From contig JAFLTT010000011.1 of assembly GCA_022509165.1 (NCBI GenBank), forward strand, positions 1-64,000: a stretch of DNA of 64,000 nucleotides, written 5' to 3'. The notes beneath the pieces were generated by a model. The model worked only from the letters and a program-made list of their open reading frames with translations, did no database searches and was not told the origin of the DNA. The position numbers and the translations under genes are program-made. The DNA comes from Muribaculaceae bacterium. GTDB taxonomy: Bacteria > Bacteroidota > Bacteroidia > Bacteroidales > Muribaculaceae. This document shows, piece by piece, positions 1 through 64,000 of the stretch; position 1 is the stretch's first letter, and each line of letters begins with the position of its first letter.

Positions 1-97
<97 letters not shown>

Positions 98-98
98 G

Positions 99-126
99 AA
101 GGCTGCAGGAATGCAGCCTTTTTTTA
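99..126 (+). terminator. Rho-independent terminator of the rRNA operon
   Basis: Perfect 9-bp stem AAGGCTGCA-GGAA-TGCAGCCTT followed by a T run. Confidence 0.9.
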
Positions 127-128
127 TG

Positions 129-198
129 TATACTAGGAGTAACTAGGAGTAACTAGGAGTTGCTAGGAATAGATAGGAGGGGCTAGGAATGATAGGAT
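129..198. repeat. Degenerate 10-bp tandem repeat (ctaggagtaa-like), about 6-7 units
   Basis: tactaggagtaactaggagtaactaggagttgctaggaatagataggaggggctaggaatgataggatg: period of 10. Confidence 0.85.
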
Positions 199-255
199 GC
201 AGACGCTAAGGACGCCATCGGCAGATGGGATGGCTGTGGTTGATACTTAGGAGGA

Positions 256-975
256 TTAAAATATGATGGGTCCAAAGGCAGAGGAAAGATGAGAGGAAGT
301 AACCATTGACGACACCGGAAGGTTGGTAAGAGATTGATTATGGAGAAGTGCTATATTATGACTGAGTTTTAAAGCCAAATCCAGTTCGTGAGTTGAAAAA
401 ATTATACTCTTTCTGTCCTCTTCAGCCAATTGTTTTAAGAATGATACCAGTTCATGACGTGTGGGTAAATCTAAAAAGGAAGTGGGTTCATCCAACAGAA
501 GAAGAGGTGTGTCTTGTGCAATAGCGCGGGCTATCATTATTTTCTGGCTTTCCCCGTCGCTCAAACTATTTAGATTTCGGTCTAAATAATCTTTCATTCC
601 TACCTTGACAATTGCTTTCTCCACCATTTCTTTATCGTAAGCAGATAACCGGCCATTCCATCCTGTATAAGGAGATCTGCCCAAAGCCACAACCTCACGG
701 CATTTGAGATTTGACATTCGAGGTCTTTGGGTATTTACAAAAGCGATCTTTTTAGCCAATGCCGTATTATTGAGATTTCTTAGATTCTCTTTATCTAAAA
801 TGATTTCTCCCTTATAATTCTTATTAATTCCGGCGAGAGCTCGCATAAGAGTAGATTTCCCGGTGCCATTTCGTCCTATTAAAGCCGTGAGTTGAGCATC
901 CGGAAAAATGGAGGAAGTATCTTTTAATAGAATTTTATTGTGGTATCCTATTTCCAAGTTCTTTAGTTCAATCAT
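256..975 (-). CDS. btuD: ABC transporter ATP-binding protein, cobalamin import (BtuD-like)
   Basis: Walker A GRNGTGKST, signature LSDGESQK, Walker B LLLLDEPT; last gene of the B12 operon. Confidence 0.88.
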   Translation of the reverse strand: MIELKNLEIGYHNKILLKDTSSIFPDAQLTALIGRNGTGKSTLMRALAGINKNYKGEIILDKENLRNLNNTALAKKIAFVNTQRPRMSNLKCREVVALGRSPYTGWNGRLSAYDKEMVEKAIVKVGMKDYLDRNLNSLSDGESQKIMIARAIAQDTPLLLLDEPTSFLDLPTRHELVSFLKQLAEEDRKSIIFSTHELDLALKLSHNIALLHNQSLTNLPVSSMVTSSHLSSAFGPIIF

Positions 976-1975
976 GGGCGAAGGCTTTATTTTTAAGCAC
1001 TATTAAAATGATTACAGGGATTCCCAGAAGAGATGTGATAGCATTAATCGGTAAGATGTAGATTTTAGATATAATATCACATATAAGCAATATAGAGGCA
1101 CCTGTAAGAAAATTGGCCGGTACAAGAATACGATTATCGGAGGTATCAAAAAGGGCTCGTGTAACATGTGGCATCGCGAGACCGATAAAACCTATAGGAC
1201 CACAAAAAGCAGTTACGGTTCCTGCTAATAGCACTGTAGAGAGGAAAAGTAAAAACCTTGACCTCCTTACATTCATTCCCATAGTAATGGCGTAGTCTTC
1301 TCCTAAAAGAAGTTGATTTAAAGGTTTGATGGCTATCACCGCCAAAATTAACCCTATCAATACACCTGTAATGAGAACCGGAAGTTGAAAAGAGGTAACT
1401 TCTCCCAGGGAACCCATGGTCCAAATCACGAATGATTTCAGAGCTTCATCATGGCTAAGATACTGAAGGATCTGAACGATAGCAGAAATACCTGATGAAA
1501 ACATCATCCCCAATATAAGAATTACCATTATATCTTTAACTCTTTGTGATAAAATACCCACCACAAGAAGAATGAAGGCAGAACCGATCCAAGCGGCTCC
1601 GGCGATACCAAGAGGGAAAGAAGTGGCAGAAACACCGAAATATGGCATACCAAGTAAGAAAAGAGCAACACCCAAAGAGGCGCCGGAACTTATGCCAAGC
1701 ACATATGGACCGGCAAGAGGGTTACGGAAAAGAGTCTGCATCTGCAACCCGCTTACAGAAAGGGCTGCCCCTGCCAGGAGTGCCACAATAGCCTTAGTAA
1801 GCCTTATATTCAATATAATCTGAGAATGGAGAGTGGAACTGCCATTTCCTTGAAGGGCGTGAAATATCTCCGGAAGAGGTATAGCAACTGAACCCACTCC
1901 GAGATCACATAAGAAAAGGAAAAGAGTGAGAGCAATCAGAATTACAAAAAGCAACAGACTCCTTGAAAAATTCAT
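968..1975 (-). CDS. btuC: FecCD-family ABC permease, cobalamin import (BtuC-like)
   Basis: Multi-TM protein with FRNPLAGPYVLGISSGASLG and GPIGFIGLAMPHVTR motifs typical of the BtuC/FecCD family. Confidence 0.9.
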   Translation of the reverse strand: MNFSRSLLLFVILIALTLFLFLCDLGVGSVAIPLPEIFHALQGNGSSTLHSQIILNIRLTKAIVALLAGAALSVSGLQMQTLFRNPLAGPYVLGISSGASLGVALFLLGMPYFGVSATSFPLGIAGAAWIGSAFILLVVGILSQRVKDIMVILILGMMFSSGISAIVQILQYLSHDEALKSFVIWTMGSLGEVTSFQLPVLITGVLIGLILAVIAIKPLNQLLLGEDYAITMGMNVRRSRFLLFLSTVLLAGTVTAFCGPIGFIGLAMPHVTRALFDTSDNRILVPANFLTGASILLICDIISKIYILPINAITSLLGIPVIILIVLKNKAFAHD

Positions 1976-3108
1976 TTTAGTTCATGATAATAAACAAAAT
2001 CCTCTTTAATCAATTCAGGATTAAAAATTTTTATCAGATCCCGAAGAAGTAAGTCAGGATTTACTATTCCCGATTCGTAGGCATCATTACCTCCGTAAGA
2101 GGTGGAGAGTTTGTTGTTATTAAATACTTTACCTTCTCTCACACATTTCAGATTCATAAAATCAGGCACCAAGGCTTCTAAATCAGTCAAAGACTCAGCA
2201 GTACCCGTGTTGATCCAGAAATCCGACTGAGCCACTAAAAGCATGGCTTCTTCCTTGTCAATGGGTAAAGCCTGTGTGCCGGTATTTTTTTGGTAAATAT
2301 AAATTCCACCGGCATCTTCTATGAGTCTGGCCAGATAACTTTCAGAAGAGGGCATAAACCAAGAATCTACGAAAGGGGCTCCCACCATTACTTTTGGCCT
2401 TTGTATTGAATCTGAAGGCACGCTATTTCGGATAAACTCGTATTTATCCTTAATTTCATTAAATTTTTTTATTCCGATCTCCCTTTTACCTATAATTTCA
2501 GCGAGAGGAATAAGCCATTCTGCCTTACCCAGAGGAGAAGCTTCCAGGTAGTCGCCAACATAAAAATAAGGAATTCCCAGTTCTTTCAATTTTGGTTCCA
2601 TACTGCTTGCACCATTAACAGAATAAAGCAGAACAATGTCAGGTTGCAGAGCCACTAATTTTTCATAATCCACATTTCCTTCATAACCGATATCTTCTAT
2701 GAATTCCGAACGGCTTAATATATGAGGGTTGGAGATATAGCGTATTCCCGACACACCTTTTATTTTATCCGCTTCACCCAATGCATCAAGCATTGCAATA
2801 TGAGTTGACGACATGCAGACAATACGTTCTGCAGGTGCTTTAAGCACTTGGGCAGATGTAGGATGGGCAACCAGACTGTCATGAAGAATCAGTAATTGCT
2901 GATATGTATCTTTTGCTCCCTGCCACGGATTAGTGACTGTGATCAGAGAGCACAATGAATCCGGCGAGGAGAGAATAGAAAAGGAGGAGGAATATTGAGG
3001 AGAATAAACAACATTTTCAAATTCCGGTGTAGAAGTGTGGGATTTTCCACAAGACCAGAAGATCCAGGATAGTAAGAAGAATAAAAGTGTATGTATGGTT
3101 TTTTTCAT
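1972..3108 (-). CDS. btuF: Periplasmic cobalamin-binding lipoprotein (BtuF-like)
   Basis: Lipobox (FWSCGKS); RIVCMSSTHIAMLDALGEADKIKGVSG and EKLVALQPDIVLLY as in type III substrate-binding proteins. Confidence 0.88.
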   Translation of the reverse strand: MKKTIHTLLFFLLSWIFWSCGKSHTSTPEFENVVYSPQYSSSFSILSSPDSLCSLITVTNPWQGAKDTYQQLLILHDSLVAHPTSAQVLKAPAERIVCMSSTHIAMLDALGEADKIKGVSGIRYISNPHILSRSEFIEDIGYEGNVDYEKLVALQPDIVLLYSVNGASSMEPKLKELGIPYFYVGDYLEASPLGKAEWLIPLAEIIGKREIGIKKFNEIKDKYEFIRNSVPSDSIQRPKVMVGAPFVDSWFMPSSESYLARLIEDAGGIYIYQKNTGTQALPIDKEEAMLLVAQSDFWINTGTAESLTDLEALVPDFMNLKCVREGKVFNNNKLSTSYGGNDAYESGIVNPDLLLRDLIKIFNPELIKEDFVYYHELK

Positions 3109-3147
3109 TCAATAAGAAATTAAAGGCTTCGGGAAAAATTACTTAAT

Positions 3148-5226
3148 TTATTTCTTGTGGGGATTAAGGAACTTGGGAGTCAAGCCTATGAAGAATTCGA
3201 AATTAATACCAGGCATCGGCCGTGAGAGCACCGAAAGATAATCTTCATTGAAAAGATTATTTACCGCGAGTTTGAGCTGAATATCCAATGGCTTAAAGTA
3301 AAGATTCTTTTCCAGGGAGACATTACTCATAAAATAGGAAGGAAGATGACCTGAGATGGTATAATCATTGCTCGACATAGTAAAACGTTGTGAGTAATAA
3401 CACCATTTGTATGCCAGTATCCATGATCTCCACTGCAGTCTACCCACCACAGAAGCAGAGTATCGGGGGACATAAGGTAGCTGTTTACCTACAGATTGGT
3501 CAGCCGGAGACATCTTCTCGCCTTTATTGATTGAAGGTGTCCAGGAGAAATTCCCGGATAGATTAAGAAGCCAGTCACGCCCGAAATCAACGCTACATTC
3601 TCCATTAGTTTCGATGCCATATGCATGAACAGTCTTTACGTTGCGTGGAGAAAAAAAGCCTTTGGGAGTAGGAAGCCAGATTATCCAGTCGTCTATGTAG
3701 GAGTCAAACCAATTTGCATTAAGGATAAAGGAAACTCTTTTTGAAAAGTCGATGTTGAAAGCCAGTCCGGCATCATATGTAAAACCATTTTCGCTTTTCA
3801 GATTTGGATTACCGCCCGGTAGGAAATAAAGGTCATTAAGACTCGGGAACCGATAATTGCGACTAACGGAGCCCTTGAGCATCAGTCCGATTGGTTTGTC
3901 GAACCAAGATGTTTGCAACACTTGCCAATCTGCAAAGAAGGCCGGTATCAAAGGTGCGGATTTGTTTCCGAAAACATCTTCACGAATAACGAGACCAAAT
4001 CCTAAATTATAAAGTGGCTGCCATTTTATGCTCAAAGAGGCGCTTAATTCAAGACGGGCTTTGTCATAACCCACAATATTTTTATCACCTTGCTGAAAAA
4101 TTATATTACTGTCTTGAGAGCGTACAAATTGTTGATGCGCAGAAACAGAAGCTGAGAAAAGCCAGGTATTACCAATGTTATAATTACCCTCGGCCATACC
4201 GAAAATAGTATTGACATGGGAACGTGACCTGGTAAGTACTGCCCAATTACCTTGGGTGATCTCTCTTCTGTAATCATAGGCCATCCAGGTATAAATATAA
4301 CCTGCTTTAAGAGAAATATTCCAATCTGAACGGAAATGGTTCCAGGAGAGCAAGGTGCGTAACGTATTCTCGCGCTGACGATTTTCAAAATCCTTTTCAT
4401 CTCCATAATCGGTGGTAAGCATCGGAAGTTCTCTATTAGAATCGATCCACCATATATTGAGCCCTATTTTGTCACCTTTTAAAGTATTGTAATATATTTC
4501 CTGAAGTATCTGGAAATCTTTGAAGGCTCCTGATCGGTTTTTTTCTTTAGGATAATATTGACCTATAATATTATGCTCATCATCATAAATATTTACTTTT
4601 TTGTCGTGATTGATGTAAGTATAATCATTAGGTGAAGATGAAAAAACAGCACGTGTGGAGGATGTCCAGTGTTCATTATGGTATGAAAATCTAAGGAACT
4701 CATCGAAAGTTGAGAAAGAACCTATTCCTTGAACATACTGGAGATTGAATCCCGGAGGTGCATCAGGAATCGTTGAAAGTTTTACAAGCCCACCAATACC
4801 TCCTCCTATTTCATTTAAAGATGAAGAGCCGTGAAAAAGAGATGCCTGGTCGATAAAATACGCCGGAATTGAAGAAAAATCTGTCATCCCAAGCATAGGG
4901 CTATTAATTTTTATACCGTTCCAAGTGACTTGAGTATGACTTGGTGAAGTGCCTCTGAAAGCTACAGTAGATAAGGTAGCCCGGCCATAATTTTTTACAT
5001 ATACCGAAGAATTATAAGCCAGAATATCAGCCATAGATAAAGATATATTATCTTTCAGCGTAAGGGAATCAAAATCAGTTTTTTCCACACCGATATCCTT
5101 CATAGGGCGCCTTGCTACCACGGTAAGTTCTTCAAGATGGTTCACCTCATCTTCAGCCTTAATTATAAAAGGCCAAGGAAGGAAAAGAAGAACTATGAAC
5201 AAGAAAAATTTCATTGTATTTTCCAA
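3148..5226 (-). CDS. btuB: TonB-dependent outer-membrane receptor, BtuB-like
   Basis: Plug domain (LEELTVVARRP...VYVKNYGRATLSTVAFRGTSPSHTQVTWNGIKINSP) and C-terminal beta-barrel; within the B12 riboswitch operon. Confidence 0.9.
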   Translation of the reverse strand: MENTMKFFLFIVLLFLPWPFIIKAEDEVNHLEELTVVARRPMKDIGVEKTDFDSLTLKDNISLSMADILAYNSSVYVKNYGRATLSTVAFRGTSPSHTQVTWNGIKINSPMLGMTDFSSIPAYFIDQASLFHGSSSLNEIGGGIGGLVKLSTIPDAPPGFNLQYVQGIGSFSTFDEFLRFSYHNEHWTSSTRAVFSSSPNDYTYINHDKKVNIYDDEHNIIGQYYPKEKNRSGAFKDFQILQEIYYNTLKGDKIGLNIWWIDSNRELPMLTTDYGDEKDFENRQRENTLRTLLSWNHFRSDWNISLKAGYIYTWMAYDYRREITQGNWAVLTRSRSHVNTIFGMAEGNYNIGNTWLFSASVSAHQQFVRSQDSNIIFQQGDKNIVGYDKARLELSASLSIKWQPLYNLGFGLVIREDVFGNKSAPLIPAFFADWQVLQTSWFDKPIGLMLKGSVSRNYRFPSLNDLYFLPGGNPNLKSENGFTYDAGLAFNIDFSKRVSFILNANWFDSYIDDWIIWLPTPKGFFSPRNVKTVHAYGIETNGECSVDFGRDWLLNLSGNFSWTPSINKGEKMSPADQSVGKQLPYVPRYSASVVGRLQWRSWILAYKWCYYSQRFTMSSNDYTISGHLPSYFMSNVSLEKNLYFKPLDIQLKLAVNNLFNEDYLSVLSRPMPGINFEFFIGLTPKFLNPHKK

Positions 5227-6293
5227 CAGAAAGCTCCCGGTGAGACACCTACATAAAATTTGCTAATCAAAACTCCCGTTGAAGAAAATCTATACACCAT
5301 CCCTTGTTGTGAATAATCTATGGCATCTGCCACATATATATCACTATTGACAGGATTTATCGTCAGGCCATAAAAACGTGTCTCCAGGTAAGGAATCACA
5401 GGAAGAGACGGAAGCTTCGCAGAGTCTACATCCATTTCCCAGATGTCATTGTTTATCCAATAAAGTGTAGTGCCGTCTCCATTAATTTGAAGTTCTGAGG
5501 GTGAATCATCTTGCTGAAAAGTAAATATCTTAAGAATGGAGAAAGTATCCGGATCAATGCATACCAGTGAAGGAATTTCATTTCCATTAGGAGAATTAGG
5601 AACGCCTCCATCGGTAAGAGTCCAAAGCCGGTCATATTTATCTATTACCATTGAATTAGGTTGAAGACCAACTTCTAACTGCCCTATTACTTCATCTGTT
5701 TCGGAGTCGATCTTTAGAATTTGATTCTGATAACTCCAGCAATTACAAAAAACAAATTTCCCGACTTGTACCATCTGTTCCGTAGAACCGTTGTATTGAT
5801 TCATGCCGGGCACTGTTATGGTACCAATTACAGAATATGATGAGGGATCAACAATGAATATTCTATTATCCCATATTTGGGAAACATAGGCTTTATGAGG
5901 TGAAATGAAATGGATATATCGGGGAGAGGTCAGGTTTTCAATTCTTCCTATTTCTTTGAACGTATCTGTGTCAATGGTAAAAACCACATGAGAATTATTC
6001 ACCACTATCCATCCCTTGTTGTCATAAATAGTCATTGACTGGGCTACATCCCCCAGTTTCATGCCATTGGCACGCAAGAAGATTTCGTTCTGCACCTCAT
6101 CGCTGAGAGGATTGTAGAAAGATAGAGATGAATTGCCATATTGGAAATTACCTTCACAGATGATGAATAATCCGGAAGTATTTACTTCAAAATCGGTGAG
6201 TTCATCCCCGTAATCCCACTTCATGCATGAGGGCAGAAGCAATAGACAGGATATGAGAAGACTCCAAATCCTCATAGAGCAAAGAAACCGCAT
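5211..6293 (-). CDS. btuG: Surface lipoprotein with YncE-like beta-propeller, BtuG-like cobalamin-binding protein
   Basis: Lipobox LLPSC; repeated YncE-type blades (ENLTSPRYIHFISPHKAYVSQIWDNRIFIVDPSSYSVIGTI). Adjacent to btuB as known for BtuG. Actual start may be the internal Met (MRIWSLL). Confidence 0.78.
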   Translation of the reverse strand: MRFLCSMRIWSLLISCLLLLPSCMKWDYGDELTDFEVNTSGLFIICEGNFQYGNSSLSFYNPLSDEVQNEIFLRANGMKLGDVAQSMTIYDNKGWIVVNNSHVVFTIDTDTFKEIGRIENLTSPRYIHFISPHKAYVSQIWDNRIFIVDPSSYSVIGTITVPGMNQYNGSTEQMVQVGKFVFCNCWSYQNQILKIDSETDEVIGQLEVGLQPNSMVIDKYDRLWTLTDGGVPNSPNGNEIPSLVCIDPDTFSILKIFTFQQDDSPSELQINGDGTTLYWINNDIWEMDVDSAKLPSLPVIPYLETRFYGLTINPVNSDIYVADAIDYSQQGMVYRFSSTGVLISKFYVGVSPGAFCWKIQ

Positions 6294-7180
6294 ACTTCGG
6301 TGGAGTTCTCACCCAAAAGATCAGTGTCGCTTAAAATAGCAGTCTGCACCTTAATAAAATCAATTGATTCCAGCTTGACCGGTTTTCCGGTATTATCAAC
6401 CGCATCACTGATTCTAAATCTATTTACATCTAAAGAAATGCCGTTAACTTCTATCTTTCCCAGATCTTTGCCGGAATTATCGGCATATCCCCAATCAAAG
6501 GGAAGGTTACTCCAAATACCGGTGACCGGATTTTGAGTTACCTTTGCCGGCATTTTGCTTCCGGATAAGGTATAGGAATCAGCGTTAACCCAGTTTGGGT
6601 AATAGAAATCCTGACTATGGAAACTTCCTATCCATTTCACATATCCCTCTTCACCATCCGACGCTTTCCAGAAAGTATCTTCACCCGGTTGAGGACGGTA
6701 ATAGGTAACAGAAAAATTTGTTGCAAATCCCTCTTGACCATAATAGGATCCCTTAAGTTCATACCAGGTGTCGTCAGGCTGATTGTTGCCATTGGTGTCT
6801 TTCATAACCCAGACGATGCCCGGCTCGTTGGAAGAATCGAAAGAATTGCTTGCAATGGCAAAGTCATAACCTTCAGTATTTCTGATGGAATTCTTAAAAC
6901 GAACAGTGATATATCCTCCCCAGGCTCCAAGAGATACATAGAGATTTTCTTTCAATCTGTTTTCTGCCTGTGCACAAGCCTCGGTCATTGTAGTGATTTT
7001 CTCAAACCCTGACACCTTTTCATTGATAAATTGGCCGGGTGCAGGAAGATATTCTATCACTTCATAGGGTAGATTTACTTGTGAGGTGTTGTCATTGTCA
7101 ATGACGATATCCTCGTCTTTATTGCAGGCAATAAAGCACGAGGATATCAGAGCAACTAAAGCAATTTTTGATGTTTTCAA
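6272..7180 (-). CDS. Cell-surface lipoprotein (PKD-like/surface protein) in B12 operon
   Basis: Signal peptide and lipobox SSCFIACNKDED; located between BtuG-like and DUF4465-like genes in the riboswitch operon. Confidence 0.7.
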   Translation of the reverse strand: MKTSKIALVALISSCFIACNKDEDIVIDNDNTSQVNLPYEVIEYLPAPGQFINEKVSGFEKITTMTEACAQAENRLKENLYVSLGAWGGYITVRFKNSIRNTEGYDFAIASNSFDSSNEPGIVWVMKDTNGNNQPDDTWYELKGSYYGQEGFATNFSVTYYRPQPGEDTFWKASDGEEGYVKWIGSFHSQDFYYPNWVNADSYTLSGSKMPAKVTQNPVTGIWSNLPFDWGYADNSGKDLGKIEVNGISLDVNRFRISDAVDNTGKPVKLESIDFIKVQTAILSDTDLLGENSTEVCGFFAL

Positions 7181-7183
7181 GGT

Positions 7184-8164
7184 TTATTCTTTTTCTACTG
7201 AAATTACAAAATTATCGAGAGCACAATATCCGGGTGTGTTGAGACCCCAATCACCGGTGTCACTTCCTACAAAATTTATCACCAGGATAGAGCATGCCGG
7301 GAGGGTTGAGAGGTCTACGGTTTCCCAATTTTCAGATATTCCGGTGACTCCATTGTTAAGGCTTTCATTGAAGTTGGCAAGATAATATTCCACACAACCC
7401 AAAGGAGAACCTTCCTGATCATCATCGGCGAAGGCAAGAAATTGAACCTTAAACCAACCTTTGTTTTCGGGAGTAAGGGCGGAAGCAAAGCCATCGCCAT
7501 TTTTCATAGTAAGATATGTATAAGTGGTGTTTGCCACTTCCACTGTCTTAAAACTTGCTGTTTTGGCTACACCGGATACATAGTCGTCTTCAGCTTCAGC
7601 GTCATATCCTTCGGCATCTGTTATGAAAACTCTTCCGCATCCTACATAATCCTCGTATACCGATTCCATGGGATCTTCAAAAGTATAATATGAATAACCG
7701 TTGCTCACTGCAAAATTTCCACCGCTTGGAGAGGTAGAATTATACACGCTCAACTGATTTTCGTATGAACTCAATGTCATATCGTGATATTTCGACAATG
7801 CAATACCCCCGTTATAGAAAGAGTAACCGGCATAAAAAAGGCCTCCATAGTTAATAGGGAACTGGGCATAGGTATTTTCATATAGTGGCGCTATATAACC
7901 CTTGGTAATACTTCCGTCGTAGAGATTTGGTCCATAAGCAGAAGAAGCAAAATAGTCCTCCGGAACATTCTGGAATCCGATTATGGCAGTATAAATATTG
8001 TCATCAGGATTATTTCCCGGTTCATTTTCGTCGTTGTCTCCATTACCGGGAGGTACTTGACCTGACCCGGACATATCCGGATCATCATCTTTTGAACAAC
8101 TGCCCAACTGGAGAGTGAAAGCCAATACTGTGAAGCAGGCAACAAATTTAAAAAATTTTTTCAT
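7184..8164 (-). CDS. DUF4465-like surface lipoprotein, first gene of B12 operon
   Basis: Lipobox QLGSCSKDDDPD with acidic export signal; GFQNVPEDYFASSAYGPNLYDGS...GIALSKYHDMT...VEYYLANF... resembles DUF4465 proteins. Confidence 0.7.
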   Translation of the reverse strand: MKKFFKFVACFTVLAFTLQLGSCSKDDDPDMSGSGQVPPGNGDNDENEPGNNPDDNIYTAIIGFQNVPEDYFASSAYGPNLYDGSITKGYIAPLYENTYAQFPINYGGLFYAGYSFYNGGIALSKYHDMTLSSYENQLSVYNSTSPSGGNFAVSNGYSYYTFEDPMESVYEDYVGCGRVFITDAEGYDAEAEDDYVSGVAKTASFKTVEVANTTYTYLTMKNGDGFASALTPENKGWFKVQFLAFADDDQEGSPLGCVEYYLANFNESLNNGVTGISENWETVDLSTLPACSILVINFVGSDTGDWGLNTPGYCALDNFVISVEKE

Positions 8165-8317
8165 ATTTATGAGTTAGATTAAAATGTTGATTATCACCCA
8201 AAAGGGTGTAAATAAAAATGTCCTCAAAACCGTGATTACACATCGGTTAAGGGGACGTACAACTCATAAAGGCCAGTCAATGGAAGAAAAGCCGATAGAT
8301 CCTTGCCCGTATCCCGC

Positions 8318-8484
8318 GGGTGTAATCACACATTAGGCAGGTCTTCTGACTTATCCCTTTCACGGCACCTTCTCGGCAGGACTACCAATGGCATAAAGCC
8401 GTGAAATTATCGGGGACTTACAGCAGCGAGTACTGTCCCGGATTTTCACCGGATTCCCTTTTTCACCCGAATAACCGGGCACCT
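8318..8484 (-). ncRNA. Cobalamin riboswitch (B12 element)
   Basis: On minus strand: AGGGAATCCGGTGAAAATCCGGGACAGTACTCGCTGCTGTAA...GCCATTGG...AGTCAGAAGACCTGCCT, the conserved cobalamin riboswitch blocks and B12 box. Ends approximate. Confidence 0.96.
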
Positions 8485-8494
8485 AATTACGATG

Positions 8495-8502
8495 CAAAAT
8501 TA
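8495..8502 (-). promoter_or_regulatory. Putative Bacteroidetes -7 element of the B12 operon
   Basis: TAATTTTG on minus strand just upstream of the riboswitch; no clear -33 TTTG seen. Confidence 0.5.
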
Positions 8503-8520
8503 CGAAAAAATTAATTATAT

Positions 8521-8560
8521 AGAAAATAAAAAAATAAGGATGCTTTGAAGCATCCTTATT
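8521..8560 (-). terminator. Rho-independent terminator of the etf/acyl-CoA dehydrogenase operon
   Basis: 13-bp perfect inverted repeat AATAAGGATGCTT/AAGCATCCTTATT (8533-8560) followed on the minus strand by a T-rich tract. Confidence 0.88.
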
Positions 8561-8634
8561 AAATGAGTACAGATGTAATTAGATTTCTGAGATTAAATCT
8601 TTTTTATCGTAATTAGATAAAATCAAAATTATAA

Positions 8635-10365
8635 TCAGGCTTCTGCTTTTTCGGCAGGAGTCTCATCATAGAGATAATCTTTGATCTGCTCCGGACGGAA
8701 ATTGCCAATGAATGAAGCATGCTGAGCTACCTCTGCCTGGCCATATTTCACATAAACCTCCAAAGACTTGCGGAAAGATTCGTTTCTCTGAACATCTTCA
8801 AGAAGGAGGTAACCCATGATGATATGTCCGGCCATCTCAACGAGACGACGAGCCATAAAGTCGTGGAAAGAAGGATCGTCAACCCCCATCACAGCCTGAA
8901 CGGCATCCGCATATTGCTGAGTCATGAAAACAAGGGTATTTTTGATTGCCTCATCTTCCGGATGTACGGGTTCGGCCTCGAATTCTTTTATTTTATTCAG
9001 ATATGTGCCGGTGGTGACGTGGCGGATCGCTGCCACTACCTGAAGTTGGGTAGTACCTTCATATATGGAAGTGATACGTGCATCGCGGTATAGGCGTTCA
9101 CAAGTATAATCTTTCATAAAACCGGAACCACCATGAATCTGAATTGCATCGTAAGTATTCTGATTACAGAATTCAGAAGTCATTCCCTTTGCCAGCGGGG
9201 TGAAGGCGTCTGCCAGTTTGCTGTAATATTTCTGTTCTTTCTTCTCATCGGCAGTGAGAGGTCTTTCTTTAGCGATGTCGTCGTAGATTTTATACATATC
9301 TACAAAACGTGAACAAGCATAAAGAAGAGCTCTGGAGGCATCGAGTTTAGCCTTCATTGTGGAGAGAATCTCAGCCACAGCGGGGAACTCTATGATAGCT
9401 TTGCCAAACTGTTTACGGTCTTTTGCATAAGCAAGTGCCTCGCGGTATGCAGCCTCGCTGATACCTACAGACTGAGCTGCGATACCAAGGCGAGCTCCGT
9501 TCATAAGAGCCATCACATATTTGATAAGACCCAGACGGTTGCTTCCTACGAGTTCTGCCGGTGCATCTTTATACACAAGTTCACAAGTGGGAGAACCTTT
9601 GATACCCATCTTATTTTCAATACGGCGAACATTAACACCTCCGTTGCGTTTGTCATATATAAACATTGAGAGGCCACGACCATCTCTTGAGCCCTCTTCC
9701 GAACGAGCGAGCACCAGGTGAATATCGCTGTCACCATTAGTGATGAAACGTTTCACTCCGTTGAGCACGTAAGAACCATCTTCTTTTTTGGTAGCCTTCA
9801 GCATAACTGATTGCAAGTCGGAACCTGCATCGGGTTCAGTCAGGTCCATCGACATGGTTTCGCCTTTACAAACACGTGGAATGTATTTATCCTTTTGCTC
9901 ATCGTTGGCAAATTCATAAATAGTTTCAGCACAATCCTGAAGACCCCAGATGTTTTCGAAAGCGGCGTCGGCACGGCTTACCATATCGGCAGCCATGATA
10001 TATGGAGTGATCGGGAAATTAAGACCACCCAGTCTGCGAGGCATAGACATGCCCATAAGGCCGGCTTTGCGGCATGCGTCAAGATTGCGTTCTGTACCGG
10101 CTGCATATACTACACGGCCGTTTTTCACGCTTGGGCCTTCATGGTCTACTTCCTCAGCGTTTTCAGCGATCACATTAGCGCAGATATCACCCACGATCTC
10201 GAGTACTTTGTCATAGCTGTCCATAGCATCAGCAAAGTTCATCGGGGCATAGTCGTATTTATCGGCGTCTGCGAAATTCCTCTCTTTGAGTTCCACTATC
10301 TTTTCCATCATCGGATGATTGAGATAGTGTTTGAGAGTTTCGTTATCGTTATAAAAATTAGCCAT
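8635..10365 (-). CDS. Acyl-CoA dehydrogenase
   Basis: MDLTEPDAGSDLQSVMLKATK, FITNGD, YAKDRKQFGKAI, IHGGSGFMKDYTCERLYRDARITSIYEGTTQLQ motifs. Confidence 0.93.
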   Translation of the reverse strand: MANFYNDNETLKHYLNHPMMEKIVELKERNFADADKYDYAPMNFADAMDSYDKVLEIVGDICANVIAENAEEVDHEGPSVKNGRVVYAAGTERNLDACRKAGLMGMSMPRRLGGLNFPITPYIMAADMVSRADAAFENIWGLQDCAETIYEFANDEQKDKYIPRVCKGETMSMDLTEPDAGSDLQSVMLKATKKEDGSYVLNGVKRFITNGDSDIHLVLARSEEGSRDGRGLSMFIYDKRNGGVNVRRIENKMGIKGSPTCELVYKDAPAELVGSNRLGLIKYVMALMNGARLGIAAQSVGISEAAYREALAYAKDRKQFGKAIIEFPAVAEILSTMKAKLDASRALLYACSRFVDMYKIYDDIAKERPLTADEKKEQKYYSKLADAFTPLAKGMTSEFCNQNTYDAIQIHGGSGFMKDYTCERLYRDARITSIYEGTTQLQVVAAIRHVTTGTYLNKIKEFEAEPVHPEDEAIKNTLVFMTQQYADAVQAVMGVDDPSFHDFMARRLVEMAGHIIMGYLLLEDVQRNESFRKSLEVYVKYGQAEVAQHASFIGNFRPEQIKDYLYDETPAEKAEA

Positions 10366-11393
10366 TATTTAGAATTCTTTTTATAATACTTGATTAATTG
10401 AGGCACAACATCTTCAAATTTGCCGGTGATAACATAATCGGCTATTTTGTTGATAGGTGCATCAGGGTCGGAATTGATAGAGATAATCAAAGCTGAATCC
10501 TGCATTCCGGCGATATGCTGAATCTGACCGGAAATACCGCAAGCAATATACAACTTCGGGCGTACAGTGACACCTGTCTGACCGATCTGACGGTCGTGGT
10601 CTACCCAACCGGCATCCACTGCTGCACGGCTTGCTCCTACTTCAGCTCCCAAAGTATCGGCAAGTTTCTGAAGTATATCAAAATTTTCTTTGCTTCCTAC
10701 ACCGTATCCACCTGCTACGATGATTGGGCTGCCTTTGAGATTAACTTTAGATTTCTCAACGTGGCGATCAATGATGTCAATCACAAAATCTTCCGGTTTT
10801 GTGTATTTGTTTACATCCATTTGCTTCACATCGCCCTTATAATTGGAATCTTTTTCCTCTTTCTTCATTACGCCTTCGCGCACTGTTGCCATCTGCGGAC
10901 GGCAATCAGGGTTTACAATGGTAGCCACGATATTACCACCGAAAGCGGGACGGATCTGATATAAAAGGTCTTTATATTCTTTGCCGGTCTTTACATCAGT
11001 GTAGTCACCAATTTCCAGGGAAGTACAATCAGCAGTGAGACCGCTATGCAAAGCGGAAGAGACACGTGGACCGAGGTCACGGCCAATAGAAGTAGCCCCC
11101 ATGAAAGCGATTCTGGGTTCTATTTCCTTAAAGAGGTTTATAAGAATTGAGGAATGAGGGAGTGAAGTATAAGGATAAAGCCTTGCGTCTTCAAATTTAT
11201 ATACAGTGTCTACTCCATATGGGAGGATTTGCTTTTCGATATCCTTAAGGTTATCGCCAGCCACTACTGCTTCGAGTTTTATTCCAAGTTTGTCGGCGAG
11301 CTGACGTCCTTTAGTGAGAAGTTCGAGGCTCACGTCCGACACTTTACCGTGTTCGTATTCGCAGTATACAATAAGGTTGTTCTTGTCTGCCAT
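10365..11393 (-). CDS. etfA: Electron transfer flavoprotein alpha subunit
   Basis: C-terminal FAD motif PKLYIACGISGQIQHIAGMQDSALIISINSDPDAPINKIADYVITG. Confidence 0.95.
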   Translation of the reverse strand: MADKNNLIVYCEYEHGKVSDVSLELLTKGRQLADKLGIKLEAVVAGDNLKDIEKQILPYGVDTVYKFEDARLYPYTSLPHSSILINLFKEIEPRIAFMGATSIGRDLGPRVSSALHSGLTADCTSLEIGDYTDVKTGKEYKDLLYQIRPAFGGNIVATIVNPDCRPQMATVREGVMKKEEKDSNYKGDVKQMDVNKYTKPEDFVIDIIDRHVEKSKVNLKGSPIIVAGGYGVGSKENFDILQKLADTLGAEVGASRAAVDAGWVDHDRQIGQTGVTVRPKLYIACGISGQIQHIAGMQDSALIISINSDPDAPINKIADYVITGKFEDVVPQLIKYYKKNSK

Positions 11394-11425
11394 TTCTTAA
11401 AAGTGTTTTAGTTGACGGTTAAAAA

Positions 11426-12295
11426 TCAACCGATAGTGTGGTTTGCGATAAGGTCAATGATAAGGTTTTCGAGTTCAGCCTCTGTATTTTCAATTTTACG
11501 GGCTTCTTTAGCGGTGAATACTACATTCTGAATAGATTTCACCTTAGTAGGAGAACCGGGAAGGCCGCATTGTGCCAGGTCGGCATTTACATCTGCAGCG
11601 TTCCATTCACCGATTTTGAGGTATGGGCGTTTCTCAATGAGAGCTTTTTTCTCTTCATCATTAGCCACCTCTGATGGGACTGCAGCATATTTATATTTCT
11701 GAACTGCTTTAGCATTGCGCGGGCGGCAATCAGCAGCCGAACCGTTTACAGTCACTACAAGAGGAAGTTTACCTTTTACGGTTTCGACACCGGCTTCAAT
11801 TCTTCTCTTTACAGTTATTTCACCATTCTTTACATCGAGGATATCTTCAGCATAAGTGATCTGAGGAATACCAAGTTTTTCAGCTACCTGAGGACCAACC
11901 TGGGCAGTGTCACCGTCGATAGCCTGACGGCCACCTAAAATCAGGTCAAAATCTCCCAGTTTCTTGATAGCAGCGCTGAGAGCGTAAGAAGTAGCCAAAG
12001 TATCAGAACCGGCAAAAGCTCTGTCAGAGAGGACCACGCCTCCATCTGCACCACGGAATAAACCTTCACGAATAATTTCGGCAGCGCGTGCCGGGCCCAT
12101 GGTGAGCACGGTTACTTTTGTACCGGGAATAAGGTCTTTAAGCTTAAGCGCTTGTTCAAGAGCATTGAGGTCCTCAGGATTAAAGATGGCAGGAAGAGCA
12201 GCACGGTTTACCGTACCATCAGCCTTCATAGCATCCTTACCCACATTACGTGTATCGGGGACCTGCTTTGCGAGTACAATGATATTTAAACTCAT
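11426..12295 (-). CDS. etfB: Electron transfer flavoprotein beta subunit
   Basis: LAKQVPDT...NPEDLNALEQALKLKD...LILGGRQAIDGDTAQVGPQVAEKLGIPQITY. Confidence 0.95.
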   Translation of the reverse strand: MSLNIIVLAKQVPDTRNVGKDAMKADGTVNRAALPAIFNPEDLNALEQALKLKDLIPGTKVTVLTMGPARAAEIIREGLFRGADGGVVLSDRAFAGSDTLATSYALSAAIKKLGDFDLILGGRQAIDGDTAQVGPQVAEKLGIPQITYAEDILDVKNGEITVKRRIEAGVETVKGKLPLVVTVNGSAADCRPRNAKAVQKYKYAAVPSEVANDEEKKALIEKRPYLKIGEWNAADVNADLAQCGLPGSPTKVKSIQNVVFTAKEARKIENTEAELENLIIDLIANHTIG

Positions 12296-12389
12296 ATCTA
12301 AATTATATTGTTGGATTTATTTGTCTATAGCGGTAAAAAGGTAAAAAATCGAACCCTTGTTTTTAGGTGCAGTAGATACACAATATGTG

Positions 12390-12397
12390 CAAAGTTA
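12390..12397 (-). promoter_or_regulatory. Putative -7 element for etfB operon
   Basis: TAACTTTG on minus strand upstream of etfB. Confidence 0.45.
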
Positions 12398-12408
12398 AAA
12401 AATTTTTT

Positions 12409-12416
12409 TAAATTTG
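12409..12416 (+). promoter_or_regulatory. Putative -7 element for the PD40-repeat gene
   Basis: TAAATTTG about 42 nt upstream of ATG 12458; divergent to the etfB element. Confidence 0.5.
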
Positions 12417-12457
12417 CCTCTATTCAAACCACGATAAACCATAATAATAAAGCAGAT

Positions 12458-13717
12458 ATGCCAAGAATAACATCTGTTTTAACAGTATTGATTGCCCTTA
12501 TTATAGGAATTTGGGGAAATGAGAGAGCTTCGGCCGCTCCTAAGAAGCCTACTACAGCAGCGGCTGCCTTGCAAGCCGGGCGTGCGGCCTTTCTGAATTA
12601 TGACTTCGAAGAAGCCGAGGAGATGTATGATCAATACAGAAAATTGAAGACAAAGGCCAAACAGCCATTTGATGAAGACTTCGAATTATGGGAGGCGCAG
12701 CTGGCCACCGCTTCCGGAGCTTTCGACAGAGTGCAAAAAATAGTGATAATAGATTCAATTGCCTTGCCTCGTGACTCTTTTTTTGAAGCTTACAAGCTGG
12801 CAACTTCCGCAGGATCGGTGGGCAAACCGGAGAATATGGTGTTACCGCCGAATCTTAGTGGAGAAGAAGCCGCTTTTATCAATGAATCAGGAGATTACCT
12901 GATAGTCTCTGAACCCAATACCGAAGGTTATCTTCGTCTGATAGAAAGCCGGCGACTGCTTGATGGCACCTGGGAAACCAAAGAAATGCTAAAAGGAAAC
13001 TTTGAAATTGAGGGTGATTATGCCTATCCGTTTCTTAGTGCCGATGGTCAGACATTATATTTTGCATCAAACGGTAGCGAATCAATGGGAGGCTATGATC
13101 TTTTTGTAGCACAAAAAGATCCGATTTCAGGAGAATTTCTTCAGCCACTTAATCTGGGTATGCCCTTTAATTCCCCATACGACGACCTGATGTTGGCTAT
13201 AGATGAAGAAAACGGCTTAGGTTGGTGGGCAACTGACCGTAACAGTGATGACGATAATGTGACTGTGTATGTTTATCTGATTGACGATATCAGAAAAAAT
13301 TATCCTTCTGATACGGAAGATCTCATAGATATGGCATTAATAACCGACTATAAAGCCACTTGGGAAGAAGGAAAAGAGAAATTTTACAAAGAGAAGTTGA
13401 ATTCACTCCCCACAGAAATCAATAAGGAAGAAAAGAAAAAAGAAGAATTTGTCTTCCCACTGGGTAATGGAAAAATTTATTATCAATATTCTGATTTCCG
13501 CAACCGCAAAGCCATGGACCTTATGAAACAATATATGGGGAAGAAGAGGGACCTGGATAACAAAGAAAAAAATCTTTATAATCTAAGGAACCAATATAAA
13601 GCTAACAAAGCACTGAAAACAAGGGTGATAGAATTAGAAAAAGAAATAGAGACCCAAAGAGATGACCTTTCGGAACTTAGGGGGCAGATATTGAGATTGG
13701 AAAAATCTTCGAAATAG
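12458..13717 (+). CDS. Exported PD40/TolB-like beta-propeller protein with C-terminal coiled coil, function unknown
   Basis: Signal peptide after internal ATG (MPRITSVLTVLIALIIGIWGNERASA); PFLSADGQTLYFASNGSESMGGYDLFVAQKD PD40-type repeat. The ORF start at 12308 precedes the putative promoter, so 12458 is preferred. Confidence 0.72.
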   Translation: MPRITSVLTVLIALIIGIWGNERASAAPKKPTTAAAALQAGRAAFLNYDFEEAEEMYDQYRKLKTKAKQPFDEDFELWEAQLATASGAFDRVQKIVIIDSIALPRDSFFEAYKLATSAGSVGKPENMVLPPNLSGEEAAFINESGDYLIVSEPNTEGYLRLIESRRLLDGTWETKEMLKGNFEIEGDYAYPFLSADGQTLYFASNGSESMGGYDLFVAQKDPISGEFLQPLNLGMPFNSPYDDLMLAIDEENGLGWWATDRNSDDDNVTVYVYLIDDIRKNYPSDTEDLIDMALITDYKATWEEGKEKFYKEKLNSLPTEINKEEKKKEEFVFPLGNGKIYYQYSDFRNRKAMDLMKQYMGKKRDLDNKEKNLYNLRNQYKANKALKTRVIELEKEIETQRDDLSELRGQILRLEKSSK

Positions 13718-13842
13718 ATTATCAGGTGAAGGGCCTATAATAAAAAAGGGCAAAAATTGGTGTAAAAAATAAAACATGTTATTTAACAATTTTTTTTGAC
13801 ATATAAAATTGAGTAAACACCTCCTTTATAGAAAATAATTAT

Positions 13843-13850
13843 TAATTTTG
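13843..13850 (+). promoter_or_regulatory. Putative -7 element of leu-ilv operon
   Basis: TAATTTTG 59 nt upstream of leuA ATG. Confidence 0.5.
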
Positions 13851-13908
13851 CACTTTGACTATCAAAAAATTATAGAATAAAAATATAGTCAAGTCAAAAT
13901 TATCCAGT

Positions 13909-15405
13909 ATGAACGACAGGCTTTTTATTTTTGACACTACATTAAGGGATGGGGAACAAGTACCCGGTTGTCAGTTAAACACGATTGAAAAGATAGAGAT
14001 AGCACGAGCACTTGAAATCTTGGGAGTTGATGTAATCGAAGCCGGATTTCCGGTATCAAGTCCGGGGGATTTTCAATCAGTTGTGGAAATATCCAAGGCC
14101 GTGACCTGGCCTACAATCTGTGCCCTTACCAGAGCGGTGGAAAATGACATCAGAGTAGCGGCAGAGGCACTCCGGTATGCTAAGCATAAGAGGATACACA
14201 CCGGAATCGGCACTTCAGATTATCATATTAAATATAAATTCAATTCCACTCGTGAAGAGATTCTGGAAAGGGCCATAGCCTGTGTGAAATATGCCAAGTC
14301 GTTTGTAGAGGATGTGCAGTTTTATGCAGAAGATGCAGGGCGTACCGACAACGAATACTTGGCCAGGGTGGTTGAGGCTGTGATAGGTGCCGGAGCTACA
14401 GTGGTTAATATTCCGGACACCACAGGGTATTGTCTTCCCTGGCAATTCGGTGAAAAGATAAAATACCTGATGGAGAATGTGAGGAATATAGATAAGGCTG
14501 TGATAGCAGTGCATTGCCATAATGATTTAGGCATGGCCACAGCCAACACTATCACAGCAATATATAACGGTGCCCGTCAGGCTGAAGTAACTATCAACGG
14601 AATTGGTGAACGTGCCGGAAATACCTCACTTGAAGAGGTGGTAATGACCTGCAAATGCCATAAAGAACTGAACATAGATACCAATATCAACACACAAAAA
14701 ATTTATGGTGTTAGCCGGATGGTTTCCAGTCTGATGAATATGCCTGTACAGGCTAATAAAGCCATTGTAGGCAAGAATGCATTTGCACATTCGTCGGGTA
14801 TCCATCAGGATGGCGTGCTCAAGAACCGTGAAAGTTATGAAATAATGGATCCAAAGGATGTAGGAATTGATGAAAATTCAATTCTTCTCACAGCCAGAAG
14901 TGGCAGGGCAGCCTTAAAGCACCGTTTGCACATCCTTGGTATCGAACTTGAAAAAGAAGCCTTAGACAAGGCTTATGAATCTTTCTTGAAATTAGCAGAC
15001 AGGAAGAAAGAGATAACTGACGATGATATCATAATACTTGCCGGGAAACATCATGTGCCGAACAGAAGGCTCAAACTTGATTTCCTTCAGGTCACCAGTG
15101 GTGTTGGAATTCACTCAGTGGCCAGTGTAGGGCTTGACATCGCCGGGGAAAAATTTGAGGCATGTGCCACAGGTAACGGTCCGGTAGATGCAGCAATCAA
15201 TGCCGTGAAAAATATTATTCACAGGACAATGATTGTAAAGGAATTCCTCATCCAGGCAATGAACAAGGGTAGTAATGATGTCGGCAAGGTGCACATGACC
15301 GTAGAATACGACGGAGCCCAATATTATGGTTTTTCCGCCAATACCGATATTGTGGCTGCCAGTACCGAGGCTTTTATAGACGCAATCAATAAATTTGTGA
15401 AATAA
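13909..15405 (+). CDS. leuA: 2-isopropylmalate synthase
   Basis: [71 protein letters not shown]. Confidence 0.95.
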
Positions 15406-16799
15406 TGGGCAAGACACTTTTTGATAAGGTGTGGGATGCTCATGTGGTGAAAAGTATCACCGAAGGTCCTGACCAATTATATATTGACCGGCATTATTGC
15501 CATGAAGTGACAAGTCCACAGGCATTCGATGGTTTGAGAAAAAGAGGGTTGAAAGTGTTAAGGCCTGAACGGACCTTCTGTTCTCCCGACCACAACATCC
15601 CCACAAAAGACCAGCATTTGCCGATAGCAGATGAATCCTCGCGTATACCGGTAGAGACACTTACAAAAAATGCCAGGGAATTCGGTCTGACACTTTTTCC
15701 GCTATGTGACCCTCGAAACGGAATTATCCATGTGATAGGTCCCGAACAGGGATTGACCGGTCCTGGAATGACCATAGTGTGTGGCGACAGCCATACCTCT
15801 ACCCATGGAGCCTTGGGAGCGATTGCTTTCGGAATTGGTACCAGTGAGATAGAAATGGTACTGGCCACCCAATGTGTGCTTCAACCAAAACCAAAATCTA
15901 TGAGAATCACCATAGATGGAAAGTTGCAACCGGGTGTAACTGCAAAGGATATGGCCCTTTATGTGATAAGTAAGCTTGGTACCGGAGGAGCAACCGGCTA
16001 TTTTGTGGAATATGCCGGTGAGGCAGTGAGGAATCTCAATATGGAGCAAAGGATGACTCTTTGCAACCTATCCATAGAGATGGGAGCCCGGGGTGGAATG
16101 ATTGCTCCGGATGAAGTAACTTTCGAATATCTTAAGGGTCGACCTTATGCCCCCAAAGGAGAAGAATGGGAAAAGGCCGTGGAATATTGGAAAACTTTAC
16201 CTTCGGATGCCGATGCCAAATTCGATAGAGAAATAAGGTTTGATGCAAAAGATATAGAGCCGAGACTTACATTCGGTACCAATCCCGGTATGGGAATAGG
16301 AATAAGTGAGAAAGTACCTGCAAAGCCGGGGAATCCGACTTCAGTGGCTTCTTATCTCAAGGCATTGGACTATATGGGCTTTGAAGAGGGCCAGAGCCTG
16401 GAAGGCGTACCGGTGGATTATGTATTCCTTGGAAGTTGTACCAATGGTAGAATAGAGGATTTCAGACAATTTGCATCTATAGCCGGAGGCCGAAAGAAGG
16501 CTCCGGGAATTACAGCCTGGTTAGTGCCCGGTTCCCAATCAGTTCTGAAACAGATAAAAGAGGAGGGATTGGATAAAGTGCTTGAAGAGGCAGGATTTGA
16601 GATAAGAGAACCGGGATGTTCCGCTTGTCTGGCAATGAATGAAGATAAGGTGCCTTCAGGTAAATTATGTGTATCAACCTCCAATCGAAATTTTGAAGGA
16701 AGACAAGGTCCGGGAGCCAGAACTATATTGGCAGGACCATTACTTGCAGCGGCCACAGCCGTAACAGGCGCAATTACAGATCCCAGAAAGTTTATCTAA
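15405..16799 (+). CDS. leuC: 3-isopropylmalate dehydratase large subunit
   Basis: [49 protein letters not shown]; aconitase family. Confidence 0.96.
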
Positions 16800-16804
16800 T
16801 CATT

Positions 16805-17404
16805 ATGGATAAGAAATTCACAGTGTTAAGGTCAAGGGCTGTTCCTCTTCCTATAGAGAACGTAGACACCGACCAGATAATACCGGCTCGTTTTTTGAAA
16901 TCAACCAGTCGGGAGGGTTTTGGAGAAAATCTTTTTAGAGATTGGAGGTACGACAAAGACAATAAGCCGATAAAGGATTTTGTACTTAATGATACCACTT
17001 ATTCGGGTCAAATACTCGTGGCAGGTAAGAATTTCGGTTGCGGGTCAAGCCGTGAGCATGCGGCCTGGGCCATCGCCGACTACGGATTCAAGGCAGTTGT
17101 GTCAAGTTTTTTCGCGGATATTCATAAAAACAACGAACTTAACAATTTTGTGCTGCCGGTGGTAGTGAGTGATAAATTTCTTTCATCCCTGTTTGAATCT
17201 ATAGAAAAGAATCCTGGCACAGAGATAGAGATAGACTTGTCGAACCAGACCATTACCGACACCTCTACAGGAAAAAGTGAGAAATTCGATATAAACCCTT
17301 ATAAAAAGGAATGCCTGTTGGAGGGTCTCGACGATATAGAATACTTGCTGAAAAACAGAGAGGCGATAGAGAAATTTGAGGAAAATTCGAAATTATGGAA
17401 TTAA
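16805..17404 (+). CDS. leuD: 3-isopropylmalate dehydratase small subunit
   Basis: [41 protein letters not shown]. Confidence 0.96.
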
Positions 17405-18456
17405 AGATAGCAGTATTGCCGGGCGACGGCATAGGCCCTGAAATCTCAAAGGAGGGTGTGAAAGTGCTTGACAGCATAGCAGAACGTTATCATCACACTT
17501 TCAAATATGAGTATGGGATAATAGGCGCTGCAGCCATTGATGCTGTCGGTGATCCCTTCCCGGAAGAAACCATGAAACTGTGTCTTGAAAGCGATGCTAT
17601 ACTGTTTTCCTGTGTAGGCGATCCGAGATTTGATAATAACCCGACATCGAAGGTGAGACCCGAACAAGGTCTGCTTAAAATGAGGAAGAGTCTCGAATTG
17701 TATGCCAATATACGTCCTATTGCCACATTCAAGAGCCTTCTGAGCAAGAGTCCACTCAAAGAAGAAGTGATAGAAGGGGCTGATTTCGTATGTGTGCGTG
17801 AACTCACCGGCGGAATGTATTTCGGAAAAAAATTTGAAAGTGATGACAAGGCTTACGACACAAATGTATATTCTCGTCATGAGATAGAGAGAATATTGAA
17901 AGTGGCTTATGGATATGCTCAGCAAAGGAAGAAACATCTTACTGTTGTTGATAAGGCCAATGTGTTAGCCTCAAGTAGATTATGGAGAAAAGTGGCTCAA
18001 GAGACAGCCAAAGAATTTCCTGATGTTGTCACAGATTATATGTTTGTAGACAACGCCTCAATGAGAATAATTCAAGATCCGCGTTTCTTCGATGTGATGG
18101 TGACCGAAAATACTTTCGGTGACATCCTTACCGATGAAGCCAGCGTTATAACCGGTTCCATGGGCCTTTTACCTTCAGCATCCACAGGAGCAAAGACACC
18201 ACTTTTTGAACCTGTGCACGGATCATGGCCGGAGGCCGCAGGCAAGAATATAGCAAATCCCATAGCACAGATACTTTCAGCTGCCATGCTTCTTGAGCAT
18301 TTCGGACTTAAAGAAGAGGGCAATGAAATACGGGAGGCTGTTGAAGCCTCTTTGGAGCAGAATATCTGTACTCCGGATATCCAGAAAAAAGGGATGAAAG
18401 CCTACTCTACTGAAGAAGTGGGAGAGTGGATTTCCAATTACATAAAATCCAAATAA
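17395..18456 (+). CDS. leuB: 3-isopropylmalate dehydrogenase
   Basis: [45 protein letters not shown]. Confidence 0.95.
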
Positions 18457-18468
18457 TCATAGAAAACG

Positions 18469-20295
18469 ATGATTCCATTACGAAGCAAGGCTTCTACCCA
18501 GGGCCGAAGGATGGCGGGAGCCCGCGCTCTATGGAGGGCAAACGGCATGAAAGAGGAACAATTCGGTAAACCTGTGATAGCAGTGGTGAATTCCTTCACC
18601 CAATTTGTGCCGGGTCATACCCATCTGCACGAAATAGGTCAATTGATAAAAGAAGAGATAGAGAAAGCCGGATGTTTTGCGGCAGAATTCAATACAATTG
18701 CAATTGATGATGGTATAGCCATGGGTCACGACGGAATGTTGTATTCCCTGCCTTCCCGTGATCTTATAGCTGACAGTGTGGAATACATGATGAATGCCCA
18801 TAAGGCGGATGCAATGATTTGCATTTCCAATTGCGATAAAATCACACCGGGCATGATGATGGCTGCCATGCGTCTTAACGTTCCGGCAGTTTTTGTGTCG
18901 GGTGGACCGATGGAAGCCGGAAATGTAGATGGCAGAGATGTAGACCTCATAGATATAATGATTGAAAGTGCTGATACTACAGTAGACGATAAGACTGTAA
19001 AGGCACTTGAGATGAAGGGTTGTCCTACCTGCGGATGCTGTTCGGGAATGTTCACGGCCAACTCCATGAATTCACTTACTGAGGCTTTAGGTCTTTCACT
19101 TCCTGGTAATGGTACCGTACTGGCAACCCATACCAATCGTCTTGACCTTTTCAGGAAGGCAGCAAAACAGATTGTAGAGAATACATTTGCCTATTATAAT
19201 GAGGGAGATGAATCAGTGTTGCCCCGAAATATAGCCAATAGAGAGGCAATGTTGAATGCAATGTCGCTCGATATAGCCATGGGGGGTTCAACCAATACAG
19301 TGCTTCATCTTTTGGCTGTGGCTAATGAAGCGGGAGTGAATTTTACTTTGGATGACATCGACCGTTTGTCACGCCAGACCCCGGTACTATGTAAGGTAGC
19401 ACCCAATTCACACTGGCATATGCAGGATGTGAACCGGGCCGGTGGAATTCTCTCAATACTGAAAGGGTTGGCAGACAAAGGACTTTTGAATCTTGATGTG
19501 AAACGAGCCGACCGTCTTACGCTACGTGAGGCTATCGAGAAATATGCCCTTGGAGAGAAAGGATTTTCAGAAGAGGCAAAAGAATTATGGAGCACGGCTC
19601 CGGGCGGAAAAATCGATAACAGGGCCGGTAGTCAGGAAGAATCCTATGCCACTCTTGATACAGACAGAGAAAAAGGCTGCATAAGAGATTATGACCATGC
19701 ATATCTGAAAGACGGGGGCCTTGCCGTACTCAAAGGAAATATAGCTCCGGACGGATGCGTGGTAAAGACAGCCGGAGTAGATGAAAAGATTTTAAAATTT
19801 TCCGGACCTGCAAAAGTATTTGAATCCCAGGAAGATGCTGTGGATGGCATCTTAGGAGGAAAAGTGGTGTCGGGAGATGTTGTGGTTATCACTCATGAGG
19901 GCCCTAAGGGTGGTCCGGGAATGCAGGAAATGCTATATCCTACGAGTTATATTAAATCTCGTCACTTAGGAAAAGAATGTGCTCTGATCACAGATGGACG
20001 ATTTTCCGGAGGTACTTCCGGGCTTTCCATAGGCCATATTTCTCCTGAAGCGGCAGCAGGGGGTCCTGTTGGATTGATAAAGGATGGAGATATCATAGAA
20101 ATAGATATCCCCAACCGTAGCATTAATGCCAGGATAAGTGAAGAAGAGTGGAAGAACCGGAAAGAAGCCGAAGAGGCTCGAGGTGAAAAAGCCTATTCAC
20201 CAAAGAAACGCAAAAGAGAAATAAGCAATGCACTCAAGGCATATGCAATGATGGTGACTTCAGCAGATAAGGGAGGCATCAGAAAACCCTTATAA
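18469..20295 (+). CDS. ilvD: Dihydroxy-acid dehydratase
   Basis: [66 protein letters not shown]. Confidence 0.97.
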
Positions 20296-20303
20296 AGATA
20301 AAG

Positions 20304-22040
20304 ATGATGGAAGAAAAAATTACAGGAGGCGAGGCATTGATGAGGTGCCTGGAAAATGAGGGTGTTGAAATAATATTTGGATATCCCGGCGGTACAATCA
20401 TGCCGGTATATGATAAACTTTACGATCATAGCGACACGCTTAATCATATACTCACACGCCATGAGCAAGGAGCGATCCATGCTGCGGAAGGATATTCCAG
20501 GGCCACGGGGAAAACAGGTGTGGTAATAGCCACTTCAGGACCCGGAGCTACCAATTTAGTCACTGGTATCGCCGATGCCAGAATGGATTCTACTCCTTTA
20601 GTAGTTATAGCCGGACAGGTCGGTACCAATGTGCTGGGTAACGATGCGTTTCAGGAAACTGACTTCATCGATGTAACCAATCCCATCTCAAAATGGGGTA
20701 TCCAGGTTAGAAAAGCAGAGGAACTGCCTGATATTATCTCGCGCGCATTCTTTATTGCAAATTCCGGTCGCCCGGGTCCGGTAATAATAGATTTGCCTCG
20801 GGATGTACAATTGGAACTGATGGTGTGGAAAGGTTATAAAAAATGTGAATATATCCGCACATACGTAGATCGTCCCATTCTGGATATCCATGAAGTGGCT
20901 CTGGCAGCAGAATTATTGAATTCTGCAGAACGTCCTATGATTCTGGCAGGACATGGAATTACTATAGCCGGTGCAGAGAGGGAATTAGGGGAAATAGCTG
21001 AGAAGGGAGATATCCCGGTGGCTACAACCTTGCATGGGCTTTCAGCCCTTCCCACAAATCATCCTTATCATAAGGGGATGCTTGGGATGCATGGAAATAT
21101 AGGTGCAAATGTGGGAACCAACAGAGCCGACGTAATATTGGCAGTTGGCCTAAGATTCGATGACAGGGTAGTGGGAAATGTGCAAAAATATGCCCCGGAT
21201 GCTAAAATAATCCATGTAGATATAGATGCTTCCGAGATTGGCCGAGCAGTGCATCCTTATCTCACAATCCATGCGGATGCAGGAGATGTGTTAAAAGAGA
21301 TGTTACCTCTGATAAAGGTTAACAGTCATACTGATTGGATTAATTTCTTCTCTCAGTGTCAGCGCCTCGAGCATGAAAAGATTGTGGCTCCTCAATTAGA
21401 TCATAAAGAGGAGGGTGCAATGAAAATGGCTGAAGTGGTAACAAAAGTTTCAGAGAGGGCCAATGCTGATTCCATTCTGGTGACAGATGTGGGTCAGAAC
21501 CAGATGAGCAGTGTAAGATATTTCAAACTGGATTCCCCCAGAAGTGTTATTACATCCGGTGGACTTGGAACTATGGGTTTCGGGCTACCGGCAGCAATAG
21601 GAGCTAAATTGGGAAGGCCTGAACGTCCGGTATGTCTTTTCTGTGGAGACGGAGGTTTCCAGATGACAGAACAGGAACTGGGCACGATACTTGAATATAA
21701 TCTTGATATAAAAATAATCATCCTCAACAATAATTACCTGGGCAATGTGAAACAATGGCAGAAGCTATTTTTCAATGCAAGATATTCGCAGACACCGTTG
21801 GTAAACCCGGATTTTGTGACCCTGGCCAAAGCCTATGGTATCAAGGGAGAGGATGTAGAAAGCCGCAGTGAACTCAAGGGAGCTATCGACCGTATGTTTG
21901 CATCGCCACATTCCTATCTTCTGAATGTGAATATAGATTCAGAAGATATGGTATTTCCGATGATCTGTCCGGGCGATCCTATCGATAAGATAATGCTCGG
22001 AGAGAATGAGTGGCTGGATTTGAATATTTTGGAACTTTGA
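20304..22040 (+). CDS. ilvB: Acetolactate synthase large subunit
   Basis: ThDP enzyme: GGEALMRCLENEGVEIIFGYPGGTIMPVYD; GDGGFQMTEQELGTILEYNLDIKIIILNN. Confidence 0.96.
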   Translation: MMEEKITGGEALMRCLENEGVEIIFGYPGGTIMPVYDKLYDHSDTLNHILTRHEQGAIHAAEGYSRATGKTGVVIATSGPGATNLVTGIADARMDSTPLVVIAGQVGTNVLGNDAFQETDFIDVTNPISKWGIQVRKAEELPDIISRAFFIANSGRPGPVIIDLPRDVQLELMVWKGYKKCEYIRTYVDRPILDIHEVALAAELLNSAERPMILAGHGITIAGAERELGEIAEKGDIPVATTLHGLSALPTNHPYHKGMLGMHGNIGANVGTNRADVILAVGLRFDDRVVGNVQKYAPDAKIIHVDIDASEIGRAVHPYLTIHADAGDVLKEMLPLIKVNSHTDWINFFSQCQRLEHEKIVAPQLDHKEEGAMKMAEVVTKVSERANADSILVTDVGQNQMSSVRYFKLDSPRSVITSGGLGTMGFGLPAAIGAKLGRPERPVCLFCGDGGFQMTEQELGTILEYNLDIKIIILNNNYLGNVKQWQKLFFNARYSQTPLVNPDFVTLAKAYGIKGEDVESRSELKGAIDRMFASPHSYLLNVNIDSEDMVFPMICPGDPIDKIMLGENEWLDLNILEL

Positions 22041-22052
22041 CAGCAGCGAGAT

Positions 22053-22607
22053 ATGAAAGAAATCAAACCTTATACCCTTGCGGTGTTTTCAGAAAACACG
22101 GTTGGTATTATCAACCTGATATCCATAGTTTACACTCGCCGCAGTATCAATATTGAGAGTATTGCCGCCAGTGCAACTGCTATCCCGGGTGTATATAAGA
22201 CCACAGTCTTGTCATATTCCGACCGGGAGACAATGGAAAAAGTAGTGAGCCAGATTGAGAAGGCTATATATGTAATAAAAGCTTATCTTTTCACAGATGA
22301 AGAAATAGTGCATCAGGAAGTGGCACTCTATAAGGTGCCGACTGTGAAGCTGATGGATGAGCCTCAGTTGGAACATATTATCCGCGATCATAATGCACGC
22401 ATACTTGAAATAACACACGATTATACAGTGCTTGAGAAAACAGGTCATCGCGATGAGACAGAAAAACTTTTTCAAGAACTTAAGAAATACGATATACGGC
22501 AGTTTGTGAGGTCAGGTCGCGTGTGTGTGACGAAAGATCCTGTGGAACATGTAAATGTATATCTGACGATGCGCGACAAGGAATTATCAGAAAAATCAAA
22601 ACAATAA
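22053..22607 (+). CDS. ilvN: Acetolactate synthase small subunit
   Basis: ACT domain VFSENTVGIINLISIVYTRRSINIESI directly downstream of ilvB. Confidence 0.92.
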   Translation: MKEIKPYTLAVFSENTVGIINLISIVYTRRSINIESIAASATAIPGVYKTTVLSYSDRETMEKVVSQIEKAIYVIKAYLFTDEEIVHQEVALYKVPTVKLMDEPQLEHIIRDHNARILEITHDYTVLEKTGHRDETEKLFQELKKYDIRQFVRSGRVCVTKDPVEHVNVYLTMRDKELSEKSKQ

Positions 22608-22618
22608 AAAATATAGAA

Positions 22619-23662
22619 ATGGCAAAGATGAATTTCGGCGGTATTGAAGAGACCGTAATCACACGAGAGGAATTTCCATTGGAAAAAGCACGTGAGGTTC
22701 TGAAAGATGAAACCATTGCAGTCATTGGCTATGGTGTTCAGGGCCCGGGACAAAGTCTTAATCTCCGTGACAATGGATTCAATGTAATAGTTGGACAGCG
22801 TGAGGGAAAGACATATGATAAGGCAGTGCAAGATGGCTGGATTCCGGGTGAAACATTGTTTGGAATAGAAGAGGCATGCGAAAAGGCCACCATCATAATG
22901 TGTTTGCTTTCAGATGCAGCCGTATTATCGGTATGGCCAAAAATGAAGCCTTATCTCACTGAAGGCAAGGCTTTATATTTCTCACATGGTTTTGCCATAA
23001 ACTGGAATGATCGAACCGGAGTAGTACCCCCAAAGGATATTGATGTAATAATGGTGGCACCTAAGGGTTCCGGTACATCCTTGCGTACCATGTTTTTAGA
23101 GGGAAGAGGTCTTAATTCTTCATTTGCCATATATCAGGATTACACCGGGCGAGCTCTGGAACGCACTATTGCACTGGGCATAGGTATCGGTTCAGGATAT
23201 TTGTTTGAGACTACATTCCAGAGAGAAGCAGTGAGTGACCTCACCGGAGAGAGAGGTTCCCTGATGGGAGCAATCCAAGGGCTTTTGCTTGCACAGTATG
23301 AGGTGCTAAGAGAGAACGGACACTCACCTTCGGAAGCCTTCAATGAGACAGTAGAGGAACTTACACAGTCGTTGATGCCATTGTTTGCCAAAAAAGGAAT
23401 GGATTGGATGTATGCTAATTGTTCCACAACTGCCCAGAGAGGTGCATTAGACTGGATGGGTCCGTTCCACGATGCAATCAAGCCGGTGATGCAGAAACTT
23501 TACGACAGTGTAAAGAAAGGAGAGGAGGCTCAGAGATCGATTGACTCCAATTCACAACCCGACTATCGTGAGAAACTTGAGAAAGAACTTAAGGATTTAC
23601 ACGATAGTGAAATGTGGAGGGCAGCAGAGACAGTGCGTCAACTACGTCCGGAAGGAAATTGA
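22619..23662 (+). CDS. ilvC: Ketol-acid reductoisomerase
   Basis: AVIGYGVQGPGQSLNLRDNGFNVIVGQREG; start at internal ATG 22619 (MAKMNFGG) after the ilvN stop rather than ORF start 22523. Confidence 0.95.
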   Translation: MAKMNFGGIEETVITREEFPLEKAREVLKDETIAVIGYGVQGPGQSLNLRDNGFNVIVGQREGKTYDKAVQDGWIPGETLFGIEEACEKATIIMCLLSDAAVLSVWPKMKPYLTEGKALYFSHGFAINWNDRTGVVPPKDIDVIMVAPKGSGTSLRTMFLEGRGLNSSFAIYQDYTGRALERTIALGIGIGSGYLFETTFQREAVSDLTGERGSLMGAIQGLLLAQYEVLRENGHSPSEAFNETVEELTQSLMPLFAKKGMDWMYANCSTTAQRGALDWMGPFHDAIKPVMQKLYDSVKKGEEAQRSIDSNSQPDYREKLEKELKDLHDSEMWRAAETVRQLRPEGN

Positions 23663-23693
23663 TATTGATATTGATTATTCAACATACATTAAC

Positions 23694-23724
23694 AGGCCGT
23701 GTGGTGTTTCACACGGCTTTTTTA
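23694..23724 (+). terminator. Rho-independent terminator of leu-ilv operon
   Basis: GCCGTGTG...CACACGGC stem (23696-23717) followed by TTTTTTATTT. Confidence 0.88.
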
Positions 23725-23726
23725 TT

Positions 23727-23734
23727 TATATTTG
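23727..23734 (+). promoter_or_regulatory. Putative -7 element for NRPS/partner-switch operon
   Basis: TATATTTG immediately after the ilvC terminator and before the MATE gene; -33 not convincing. Confidence 0.4.
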
Positions 23735-23806
23735 CCATACCATCAAAGACTCCTTGTATTGGCAATCCGAACCTCTTATTTGATTACAAAAGCCTTGAAG
23801 AACTTC

Positions 23807-25525
23807 ATGTGGGGTTCCATCATGGCTGCAGTGTCGTCGCAGATAGCTACAACAACAGATGCAATTGTTGTAAGTAACCTTATAGGTCCTGATGCCATAT
23901 CGGCAATCAATATCGTAATGCCGATTCTTACATTCTTCAGCTGCCTGATGATATTGTTTGGAATCGGGTCAAGTATACTTGCAGCCAAAGCAATAGGACG
24001 CCGGGATTCACAGGCAGCAAATGAAATCTTTTCCAACGCCATCATAGCGGCTTCGGTGACAGGAGTATTTTTCGCAGTGATAGTGTATATTTGGAGCAGT
24101 CCTATTGTATACTGGCTTACCCAGGGTAATTTAGCCATCTACGGCTATGCATTGAGTTACCTGAGGGTGATGTGTCTTGTGGTGCCATTTATGATTATTG
24201 CAGGGGTAATAGAAAATTTCGTTAAGACCGACGGCAACCCCCGAATTGTAATGAAGGCTGTGTTGGCAGGAAGTTTCCTGAATCTGATCCTTGATATTGT
24301 ATTTGTTAAATTCTTCAATATGGGAATAGCAGGTTCGGCATGGGCCACAGGACTCAATTATCTATTAGCTCTCCTCATCTGTCTGTTGCACTTCCGTAAT
24401 CCCTATTCGTCATTGAAATGGGCCATAGATAGAAAGAGAATCAGAATGTTTGTAGGCCAAAGCGTATCACAGGGATTGCCGATGAGCCTGAATACATTAT
24501 TGCTGGGTGGCAGTATTTATTTTATCAACTTCATAATACTGAGAGTTTCAGGCAATGATGGCATTTATTGCTGGTCAGTATGTCTCCAGCTTTTTATGAT
24601 AATGCAGATGGTGCTTTCCGGCATAGGATCGAGTATTTATGCCATCGGGGGAATTCTGATGGGTGAACAGGATATGCTCGGTTTCTCCATTTTAAATCGT
24701 AAATGCCAGTTGTATACCTCTATATCTATAGGGTTTATAACCGTTATAATAATACTGTTTCCGGAATTTTTTGGCACTTTATTCGGAAGCGGAGGAGAGG
24801 GAGCCATAGATGGTCTGGGCATGTCCTTACGCCTTTTCTCTCTTCTTCTCTTGCCCTATTCGATAGTGGCTTTACTCCGGGCTACATATCAGATATTGGG
24901 ACATTCTGGATTAAGTCTCTTCCTAAGCATATTTCAACTTGCCATCATGGTTGGCTCGGTTTGGCTCTTCTCTCTTATCAATGCCGAAATGATGTGGTGG
25001 GGATTCCCTATTTCAGCATATGCTCTTCTTTTAGGTCTTATTTGCTATACTTATTTTCAGCATCTGCGACATCCCGACATTAGTTTCATGACCTTAATTC
25101 CCCATCATCTGGAGGCTGACTCGCTCAATATTTCCGTGAAGATGGATTTTAACGATGTAGAAAAAGCACAGAGCAGTATCCAAAAATTCCTGGAACAAGA
25201 AAAGGTAGATAAATTTACCGAATACAGGGTAAGACTTGCCTGCGAGGAACTGATGAATAATATTGTGGCCCATGCTGTGGCAAAACATCCGGAAAAACAT
25301 TATTTTGATGTGCATATCCGTGTTTCAGCTTCTGATGTAAACATTCTGCTTAAAGACGACGGACGACCATTCAATCCGATTCTTTCTGAGGAGGATTCAA
25401 AAATTTCAGAAAATGATTCTGCCGCAAAATTGGGATTGAAAATAGTGAATAATATTGATGGAGCCATCAATTATAAATACATGTACGACCAGAATATGGT
25501 GCAACTAAAATTTGCTAAAAATTAA
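23807..25525 (+). CDS. MATE-family efflux transporter with C-terminal RsbW/HATPase_c-like ATP-binding domain
   Basis: N-terminal multi-TM MATE (FMWGSIMAAVSSQIATTTDAIVVSNLIGPDAISAINIVMPIL; AKAIGRRDSQAANEIFSNAI). C-terminus after ~25120 carries an N-box CEELMNNIVAHA, G1-box DDGRPFNP and LGLKIVNN. The ORF start 23699 lies inside the terminator; the true start may be a TTG at ~23759 or ATG 23807. Confidence 0.87.
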   Translation: MWGSIMAAVSSQIATTTDAIVVSNLIGPDAISAINIVMPILTFFSCLMILFGIGSSILAAKAIGRRDSQAANEIFSNAIIAASVTGVFFAVIVYIWSSPIVYWLTQGNLAIYGYALSYLRVMCLVVPFMIIAGVIENFVKTDGNPRIVMKAVLAGSFLNLILDIVFVKFFNMGIAGSAWATGLNYLLALLICLLHFRNPYSSLKWAIDRKRIRMFVGQSVSQGLPMSLNTLLLGGSIYFINFIILRVSGNDGIYCWSVCLQLFMIMQMVLSGIGSSIYAIGGILMGEQDMLGFSILNRKCQLYTSISIGFITVIIILFPEFFGTLFGSGGEGAIDGLGMSLRLFSLLLLPYSIVALLRATYQILGHSGLSLFLSIFQLAIMVGSVWLFSLINAEMMWWGFPISAYALLLGLICYTYFQHLRHPDISFMTLIPHHLEADSLNISVKMDFNDVEKAQSSIQKFLEQEKVDKFTEYRVRLACEELMNNIVAHAVAKHPEKHYFDVHIRVSASDVNILLKDDGRPFNPILSEEDSKISENDSAAKLGLKIVNNIDGAINYKYMYDQNMVQLKFAKN

Positions 25526-25537
25526 AATTCATAAATT

Positions 25538-28500
25538 ATGACCAACGACTATCTACAGCCATTTTGGGATGCTTTTGAAAACTATGCCGGGAAAACAGCA
25601 GTGGTAGACAAAGGCGGCCGTTTTACGTCATATTCAGAATTGGGTGATCTTACAAGAAGGATTGCTGCAGGAATTAAGAAACTGAATCTACCGCCCAATT
25701 CCTTTATTCCGATTTATCTTCCTACCTCCATGGAATATATGGCATCACAACTGGCTGTATGGATGACCGGCCATGCCGTAGTGCCAATGGGTCATTCTTA
25801 TCCTAAAGAGAGGATAGAATTTATCAAGGCGCACAGCGAGGCCCCGGTTGTGATTGATGAAGAGGTGTTTGAACAACTGGCAGCTACTTTAGAAAGATAT
25901 GAAGGGACAGAACCACTTGATATGAAGTCAAATGCATTGATGATTTATACAAGTGGGTCTACAGGAGAACCGAAAGGCATAATCCATACCTTCGAAAGTC
26001 TGGACTTTGCATATCGTTACAATATGAAGGAACCGGTAGACCCTTCTCAAAAATGGGGAGCCACAGCACCACCATATTTTATTGCCGGAGTCACCATCAA
26101 TACAAGGGTGCTAAAAGGGGGAGGTGAATTGCATCTTTATGATGATGAAATAAGATTTGATGTGAATAAAATGGCCGACTATATCGCCGACCATGGAATC
26201 ACTCATACGTTTATCAGTCCGTCGGCTCTTACAGCTTTCCATAATCATTCTGATTCACTCAAAGTGGTATATGCCGGCAGTGAAAAACTTTCCGGTCAAC
26301 AAAGCCGGGAAGGATACACGCTTTACAATGTATTCGGGATGAGTGAAATGGTGGGTGGCATACTGTCATTCCGAGTAGACAAGCCTTATGATACAACTCC
26401 TATCGGTAAGCCTGACAAAGAAGCTCCGGCAGAATTCAAGATAGTAGATGCAGATGGAAATACATTACCCGACGGAGAGGAAGGGGAATTATGGATTAAA
26501 GGTCCTTTCACCAAAGGATATCATAAAGATCCGGAACGCACAGCAAAAGTGCTGGAGGGTGGTTGGCTTCATACGGGAGATATAATGAAATTTTTGCCGG
26601 ATGGAAGCCTTCTGTATGTAAACCGAAAAGACTGGATGGTGAAAATCAATGGCCAGAGAGTGGAGCCGGGTGAGGTAGAGGCAGCAATGAAAAAAGTAGC
26701 CGGAGTGACCGGTGCCATTGTGAAAGGCTTTGATTCCGATAAAGGCAGTCAGTTTATCTGCGGTTATTATACCTCTTCACCGGAAACCAATGTGACTCCT
26801 GACACAATCCGTGAAGAGTTACTCAAGAGCCTTCCTTCCTATATGATACCGCTGCATATAGTAAGAATGGACAAATTCCCTGTACTTCCAAACGGAAAAG
26901 TAAACCGCAAGATATTGCAACCACCCACGGTAGAAGACCTTCAGCAGGAATATATCGAACCACGCAATGAAACGGAGAAGGAATTGTGTGAAGCTTATGA
27001 AAAGGTTTTTGATATCGGTAAAGTAGGAATAGACGACGATTTCTTCATGTTGGGAGGCGACAGCATCAAGGTGATGAAATTACAACAGATTTGTAAGAAT
27101 CTTAATCTCACCTCCAAACTGATCTATTCGGAGAAAACGCCGAGAAGAATAGCTGAATTATGTGAAAAAGAGGGAGATAAAATAGTGGACACTTTACCAG
27201 ATTATCCTGTTCCGCTTACTCAGACTCAGTTGGGTATTTTTGCAGAAAGTATGGCAAGAAGAGGAGAAGCGGTATATAACAATCCTTTGCTTCTTAAACT
27301 TGATGATTCCATAAATCTGACCCATTTAGCCGAATCTATTCAGAAAGTGATAGGGGCCCATCAATTTGTGATGCTTAAAATTAGGGAGGATGAGGAAGGC
27401 AATCCTCAGATGATAGCCGATAAATCTCCTTATCATCAGACTGTAGAGAAAATGACAGATAGTGATTTCCAAAAGGCTAAGGGAGAGTTGATCCGGCCAT
27501 TTGACCTTTTGGAAGATCCCCTTTTCCGTATACGCATTATCGAGACAGAGAGTGGGAAATATCTCTTCCTGGATTTCCATCATATTATTTATGACGGCAC
27601 TTCTATGGCCATCTTCGCTAACGACTTGGAAAGTGCCTATAAAGGAGAAGACTTAAAAGAGGAAAGCTGGAGCGGATTCAATGTAGCGGAAGAAGAGAGA
27701 AGAATTAGAGAAACTCCGATCTATACACGGGCAAAAGAATGGTATGAGGAGAACTTCGGTTCGCTGGAAGTAGACAGCATGCCACTACCGGATGTGCATG
27801 AAGATAAGACTGTTTTTGCATCTCTTGACTTCAATCTGGGAGTGAATATGAAGGAAGTAGATAAGGTATGCGAAAGATTTGGAATAACAGCCAATATCTT
27901 CACTTTAGGAGCTTTTGGACGCCTTATCGGAGCATTCACAAATCTCGACGAGGCTTTGTTTGCTACAATATACAATGGACGTGAAAGTGTGAAGGTGTCA
28001 GATACCATTGATATGATGGTCAAGACTTTGCCTGTATATTGCAAATGGGATACAGACACTGCTTTGCAGGAATATTTCCGGGGGATTAAAGAAAAGATGC
28101 TCGGTGCAATGAACCATGATATCTATTCCTTTGCAGAAATATCTGCTTCTACGGGTATCAATAGTGACCTTTTGTTTGCTTATCAGGGAGACTATCTCAC
28201 ACTTGATTCTTTATGTGGCTTACCTGTGAAGAAAATTGAACTGGACAGGAACGCTACTGGTTCTCCTCTCGACTTCCAGGTATTCATCAAGGATGGAGAG
28301 TTGGTGCTGCATGCTGAGTATATGAGCAACCGATATTCAGAAAATTTCATAAAGGAGATTTCAAGAAGTTACGGCAAGGTTCTACAAAGTATGATGAACG
28401 CCGAAATAATGTCGGAGGTAGAATTTATAGATGAAACTCAGCGCAACCTTCTTGACCGGTTTAACAAAACTGAGGTAGTATATGATAAATCTCAGACAGT

Positions 28501-31500
28501 GGTGAGTCTTTTTGAGAAAGCGGTTCAAGAACATTCCGAAAACACGGCGGTAATTTATGAAGACAAGAGGTATTCCTATAAGGATACGGACTTACTTACC
28601 GGAGAGATTGCCCATAGAATTTTACAAAAGGGTTTAGGAGGCGAAGTGATTGCTATACTGATTCCAAGGAGTGAATGGATGGTAATGGCCTCGTTGGGCT
28701 CCCTGCGCGCAGGATGTCCGTATCAACCTCTTGACAATACATATCCTTCTGAGAGGTTAAATTTTATGGTGAAGGATTCGGGTGCAAAACTGCTTCTCAC
28801 AACTCCCGAGTTAAGAAATTTAGTAGATGAATATGAAGGAGAGGTGTTGATGGTTACCGATATTCGGATGCCTCAAGAACACCCAGACTTAACAAGAGTA
28901 GACATCAAGCCGGATAATCTGTTTACCTTACTTTATACAAGTGGTTCTACCGGAGTGCCGAAGGGAGTGAAACTAACCCACTCAAATTTAGTATGCTTTA
29001 TCCATTGGTATAATAGATACTATGCTCTTGAAGCCGGCAACTGTGTAGGAGCCTATGCCTCTTATGGTTTTGATGCCAATATGATGGATATGTATCCCGC
29101 TTTGACCCAGGGAGCAAGTGTATGCATTATTCCCGAGGATTTAAGATTGGATATGGAACGACTGAATGAGTACTTGATAAAAAACAAAGTGACTCATCAG
29201 TTTATGACGACACAGGTGGGAAGACAGTTTGCCTCTGATATCGAACATACTACATTAAAATATCTGAGTATGGGAGGGGAAAAACTTATTCCTTTCCCGA
29301 TTCCGGAGAATTATAACACTTATAATGCATATGGTCCTACAGAATGTACCATCTTTTCTACTATTTACCCGCTCCATAAAGATGAAAAAAATATCTTCAT
29401 TGGAAGAGTGATAGACAATATGAAGGGATATGTGGTAGGAAAAAGTGGGAAGCGGTTGCCGGTAGGAGCAGTGGGTGAATTGTGGCTCGCCGGTCCACAG
29501 ATTGCGAGAGGCTATCTGAACCGACCGGATAAGACTGCAGAAGTTTTCATTACCAATCCGTTTGATGAGGGAGAATACACCACAATGTATAAAACGGGGG
29601 ATGTGGTAAGATACACTGAAGATGGCAACATTGATTTTATAGGCAGAAGCGATGGGCAGGTGAAGATTAGAGGATTCCGGATCGAATTAAGCGAAGTGGA
29701 AGGAGTGATTCGTGAATTCCCGGGAGTGAAAGATGCTACAGTAGCAGCCTTCGATCACCCATCGGGAGGAAAATATATCGTTGCCTATGTTGTAGGTAAT
29801 GAAAAGCTCGAACCTTCTGAGATAGCTGATTTTGTGCGTGAACGCAAACCGCCTTATATGGTACCGGGCGTTATCATGCAGATAGAAAGGATACCCCTCA
29901 ATCAGAATCATAAAGTGAACAGGAAGGCTTTGCCGAAGCCGGAATTCAAGGGAGAAGAATCAGAAGACAACTCCAACAGGCCATTGAATAATCTTGAAAA
30001 AGAGATTATTGCAATAGTTGGAAAAGTATTGGGAATAGAGGAGATTGGGGTAGGAGTATCCTTGTCAAATTTGGGCCTTACCTCCATCTTAAGCATCAAA
30101 CTTGCATCTCAGTTATACAAACGATTCAATGTAGAAATCCCTTCAAAGGAACTCCTGGGAGGTGGCACCGTGGAAAGCATTGAGAATCTTTTGTTGAATC
30201 ACTGGATGTATCCGGAAAAGGATAACCTGGAAAAAGAGAAATCGGGAGATATGGATGTGATGCAGGGAGATGTAATTTCGATGCCTCTATCCTTCCCTCA
30301 GACGGGTGTGTATTTTGAATGTATGAAACGTCCGGCCGATATCACCTATAATATCCCCGCAATTTATCACTTTGGACAGAATGTAGATGCAACCACACTG
30401 GCAGAAGCGGTAAGAGATGTTGTGAAGGCTCATCCGGGATTACAGACCAGATTTGCAAATACAGAGGAAGGAGTGATGCAACATTTCGAGGAATCAGAAG
30501 AACCGGTTGTAGAGATATTAAAAATGCCTTCTGAAGAACTTGAGGTTTACAAGAAAGAATTTGTGAAGCCCTTCCATCTTGTAAATGGACCGTTATATCG
30601 GATTGCAGTGGTGGAAACAGAAAAAGGAGTCGATCTTCTTACAGATTTTCATCATCTTGTATTTGACGGAAGTTCGCTGGATATTTTCTTGCGACAATTG
30701 CATGAAGCCCTCCATGGAAATTCTCCTACAAAAGAAGAGTATGATTATCTTAAGTTTGTGAGGGATGAAAAGAATTTTGAGAGTTCGGAGAAATTTGAAG
30801 AGAATAAGAAATTCTTCGATCATCTCCTGTCTGAATTTGAAAATGCCAGCGAAGTATCCGGCGATCTGAAAGGAAAGGAAGAGAATGGAAAACTTGCCAG
30901 CATAGGATCTCCGATTGACCTAAAGAAAGTTGAAGAATTTGCACGCCAACAGAATGTGACCCCGGCGGCGGTAATGCTTGCAGCTACATTTTATACTATC
31001 TCAAGATATATAAATGATTCTCATGTATATCTTTCTACCATCAGCAGCGGTAGAAGCGATGTGAAGACAGGTGAATCCTTCGGTATGTTTGTCAATACGC
31101 TACCATTAGGTATAAAGATAGGGGATGAATCTGTGGAAGAATTTGTGAAAAGGAGTGCAAATGTATTTCAAGGTGTTATTGAACATGAGAAATATCCATT
31201 TGCAAGGATTTCAGCCGACTTCGGATTCCAGCCACAGATTGTGTATGAATATCAGCTTGGGGTGGTGGGAGACAATAGTTTCCCTGAGATGTTGGGCATG
31301 GAAAGTCTTGAGCTAAATACTGCCAAGTTTAAACTCTCCATTCATATAGAGGATTATGAGGGCAAACCCTCAGCAGTGGTTTTCTACAACGATGCGCTAT
31401 ATTCCCGAGGCATGATGGAAGGTCTTGCAAAAAGTATATCCATAGTTACGGAGAAGATAGTAGATAATCCAAAAGAGAAAATAAAGAGGGTCAGTCTGAT

Positions 31501-34471
31501 AGATGAAGAAAGGGAAAGGAAGTTGGAGACCTTCCGCACTGTTGCAACTTTCGACACTCCTTACAAGTATTATCAGGAAGCAGTAGAGGAATATGCCTCC
31601 AAGACTCCTCAAAGAAAAGCACTTGTGGCATGTGATGCAGAATATACTTATGCAGAATTTGATGCTGTCACTAATGTAATAGCCAATAATCTGATAAAAA
31701 GAGGTGTGACTCCGCGTTCAAGGGTTGCCCTGTTGCTACCCCGTACTTCAAGAGTAATTTTGGGAATGTTTGGAGTGATGAAGGCCGGATGTGCCTACAT
31801 CCCTTGCGACCCGGAATATCCTACTGACAGGATTCAGCATATTCTGGATGACAGTGAGGCTGCCTTTATCCTCACAACGTCCGACCGACTTCAAGATTTC
31901 CCGAATGCAATTGATGTAGAGACATTACTGGATGGAGACAACTCACGTCCGACTCTTGAAATCACACCGCAAGACCTGGCTTACTTAATATATACATCAG
32001 GATCCACAGGGCGACCGAAAGGTGTGATGCTAAGGCATGAAAGTATAGCCAATTATCTTTATCCTCATAGGGCCAACACTCATATCAATGCTATTGCAGA
32101 GACCGGACATACGATGCTCTCCATCACTACCATATCTTTTGATATGAGCCTGAAAGAGATCGGAGCTGCTCTCTGCAATGGTCTCACTCTGGTTTTTGCC
32201 AGTGAGGAACAAACCACAAATCCAATCACACTGGCAAAATTGTTTAAAGAAACCGGAGCTGACGTCTTCAATACCACCCCGTCAAGGATGCTCCAGTTTA
32301 TGGAGTTGCCCGCTTTTGCTGAAGCAATTGGGCAATGCAAGGTAATTATGTGCGGAGGAGAGAAATATGCCGACGGTTTACTCGACAAACTTAGGTCAGC
32401 CGCTCCTGAAGCACGTATCTTTAATACTTACGGACCCACTGAAATCACTGTTTCATGCAATTGTAAAGACCTCACTCACACAGATGAAGTAAATGTAGGC
32501 AAGCCGTTGCTTAATGTTACAGAATTTGTGGTGGATAAAGATAGCAATGAACTTCCGGCAGGAATCGTGGGTGAACTCTATATTGGTGGAGAAGGTGTAG
32601 CCACCGGTTATAACAATCTTCCTGAAATGACAGCCGAGAGATTTATAGATTATAAAGGGATGAGAATCTATAAATCAGGCGACTATGCCAGATGGACTGA
32701 AAACGGTGACGTGCAGATTCTGGGCAGAACCGACAATCAGATAAAACTACGGGGTCTGAGAATCGAGCTTGGTGAAGTAGAGGCAGCCATAGCGGCTATA
32801 GAGGGCATTAAGAATGTAGTAGTGAAAATCGGTAAAATCAAGGGTGAGGAACATCTGGCAGCTTATTTCACGGCAGACCATAAGATCGATATTCCTCAAT
32901 TGAAGAAAGATTTGGGCAAGACCCTTACAAAATATATGGTGCCTACTGCCTATCTTCAGATGGAGAAGATGCCGCTTACACCGAACGGTAAGACAGATGT
33001 GAAGTCTTTACCCGAACCGGAGGTGGCCCTCTCAGGTGATTATGAAGCTCCAAGAAATGAAACGGAACAAAAAATTGCAGATATCTTCGCTAAGATACTT
33101 AAACTCGACAAGGTAGGGGCAAACGATAATTTCTATGAGATGGGAGGCACTTCTCTTGTTACAACCCGTGTCATCATAGAAACCGATAAGTTGGGATATA
33201 ATGTAGCTTATGGCGATGTATTCTCGCATCCTACTCCAAGAAAACTTGCCAATTTCATACTTGGTGTGGAAAATGATGAAACAGGAGCCGATGAAGTGGC
33301 GGATTATGATTATTCAGATATCAATGAAGTACTTAGTAAAAACACCCTTCCCCATTTCCAATTAGGAGAAAGTCAGGAATTGGGTAAAGTGCTTCTCACC
33401 GGAGCCACAGGCTATCTTGGTATTCATATATTGAGGGAACTCATTGATTCAGATGCCCAGGAAATATGGTGCCTGGTAAGAGGTAAGGATGAAGAAAATG
33501 CTGCCTCAAGGCTTAAGACACTTTTGTTTTATTATTTTGAGAATACATTCGAAAGTCTTTTTGGAAACCGTCTGCATATTATACTTGGGGATGTGACTTC
33601 TCCAATACCATCAGATATTGTTACCGACACTCTTATAAACTGCGCGGCAGTGGTGAAACACTTTGCTGAAGGCACAGAGATAGAGGATGTGAATGTGGGA
33701 GGCGTAGAGCATTGTCTGAATTATTGTAAGGCTACCGGTGCCAAAATGATCCAGATATCCACCGCAAGTACAAGGGGATTGAGTGTAAATGGCATTCCCG
33801 CTCCCGGAACAATATTTAATGAGGAAAAACTATATATCGGACAGTTCCTTGGCAATAAATATATACATTCAAAATTTATAGCAGAACGAATGGTTTTGGA
33901 AGCAGTGGCCAAATCTGATCTCACGGCTAAAATTATGAGAGTCGGCAATCTGGCTCCAAGAAGTTCTGATGGAGAATTCCAGGCTAATTTCCAGACAAAT
34001 TCATTTATGGGTCGACTCAAGGTATATAACATGCTTGGGTGTTGTCCGTATGAATCACGCGACGGACAGGTGGAATTCTCTCCTATAGATGAAGTGGCCA
34101 GGGCCATTGTGCTTCTTTCAACCACTCCTAAAGAATGTGTTGTTTTCCATCCTTATAACAACCATGGGATATTGCTTGGTGATGTACTGACTGAACTGAA
34201 ACATGTGGGAGAAGGAGTAAGATTTGTAGAGCTGGGAGAATTCTCCGGAGCTCTTGAAGAAGCTAAGGAAGATCCCAATAAAGCACGTCAATTGTCAAGT
34301 CTTCTGGCATACCAGAATATGGCAAAAGGACAAAAATCATCAGATGTTGCTCGACAGAATTCCTATACAATGCAAGTTCTATATCGCTTAGGGTTCTCTT
34401 GGTCTACCACATCCTGGGATTATATAGACAGATTCATGAAGGCTATACAAGGACTTGGATTCTTTGATTAA
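25538..34471 (+). CDS. Trimodular non-ribosomal peptide synthetase, A-T-C-A-T-C-A-T-R with terminal thioester reductase
   Basis: Three A3 motifs (YTSGSTGEPKG 25946; YTSGSTGVPKG ~28933; YTSGSTGRPKG ~31989). Carrier motifs LGGDSIKVMKL, LGLTSILSIKL, MGGTSLVTTRV. Condensation HHIIYDG (~27579) and HHLVFDG (~30650). C-terminal LLTGATGYLGIHILRELI (~33395) and YIHSK reductase motifs. Confidence 0.95.
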   Translation: MTNDYLQPFWDAFENYAGKTAVVDKGGRFTSYSELGDLTRRIAAGIKKLNLPPNSFIPIYLPTSMEYMASQLAVWMTGHAVVPMGHSYPKERIEFIKAHSEAPVVIDEEVFEQLAATLERYEGTEPLDMKSNALMIYTSGSTGEPKGIIHTFESLDFAYRYNMKEPVDPSQKWGATAPPYFIAGVTINTRVLKGGGELHLYDDEIRFDVNKMADYIADHGITHTFISPSALTAFHNHSDSLKVVYAGSEKLSGQQSREGYTLYNVFGMSEMVGGILSFRVDKPYDTTPIGKPDKEAPAEFKIVDADGNTLPDGEEGELWIKGPFTKGYHKDPERTAKVLEGGWLHTGDIMKFLPDGSLLYVNRKDWMVKINGQRVEPGEVEAAMKKVAGVTGAIVKGFDSDKGSQFICGYYTSSPETNVTPDTIREELLKSLPSYMIPLHIVRMDKFPVLPNGKVNRKILQPPTVEDLQQEYIEPRNETEKELCEAYEKVFDIGKVGIDDDFFMLGGDSIKVMKLQQICKNLNLTSKLIYSEKTPRRIAELCEKEGDKIVDTLPDYPVPLTQTQLGIFAESMARRGEAVYNNPLLLKLDDSINLTHLAESIQKVIGAHQFVMLKIREDEEGNPQMIADKSPYHQTVEKMTDSDFQKAKGELIRPFDLLEDPLFRIRIIETESGKYLFLDFHHIIYDGTSMAIFANDLESAYKGEDLKEESWSGFNVAEEERRIRETPIYTRAKEWYEENFGSLEVDSMPLPDVHEDKTVFASLDFNLGVNMKEVDKVCERFGITANIFTLGAFGRLIGAFTNLDEALFATIYNGRESVKVSDTIDMMVKTLPVYCKWDTDTALQEYFRGIKEKMLGAMNHDIYSFAEISASTGINSDLLFAYQGDYLTLDSLCGLPVKKIELDRNATGSPLDFQVFIKDGELVLHAEYMSNRYSENFIKEISRSYGKVLQSMMNAEIMSEVEFIDETQRNLLDRFNKTEVVYDKSQTVVSLFEKAVQEHSENTAVIYEDKRYSYKDTDLLTGEIAHRILQKGLGGEVIAILIPRSEWMVMASLGSLRAGCPYQPLDNTYPSERLNFMVKDSGAKLLLTTPELRNLVDEYEGEVLMVTDIRMPQEHPDLTRVDIKPDNLFTLLYTSGSTGVPKGVKLTHSNLVCFIHWYNRYYALEAGNCVGAYASYGFDANMMDMYPALTQGASVCIIPEDLRLDMERLNEYLIKNKVTHQFMTTQVGRQFASDIEHTTLKYLSMGGEKLIPFPIPENYNTYNAYGPTECTIFSTIYPLHKDEKNIFIGRVIDNMKGYVVGKSGKRLPVGAVGELWLAGPQIARGYLNRPDKTAEVFITNPFDEGEYTTMYKTGDVVRYTEDGNIDFIGRSDGQVKIRGFRIELSEVEGVIREFPGVKDATVAAFDHPSGGKYIVAYVVGNEKLEPSEIADFVRERKPPYMVPGVIMQIERIPLNQNHKVNRKALPKPEFKGEESEDNSNRPLNNLEKEIIAIVGKVLGIEEIGVGVSLSNLGLTSILSIKLASQLYKRFNVEIPSKELLGGGTVESIENLLLNHWMYPEKDNLEKEKSGDMDVMQGDVISMPLSFPQTGVYFECMKRPADITYNIPAIYHFGQNVDATTLAEAVRDVVKAHPGLQTRFANTEEGVMQHFEESEEPVVEILKMPSEELEVYKKEFVKPFHLVNGPLYRIAVVETEKGVDLLTDFHHLVFDGSSLDIFLRQLHEALHGNSPTKEEYDYLKFVRDEKNFESSEKFEENKKFFDHLLSEFENASEVSGDLKGKEENGKLASIGSPIDLKKVEEFARQQNVTPAAVMLAATFYTISRYINDSHVYLSTISSGRSDVKTGESFGMFVNTLPLGIKIGDESVEEFVKRSANVFQGVIEHEKYPFARISADFGFQPQIVYEYQLGVVGDNSFPEMLGMESLELNTAKFKLSIHIEDYEGKPSAVVFYNDALYSRGMMEGLAKSISIVTEKIVDNPKEKIKRVSLIDEERERKLETFRTVATFDTPYKYYQEAVEEYASKTPQRKALVACDAEYTYAEFDAVTNVIANNLIKRGVTPRSRVALLLPRTSRVILGMFGVMKAGCAYIPCDPEYPTDRIQHILDDSEAAFILTTSDRLQDFPNAIDVETLLDGDNSRPTLEITPQDLAYLIYTSGSTGRPKGVMLRHESIANYLYPHRANTHINAIAETGHTMLSITTISFDMSLKEIGAALCNGLTLVFASEEQTTNPITLAKLFKETGADVFNTTPSRMLQFMELPAFAEAIGQCKVIMCGGEKYADGLLDKLRSAAPEARIFNTYGPTEITVSCNCKDLTHTDEVNVGKPLLNVTEFVVDKDSNELPAGIVGELYIGGEGVATGYNNLPEMTAERFIDYKGMRIYKSGDYARWTENGDVQILGRTDNQIKLRGLRIELGEVEAAIAAIEGIKNVVVKIGKIKGEEHLAAYFTADHKIDIPQLKKDLGKTLTKYMVPTAYLQMEKMPLTPNGKTDVKSLPEPEVALSGDYEAPRNETEQKIADIFAKILKLDKVGANDNFYEMGGTSLVTTRVIIETDKLGYNVAYGDVFSHPTPRKLANFILGVENDETGADEVADYDYSDINEVLSKNTLPHFQLGESQELGKVLLTGATGYLGIHILRELIDSDAQEIWCLVRGKDEENAASRLKTLLFYYFENTFESLFGNRLHIILGDVTSPIPSDIVTDTLINCAAVVKHFAEGTEIEDVNVGGVEHCLNYCKATGAKMIQISTASTRGLSVNGIPAPGTIFNEEKLYIGQFLGNKYIHSKFIAERMVLEAVAKSDLTAKIMRVGNLAPRSSDGEFQANFQTNSFMGRLKVYNMLGCCPYESRDGQVEFSPIDEVARAIVLLSTTPKECVVFHPYNNHGILLGDVLTELKHVGEGVRFVELGEFSGALEEAKEDPNKARQLSSLLAYQNMAKGQKSSDVARQNSYTMQVLYRLGFSWSTTSWDYIDRFMKAIQGLGFFD

Positions 34472-34488
34472 AAAACATTGTAATTGAT

Positions 34489-35835
34489 ATGAAGACGATA
34501 TCATATACGGAGGCGGTGGATCTCGTGAAGAGGGGGGAAACCTTGACACATAGTGAAAGACTCAAGATTCAAAATGAAAGATTGAAGGCACTTGTAAACT
34601 ATGTGCGTGAGAAATCACCTTATTTCAAAGAACTTTATGCTGAGGTAGGGGAAGAAATCTCCTTAGAACAATTGCCTCCAACTGAGAAAAAGACTCTTCT
34701 TGAAAATTATGACAATTGGGTTACAGATCGAGATTTAAACAAGGAGAAAGTATTGGAATATCTTGGAAGAGATATACATGACAATTCGTTACTTCTCGGG
34801 AAGTATACGGCTTTGAAAACGAGCGGTTCCACAGGTAACCCCCTGGTGATGGTGCGTGATGACTATCATAACAAGATACATGGGGCATTGGTAAATGAGC
34901 GCCTAATGAGAGATCTGGATCCTCAGATACTGAACCCTTCAAAATATAAGATAGCCACCGTGATTCATACTTCACCCGGAGCCTCCAGTTATAACGGATA
35001 CCTCAGGGCGTTAGCCGCTTTCCCTGATTACACTCACAATATGATGGCTTTATCTGTGCTCGAAGATATTGAAACTATTGTGGAGAAACTGAATGAATTC
35101 AAGCCTGATGTACTTACCGGATATGCATCTTCCTTGATTCTGCTTGCCAGAGAGAAGAAGGAGGGAAGGCTCAAAATTGATTTGAAACTGGTTTGCAATT
35201 CGGCAGAACTGCTTACTGAAGAAGGCTATCATCAACTTTCAGAAGCTTTCGGATGCAGAGTGATTAATAATTATTGCATGACTGAAGGTGGGGAAATAGC
35301 AATGGCCAATGGTAGTCATGCCATGTTGCTTAATGAAGACTGGGTAATTGTGGAGCCGGTGGATGCAGATTTAAACCCCATCTCTGAGTTTTCAGATGGA
35401 ATCCTGATTACAGACCTGAGTAATTATGTGCAGCCCATAATCCGATACCATGTGGGTGACAGAGTAAGAATCTTGCCATCCACAGATGAAACGGCTTTGC
35501 CGGAACTCAAAATAGCAGGCCGCACTTTCTCCTCTTTTACCTTGGGAGGCAAGACATATACCACTGTGGCTATAGTGACAAAAGCAGAGGTCTGGCCGGG
35601 CCTCCTGAACTATCAGGTGGTGCAAAGGGATGATCACACCCTTGAATTAAGAGGTGTGGTAAATGCTTCTGAAGATGCAGATTCAGTATTGAAAGGGCTT
35701 GCTGAGGCCTTGGAAGGTTATTTCCATGAAAATGGGTGTGAATCTGCTAAAATCACTTATTCCACCGAACCTATGGTTCACAACGAAAAAGGAGGAAAGA
35801 TACCTTTATATGTAGATAAAAGGAATGGGGATTAA
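34489..35835 (+). CDS. PaaK/CapK-like adenylate-forming enzyme (phenylacetate-CoA ligase family)
   Basis: LVNYVREKSPYFKELYAEVGEEISLEQLPPTEKKTLLENYDNWVT; ALKTSGSTGNPLVMVRD; NNYCMTEGGEIA; IIRYHVGDRVRI. Confidence 0.85.
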   Translation: MKTISYTEAVDLVKRGETLTHSERLKIQNERLKALVNYVREKSPYFKELYAEVGEEISLEQLPPTEKKTLLENYDNWVTDRDLNKEKVLEYLGRDIHDNSLLLGKYTALKTSGSTGNPLVMVRDDYHNKIHGALVNERLMRDLDPQILNPSKYKIATVIHTSPGASSYNGYLRALAAFPDYTHNMMALSVLEDIETIVEKLNEFKPDVLTGYASSLILLAREKKEGRLKIDLKLVCNSAELLTEEGYHQLSEAFGCRVINNYCMTEGGEIAMANGSHAMLLNEDWVIVEPVDADLNPISEFSDGILITDLSNYVQPIIRYHVGDRVRILPSTDETALPELKIAGRTFSSFTLGGKTYTTVAIVTKAEVWPGLLNYQVVQRDDHTLELRGVVNASEDADSVLKGLAEALEGYFHENGCESAKITYSTEPMVHNEKGGKIPLYVDKRNGD

Positions 35836-38056
35836 GACTTCCGGGCAAATAAAAAGGACACTCAACGCCAATGGCATTCTTATGCTTGTATTGGCCGCTC
35901 TGATATTGGAATCAATTTCTTTGATTCAATATCATTATGCCCGGGAGGAAATAACTGTTGATCTACATCTCAGAGCACAAAGCGAACTTCTTGCAAAAAG
36001 TCTGGCCATCCAATATATAATGAGCCAGGTGGAATCTGCCGTAGACAACCATGTGTGGGATGCCGAACGACTTGTGGAATGGCCTGATTCTTCCTTCGGT
36101 GTGGTGAGAAGACTTGTGGAACAAAATCCTGAAATAACCGGAAGCGCACTTTCATTTGCACCAAACTATTACCCCCAGAAGGGATATTGGTTTGAAAGTT
36201 ATGCGGTGAGAAGAGATTCCACTCAAATTGAGACTATGCAGTTAGGCACAGCCGATCATGATTACACAAAGATGGATTTCTTTCTTGTGCCTATGCAGAC
36301 AGATTCAGCAAGGTGGACAGATCCTTACCTCGATAAAGATGGAGCCAGGATGATGCTCACCACCTATGCAAGACCTATCCATGATAAGACGGGTAAAGCA
36401 GTTGGAGTGCTTGATGCCGACCTTTCGCTTGATTGGTTGAAGAATGTGCTGAGCGCTAATTTTGTTTACCCCTCAAGTTATCATATCCTTATCTCACGTT
36501 CGGGACAATTAATGAGTTATCCCGACCAAGACCTGGTGATGCGCAGCACATTTGAAGATATTGCCAAGGAAATGAAGGACACCACTTATCTTTCTGTAAA
36601 CCGGCTTATGATGGAAGGGAAAAGCGGTAATGTGGTAGTGAAGGACAATACCGGAGAAAAATACCATATATTCTACTCTCCGGTGGGAGGAGAGACGGGA
36701 TGGAGCCTTGCTGTGGTAAGTTCTGAAAAAGAGATTTTCGGTCACTATAACCGCATGCGCCTCACTCTGCTAATTCTTAGTTTTATTGCCTTGTTAGTCC
36801 TGGTCTTTATAATCTGGAGATCTATCAGAAATATCGGACGCCTTGAAAAGGTCACAATAGAGAGGGAAAGAATAAAAAGTGAACTAAAGGTAGCCGGCGA
36901 GATTCAGAAAGGGATGCTCCCCGGAAATCTTTCATTAGATGATTCCAAAGAAAGGATTGAATTAGCCGGAGTTCTGGAACCGGCCAAGGAAGTAGGTGGC
37001 GATATATACGACTATTACATAAAGGATGATTATCTATATTTCTGCATTGGAGATGTAAGCGGGAAAGGGGTTCCGGCTTCACTTTTCATGACTGTGACAC
37101 GAAGTTTGTTCAGAACCTTGTCTTCGCATACCCGGAACGCCTCGAAGGTGCTTCAGCATATGAACGATACTTTGGCCGACCTTAATGAGAGTAATATGTT
37201 TGTAACCTTCTTTTTAGGAATACTGGATCTCAAAACAGGAAAACTTATTTATTCCAATGCCGGTCATGACGCTCCTTATATAATAGAAGATGGCAAGATA
37301 ACACAATTGGTAGTAACGCCTAATCTCCCTTTGGGTGTATTCCGCAATTTTGAATTTGCAGAACAGTCTATATATTTACACCGGGACTCAATTCTTTTCC
37401 TTTATACTGATGGCTTGACGGAGGCCATGAATAAGGATAAGCAAGAATTTGGCGACCAAAGGTTGATGGAAAGCTTGAAGGATATAATCCGGCTGAATCC
37501 CGGAATAACTGCCAAGTCTCTCCTTAATGACATCACACAAAAAGTAAAAGACTTTGTGGGTGATGCAGAACAAAGTGACGACCTTACTTTGCTGGCTATT
37601 ATTTATAAAAACCCAAAGACAGCAGAAAGTAAAAAAGTCCTGAAATTGAAAAATGAGATTTCAGAAATAGAAAACTTAAATGCCGAGGTGGAAGAATTCT
37701 GCCTGGTAAATAATTTCTCCTCAGAATTCGCCACTGAACTGAAACTTGCAGTGGAAGAGGCGGTGGTGAATGTGATAAATTATGCCTATGGAAATGAATC
37801 CGGGAATATAGAGGTAGAGTTATCGAAAAATGGACCGGAAATAGTTGTAAGGATTAAAGACTCCGGCAAGGCTTTTGATCCGACAAAAGTAGAAAGTCCG
37901 GATTTAGAAGCCAGTGTAGAAGAACGCCCTATCGGCGGACTGGGACTTTTTCTGGTGACTAACTTAACAGATTCAGTATCATATTCAAGAGAGGGTGACT
38001 TTAATATACTTACCCTTATCAAGAATGGTAAGAATAAGCCTGATACCCAACAATAA
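35825..38056 (+). CDS. Membrane dCache sensor - SpoIIE/PP2C phosphatase - HATPase_c fusion
   Basis: Two TM segments flank a Cache-like domain (RWTDPYLDKDGARMMLTTYARPIHDKTGKAVGVLDADLSLDWL). PP2C motifs EVGGDIYDYY, GDVSGKGVPASLFM, LYTDGLTEA, DDLTLLAI. C-terminal HATPase EEAVVNVINYAY, DSGKAFDP, GGLGLFLV. Confidence 0.9.
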   Translation: MGIKTSGQIKRTLNANGILMLVLAALILESISLIQYHYAREEITVDLHLRAQSELLAKSLAIQYIMSQVESAVDNHVWDAERLVEWPDSSFGVVRRLVEQNPEITGSALSFAPNYYPQKGYWFESYAVRRDSTQIETMQLGTADHDYTKMDFFLVPMQTDSARWTDPYLDKDGARMMLTTYARPIHDKTGKAVGVLDADLSLDWLKNVLSANFVYPSSYHILISRSGQLMSYPDQDLVMRSTFEDIAKEMKDTTYLSVNRLMMEGKSGNVVVKDNTGEKYHIFYSPVGGETGWSLAVVSSEKEIFGHYNRMRLTLLILSFIALLVLVFIIWRSIRNIGRLEKVTIERERIKSELKVAGEIQKGMLPGNLSLDDSKERIELAGVLEPAKEVGGDIYDYYIKDDYLYFCIGDVSGKGVPASLFMTVTRSLFRTLSSHTRNASKVLQHMNDTLADLNESNMFVTFFLGILDLKTGKLIYSNAGHDAPYIIEDGKITQLVVTPNLPLGVFRNFEFAEQSIYLHRDSILFLYTDGLTEAMNKDKQEFGDQRLMESLKDIIRLNPGITAKSLLNDITQKVKDFVGDAEQSDDLTLLAIIYKNPKTAESKKVLKLKNEISEIENLNAEVEEFCLVNNFSSEFATELKLAVEEAVVNVINYAYGNESGNIEVELSKNGPEIVVRIKDSGKAFDPTKVESPDLEASVEERPIGGLGLFLVTNLTDSVSYSREGDFNILTLIKNGKNKPDTQQ

Positions 38057-38082
38057 GAAATGTAAAACAAAAAAAGGAAATA

Positions 38083-38385
38083 ATGAAAACAACAATTGAA
38101 ACAACCTCCGACACAGTTAAGGTGAAGCTGGAGGGTGACCTTGATACAGCAGCGGCTCAGGAAACTGAAAAGGCACTGCAACCTCTGTATGCACTTAAAG
38201 ACAAAGATATTGTGATTGATTGCGAAGACTTGAATTATATCTCTTCAAGTGGGCTGAGGCTCTTGCTGAGTCTTTTGAAAAGTTGCACCCCGAATGGCAA
38301 TCGCCTTACATTGTTGCATCTCAATGACAATATCAAGAAGGTATTCACCATGACGGGCTTCTCCACACTTTTCAATATCCAATGA
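38083..38385 (+). CDS. STAS-domain anti-sigma factor antagonist-like protein (RsbV/SpoIIAA family)
   Basis: 100 aa; VIDCEDLNYISSSGLRLLLSLLKSC matches the STAS phospho-Ser region. Confidence 0.9.
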   Translation: MKTTIETTSDTVKVKLEGDLDTAAAQETEKALQPLYALKDKDIVIDCEDLNYISSSGLRLLLSLLKSCTPNGNRLTLLHLNDNIKKVFTMTGFSTLFNIQ

Positions 38386-38951
38386 TCTATATTCACGACG
38401 ATCTCGGAAGCATCAGCAAAGAAGAATTTGAAGAGATGATGGCCGAGATGGCCGAGTCACGGCGACAAAAGTGCCTGGCTTTAAGACAAGAAACCGACAG
38501 GCTTCAATGTGCCATTGCCCATAGATTATTGCTGAAGGCTTTGAGAGAAGAATTCGGCATCCGAGATATTCCGGTATGGAGTTTTAACCCAAACGGGAAA
38601 CCTTATTTGAGAGATTACCCACAAATCCATTTCAGTCTGAGCCATTGTAAAGAAGCAGTGGCATGTGCGGTGGCTGACCATCCTGTGGGAATAGACGTGG
38701 AGTCACTTCAAGCCTATGATTCTTCTTTGGCCAGGTATGTTTGTTCTGACGGGGAATATGAGCAACTAAAGAGTAAAGAAGATGCGGCCACTGCCTTTTG
38801 TGTTTTGTGGACCAAAAAAGAGAGTCTGCTGAAACTAAGAGGGGAATCATTCCCTTCTCGGGAACAATTGTCCGATCTGCTTGAAAATTGTAATAACAAA
38901 TTTCATACCCTCATTCATAGCCGATATGTATTGAGTCTTTGCGAGGAGTAA
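38382..38951 (+). CDS. 4'-phosphopantetheinyl transferase (Sfp-type)
   Basis: FNPNGKPYLRDYPQIHFSLSHCKEAVACAVADHPVGIDVE and FCVLWTKKESLLKLRG; ATGA overlap with the STAS gene. Confidence 0.92.
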   Translation: MIYIHDDLGSISKEEFEEMMAEMAESRRQKCLALRQETDRLQCAIAHRLLLKALREEFGIRDIPVWSFNPNGKPYLRDYPQIHFSLSHCKEAVACAVADHPVGIDVESLQAYDSSLARYVCSDGEYEQLKSKEDAATAFCVLWTKKESLLKLRGESFPSREQLSDLLENCNNKFHTLIHSRYVLSLCEE

Positions 38952-38956
38952 AAGAA

Positions 38957-38988
38957 TTTGGATAATTAGCAGATTTTATGTAATTTTG
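38957..38988 (+). promoter_or_regulatory. Bacteroidetes-type promoter for rpsF-rpsR-rplI
   Basis: TTTG (38957-38960), 20-nt spacer, TAATTTTG (38981-38988): matches the TTTG/TAnnTTTG consensus. Confidence 0.75.
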
Positions 38989-39045
38989 CGGCGGTTTTCC
39001 CGGAAACGAACATAGCCGGGGCTAAATAAATATATTTAAAAAATT

Positions 39046-39432
39046 ATGAATTGTTACGAAACCGTTTTCATTTTGACTCCCGTTTTGTCTGATGATCAGA
39101 TGAAGGAAGCGGTAGAAAAATTTAAGGGCGTACTTGTTCAGAACGGAGCGGAAATAGTGAATGAGGAACTTTGGGGCCTTAAGAAACTTGCCTATCCGAT
39201 TCAGAAGAAGTCAACCGGATTTTACTGTCTTCTGGAATTCAAGGGAGAGCCCACAATCGTTAAGAAATTAGACATTGCGTTCCGCCGCGACGAGAGAGTG
39301 ATCAGATTCCTGACCTTCCGTCTCGACAAGTATGCACAGGAATACGCCGAAAAGCGTAGGAACCTTCGTGCCAACAAGAACAATGAGAAACCCGCAGCGG
39401 CACCTGCCGAGGCAGAAAACAAGGAGGCATAG
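39046..39432 (+). CDS. rpsF: 30S ribosomal protein S6
   Basis: [50 protein letters not shown]. Confidence 0.96.
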
Positions 39433-39435
39433 ACC

Positions 39436-39702
39436 ATGGCAGCAAATAGCGAAATCAGATACCTCACTCCGTTGACGGTAGAAACCAGAAAGAAAAAATA
39501 TTGCCGTTTCAAAAGAAGTGGCATCAAATATGTAGACTATAAAGATCCTGAGTTCCTTAAGAAATTCCTTAATGAGCAGGGTAAGCTTCTGCCCCGTCGT
39601 ATCACCGGTACTTCCTTGAAGTTCCAACGTAGAGTGGCACAAGCAGTAAAGAGAGCTCGTCATCTGGCATTATTGCCCTACGTAGCTGACCTGATGAAAT
39701 AA
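39436..39702 (+). CDS. rpsR: 30S ribosomal protein S18
   Basis: [52 protein letters not shown]. Confidence 0.97.
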
Positions 39703-39727
39703 TAGATAACTCCAAAACGAACATACA

Positions 39728-40171
39728 ATGAAGATAATTCTTAAAGAAAATATACCGAGCCTCGGTTATAAGGATGACGTTGTGGAGGTGAAAGACGGCT
39801 ATGGCCGCAATTATCTCATCCCTCAGGGACTTGCAATCATTGCATCTGAAGCAGCGTTGAAAAGAAGGGCAGAAGACCAGAAACAACGTGCCCATAAATT
39901 AGAAAAGATCAAAGCAGACGCAGAAGCTGCTGCAGCTGCACTCGAAGGTGTAAAACTCACCATCGGCGCCAAGACCAGCAGCAAAGGTACTATCTTCGGT
40001 AGCGTAAATGCTATCCAAATTGCTGAAGCTTTAGAAAAACTCGGCCATTTGGTAGACCGTAAGATCATCGAAATCAAAGACCCTGTTAAGGAAGTAGGAG
40101 TTTACAAAGCAATAATCCGTTTCCATAAAGACGTGGTAAAAGATATCGAATTTGAGGTAGTGGCTGAATGA
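39728..40171 (+). CDS. rplI: 50S ribosomal protein L9
   Basis: MKIILKENIPSLGYKDDVVEVKDGYGRNYLIPQGLA. Confidence 0.97.
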   Translation: MKIILKENIPSLGYKDDVVEVKDGYGRNYLIPQGLAIIASEAALKRRAEDQKQRAHKLEKIKADAEAAAAALEGVKLTIGAKTSSKGTIFGSVNAIQIAEALEKLGHLVDRKIIEIKDPVKEVGVYKAIIRFHKDVVKDIEFEVVAE

Positions 40172-40203
40172 TTTTAGTCTAAAAGAAATAAAAACATATA
40201 GAG

Positions 40204-40239
40204 AAAAGGATATCGGTTGTAAGGCCGGTATCCTTTTTT
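40204..40239 (+). terminator. Rho-independent terminator after rplI
   Basis: AAAAGGATATCGG-ttgtaagg-CCGGTATCCTTTTTT: about 13-bp stem with one G-U pair and a T tract. Confidence 0.9.
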
Positions 40240-40256
40240 ATGTGGGGAATTTTTAT

Positions 40257-40264
40257 TAAATTTG
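40257..40264 (+). promoter_or_regulatory. Putative -7 element upstream of dnaN
   Basis: TAAATTTG 61 nt upstream of the dnaN ATG. Confidence 0.5.
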
Positions 40265-40324
40265 CGTTTAGTGTCAATCATTTTCAAACCGATGATTGCA
40301 CTCTAACCAATAAACAAATTATCC

Positions 40325-41446
40325 ATGAGATTCAATATCGACGGTAAGTTGCTGCAACAGCAGTTGTCGGCAGTAAATAAGGTGATTAATTCAAAAAATG
40401 CATTGTCGATTTTAGATAATTTCCTCTTTGAACTTAATGGTTCGGAACTCACTATCACAGGGAGTGACCAGGAAAACACAGTTAAGGCAAAAGTGGAGGT
40501 GCTTGAAAGCGATGGCAATGGCAGAATTGCTGTAGGGGCAAAGACACTTCTGGAAATCACAAAAGAGGTGAGCAGCCAGCCCGTGAGTTTTGCTCTCAAT
40601 GACCAGACCGGCGAGATTGACCTCGTATTTTTAAACGGTAAGTTCCGCTTCATGGGAATTAATGCCGATGAATTCCCGAAAGGTGACTCGCTTGAAGATG
40701 ATGCCAGGGAATTCAATGTGCCGGCCGCTGTGGTGCTAAAAGGCATTGAACATACCGTATATGCAGTGAGCCAGGAAAATATCCGTCCGATTATGACCGG
40801 TATATACTGGGATATTCATGAAAATGATATCGTGTTTGTGGCAAGTGACACCCACAAACTTGTAAGATACATAACCCGTGAAGTGGCTCCCGGATTTGAA
40901 AGAGGGTTCATAATGCCCTCTAAACCGGCCAATATCCTGAAGAATATCATCGGAAAGGAAGATATGGTGAATATAAGGATTGGCGAAAGGGGAGCAAGAT
41001 TCTCATTCGGTGATTTTTCTCTCACATGTCGTTTTATAAAAGGCAATTACCCCAATTATAACAGGGTAATTCCAACCGATAATCCATATACTGTAAATAT
41101 AGACCGTCAATCGATGCTGAATGCAATGAGAAGGGTAGCCATCTTTGCCAGCAAGGCTTCCAACTTAGTAAAGATGGAAATGCAACCCGGCATGATGCGT
41201 CTTGCAGCTCAGGATCTTGACTATGGCACTTCAGCAGAAGAAAGAGTGCTATGTGATTACCAGGGTAATGATATGACCATAGGGTTCAATTCAGCATTTA
41301 CAGTTGAAATTCTTAATAATATCGGTGGTGAAACAGCAGTAATAAAACTTTCAGATCCGGCCCGTCCGGGAATATTCGAACCTTTGGAACAAGAACCAAA
41401 CACTGAATTGACTACCATTCAAATGCCTATGCAGGTAATAGAATGA
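40325..41446 (+). CDS. dnaN: DNA polymerase III beta subunit (sliding clamp)
   Basis: MRFNIDGKLLQQQLSAVNKVINSKNALSILDNFLFEL; RPIMTGIYWDI; C-terminal MPMQ. Confidence 0.96.
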   Translation: MRFNIDGKLLQQQLSAVNKVINSKNALSILDNFLFELNGSELTITGSDQENTVKAKVEVLESDGNGRIAVGAKTLLEITKEVSSQPVSFALNDQTGEIDLVFLNGKFRFMGINADEFPKGDSLEDDAREFNVPAAVVLKGIEHTVYAVSQENIRPIMTGIYWDIHENDIVFVASDTHKLVRYITREVAPGFERGFIMPSKPANILKNIIGKEDMVNIRIGERGARFSFGDFSLTCRFIKGNYPNYNRVIPTDNPYTVNIDRQSMLNAMRRVAIFASKASNLVKMEMQPGMMRLAAQDLDYGTSAEERVLCDYQGNDMTIGFNSAFTVEILNNIGGETAVIKLSDPARPGIFEPLEQEPNTELTTIQMPMQVIE

Positions 41447-41504
41447 GACTGAGGCAATAAAGAGGAAATGTGAAATTGGAAGAAAGCAGAAGAGTCAATT
41501 ATAA

Positions 41505-42275
41505 ATGGAACTGAACCTGAAGCGACCCTTGATATTTTTTGATCTTGAGACCACAGGAACTAATGTGACTCACGACCGGATTGTGGAACTGTCGTATATC
41601 AAGATATATCCCGATGGGAAAGAGGAAAAAAGGAGCAGGCGTATTAATCCCGGCATACCCATTCCTCCGGCAAGCACTGCAGTGCATCACATCACGGACG
41701 AGGATGTGAAGGATGAGCCTACATTCCGTCAGATAGCCAAATCTCTTCATTCTATTTTTGAGGGATGTGACATAGCCGGATACAACAGCAATAAGTTTGA
41801 TGTGCCTCTGCTCATGGAGGAATTCGGCCGGTGTGGTATCAATTTCGACGTAAACGGCCGACATTTCATAGACGTTCAGAATATTTTTCACAAGATGGAG
41901 CAACGCACTCTTGTAGCTGCATACAGATTCTATTGTGGCAAAGAGTTGGAAGGGGCTCACAGCGCATTGGCTGATACCGAGGCAACTTACGAAGTGCTGA
42001 AAGAGCAGATATCAAAATATCCGGAACTGGAAAATGATGTGGAGGTACTTGCAAAATTCTCTTCAGTAGGGAAAAATCTGGATCTGGCAGCAAGAATCGT
42101 GTTGGATGACCAGGACCGTCCGGTGTTCAATTTCGGTAAACACAAAGGAAAGACTGTAAAAGAGGTGTTGAAAAGAGAGCCTTCTTTTTTCGACTGGGTA
42201 ATGCAAGGAGATTTTCCGAAAAACACAAAAGACGTATTAATGAATCTGAAAGCCAAATATACGCTTGAAAAGTAG
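41505..42275 (+). CDS. DnaQ/epsilon-like 3'-5' exonuclease
   Basis: FFDLETTGTNVTHDRIVELSYIKI (ExoI DxE), GYNSNKFDVPLL, HSALADTEATYEVL. Confidence 0.9.
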   Translation: MELNLKRPLIFFDLETTGTNVTHDRIVELSYIKIYPDGKEEKRSRRINPGIPIPPASTAVHHITDEDVKDEPTFRQIAKSLHSIFEGCDIAGYNSNKFDVPLLMEEFGRCGINFDVNGRHFIDVQNIFHKMEQRTLVAAYRFYCGKELEGAHSALADTEATYEVLKEQISKYPELENDVEVLAKFSSVGKNLDLAARIVLDDQDRPVFNFGKHKGKTVKEVLKREPSFFDWVMQGDFPKNTKDVLMNLKAKYTLEK

Positions 42276-42277
42276 AA

Positions 42278-43486
42278 TTGGATTTGAAAGGAAAACATAT
42301 TGTATTAGGCATAACGGGAGGCATAGCGGCGTATAAGTCGGTTATGCTTCTTCGGTTATTAATAAAAAGCGGCGCAGAAGTGCAAGTGGTAATGACACCC
42401 AGTGCCAAAGAATTCGTTAGCCCGGTTACATTCGCGAGTCTGAGTTCCAAGCCTGTGGTGTCGGAATTTTTTACAGCCAACAGCGGTGAATGGCATAGCC
42501 ATGTGGATCTTGGCCTTTGGGCAGATCTTATGGTAGTGGCACCGGCCACTGCATCCACCATCGGCAAGATGGCCAATGGGATAGCCGACAATATGCTTGT
42601 CACTACTTATCTTTCGGCTAAAGAAGATGTGATGGTGGCCCCTGCAATGGATCTTGACATGTGGAATCATCCCGGCACCCAAAGAAATATTGCAACTCTG
42701 GAAAAAGATGGTGTGATAATAGTGCAACCGGGAAGCGGCGAACTGGCAAGTGGCCTTGAAGGAAAGGGGAGAATGGCTGAACCACAGGAAATTCTGGAAG
42801 AAATCAAGAAATATTTCAATAAGAGAAAGGACCTAAGCGGACTGAAAGCCATGGTGACTGCCGGTCCCACTTATGAGAATATCGACCCCGTACGCTTTAT
42901 AGGTAACTATTCAAGTGGTAAGATGGGGTATGAAGTGGCACGTGAGCTTGATGAAAGAGGTGCGGAAGTTACACTGATTTCAGGACCGGTGAATCTGCCA
43001 GTGCCTTCTGACTCTATCAAAAAGATAGAAGTGGTGTCGGCCCAAGAAATGTATACTGAGGCAAAAAAAATATTTGATGAAAATCAGATAGCAGTATTTG
43101 CAGCAGCCGTGGCAGACTATGCTCCGGTGGAAGTGGCAGAGAATAAGATAAAAAGGGAAAATCAGGAAGAGATGACCATCACACTGAAAAGAAATCCCGA
43201 TATCGCTGCCTCTCTGGGCGCACTCAAAAAGGGTCAGACTACTGTGGGTTTTGCATTGGAGACCCAAAATGAATTGGAGAATGCAAAAAGAAAACTCCAT
43301 GATAAAAATTTTGACATCATTGTGCTTAATTCGATGCAACATCCTCAGGCAGGTTTTATGAAGGACACCAATAAGGTGACTATCATAAATCAAAATGGGG
43401 AAATAGAAGATTTTGATGTAAAAAGCAAGAGAGCAGTGGCAAAAGATATAGTAGACGCCATTAAGAAATGGAGGGAAAATGATTAG
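42278..43486 (+). CDS. coaBC: Bifunctional phosphopantothenoylcysteine decarboxylase/phosphopantothenate-cysteine ligase (TTG start)
   Basis: GKHIVLGITGGIAAYKSVMLLRLL; MVAPAMDLDMWNHP; TAGPTYENIDPVRFIGNYSSGKMGYEVARE. Confidence 0.95.
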   Translation: MDLKGKHIVLGITGGIAAYKSVMLLRLLIKSGAEVQVVMTPSAKEFVSPVTFASLSSKPVVSEFFTANSGEWHSHVDLGLWADLMVVAPATASTIGKMANGIADNMLVTTYLSAKEDVMVAPAMDLDMWNHPGTQRNIATLEKDGVIIVQPGSGELASGLEGKGRMAEPQEILEEIKKYFNKRKDLSGLKAMVTAGPTYENIDPVRFIGNYSSGKMGYEVARELDERGAEVTLISGPVNLPVPSDSIKKIEVVSAQEMYTEAKKIFDENQIAVFAAAVADYAPVEVAENKIKRENQEEMTITLKRNPDIAASLGALKKGQTTVGFALETQNELENAKRKLHDKNFDIIVLNSMQHPQAGFMKDTNKVTIINQNGEIEDFDVKSKRAVAKDIVDAIKKWREND

Positions 43487-44381
43487 AAAACTCCTTTTCG
43501 GAATATTTCTGCTTTTAGGTTTCGGAGTAGCTCATTCCCAGGAACTGCTTTGCACAGTAGAAATCAATACCAGCAATATCGAGGGAACAAACAAAAGTGT
43601 GTTTGAAACTTTGCAGCAGGCGATATCCGACTATCTTAACGAAACCAGGTGGACAAATACTGTATTTGCACCCAATGAAAAGATAGAATGTAGATTCTTC
43701 TTCACTGTAAAGGAATACACCAACGACCGTGTAAAAGGTGAATTACAGGTGCAACTTTCACGCCCTGTATACAATAGCACTTATACCACAACCTTGCTGA
43801 ATTTTAAAGATAACAAGGTAGAATTCGATTACCGGGAGGGAGAACCGTTAATATTTAATGAGACGGGATGGACAAATAATCTTTTAGGAATACTGGATTA
43901 CTACGCCTATCTTTTCCTTGCCCTTGATTTCGATTCCTTTTCTCTCCACGGCGGTGACCCTTATTTCGAAAAAGTTGCAACAATTGTGCAGCAGGCACAA
44001 AGCAGTGGAGAAGTGGGTTGGCGTGCCTTTGAAGATAATAGGAACCGAAGTGCAGTGCTCGCATCATTCACCGATGCCAACACCTCCGGTATAAGAGACC
44101 TGTTGTATGAATATCACCGGAAAGGTCTTGATGAAATGGTGACAAGTCCTGACAAAGGAAGGTCTACTATCACTGAGAGTCTCGAAAATATAAAAAAAAT
44201 ATATGATGTGGCACCAATGTCGGTGGCATTGGCAATATTCCGTGATGCCAAACTGGATGAACTGGTAAACATTTATTCAAAGGCACCACAGAGTGAACGG
44301 GATGAGGTTTATGATTTGTTGCAACCGGTATATCCCACAGAGAGGCAACAGTTGGAAAAGATTAAGAAACCGGAGCAATAA
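43479..44381 (+). CDS. DUF4835 family exported protein
   Basis: Signal peptide then LLCTVEINTSNIEGTNKSVFETLQQAISDYLNETRWTNTVFAPNEKIECRFFFTV, typical of the Bacteroidetes DUF4835 family. Confidence 0.85.
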   Translation: MIRKLLFGIFLLLGFGVAHSQELLCTVEINTSNIEGTNKSVFETLQQAISDYLNETRWTNTVFAPNEKIECRFFFTVKEYTNDRVKGELQVQLSRPVYNSTYTTTLLNFKDNKVEFDYREGEPLIFNETGWTNNLLGILDYYAYLFLALDFDSFSLHGGDPYFEKVATIVQQAQSSGEVGWRAFEDNRNRSAVLASFTDANTSGIRDLLYEYHRKGLDEMVTSPDKGRSTITESLENIKKIYDVAPMSVALAIFRDAKLDELVNIYSKAPQSERDEVYDLLQPVYPTERQQLEKIKKPEQ

Positions 44382-44475
44382 AAAGCAAATAAACGATACA
44401 CTACTGCCAAAGTAGATAAAAAAGGTTTGGTTGTTCTTTGAATAATTCAGCAACCAAGGAAAGAGATAAATAAGA

Positions 44476-46131
44476 ATGCTTGCGAAACTGACTATAGATA
44501 ACTATGCTCTGATTGATAAATCAGTTATTGATTTCCATGAGGGTTTTACCGTGATTACAGGTGAGACCGGTGCCGGAAAATCAATAATGCTGGATGCATT
44601 GTCTCTTCTGATGGGAGCCCGGGCTGATACCAAAGCCATAGGTAACAAGGAACGCAAGATGGTGGTGGAAGCAATTTTCACCCAACCTGATCCTTCTTTG
44701 AGGAATATATGTGAGGAGAACGACATAGAATGGGATGATACGGAAATGATCATCCGGAGAGAAATTTCACCGGCGGGGAAAAGCCGTGGATTTATCAATG
44801 ATACACCGGTGAATATGGGTACTTTGTCGGCAATTTCAGAAAATATCCTGGATATACATTCTCAACATAACAATTCTTTACTAAACCGTGAGCAGGAACA
44901 ACTTTCAATTCTTGATGCTTTCGGCGATACAGCAGAATTACTTGCCAACTATCGGGATATCTTTAAAAGATATGTGGCTCTTCGAAACCGTATAAAGAAA
45001 ATGAAGGAAGCCATTGAAAAAGGCAAGGAAAACCAAGAATTCATAAAGTTCCGACTGGAACAACTTGATAAACTTAAGCCCAAGAAAGGTGAGTTGTCAG
45101 CACTTGAAAGAGAGGCGGAAATCTTAGGGGATGCCGACAGAATCAAGTCTGAACTCAGTGAAGCAGCAGCCGGGACCAATAATGCATTAAGGTATCTGCA
45201 AAATGCTGCTGCAACTATAGAGAGTATAGACCTCGATTTACTTGACCCTAAAGGCAATGATAATCTTTACGACCGAATCAATTCTTTAAAAATAGAATTG
45301 AGAGACATTTCAGACACTCTGGAAGGTTATTCTGAAAAAATAAATTCCGATCCCCAACGATACGAGAAAGTACAGTCGCGTATCGAAAGCCTATATGAGG
45401 TGATGAAACGTTTCAAGGTGAAAGATGAAGAAGAATTGGTGGAACTTCATACCCATCTACATGATGAATTGGCAGCGATAACAGGTGATAATACGGATAT
45501 TTCAGCCCTGGAACAGCAATTGAAAGAATTGGCCAAGGATTTAAAGAGCGCGGCAGAATCACTTACTGAAAAAAGAATGGAGGCCTCTAAAAAATTTGCA
45601 GCCGCCATAATGGAGAGGGTTGCTCCTTTGGGAATGCCTAACATTAAATTCGAGGTAGATCTTCAAAGAAGTAAAATGTCGGCAGATGGTCAGGACACTG
45701 TGACATTTTACTGCAGTTTCAATAAGAACCATCCTATGCAACCGGTTTCGGAAATAGCTTCGGGAGGAGAGATTGCACGTCTGATGCTTGGGATAAAAAG
45801 TATAATGGCTGAAAAGATGAATCTTCCCACCATTATTTTCGATGAAATAGATACAGGCGTATCCGGAGAGATAGCTCATAAGATGGGAAGCATGATGAAA
45901 AATATGTCGGAGGGTTTGCAGGTGATGGCAGTGACACATCTTCCTCAGGTAGCAGCCAATGGAAATGCCCATTTAAAAGTTTATAAGGCGGATGAGAATG
46001 AAAAAACCGTATCGCATATCCGTGCCCTCTCCCCTGAAGAACGTATTAGGGAAATAGCAGGAATGCTTTCCGGTAACACCATAAATGAAGCGGCATTGGA
46101 AAATGCCCGAGCCTTGATGAAAGCTATATAA
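44476..46131 (+). CDS. recN: DNA repair protein RecN
   Basis: MLAKLTIDNYALIDKSVIDFHEGFTVITGETGAGKSIMLDAL; EIASGGEIARLMLGIKSIM; FDEIDTGVSGEIA. Confidence 0.96.
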   Translation: MLAKLTIDNYALIDKSVIDFHEGFTVITGETGAGKSIMLDALSLLMGARADTKAIGNKERKMVVEAIFTQPDPSLRNICEENDIEWDDTEMIIRREISPAGKSRGFINDTPVNMGTLSAISENILDIHSQHNNSLLNREQEQLSILDAFGDTAELLANYRDIFKRYVALRNRIKKMKEAIEKGKENQEFIKFRLEQLDKLKPKKGELSALEREAEILGDADRIKSELSEAAAGTNNALRYLQNAAATIESIDLDLLDPKGNDNLYDRINSLKIELRDISDTLEGYSEKINSDPQRYEKVQSRIESLYEVMKRFKVKDEEELVELHTHLHDELAAITGDNTDISALEQQLKELAKDLKSAAESLTEKRMEASKKFAAAIMERVAPLGMPNIKFEVDLQRSKMSADGQDTVTFYCSFNKNHPMQPVSEIASGGEIARLMLGIKSIMAEKMNLPTIIFDEIDTGVSGEIAHKMGSMMKNMSEGLQVMAVTHLPQVAANGNAHLKVYKADENEKTVSHIRALSPEERIREIAGMLSGNTINEAALENARALMKAI

Positions 46132-46134
46132 GAG

Positions 46135-46878
46135 ATGGAAAAAAACGATTATATATTCGGTATACGGCCGGTGCTTGAGGCTATAGAAGCTGCAAAAAGT
46201 ATCGATAAAATTCTTATCAAAAGAGAACTTACAGGTGACTTGGCCCGTGAAGTGATAGCCAAGGCCAAGGAATATGATATACCGGTGCAGAGAGTGCCGA
46301 ATGAAAAATTGAATCGGATTACAATGAAAAATCATCAGGGTGTGATTGCAATCATGTGTCCGGTGAGATATCAAGACCTCGACAATATCGTAGCCCAACT
46401 TTATGAAGAGGGCAAAGTTCCCCTTTCAATAATTCTTGATGGAGTGACTGATGCCCGCAACTTCGGTGCCATAGCAAGAAGCGCCGAATGTGCAGGCGCT
46501 GATTTCATTGTAATTCCTGAAAGAGGGAGTGCATCAGTAACGTCGGACGCAGTAAGAGCTTCAGCCGGTGCTTTATTTCATATACCGGTGTGCAGGGTAA
46601 AGGAATTAAATACAGCAATCGGTAGACTCAAAGAGAACGGATATAAAATTGTAGGCGCATCTGAAAAGAGTGCGGAGAATTATACAGATATTGACTACAA
46701 TCTGCCTGTAGCACTCGTAATGGGAGCTGAAGATACGGGAATATCAAACGAAGTACTGAGACGATGTGACGATCTTGCTGCCATACCTATAAAGGGAAAG
46801 GTAGGATCGCTCAACGTTTCGGTAGCTTGTGGTGTGATGCTCTATGAAGCAGTAAGGCAACGTAGTCTATCGGAATAA
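46135..46878 (+). CDS. rlmB: 23S rRNA (guanosine-2'-O-)-methyltransferase, TrmH/RlmB family
   Basis: IFGIRPVLEAIEA; LDGVTDARNFGAIARSAECAGADFIVIP; GAEDTGIS; GSLNVSVACGVMLYE. Confidence 0.92.
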   Translation: MEKNDYIFGIRPVLEAIEAAKSIDKILIKRELTGDLAREVIAKAKEYDIPVQRVPNEKLNRITMKNHQGVIAIMCPVRYQDLDNIVAQLYEEGKVPLSIILDGVTDARNFGAIARSAECAGADFIVIPERGSASVTSDAVRASAGALFHIPVCRVKELNTAIGRLKENGYKIVGASEKSAENYTDIDYNLPVALVMGAEDTGISNEVLRRCDDLAAIPIKGKVGSLNVSVACGVMLYEAVRQRSLSE

Positions 46879-46964
46879 ATCCTCTTATGCTTATACCCAA
46901 TACAGGAATCAATGAGTTTTGGTTTGTTTTGCTTAACTTTGCAATATAAATATTAGGAGACATT

Positions 46965-48371
46965 ATGATAAACAGGGTATTGATAAGAATGAAGACGGTG
47001 CAGCTTCTCTATTCCTATCTATTGGTGGAGAAACCGTTCTCTCTTGAGTCTCAGCCCTCGGCACCTACAAAAGAAAAGAGGTTTGCTTACTCTCTTTATC
47101 TTGATTTGATTTATCTTATGGATCGTTTGGCACAACAGGTGAAGGGAAAAAATAAAAGTTTTCCTTTGGCCGACTCAAGATTTGTGCTCCGCACAGAGGC
47201 CGACGATAGAATGAAATCACTAAGAATTAAATATGCAGGAGAACCCTTCCCATTTAGCCCTGCAGAAGACAATTTAAGAGACGCCATAAAGGAAAGCCTC
47301 CTTTTCAGGGAATATGAAAAGAATCGTGAATCAAACATTCCTTCCGACAGCTTCTGGGAGAATGTTTTCAAATCCATTATATTACCGGATCCTAAGGTAA
47401 ATGAAATAATCCGTAGCCTTCCGGGATATTCCTTGTCGGGCGTAGACAGAATGAAGGGATTGATGGATGCGACATTTAAGAATTTCTATTCATCAAAAGA
47501 TAACATAGATGATGCTCTGAAAACTCTGGCAATGAGTATGCAGAAGGCACGTGACCTTTATATGCGTCTTCTGGCTCTTCCGGTGGAACTTACCGCTCTG
47601 CGCCTGAAACAACTGGAGCAAAACCGCAGGAAATTGTTGGCCACAACAGAGGATCTGAATCCGAATATGAGGCTGGTTAATAATCCGGTGGCTGAATTAA
47701 TTGAAAAGAATCCGGAATTTTCCCAATACGTGGAAAAGAATCATCTTTCATGGCAGACAGAAGATCCGGAACTTCTCGATATCCTTCTGAAAGCGGTGCT
47801 TGATTCGGAAATTTATGCCAAATATAGCCGGGAAAAAAGCGATGATATAAATGAGGCCTGTGAATTCTGGAAAGATATTATTGTAGACGTTATCCTGACT
47901 AACCGGGAATTTCTTGAATACCTGGAAAATAAATCGGTATTTTGGAATGACGACCTGGAAATAATGGCTTCTTTTGTACTCAAGACTCTGAAGAGATTGG
48001 AAAGCGAAGAAACAGCAGAGTCAGCCGTTATGCCTATGTATAAAGACGGGGATAACGGGAAGGATGCACATTTTGGCGCAGAACTTTTTAATTATGTGGT
48101 AAAAAACAAGGAGGTTTACCGAAAATATATTAATGAGGTTCTAATCAGCGAGAAATGGGAGGCAGACAGGTTAGCCTTTATGGATGTGGTGATAACGATG
48201 ACAGCATTGGCTGAAATAATCAATTATCCGGAGATACCTCTCAATGTTACTATCAATGAATATATTGAGATAGCTAAAAGTTACAGTTCTGCCAAAAGCG
48301 GTCAGTTTGTCCACGGTCTGTTAGCCTCATTGGTAGCCAAGCTAAAAGAAGATGGGGTAGTGAGAAAATAA
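46965..48371 (+). CDS. nusB: Transcription antitermination factor NusB, enlarged (468 aa)
   Basis: C-terminal NusB core EKWEADRLAFMDVVITMTALAEIINYPEIPLNVTINEYIEIAKSYSSAKSGQFVHGLLASLVAKLKEDG; N-terminal MINRVLIRMKTVQLLYSYL. Confidence 0.9.
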   Translation: MINRVLIRMKTVQLLYSYLLVEKPFSLESQPSAPTKEKRFAYSLYLDLIYLMDRLAQQVKGKNKSFPLADSRFVLRTEADDRMKSLRIKYAGEPFPFSPAEDNLRDAIKESLLFREYEKNRESNIPSDSFWENVFKSIILPDPKVNEIIRSLPGYSLSGVDRMKGLMDATFKNFYSSKDNIDDALKTLAMSMQKARDLYMRLLALPVELTALRLKQLEQNRRKLLATTEDLNPNMRLVNNPVAELIEKNPEFSQYVEKNHLSWQTEDPELLDILLKAVLDSEIYAKYSREKSDDINEACEFWKDIIVDVILTNREFLEYLENKSVFWNDDLEIMASFVLKTLKRLESEETAESAVMPMYKDGDNGKDAHFGAELFNYVVKNKEVYRKYINEVLISEKWEADRLAFMDVVITMTALAEIINYPEIPLNVTINEYIEIAKSYSSAKSGQFVHGLLASLVAKLKEDGVVRK

Positions 48372-48458
48372 AGGTCGGATTGTAAATAATTAACCCGAGA
48401 AAAAGGAACAACTTACAAATTATAAATAAAAAAGAATTCAGATAATAACTTTAGATAA

Positions 48459-48785
48459 ATGAATACACTTAATTCAATGGTTCTACTTCAGAGCGAGAGT
48501 GCCGGTGGCGGTTTCAGCGGAATGATTATGATTATCGCAATGATTGTGATATTCTATTTTTTCATGATACGTCCGCAATCGAAAAAGCAGAAAGAGATAA
48601 AGAAAGCAAGAGAAGCCATGCAAAAGGGTGATAATGTAGTCACCGCTGGCGGTATCCATGGTAAAATCAAAGAAATTGCAGACAATACTTTATTGATAGA
48701 GATTTCACCCGGAGTAAGCATTAAAGTTGACAAGGCTTCAGTGTTCCCGGCCGGCCAGAAGGAGGAAGTGCTTAAAAAGCAATAA
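48459..48785 (+). CDS. yajC: Preprotein translocase subunit YajC
   Basis: MIVIFYFFMIRPQSKKQKEIKKAREAMQKGDNVVTAGGIHGKI. Confidence 0.95.
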   Translation: MNTLNSMVLLQSESAGGGFSGMIMIIAMIVIFYFFMIRPQSKKQKEIKKAREAMQKGDNVVTAGGIHGKIKEIADNTLLIEISPGVSIKVDKASVFPAGQKEEVLKKQ

Positions 48786-48788
48786 ACT

Positions 48789-49769
48789 TTGCCACAACAT
48801 AGGTTTAACCAAGCAAGGGAGAGATGGAGAATCCTGAGAACAACCTCAGGATTCAAAAATGCCATGCTCTTCCTGGTTTTTATTTGTGTAAGTGCATTAT
48901 TTTGGTTAATCCTGGCCCTTAACGACAGTGCACAAGACCATTTTAATGTGAATCTTAGAATTGTGAACCAGCCTGATTCAGTGACATTCATAAGTGATGT
49001 GCCTGATAAGATTCATGTGGGAGTAAGCGATAAGGGCACGAGCCTTTGGCGAAACGGCTACCTGAAGAAACCTACAGTAAACATTGACTTTAAAGAATAT
49101 TCAAGCGACGGAGTGCTGAGATATTCTTATAATGATTTGATTTCTTCTCTTCGGGAGACCTTCGGAGGCACAGCAAGTATTACTTCAGTTTCTTTGGATT
49201 CTCTTCAACTATTTTATACCACTAATCCCGGGAAAAAGGTCCCGGTGCATGTTGTGTGTAAGGTGGAACCGGCTTCAGGTACTATTATGGAGGGAAGCGT
49301 AAAGGCAAGCCCCGGTAGTGTATATGTGTACGGAACAAAATCAGTGCTCGACACAATTCGATATGTGAGTACAGAACCCTTGACACTGAATAATATATCG
49401 GAAACCACGGAAATGGAGGTTAAAATTCAGCGAATGAAAAGTGCGAGGGCATTGCCGTCAAAAGTAGTGCTGACAATTCCCATCGAGCCTTTGGTGCGTC
49501 GTGAGGCAATGGTGACGGTAGATGCGGTAAATGTGCCGAAAGGAGAGGAATTGCTTCTATTCCCGTCAAAAGTTCCGGTGGAATATTATGTGGCTATGAG
49601 TCGTCTTAATGATGATGAAGATCATAATATAGTTCTCGTGGTGGATTTCAATAATGTGTCGAAATCTAAGGGAGGAAAGATCCCCGTGGAGATATCGAAG
49701 TTTCCCGAGAGACTAAAAAATTTGAAAGTCCGTACTGACAGCATTGAATTTGCTGTAGTAAAGGATTGA
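48789..49769 (+). CDS. YbbR-like domain protein (TTG start)
   Basis: N-terminal TM then YbbR-like repeats (LRIVNQPDSVTFISDVPDKIHVGVSDKG; KASPGSVYVYGTKSVLDTIRYVSTEPL). Confidence 0.82.
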   Translation: MPQHRFNQARERWRILRTTSGFKNAMLFLVFICVSALFWLILALNDSAQDHFNVNLRIVNQPDSVTFISDVPDKIHVGVSDKGTSLWRNGYLKKPTVNIDFKEYSSDGVLRYSYNDLISSLRETFGGTASITSVSLDSLQLFYTTNPGKKVPVHVVCKVEPASGTIMEGSVKASPGSVYVYGTKSVLDTIRYVSTEPLTLNNISETTEMEVKIQRMKSARALPSKVVLTIPIEPLVRREAMVTVDAVNVPKGEELLLFPSKVPVEYYVAMSRLNDDEDHNIVLVVDFNNVSKSKGGKIPVEISKFPERLKNLKVRTDSIEFAVVKD

Positions 49770-49787
49770 GAGAGACCTTAAATCACA

Positions 49788-50423
49788 ATGAGCATTCGGC
49801 TTGATATGGAGAGTATGAATCATACCATTGGGATTACAGGAGGTATAGGTGCCGGAAAAAGTGTTGTATCGAGAGTACTTCGATGCAATGGTTTTAAGGT
49901 TTACGACTGTGACTCGCAAGCAAAGAATTTAATGGTCTCAAATCCTGAAGTAAAGGAGAAACTTATAGAAAAGCTGGGAAAAGATATTTATCAATCCGAT
50001 GGTCGTATCAATAAGGAAAAGCTTGCTTTTCTTCTTTTCTCTGATTCAGGGACAAGAGAATATGTGAATCTTGTGGTTCATTCAGCAGTGAGAGAAGATA
50101 TTGAAAAATGCAGAAAGAAGGAGAGAGGTTATTTCTTTATAGAAGCTGCTATTCTCGCCACAGGTGGAATTGCTCCCATGTGCAATAGTATATGGGTGGT
50201 GGAGGCACCGGAACCTGAAAGAATCAAAAGAGTGGAAATAAGGGATAATATGGATAGTACCGACATTAAAAGAAGGATTCAAAGCCAACAAGATGAGTTA
50301 AAATTGCTCTCCGGTTTTAATACGGTGGTTTTAGAAAATGACGGCAAACATCCTCTTGTGATAGAAATTTTAAAATTAACTGATAAATTAAATCAACAAC
50401 AAACATATTTTATACCATGTTAA
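49788..50423 (+). CDS. coaE: Dephospho-CoA kinase
   Basis: IGITGGIGAGKSVVSRVLRCNGFKVYDCDSQAKNLM; start could be the ATG at 49806 or 49815. Confidence 0.93.
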   Translation: MSIRLDMESMNHTIGITGGIGAGKSVVSRVLRCNGFKVYDCDSQAKNLMVSNPEVKEKLIEKLGKDIYQSDGRINKEKLAFLLFSDSGTREYVNLVVHSAVREDIEKCRKKERGYFFIEAAILATGGIAPMCNSIWVVEAPEPERIKRVEIRDNMDSTDIKRRIQSQQDELKLLSGFNTVVLENDGKHPLVIEILKLTDKLNQQQTYFIPC

Positions 50424-50875
50424 AAGAAATATTGGCCATTACCGGGAAGCCAGGTCTCTATAAGATCGTTTCTCACAGTGGTAAAAGTCTTATTGTAGAA
50501 GATCTAACAAGCGGTAAAAGATTCCCTATTTCACCTCGCGATAGGGTAGTGTCGCTTGGCGATATTGCAATGTACACAGAAGAAGAGGATAAACCTTTGG
50601 GCGAAATATTAGATGCCATCTACGCCATAGAGAATGGCAAGCAACTCAACGTTAAAGATATCATCGCCGGAGAGGGCCTGAAAGGTCGTTTTGCTCTTTA
50701 TGAACCTAATTTCGATAAAGAGAGAGTGCACGACAGTGACATCAAAAAACTGTTTTCATGGTATAACCTTCTTGTAGATAAAGGTTTCACTAAGTTTTCT
50801 GAAGAGAAACCCGAAGAGGTTAAGGAAACTGAGGAACCAAAAAAAGAAGATAAGAAAGATTCTGAAGCAAAATAA
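50417..50875 (+). CDS. DUF5606 domain-containing protein
   Basis: MLKEILAITGKPGLYKIVSHSGKSLIVEDLTSGKRFPISPRDRVVSLGDIAMYTEEEDKPLGEIL matches the Bacteroidetes DUF5606 family. Confidence 0.82.
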   Translation: MLKEILAITGKPGLYKIVSHSGKSLIVEDLTSGKRFPISPRDRVVSLGDIAMYTEEEDKPLGEILDAIYAIENGKQLNVKDIIAGEGLKGRFALYEPNFDKERVHDSDIKKLFSWYNLLVDKGFTKFSEEKPEEVKETEEPKKEDKKDSEAK

Positions 50876-50898
50876 TACGCGAAGAGAAAAGTTAGAAG

Positions 50899-51408
50899 TC
50901 AGCGTTTCACCAAAACAATCTCCTCTAAAGATTCCGGAATTGAAATGATACGCTGATTTTCAGAGCCCCGGAAAGGAATGTCGATGTTTCTCAAAGATTC
51001 TATATAAGGACCATCCACCAGTACATCGGCCTCCTTGATAGCATGAAATAGAATAGGATTGGAAATTATTTCCTCCCAGGTATAACCGGTGTAAATCCAG
51101 ACATTACGCCGGTTATTTTTTAATGCCTTTACGAGAATTGCAAGTTTTTGGGGATGGTGAAGTGGGTCGCCACCGGAAATGGTGACATCGAAATCCTCTT
51201 CCTCCACTATTGCCATGATTTCTGTCAGCGTCATTGATTTGCCACTGTTTTCATCCCATGATTGAGGATTATGGCAGCCCTGACAATGGTGATCACATCC
51301 CGCAAGATAAATGGAGGTCCGGAAACCCGGACCATCCACTGTAGTTCCCCGTATTATTTCGAGTACTTGAAAAGTTTCTTCTTTAAGGTCATTCATGATC
51401 ATGAACAA
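50899..51408 (-). CDS. nrdG: Anaerobic ribonucleotide reductase activating protein
   Basis: GTTVDGPGFRTSIYLAGCDHHCQGCHNPQSWD: radical SAM CxxxCxxC-type motif of NrdG; overlaps the nrdD 3' end. Confidence 0.94.
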   Translation of the reverse strand: MFMIMNDLKEETFQVLEIIRGTTVDGPGFRTSIYLAGCDHHCQGCHNPQSWDENSGKSMTLTEIMAIVEEEDFDVTISGGDPLHHPQKLAILVKALKNNRRNVWIYTGYTWEEIISNPILFHAIKEADVLVDGPYIESLRNIDIPFRGSENQRIISIPESLEEIVLVKR

Positions 51409-53599
51409 CTCGATCGTGAAGTTCTGCCAGTTTCCCGGAATTCCAACGGTCTGTGGTGCCTACCAGATAACCGGTGATACGTTGTATAGTCTCAAATTGA
51501 GATCCGCACTTCGGACAAGCAGACTGGTTTTTGTCGGCATTTTCATATCCGCAATGGGGACAATGATTTCGGTTATGATTCACTGAGCCATATCCGATAT
51601 TGTATTTGTCCATTAGGTCTACAATCTGCATTATAGCCTCTTCGTTATGGGTGGCGTCACCATCGATTTCCACATAGAAAATATGTCCTCCGCGAGTAAG
51701 GTCGTGGTATGGCGCTTCTATTTTGGCTTTATGCCGAGGTGAACAGTGATAATATACCGGCAGATGATTGGAATTGGTATAATAATTCTTATCAGTCACA
51801 CCCGGGATTTCTCCGAAGGTCTTTCTGTCTACTTTTGTAAACTTACCGGAAAGGCCCTCAGCCGGAGTTGCCAGGATGGAATAGTTGTGGCTGTAACGGT
51901 TTGAGAAGTCGTTGGCTCTGTCGCGCATGTAGGACACGATTTGAATACCTAATTTCTGAGCTTCCTCCGATTCACCATGATGTTTTCCTGTGAGGGCTAT
52001 CAAGGCTTCTGCAAGCCCTATGAAACCTATTCCGAGTGTGCCCTGGTTTATAACCTTTTCGATTGAATCTGTGGGCTTAAGGAGGGAAGCATGGTTCCAT
52101 AGAGATCCCATAAGCAATGGAAACTGCTTAGCAAGAGCTGTTTTCTGGAATTGATATCTATCATCTAATTGCTTGGCTGTAATTTCAAGCACATTATCGA
52201 GTTTCTCAAAGAATTTGTCAATTCTTCTTTGGGAGTCTTCTATGTTCATTACCTCTAAGGCAATCCTTACGATATTTATGGTGGTGAAAGAGAGATTTCC
52301 CCGCCCTATCGAGGTTTTCTCTCCGAAACGGTTTTCGAAAACCCTTGTGCGGCAACCCATAGTTGCCACCTCATGGACATATCTTTTGGGGTCGTTTTCC
52401 TTCCAATCATCGTTTTGGTTGAAAGTAGCGTCAAGGTTAAGGAAATTTGGGAAAAATCTTCTGGCAGATACTTTGCAAGCGAGTCTGTAAAGATCATAAT
52501 TGGGATCTTCCGGAAGATAACTTACACCGCGTTTTTTCTTCCATATTTGTATCGGGAAAATTGCAGTTGCACCATTTCCGACACCTTCATAAGTAGAATT
52601 TAGAAGTTCTCGTATCACGCAACGCCCTTCGGCAGAAGTGTCGGTACCATAATTCACTGATGAAAATACTACCTGGTTACCTCCGCGTGAGTGAATAGTG
52701 TTCATGTTGTGGATGAAAGCCTCCATGGCCTGATGCACACGACCCACTGTCTTGTTGATAGCGTGTTGCATCATTCTTTCCTTACCATCGAGTCCATCAA
52801 GTTCTTTTTTAAGAAAATCTTTAATTTCAATATCGTACAATTCCTTCAGATCTTGTCCGGTAAGATCTTCGAGATTCTTAATCTCTTCAATATAACTTGA
52901 GCGAACGTAAGGAGCTAAATAGAAATCGAAAGCCGGGATCGCCTGTCCGCCATGCATTTCATTTTGGGCAGTTTCCATCGAGATACATGCTATTACACTT
53001 GCAGTCTCGATACGTTTCGCCGGTCGGGATTCACCGTGGCCTGCCACAAAGCCGTTTTGCAATATGCGGTCAAGGGGATGTTGCACGCAGGTAAGACTTT
53101 TTGTAGGGTAATAATCTTTGTCGTGAATATGAATGTAGTTGTTTTTAACTGCATCTTTAGCTTCGGCCGACAACAGATAGTCGTCGACGAATGGTTTAGT
53201 GGTTTCTGTAGAGAATTTCATCATCATGCCTGCCGGAGAATCGGTATTCATGTTGGCATTCTCACGGGTGATATCATTGTTTTTGGCATTGATAATTTCC
53301 AGAAACATATCACGGGTTTTGGCTTTGCGTGCGATGGAGCGTTTGTCGCGGTAAGCTATATATCTTTTTGCTACATCTTTACGTGATGATTTCATTAGTT
53401 CGAATTCCACCCTGTCCTGGATATCTTCCACGGTCATGCGTTCCTCGCCGTTCATGCCGATACGGTCAGAAATTTTCTGAATCAATGATTCATCCTCACC
53501 TAATTCAGTAGCGAGCATGGCCTTACGAATGGCTGCTTTAATCTTCTCTTCATTATAGCCGACGATTCTGCCGTCGCGTTTTTCTACCGTATGTATCAT
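51389..53599 (-). CDS. nrdD: Anaerobic ribonucleoside-triphosphate reductase (class III)
   Basis: N-terminal ATP-cone; CPHCGYENADKNQSACPKCGSQFETIQRITGYLVGTTDRWNSGKLAEL zinc site and glycyl-radical motif. Confidence 0.96.
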   Translation of the reverse strand: MIHTVEKRDGRIVGYNEEKIKAAIRKAMLATELGEDESLIQKISDRIGMNGEERMTVEDIQDRVEFELMKSSRKDVAKRYIAYRDKRSIARKAKTRDMFLEIINAKNNDITRENANMNTDSPAGMMMKFSTETTKPFVDDYLLSAEAKDAVKNNYIHIHDKDYYPTKSLTCVQHPLDRILQNGFVAGHGESRPAKRIETASVIACISMETAQNEMHGGQAIPAFDFYLAPYVRSSYIEEIKNLEDLTGQDLKELYDIEIKDFLKKELDGLDGKERMMQHAINKTVGRVHQAMEAFIHNMNTIHSRGGNQVVFSSVNYGTDTSAEGRCVIRELLNSTYEGVGNGATAIFPIQIWKKKRGVSYLPEDPNYDLYRLACKVSARRFFPNFLNLDATFNQNDDWKENDPKRYVHEVATMGCRTRVFENRFGEKTSIGRGNLSFTTINIVRIALEVMNIEDSQRRIDKFFEKLDNVLEITAKQLDDRYQFQKTALAKQFPLLMGSLWNHASLLKPTDSIEKVINQGTLGIGFIGLAEALIALTGKHHGESEEAQKLGIQIVSYMRDRANDFSNRYSHNYSILATPAEGLSGKFTKVDRKTFGEIPGVTDKNYYTNSNHLPVYYHCSPRHKAKIEAPYHDLTRGGHIFYVEIDGDATHNEEAIMQIVDLMDKYNIGYGSVNHNRNHCPHCGYENADKNQSACPKCGSQFETIQRITGYLVGTTDRWNSGKLAELHDRVVHDHE

Positions 53600-54022
53600 C
53601 CTGGTAAAATTCTTAGTCTTAATTATGGTAATAAAGCATTAGGGTTAACCGGGAGCGAAATTACAAAACTTCCAAAATATGAACAAATGAAACCGAAAAA
53701 ATTTCAATAAAAAATCATTTTGGAAAACTTTTTATCAGTTTAAGAAAATTAACAGCCTTATTATCAACAATATAGAAAATTATTTGGAAAACTTTGTGGA
53801 GAATTGAGTTATTTTAAATATTATTTTTGTTGTCTTATTTTCTCAAACCTTTATTATTAGTAGAGTTTCATGTAATTTAATTTTTATAATTCTTGAATTA
53901 GAAAAGTAAATTTTATAAAATCAAAATTTCTGTCTTTTCATTAGAAGATGGTACTAACAGAATTAGATATATTTTAACATAAATTGGATTAGAAACCGTT
54001 GTTCAGGTACCAATTTTGGAAT

Positions 54023-54030
54023 TAAATTTG
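54023..54030 (+). promoter_or_regulatory. Putative -7 element upstream of cstA
   Basis: TAAATTTG 47 nt upstream of the cstA ATG; a weak TTGT at 53999 could serve as -33. Confidence 0.5.
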
Positions 54031-54076
54031 CATGAGATCTGTTTAGATCAACCATGAAAATTACACCGATCCTAAT

Positions 54077-55546
54077 ATGATTTCCTTTTTAACAGCAGTA
54101 GTGATTTTAATTGGCGGCTACTTCATTTATGGTAAAGTAGTGGCTAAAATTTGTGGAGAAGATCCCCAAAGACTTACCCCTGTACATACTAAAGCCGACG
54201 GGGTAGACTTCGTTAAGTTACCCTCTTGGAAGATTTTTCTTATACAGTTTCTGAATATTGCCGGACTCGGGCCTATTTTCGGTGCCATAATGGGTGTGAT
54301 GTTTGGCCCTGCAGCGTTTCTTTGGATAGTGCTCGGCACTATCTTTGCCGGTGGAGTACACGACTATCTGTCGGGCATTATGTCTCTGCGACAGGATGGT
54401 GCCTCGCTCCCTGAGATTGTTGGCAGCCAGTTAGGTTCGAAGATCAAGAACATAATGAGAGGTTTCTCACTTATTCTCATGGTTCTTGTGGGAGCTGTAT
54501 TTGTGTATAATCCGGCAGATTTGCTTGCAAAATTAACTCCCGACAGTTTTAATGCTCTGTTTTGGGTAGCCATAATTTTCGGGTATTATGTATTGGCTAC
54601 ACTTCTGCCCATTGATAAGCTTATAGGAAAATTTTATCCTTTATTTGGAGGAGCGTTACTTTTTATGGCCATAGGCATAGGAGTGATGTTGTGTGTGAAT
54701 TATGAGGCGGTGCCGGAAGTTTGGGATCAATTTTACAATCATAAGCCTAACACAGCCACCAACCCTATCTTTCCTATGATGTTTGTATCTATTGCCTGCG
54801 GAGCTATCAGTGGATTCCACGCCACCCAAAGTCCAATGATGGCCAGGTGTCTGAAAAATGAGAAACACGCAAGGCCCATTTTCTATGGAGCGATGGTGGC
54901 AGAGGGAATGGTGGCATTGATCTGGGCAGCCGCTGCAATTGCTTTTACAGGAGGATATGACCAGTTGCAGGATTATATCGGAGGTTCTACTCCCGCAGTT
55001 TTAGTAGACAATTTATCTAAAAGCTGGCTCGGAACATTTGGAGGTATCCTCGCTATATTAGGTGTGATAGCGGCTCCTATCACTTCCGGCGATACAGCCT
55101 TGAGAAGTGCACGTTTGATAGTGGCCGATTTCATGAATGTAGAGCAGAAAACTATTCTAAAGAGATTTCTTGTCTCACTCCCGGTATTTGTGCTTTGTTT
55201 CCTTATAATGATGTTGCCCTACGATGCGCTGTGGAGATATTTTGCATGGTGTAATCAGGTGCTGGCAGTGTTCACTTTATGGACCGCATCCGTATGGCTC
55301 GCTTCACAGAACCGTAATTACTACATTTCATTGATACCGGCCTTGTTTATGACATGCGTTACAGTATCATACATAATCTTTGCTCCGGAGGGATTGCAGG
55401 GTATTTTCATGGACACTTTTGAAATCGAAATCCCTTATATGTTTGCAGTAGGATGTGGATTGGCAGTAAGCGCATCTTTCTGGCTTCTTTTCCGGAGATA
55501 CGTGTCTTTGAAAAAAAGACTCCAACTTCAGTCTCAGAATGTGTAA
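54077..55546 (+). CDS. cstA: Carbon starvation protein CstA family transporter
   Basis: NIAGLGPIFGAIMGVMFGPAAFLWIVLGTIFAGGVHDYLSGIMSLRQDGASLPEIVG; GFHATQSPMMARC; APITSGDTALRSARLI. Confidence 0.94.
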   Translation: MISFLTAVVILIGGYFIYGKVVAKICGEDPQRLTPVHTKADGVDFVKLPSWKIFLIQFLNIAGLGPIFGAIMGVMFGPAAFLWIVLGTIFAGGVHDYLSGIMSLRQDGASLPEIVGSQLGSKIKNIMRGFSLILMVLVGAVFVYNPADLLAKLTPDSFNALFWVAIIFGYYVLATLLPIDKLIGKFYPLFGGALLFMAIGIGVMLCVNYEAVPEVWDQFYNHKPNTATNPIFPMMFVSIACGAISGFHATQSPMMARCLKNEKHARPIFYGAMVAEGMVALIWAAAAIAFTGGYDQLQDYIGGSTPAVLVDNLSKSWLGTFGGILAILGVIAAPITSGDTALRSARLIVADFMNVEQKTILKRFLVSLPVFVLCFLIMMLPYDALWRYFAWCNQVLAVFTLWTASVWLASQNRNYYISLIPALFMTCVTVSYIIFAPEGLQGIFMDTFEIEIPYMFAVGCGLAVSASFWLLFRRYVSLKKRLQLQSQNV

Positions 55547-55566
55547 CCTTAGTTATTTCTTTTCTT

Positions 55567-55602
55567 GGACACACAGGCCGTGTGTCCCTACATTTTTTTT
55601 GG
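55567..55602 (+). terminator. Terminator-like hairpin after cstA
   Basis: GGACACAC-AGGCC-GTGTGTCC perfect 8-bp stem followed by ctacaTTTTTTTT. Confidence 0.72.
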
Positions 55603-55650
55603 GGGTAATCCAAGGTCTAACTTAGATGATTATAAAGGGTCTGACTCTGA

Positions 55651-56325
55651 CTATAAAGGATAGGGAACGGAGGCTATATCTCCATCATAAATAAATTCAC
55701 CGCTCTTTAACACAATGGCTCTGGTACATAGACGTCGTGCCAGATCCATATCATGGGTTGACAAAATAATAGAATTAGAGAGGGATTCTACAATCTCCAC
55801 AAAATTTTGTGTGGCCATATAGTCTAATCCAGAAGTGGGCTCATCCATCACGATCAATTCAGGTTCCATTGACAGAACAGTTGCAATGGAAACTGATTTT
55901 TTTTGTCCTCCCGACAAGTCAAAAGGATGCCAGGAAGCCAAATGACCGGTACCGGTTAGTCTAAGAGCCTTTTCCACTCTCTCTTCCACTTCATTTTCCG
56001 ATAAATTCATGTTGCGCGGACCGAAGGCCACGTCATCCTTCACGGTATGCATGAACAATTGATCATCGGGATTTTGAAATACGAGACCAACTGTTTTCCT
56101 GATTTCTCCAATATTTTTTGAGTTGGTACTGAGCCCATTTACCAATACTTCACCTTTCGTGGGAATGAGCAGTCCGTTTGTGAGAAGCATTAGGGTAGAT
56201 TTTCCCGCGCCGTTCAGACCAAGCAAAGCCACTTTTTCTCCGGTTCCTATACTAAAATCAATCCCTTTTAATACATCAAGGTTTTTGTCGTAGGAATAAT
56301 AGACGTTACGGAATGTCAGGAGCAT
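55651..56325 (-). CDS. cbiO: Cobalt/nickel ECF-type ABC transporter ATP-binding protein
   Basis: VALLGLNGAGKSTLMLLTNGLLIPTKGEV, VGLVFQNPDDQLFMHTVKDDVAFGPRN, LSGGQKKSVSIATVL. Start at internal Met (MLLTFRNVYYSY, 56325) not ORF start 56433. Confidence 0.93.
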   Translation of the reverse strand: MLLTFRNVYYSYDKNLDVLKGIDFSIGTGEKVALLGLNGAGKSTLMLLTNGLLIPTKGEVLVNGLSTNSKNIGEIRKTVGLVFQNPDDQLFMHTVKDDVAFGPRNMNLSENEVEERVEKALRLTGTGHLASWHPFDLSGGQKKSVSIATVLSMEPELIVMDEPTSGLDYMATQNFVEIVESLSNSIILSTHDMDLARRLCTRAIVLKSGEFIYDGDIASVPYPL

Positions 56326-57128
56326 TACAGAGAAGGGTTGGCGGGAAACAGGAGTTGCCCTAAATTGAAATATGAGAGAAACAAGAACAAAGCAAGGCAA
56401 GTCACACAAAAGATTGAGTCGCCAAGTCTCCATTTATTTAAAGTACCTAACGGGATAGATCCGTTGAATCCGCGTGACAACATGGCATAATGGATTCTTT
56501 TTGATCTTTCATAGGTATGAATCAAAAGAGATCCAACCATGGTGGCCCACATTTTCATCGGAAATGATTTTTTGCCATATCCTCTGGAGGTTAAAGCCCT
56601 ATGCATATTGAAGGCTTCCTGAAGCAATAAGCCCACATACCGGTAAAGGAGAAGCAACTGTGTAGTAAGCACTTTTGGAACCCGTAATTTTATAAGAGCG
56701 TTGCAAAATCCGATGAAACCGCAGTTGCCTATAAGAATTATTAGGGCCTGTACAGAAAGAAGTCCTCTAAGAACGATTGTGAGAAATGACAACCATCCAT
56801 ATGTCACCGTCATATTTCCGATCTCAAATGCGGGCCGTCTGTCATAAAACGGGTTAGCAATGCCGATTACAAGTATAAAGGGAAGTACATAAAGCGACTT
56901 TATAAACACTGAAGTGTAACTACGTCCCGAAAGAGGAGCCATCATAATCGGATATATGGCAAACCATATCAATACATCGGGCACTTCAATAGGAAGAGAC
57001 AAGATACAGATAATATAAGCCAGAGTCACAAGAATAAGGGCCCGGGAGTCAAGACCGCTAAGAATTGTTTTTTCTTCCGATCCTGTCTGATAAGAACTTA
57101 AAGTGAGAAGGGCTTTCTGAATTTTCAT
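56325..57128 (-). CDS. cbiQ: Cobalt/nickel ECF transporter transmembrane protein
   Basis: EcfT-type motif AFNMHRALTSRGYGKKSF and HTYERSKRIHYAMLSRGFNGSIP; between cbiM and cbiO. Confidence 0.92.
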   Translation of the reverse strand: MKIQKALLTLSSYQTGSEEKTILSGLDSRALILVTLAYIICILSLPIEVPDVLIWFAIYPIMMAPLSGRSYTSVFIKSLYVLPFILVIGIANPFYDRRPAFEIGNMTVTYGWLSFLTIVLRGLLSVQALIILIGNCGFIGFCNALIKLRVPKVLTTQLLLLYRYVGLLLQEAFNMHRALTSRGYGKKSFPMKMWATMVGSLLIHTYERSKRIHYAMLSRGFNGSIPLGTLNKWRLGDSIFCVTCLALFLFLSYFNLGQLLFPANPSL

Positions 57129-58069
57129 TTAGCCTTAGCCTTCTTTAGTCCTGCAAAAGCCAGAGAACTTATTCCATACAGCAATATCATCACGATCACA
57201 GCCCCGATAATGCCGGATAAATTGGAATTGTATTCAGGTAAAACGGCGGTAGGAGGTATGCTTGTTTCCAACATTTCAGGATTAGATGAGACTTTTTCTA
57301 TCGACCATTCAAGACCGTCCGGGAATTCTGATGCCAGGAAAGTGAATCCGATGGCTAAAAACAGAGCGATGGCACCAAAAATCCATAATACACTTCTATT
57401 CTTTTTGACACCTTCATTGTCAGGCTGCAAGGTTGAAGAGAATATTGCGGGTCTGTGGCGAGCAATGAAAACCAGTAGCAAGCCTGTCACAATTCCTTCC
57501 ACTGCTCCGATAGCCAGATGGATAGGAAGCATGAAACTTAAGAAAGTTGAGAAGGGAAGATAGGTCACTCCTGATAATTCTGTCTCTAATGTCACCCCCA
57601 ATGCACCCAATTCCAAAGCGAATATGGAGGCAAGTACAGAAGCCAGCATTATTCTTCCCGGATTAAGGGTGTTTGACGTGATAGGTTTATAAATTAACGG
57701 GTATGCCAATAGACAAGAAGTAGCCGCCATGTTCAGGATATTGCAACCTAAAGCCATCAGGCCTCCGTCGGCAAATATGAGACATTGTACTATTAAGACC
57801 GAACAGAGGGTTATGAAAGCCGCCCAAGGTCCTAAAATGGCAGCAAGCAATATTCCTCCTATAAGATGACCGCTTGAGCCTGTGCCGGGGATAGTGAAGT
57901 TGATCATCTGGGCTGCAAAAACAAAAGCACCCATGACCCCCATGAAGGGCACTATATCCTGTCGGACATTTTCTTTTAATTTCTTTGAGGCTACAATTAT
58001 TAGTGAGGTTGCCAAAACTGCTCCCCCTATAGCTACCGAAGGAGACACTAAGGCATCAGACATATGCAT
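57125..58069 (-). CDS. cbiM: Cobalt/nickel ECF transporter substrate-binding subunit, CbiM with CbiN/NikN-like C-terminal extension
   Basis: MHMSDALVSPSVAIGGAVLA (Met-His metal-binding N-terminus), FTIPGTGSSGHLIGGILLAAILGPWAAF; C-terminal ASEFPDGLEWSIEK. Confidence 0.93.
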   Translation of the reverse strand: MHMSDALVSPSVAIGGAVLATSLIIVASKKLKENVRQDIVPFMGVMGAFVFAAQMINFTIPGTGSSGHLIGGILLAAILGPWAAFITLCSVLIVQCLIFADGGLMALGCNILNMAATSCLLAYPLIYKPITSNTLNPGRIMLASVLASIFALELGALGVTLETELSGVTYLPFSTFLSFMLPIHLAIGAVEGIVTGLLLVFIARHRPAIFSSTLQPDNEGVKKNRSVLWIFGAIALFLAIGFTFLASEFPDGLEWSIEKVSSNPEMLETSIPPTAVLPEYNSNLSGIIGAVIVMILLYGISSLAFAGLKKAKAK

Positions 58070-58081
58070 GAGTAGATAAGT

Positions 58082-59335
58082 TTAAAAGTTATAAGTTTGT
58101 AGATACTTGTTCAACCCGTTTTGAGTTTTGGCGGCCGCATGTCGAAGCGCTATAAATTCAACAACTGCATTAGTAAAATAGTTTCGTTCAGAGATATAGT
58201 CCAACAAACTTAGGATACCTTCCTCATAAGCTTTTACAAGGATGCTGTTATAATCTATATTCTCTACATACGGACTTATTTCATCTATCTGCAGCTTTAT
58301 TATATTTAATTTATTGATAAGTGAATTTATTTCTGTTTCAATTGAATTTGCAGTGGTTTCCGCTCTGTAATCAGCTTCAAAAATTTGGGCGTCAGCAGCC
58401 TTTTGTTTTCCTCGGGATGAGAAAATTGGAATGGAAATGCCCAACACTGCTCCATTGAAATGCATGCCATCCTCATACTGATGTTTATATCCGATAGAAA
58501 GAGAGGGCAAGGCTTCCATCTTTGATATCTTTTTGCTCTTTCTTGCTGATTCTGCTTCAGCCATCATCGACTGGAAAGAGGGTGAGGAGTTTATGACTTG
58601 CATTAAGTCCAAATTTGTCGGGATATAAATTTCAGGAAATTTATATTCCATATTCTTCAGAATGTCTATACAATTCTCTCCATAAATTTCAGATAAGGAA
58701 GCCAGGATTTCAGCTTCTTCAGCCAGAATCTGTGCTTTAGCTCCCTTTATATTTGAATATTCTATTTTCACCTTATTAAGGTCCAAGACAGTCATTTCTT
58801 TATTTTCTGACTGTGCTTGGGAGAGTTCATAAATCTTTTTATTGTTACTGTCTAATTCGTCAAGTATCTCGAACTTTTGACGGCACTGAATATAATCCAA
58901 AAGCAGGTCTTTGATTTCAGTAAGACGGTCGATTCTTTGAGCCATGACCGCTTTGTCGGCAGAAATCATTCTGCTCTTAGCCTCTTGACCTTTGGCTCCA
59001 TACACTCCGGGCCATTCAATCCCCCAGGAAATCTCAGCAGCCCATCTGTTTTCTACATCTTCAGGCATTACAAGATATTCACCGCCTACTTCAGGGTCAG
59101 GAAGGTTGTTTGAAGTCTTCAGTTCAGCCTGAAGGCTCTTTAATGAATAAGTGTCTGCTTTAAAACCGGGGCTTTCAAGCAAGATTTTCATGGCAGCCTG
59201 CTCTAAGGAAAACCTTTTACCTGTTTCAACTGAGTGGGTTGAACTCAAAATTTCTGTCTGTGCATTAATATTTTCCACCTGGAAAAATGCAAGACAGATA
59301 ATCATTAAAGCGAGTCTTTTAATCTTATGGCCCAT
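58082..59335 (-). CDS. TolC/CusC-family outer membrane efflux protein
   Basis: Signal peptide MGHKIKRLALMIICLAFFQVENINAQ; SLEQAAMKILLESPGFKADTYSLKSLQAELKTSNNLPDPEVGGEY and coiled-coil repeats. Start placed at internal Met because a TAATTTTG -7 element overlaps the ORF start 59392. Confidence 0.82.
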   Translation of the reverse strand: MGHKIKRLALMIICLAFFQVENINAQTEILSSTHSVETGKRFSLEQAAMKILLESPGFKADTYSLKSLQAELKTSNNLPDPEVGGEYLVMPEDVENRWAAEISWGIEWPGVYGAKGQEAKSRMISADKAVMAQRIDRLTEIKDLLLDYIQCRQKFEILDELDSNNKKIYELSQAQSENKEMTVLDLNKVKIEYSNIKGAKAQILAEEAEILASLSEIYGENCIDILKNMEYKFPEIYIPTNLDLMQVINSSPSFQSMMAEAESARKSKKISKMEALPSLSIGYKHQYEDGMHFNGAVLGISIPIFSSRGKQKAADAQIFEADYRAETTANSIETEINSLINKLNIIKLQIDEISPYVENIDYNSILVKAYEEGILSLLDYISERNYFTNAVVEFIALRHAAAKTQNGLNKYLQTYNF

Positions 59336-59389
59336 GTATTTGTCTAAAAAAATGAAGACTTTTATATAGAAGATTGAAATCTTTGATAG

Positions 59390-59397
59390 CAAAATTA
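59390..59397 (-). promoter_or_regulatory. Putative -7 element for tolC-like/cbiMQO operon
   Basis: TAATTTTG on minus strand. Confidence 0.45.
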
Positions 59398-59499
59398 GTT
59401 AAATATTTTAAATATCATAACCATTTTACAGAAATAATTACTAATTATAACTTATACGTTGGCTTTTTATAATCTTTTTCTATTTTTCTTTTAATTTCT

Positions 59500-59507
59500 T
59501 AAATTTG
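59500..59507 (+). promoter_or_regulatory. Putative -7 element for META-domain gene
   Basis: TAAATTTG 19-26 nt upstream of ATG 59526. Confidence 0.45.
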
Positions 59508-59525
59508 CATCATAAATTAAAAGTC

Positions 59526-60416
59526 ATGAAAAAATCATATCAAATACTTTGCATGGCAGCGCTTGGATGTGCCATGATTTCTTGCAATACTTTTAAAAAA
59601 AGTGACTCTAAACCAAAGGAAAACAGTGTGGAGGTAAAAAAGGAATCAGTGCTCCCGACCGACCGGGAAGATATAGTGCAACCGGTATCGGCTGTATATA
59701 CATCTGAAGAACTTTCTAAAGGGATAGTGAAAGGTGACTGGGCTATAGAAACTGTAAACGGTAAAAAAGTGGTAGGGGAGAAGGCTCCTTTCCTGAAGTT
59801 TGTGCCATCTGAACATAAGGTATATGGCAACAATGGATGTAATGTAATCAATGCAGATTATCATTATAATCCGGAAGACTCTACACTCCAATTCTCATAC
59901 ATGAGTTCTACGATGCGTCTGTGTCATAAGGAGGGTCTCACTGATATAGAGATCAATATCGCAATGGATGCTACAAGGTACTACAGTTGTGCTTTAAATG
60001 GAGATGATTATTACCTCACTTTATATAATGCAGATAAAGAGCCTGTAATGGAACTGATGCATCAGAATTTTCAGTTTCTGAATGGCACATGGTCAGTAAA
60101 GGAAATTTCGGGGGAACCTGTTAATGTTCCTAAGATGAAACTGGTGGTTGATGTAGATGAAGGTAAACTCCATGGCAATACCGGCTGCAATGTAATCAAC
60201 GGATCATTGGAAATCAACATGGAATCAGCCAATTCCATATCTTTCCAGGCTATATCCAAAACTCTGATGCTTTGCCCGGATGCAAACTATGAGACTCAAT
60301 TGCTTGTAGCCCTTGAAGAAGCCATGAAGGCCAAGCCGCTCAAAGGGGGTAAGGTGGAACTTCTTGACAGTCAGGATAAACCTGTTCTCGTTTTGGAGCG
60401 AACAAGCGACAAATAA
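59526..60416 (+). CDS. Lipoprotein with two META (heat-shock protein HslJ-like) domains
   Basis: Lipobox AMISCNTF; two META-type units GNNGCNVINADYHYN and GNTGCNVINGSLEIN. Confidence 0.87.
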   Translation: MKKSYQILCMAALGCAMISCNTFKKSDSKPKENSVEVKKESVLPTDREDIVQPVSAVYTSEELSKGIVKGDWAIETVNGKKVVGEKAPFLKFVPSEHKVYGNNGCNVINADYHYNPEDSTLQFSYMSSTMRLCHKEGLTDIEINIAMDATRYYSCALNGDDYYLTLYNADKEPVMELMHQNFQFLNGTWSVKEISGEPVNVPKMKLVVDVDEGKLHGNTGCNVINGSLEINMESANSISFQAISKTLMLCPDANYETQLLVALEEAMKAKPLKGGKVELLDSQDKPVLVLERTSDK

Positions 60417-60853
60417 TGGCAAAAACTGAAGAAAGAATAGATAAATGGTTATGGTGCATGAGGGTATTTAAAACCCGCACCATAGCCACAGACGCCTGCA
60501 AGAAAGGCAGGGTCACAATAAACGGACAACCCGTAAAACCCTCCCGACCGATAAAAGTGGGTGAAATAGTGGATGTAAGGAAGCCTCCTATCACTTATAC
60601 TTTTAAAGTGCTTGCCATATCCAACGGCCGGCTCGGAGCTAAATTGGTGCCGGAATACCTTGAGAACCTTACTCCTCAAAGTCAGTATGATATGTTGGAA
60701 TTGTCCCGTATCTCCGGTTTTGTTGATCGTAGCAAAGGTTTGGGACGTCCCACCAAGAGAGAGGGTAGAGAACTGGCCAGATTCCGGGAGGAAAATGCCA
60801 TGGATAATTTCTTTCTTGATTGGGAAGATGATGATGAGGAGGATATAGATTAA
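60416..60853 (+). CDS. S4-domain RNA-binding protein (Hsp15-like)
   Basis: ERIDKWLWCMRVFKTRTIATDACKKGRVTINGQPVKPSRPIKVGEIVDV. Confidence 0.9.
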   Translation: MAKTEERIDKWLWCMRVFKTRTIATDACKKGRVTINGQPVKPSRPIKVGEIVDVRKPPITYTFKVLAISNGRLGAKLVPEYLENLTPQSQYDMLELSRISGFVDRSKGLGRPTKREGRELARFREENAMDNFFLDWEDDDEEDID

Positions 60854-60869
60854 TTCAGAAAATGAGAAG

Positions 60870-61526
60870 ATGATCAGTTTTTTAAAAAGATTGTTCAGGA
60901 AAAAGACCAATGATTTTCAAGGGGAAATCTCACAAAATTCAGAAGGGATCCAAAAGGAGGAAATGAAGAAATTTTTAATTGTAGGTTTGGGAAACATAGG
61001 TCCTGACTATATCGGTACAAGACACAACATTGGCTTTATGATTGCCGACCGTCTGGTGGAAGAAGGTAACGGTTCTTTCAGTTCATGTAGATATGGTGAC
61101 ATGGCTAAGGTAAGAATCAAGAATTGTGAACTTTTGGTGCTAAAGCCATCTACATTTATGAACCTCAGTGGAGTAGCCGTGAGATATTGGATGAACAAGG
61201 AAAAACTTCCATTAAACCAACTGCTCATTCTTGTAGATGATATAGCCTTACCATTCGGTACAATAAGAATCCGGGAGGCGGGTTCGGAAGGGGGCCATAA
61301 CGGCCTTAAAAGCATATCGGAACAATTGGGCAACCGAAATTATGCAAGGTTAAGATTCGGCGTCGGAAATGAGTTCTCAAAAGGGAACCAGGTAAATTAT
61401 GTATTAGGACAATTTTCTGAAGAAGAAAGAAAAGAATTACCTGAAAAAATATCAAGAGCTGTGGAAGCAGTCAAGGCCTTCTGCCTGTCAGGTCCGGGCT
61501 TCGCCATGACTCATTTCAATAAATAA
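60870..61526 (+). CDS. pth: Peptidyl-tRNA hydrolase (possible start at 60963)
   Basis: MKKFLIVGLGNIGPDYIGTRHNIGFMIADRL; LLILVDDIALPFGTIRIREAGSEGGHNGLKSI. Confidence 0.94.
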   Translation: MISFLKRLFRKKTNDFQGEISQNSEGIQKEEMKKFLIVGLGNIGPDYIGTRHNIGFMIADRLVEEGNGSFSSCRYGDMAKVRIKNCELLVLKPSTFMNLSGVAVRYWMNKEKLPLNQLLILVDDIALPFGTIRIREAGSEGGHNGLKSISEQLGNRNYARLRFGVGNEFSKGNQVNYVLGQFSEEERKELPEKISRAVEAVKAFCLSGPGFAMTHFNK

Positions 61527-62450
61527 GTTTCCGTTACGCAGTATCACAATACCCTTCTTAAGTTGCCACCTTCTTATATGTGGCTTATTTGCTTTTATCG
61601 CAGAAAGTATCTCTTCGTGGGTATTGATAAAAGGACCGGCCGGCTCTATATATCTTTTGAGCAGAAGCAAAGGTGCGCTTGATTCAGTAATCTTGGCTAC
61701 ACTCAATGGCTCCAACGGCAAGGGCAGAGCGAGAGAAACAACATCTTCTACAATTCGGTTTTCTATCTCAATATTACTTATGGTCTTGTCGAGGGCTGTG
61801 TCAAATCCTTTCCATTCTTTTTTTAACAATGGTATTATTACATTTCTAAGGTAATTTCTTCTGAAGTCATTTTCCAGGTTGGTGGAGTCAAGTACAAAGT
61901 TTTGGTTATATTGCTTCAAATATTCAAGAATATTAGGCCGGTGAAATCTTAGAAGAGGGCGCCATATCTTTCCATTGTCAACAGTCATCCCCTTTAGCCC
62001 TCGGCTTCCGCATCCTCTTAATAGATTGAGAAAAAAAGTTTCTATATTATCGTCGGCGTTATGCCCGGTGACTATCCTTTGATATCCGGTTTCTTCCAAC
62101 TTTTTTTGAAACCACTGATGTCGAAGATCCCGGCAAGCCATCTCTACAGACACACCCACAAGATCTGACCTGTATTGCTCTACATCAAATTCTTTAATTT
62201 CTAAGGGAATATTATTTTGAGCGCAGAATTCCTTTACAAATGCCATATCCCGATTGCTCTCCTCTCCACGTAGATGAAAATTACAATGTAGAGCAAGTAT
62301 CTCAATTCCAATGTTTTTTAAGGCTAAGGCAGAGCCGACGCTATCGGCACCACCGCTCAGGGCAACGATAACTTTAGTAATATTATGGTTACGGGAATAT
62401 TGCTTGATAGAGGATTCAAAATCCTTTAGTAGCTTTAGATTCTTATTCAT
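61488..62450 (-). CDS. tilS: tRNA(Ile)-lysidine synthase
   Basis: PP-loop VIVALSGGADSVGSALAL; TGHNADDNIETFFLNLLRGCGSRGLKGM; start at internal Met (MNKNLKLL). Confidence 0.92.
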   Translation of the reverse strand: MNKNLKLLKDFESSIKQYSRNHNITKVIVALSGGADSVGSALALKNIGIEILALHCNFHLRGEESNRDMAFVKEFCAQNNIPLEIKEFDVEQYRSDLVGVSVEMACRDLRHQWFQKKLEETGYQRIVTGHNADDNIETFFLNLLRGCGSRGLKGMTVDNGKIWRPLLRFHRPNILEYLKQYNQNFVLDSTNLENDFRRNYLRNVIIPLLKKEWKGFDTALDKTISNIEIENRIVEDVVSLALPLPLEPLSVAKITESSAPLLLLKRYIEPAGPFINTHEEILSAIKANKPHIRRWQLKKGIVILRNGNLFIEMSHGEART

Positions 62451-63663
62451 ATCTGATAGCCTCGATGGGGTCAAGGTTTGATGCCTTGGCTGCAGGATAG
62501 AATCCGAATATAATACCTATTACAGTACACACCACAAAAGAAAGCACTACAGAACTTGCCTCTATAACTACAGGCCAATGAGCGATGGCATAAATCATCC
62601 ACGTGGTAAATGCTCCCAGAAGAATTCCTAATATACCACCTGTGACGGAAATTATTATCGCTTCAATTAAAAATTGCATCATGATATCTTTACCACGTGC
62701 ACCGATACTCATTCTGAGGCCAATTTCCCGCGTACGTTCAGTCACACTCACAATCATAATATTCATGATACCGATTCCTCCCACAAGAAGTGAAATACCG
62801 GCTACTGCAGCCAGCAATACCGTCATCATTGATGAGGTGGTGGAAATCATTTCTGCGAGTTCCTGCATACTTCGTATTGTGAAGTTATCAGGATCGGTTT
62901 CCTTCAATTTATGTTGTGTCCGTAGAATATCCGTTATCTCAGCTATGGTAGCCTGAGTCTGTTCTTCATCTATAGCGGATGCCTGCATACCTTGAAGGTA
63001 ATCTGTAGCAAGCACACGTTTCATTACAGTGGTATAAGGTGCTAAAGCAATGTTGTCTTGATCCTGGCCCATGGTATTATACCCCTTTTCATCCAGCACT
63101 CCTATTATAGTGATAGGGATGGAACCGAACCTGACGACTTTGCCTACAGGGTTACTGCCATCGGGAAAAAGATTGTCTACAAGAGTCTTTCCAATCACAG
63201 CCACTTTAGCAGCCCTTTTCACATCCTCTTCAGTAAACATCTCACCCTGTGAAACTTTGCGTTGTCTTATTTCCAGGAATTCGGAGTTAACTCCCTGAAG
63301 CTGTGAAGGATAATTATTGTTTCCGTTTATCCATTGACCGGCACTCGTCACTGAGGGAGTGATATGTGCCACTGTTGTGGCCTGATTAACTATTGCTTCA
63401 TAATCGGCCGGCTTAAGAGTCTGCATGTCGTCGCTGCTCTGACGCACACCACCTCTGTTTTCAGCTCCGGGGAAAATCATTATCATATTGCTTCCCATTT
63501 CTGAAATCTGGGCTTTTATGGAATTCTTTGAGCCCTGACCGATTGCAAGCATTGCTATCACAGCTCCCACACCAATTATAACACCGAGCATGGTGAGGAA
63601 ACAGCGCATCTTATTGTTGTTGAGTGCCTTAAGCGCGACTTTCAGCAGGTTCTTTATATTCAT
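62443..63663 (-). CDS. MacB-like ABC transporter permease
   Basis: MRCFLTMLGVIIGVGAVIAMLAIGQGSKNSI; LLVGGIGIMNIMIVSVTERTREIGLRMSIGAR. Confidence 0.93.
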   Translation of the reverse strand: MNIKNLLKVALKALNNNKMRCFLTMLGVIIGVGAVIAMLAIGQGSKNSIKAQISEMGSNMIMIFPGAENRGGVRQSSDDMQTLKPADYEAIVNQATTVAHITPSVTSAGQWINGNNNYPSQLQGVNSEFLEIRQRKVSQGEMFTEEDVKRAAKVAVIGKTLVDNLFPDGSNPVGKVVRFGSIPITIIGVLDEKGYNTMGQDQDNIALAPYTTVMKRVLATDYLQGMQASAIDEEQTQATIAEITDILRTQHKLKETDPDNFTIRSMQELAEMISTTSSMMTVLLAAVAGISLLVGGIGIMNIMIVSVTERTREIGLRMSIGARGKDIMMQFLIEAIIISVTGGILGILLGAFTTWMIYAIAHWPVVIEASSVVLSFVVCTVIGIIFGFYPAAKASNLDPIEAIRYE

Positions 63664-63667
63664 TTAT

Positions 63668-64000
63668 TCAATCATTATCAACCGGAAGACTGTTGTAAAC
63701 TTCTTCTGCCGATTTTATATCATTGTTATATTCATCACTTACAATTCTTCCATCTTTAAGAAGGATATTGCGAGAAGAATACATTGCAATTTCCGGATTA
63801 TGGGTCACAAAGATTATTGTTTTGCCCTCTCGATAAAGTTTCTGGAAAAGAGTGAGAATAGAAAAAGAGGTCCGTGTATCCAGGTTACCGGTAGCCTCAT
63901 CGGCAAGGATGATTACCGGATTGTTGACGAGTGCCCGTGCTATTGCCACTCTTTGCTGCTGACCGCCCGACATCTGGTTGCTTCGATGGTTAAGTCTGTC
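63668..64000 (-). CDS. MacB-like ABC transporter ATP-binding protein (N-terminus beyond window edge)
   Basis: [36 protein letters not shown]; the reading frame stays open to base 64000. Confidence 0.93.

Follow-up and report, generated by a model that had tools for sequence, protein, structure and literature searches.

The 64,000-nucleotide stretch of Muribaculaceae DNA analyzed here (the window) carries a compact gene cluster on its forward strand. The first gene (23759..25525) encodes a MATE exporter that carries a C-terminal HATPase_c_2/GHKL domain. It is followed by a gene for a three-module nonribosomal peptide synthetase (NRPS; A-C-A-C-A with carrier domains) that ends in an NAD-dependent reductase (25538..34471) and has a predicted product of the acyl-dipeptide aldehyde type. 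The remaining genes encode a divergent adenylate-forming (AMP-binding) enzyme (34489..35835) that is kept in many of the clusters; a protein joining a PDC/dCache membrane sensor to a SpoIIE phosphatase and an HATPase_c_2 domain with an intact GGLG lid (35825..38056); a stand-alone STAS protein of the anti-sigma-antagonist type (38083..38385) with a putative phosphorylation site at Ser55 in NYISSSGLR; and a 4'-phosphopantetheinyl transferase (PPTase) of the AusB/Sfp type (38382..38951) that scores below the family cut-off and whose gene shares 4 bases with the STAS gene. All are tightly packed: neighboring genes overlap slightly or are separated by no more than 26 bases. The GC content of the cluster is unremarkable. 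On one side lies ilvC, separated from the cluster by a terminator-like hairpin (23694..23719, forward strand), and on the other a ribosomal-protein operon, both named from their open reading frames. The adenylate-forming enzyme resembles PaaK/F390 synthetase, although every model match falls below its cut-off, and a PADLOC search for a link to defense found none.

The STAS gene is the fourth gene after the fusion, as reported in the first-pass annotation, which mentioned neither the SpoIIE-HATPase gene nor the NRPS gene; their presence changes the interpretation. Encoded together are a SpoIIE phosphatase, a STAS protein with a conserved serine, and a predicted GHKL kinase, the components of a partner-switch module. 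The serine is present in 21 of 21 cluster STAS proteins at what we take to be the position of SpoIIAA Ser58.

A single open frame ending at 25525 carries both MatE (PF01554; 87.6 bits against a Pfam cut-off of 24.9) and HATPase_c_2 (46.5 bits against 27.4), while the TIGR00797 match of the MATE part lies under that model's own cut-off (121.5 versus 147.4). The gene start had been placed at the ATG at 23807, which is probably wrong because the conserved residues RTSYLITKAL, with R4 and L8 unchanged across 34 homologues, are encoded upstream of that point. Since the GTG at 23699 falls within the terminator-like hairpin, the sequence indicates that translation most likely begins at the TTG at 23759, which gives a protein of 588 aa. 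The N-box (CEELMNNIVAHA), the G1 motif (DDGRPFNP), and LGLKIVNN are all located in the C-terminal part as originally quoted. A frameshift or gene-joining artefact, which had been named as grounds for abandoning the idea of a fusion, is ruled out by 47 nonredundant homologous fusions elsewhere. The MATE-GHKL fusion is therefore genuine and occupies one intact frame.

The AlphaFold model of the fusion alone yields a confident MATE plus GHKL domain (pLDDT 83.4, pTM 0.82). Foldseek matches the whole model to MATE structures (PfMATE, 4mlb, E 4.7e-15), and both the 12-TM MATE fold and the MatE score above cut-off mark the protein as a MATE exporter. The TM1 Asp34 of the pump is conserved at 90% or more in the homologue alignment. 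Likewise, with its profile score above cut-off and its GHKL fold, the C-terminal part belongs to the RsbW/SpoIIAB-type GHKL domains (HATPase_c_2). When this region (25079..25525, including the linker) was modelled in isolation, its best PDB matches were SpoIIAB (1til, E 1.4e-7) and RsbW (6m37, 1.1e-6), both from structures of STAS complexes, and the structure of Rv1364c (3ke6) was also among the fold matches. A single-sequence search of the PDB with the domain found nothing, whereas its family profile reached RsbW (6m36, 6e-10) and SpoIIAB (1e-7) by sequence.

With a three-sequence profile, a search across 85,462 species, each represented by a single genome, revealed about 45 fusion loci. Most are in Bacteroidales from animal guts (Prevotella, Muribaculaceae, and others), with further carriers in Lachnospiraceae/Dorea, Acetobacterium, and Selenomonas. 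The distribution is patchy because only two other genomes among 60 relatives carry a full-length fusion. More full-length fusions occur in roughly a dozen genomes among 196 sampled Clostridia. Removal of near-identical copies left 47 nonredundant fusions from Bacteroidales and Clostridia. A switch gene (SpoIIE, STAS, or kinase-like HATPase) lies within 15 kb of 24 of these 47, whose flanks are often short, and a second, canonical HATPase is present in 17 of the 47 loci despite the short flanks. Three more loci (L026, L027, and L028) can be added as switch linked from whole-genome coordinates, with the contig match deduced from distances. No switch gene was found within 10 kb of several other fusions (e.g., L029, L037, L050, and L058), which include orphans in Prevotella (L029 and L037).

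SpoIIE genes are near 21 of the 47 fusions, compared to about 2.5 expected from SpoIIE density, although shared ancestry means that the p-value overstates independence. The variety of arrangements is a stronger argument for association than this enrichment. The order is SpoIIE-STAS-MATE-NRPS in L064 and L040, SpoIIE-STAS-NRPS-MATE in L047 and L055, NRPS-MATE-STAS-SpoIIE in L150, and MATE-NRPS-ligase-SpoIIE-STAS in the window. Loci that have no NRPS are arranged as MATE-SpoIIE-HATPase (L106, L142, L143, and L148) or STAS-SpoIIE-MATE (L149). A 274-aa protein with no Pfam match (L069:11731-12552) is encoded between a MATE-HATPase gene and two SpoIIE genes in Selenomonas.

The domain on the pump had been described in the first-pass annotation as an RsbW-type serine kinase/HATPase. 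Its GHKL fold and its N-box and DxG residues agree with this description, but alignment makes the serine kinase label doubtful. When 58 MATE-fused domains were compared with 18 kinase-like HATPases (SpoIIE-linked or solo) from the same loci, the MATE-fused domains formed one clade (58/58, support 0.99), and the two sets separated without error. The MATE-fused domains retain the N-box Glu (58/58), the N-box Asn (54/58), and the DxG Asp (55/58). The lid GxG glycine, however, is kept in 10 of the 58 (degenerate in 48) and the preceding glycine in only one, whereas all 18 kinase-like HATPases have both lid glycines. Profile alignments indicate that SpoIIAB and RsbW also retain the lid GxG. In the window protein, the ATP lid is shortened and lacks the kinase GG, with K-L-G at the GxG position; E, N, and DxG are present. 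The G1 motif is lost in one homologue (L067). Because the lid glycines are kept in the SpoIIE-linked and solo HATPases and mostly lost in the MATE-fused domains, the former are likely the kinases and the latter the receivers. By this comparison, the neighboring dCache-SpoIIE-HATPase protein is likely both kinase and phosphatase for the STAS protein, and the MATE domain is likely a receiver that perhaps still binds nucleotide.

The composition of the genome is relevant to the output of such a switch. In the genome that contains the window (97.3% complete), profile searches detected a single SpoIIE, a single STAS, and two HATPase_c_2 domains, all inside the cluster, and the same closed set recurs in three other genomes (G006, G061, and G070); these counts are bounded by profile sensitivity and by the incomplete coverage of metagenome-assembled genomes. 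Because these components all lie in the cluster, no other output is visible in the form of a free RsbW-type anti-sigma factor. Indeed, the profile search of the window's genome found no stand-alone candidate for such a factor, and on that search this output was rejected.

It is on balance probable that the cluster encodes a complete partner switch of its own, one that acts on a transporter and not on a sigma factor. The dCache-SpoIIE-HATPase sensor would set the phosphorylation state of the STAS protein at Ser55, with its HATPase domain phosphorylating this residue and its SpoIIE domain removing the phosphate. Unphosphorylated STAS protein would then dock on the GHKL domain at the C-terminus of the MATE protein, much as RsbV does on RsbW, and docking would make this pump, the presumed exporter of the cluster's NRPS product, more or less active. 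The fusion protein is likely to be both the export pump of the cluster and the receiver of the switch. Sequence and models establish the architecture, the GHKL fold, the retained nucleotide-site residues, the lid divergence from the kinases, the conserved STAS serine, and the exclusive genomic co-location; we infer that the STAS protein is phosphorylated and binds the MATE protein, that binding gates the pump and in which sense, and what the cargo is. That the GHKL domain is regulatory and does not energize transport, as had been suggested, is well supported by the closed genomic switch set, by repeated co-location in many gene orders, and by the fold match to STAS-binding anti-sigma kinases. 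The same evidence gives good support to the proposed link to the STAS protein, although the co-location seen in related clusters is not fully independent evidence.

The proposed transporter-output switch resembles several known systems. As in RsbU/RsbV/RsbW and SpoIIE/SpoIIAA/SpoIIAB of Bacillus, there is a SpoIIE phosphatase, a STAS protein with a conserved serine, and GHKL domains of the same fold and Pfam family. The cluster differs in that its MATE pump bears one of the GHKL domains, from which the kinase lid glycines have been lost; a cognate sigma factor is not seen, and transport is the probable output. Single proteins that join kinase and phosphatase and act on a STAS domain occur in SypE/SypA of Vibrio fischeri and in Rv1364c (an RsbU-RsbW fusion), and the 35825-38056 protein is predicted to be of this kind. 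We know of no transporter carrying a second GHKL domain in either of these systems. SypE is a kinase plus phosphatase in one protein that acts on the STAS protein SypA (PMC10120452). STAS domains are also familiar as partners or parts of transporters, as in MlaB-MlaF and the SLC26/SulP proteins; MlaB binds an ABC ATPase and controls it (PMC7367683). In the present cluster, by contrast, the STAS protein is encoded on its own and is probably controlled by phosphorylation, and the GHKL partner is part of the transporter.

Among natural-product clusters, ClbM-type MATE exporters share the MOP-superfamily pump beside a biosynthetic cluster, the 12-TM fold, and the TM1 Asp, but they end after the transmembrane domain. 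The aureusimine-type NRPS with its AusB PPTase likewise has a terminal reductase and a dedicated Sfp-type PPTase (here below the AusB cut-off), whereas the cluster in the window has three adenylation domains, an extra AMP ligase, partner-switch genes, and the fused exporter. Partner switches, STAS-regulated transporters, and kinase/phosphatase fusions acting on STAS domains are already known. For a transporter that carries the GHKL partner, no description was found in the PMC literature searched, which covers only a minority of subscription journals.

Some clusters lack the pump-borne domain. Among reductase-NRPS loci taken from 393 genomes of the order, one (L162) keeps SpoIIE-HATPase, STAS, and NRPS genes beside a plain 442-aa MATE (10250-11575), and another (L166, 3228-12714) has STAS, SpoIIE-HATPase, and NRPS genes and no MATE in the 19 kb covered. 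These two loci, like the fusions that have no switch gene nearby, count against the transporter-output switch. They suggest that the switch has another job in at least some clusters, unless the HATPase-bearing MATE has been lost from them. Perhaps the switch acts on something else, for instance the NRPS or the PPTase, and the MATE protein keeps its GHKL domain only as a tether, a stability module, or a relic. The orphan fusions and the loss of the G1 motif in L067 are in keeping with this possibility. We consider it unlikely, however, because Clostridia fusions pair with SpoIIE and HATPase or STAS genes where there is no NRPS at all (L106, L142, L143, L147-L149, and L154) and because fusions from different phyla share strongly conserved N-box and DxG residues.

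Information might also flow in the reverse direction. Transporter-like sensors are known in bacteria, and the MATE protein could be a sensor of flux or cargo whose GHKL domain is an active STAS kinase that follows transport or cargo load, with the STAS protein informing biosynthesis. The conserved N-box and DxG residues make nucleotide binding plausible. Nevertheless, the lid glycine comparison, the presence of a second, canonical HATPase in many fusion loci, and the lack of a separate downstream target visible in the genome make this arrangement rather improbable.

Sigma factors were also surveyed. Only one or two region-3 sigma factors per genome were found in five Bacteroidales genomes, and in these five none adjoins an anti-sigma pair, whereas in two Clostridia the same search found region-3 genes adjoining SpoIIAB/SpoIIAA-type genes. 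In G000, two region-3 genes of about 288-313 aa are adjacent; we infer that the two adjacent region-3 genes of the window's genome probably encode RpoD. No candidate SigB/SigF-type sigma factor was found in this genome, no sigma gene was recognized in the cluster, and a sigma-factor output is rejected. Thus, although the nearest folds and profiles are those of the anti-sigma factors SpoIIAB and RsbW, it is very improbable that the GHKL domain is a membrane-bound anti-sigma factor that sequesters a sigma factor until the STAS protein releases it, with the MATE part as anchor or sensor, given that the few Bacteroidales region-3 genes are probably housekeeping RpoD and that the pump residues are conserved.

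SpoIIE-STAS-HATPase switches that lack a sigma factor are widespread, often with no assigned output. If the transporter-output reading is correct, the pump-borne GHKL domain, as the only visible partner besides the switch's own kinase, would provide a concrete non-transcriptional output whose mechanism is testable with purified parts. Export of NRPS products from gut bacteria would then be gated post-translationally, which would be relevant to the heterologous expression of such clusters.

Domains of this kind are also attached to other transporters. An Acetobacterium NRPS cluster that has a MATE-HATPase also encodes an SDF (dicarboxylate/glutamate) symporter whose N-terminal domain is GHKL-like (L056:894-2537). 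An amino-acid-type ABC ATPase that carries a degenerate GHKL domain at its C-terminus (L106:13142-14218) is encoded at a locus with MATE-HATPase, SpoIIE, and solo HATPase genes. Profile comparison gave 96% and 95% for the SDF and ABC domains, respectively, versus 8% or less for 150 negatives. Of 391 Clostridia, 5 have related SDF fusions and about 10 have ABC fusions. It is tempting to speculate, although here we are somewhat more doubtful than confident, that partner switching is a general means for direct control of membrane transport, with GHKL receivers on MATE pumps, SDF symporters, and amino-acid ABC ATPases through which a STAS phospho-protein would gate transporters in gut and other anaerobes without a change in transcription.

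Several MATE pumps encoded beside NRPS/AMP-ligase genes carry a C-terminal extension of ~100 aa (L158:7939-9699, L159:6516-8213, L156:7957-9603, and L157:413-2161). These extensions match no Pfam family and no GHKL profile, and their identification as degenerate GHKL domains is not supported by hhalign, which gave probabilities of no more than about 8% in the three cases compared, equal to negative controls. Finally, STAS domains fused to an APH-like phosphotransferase are encoded beside MATE-HATPase genes at three loci (L144:7821-9059, L147:11705-13333, and L149:10437-12038), and two of the three fusions also include an HATPase.
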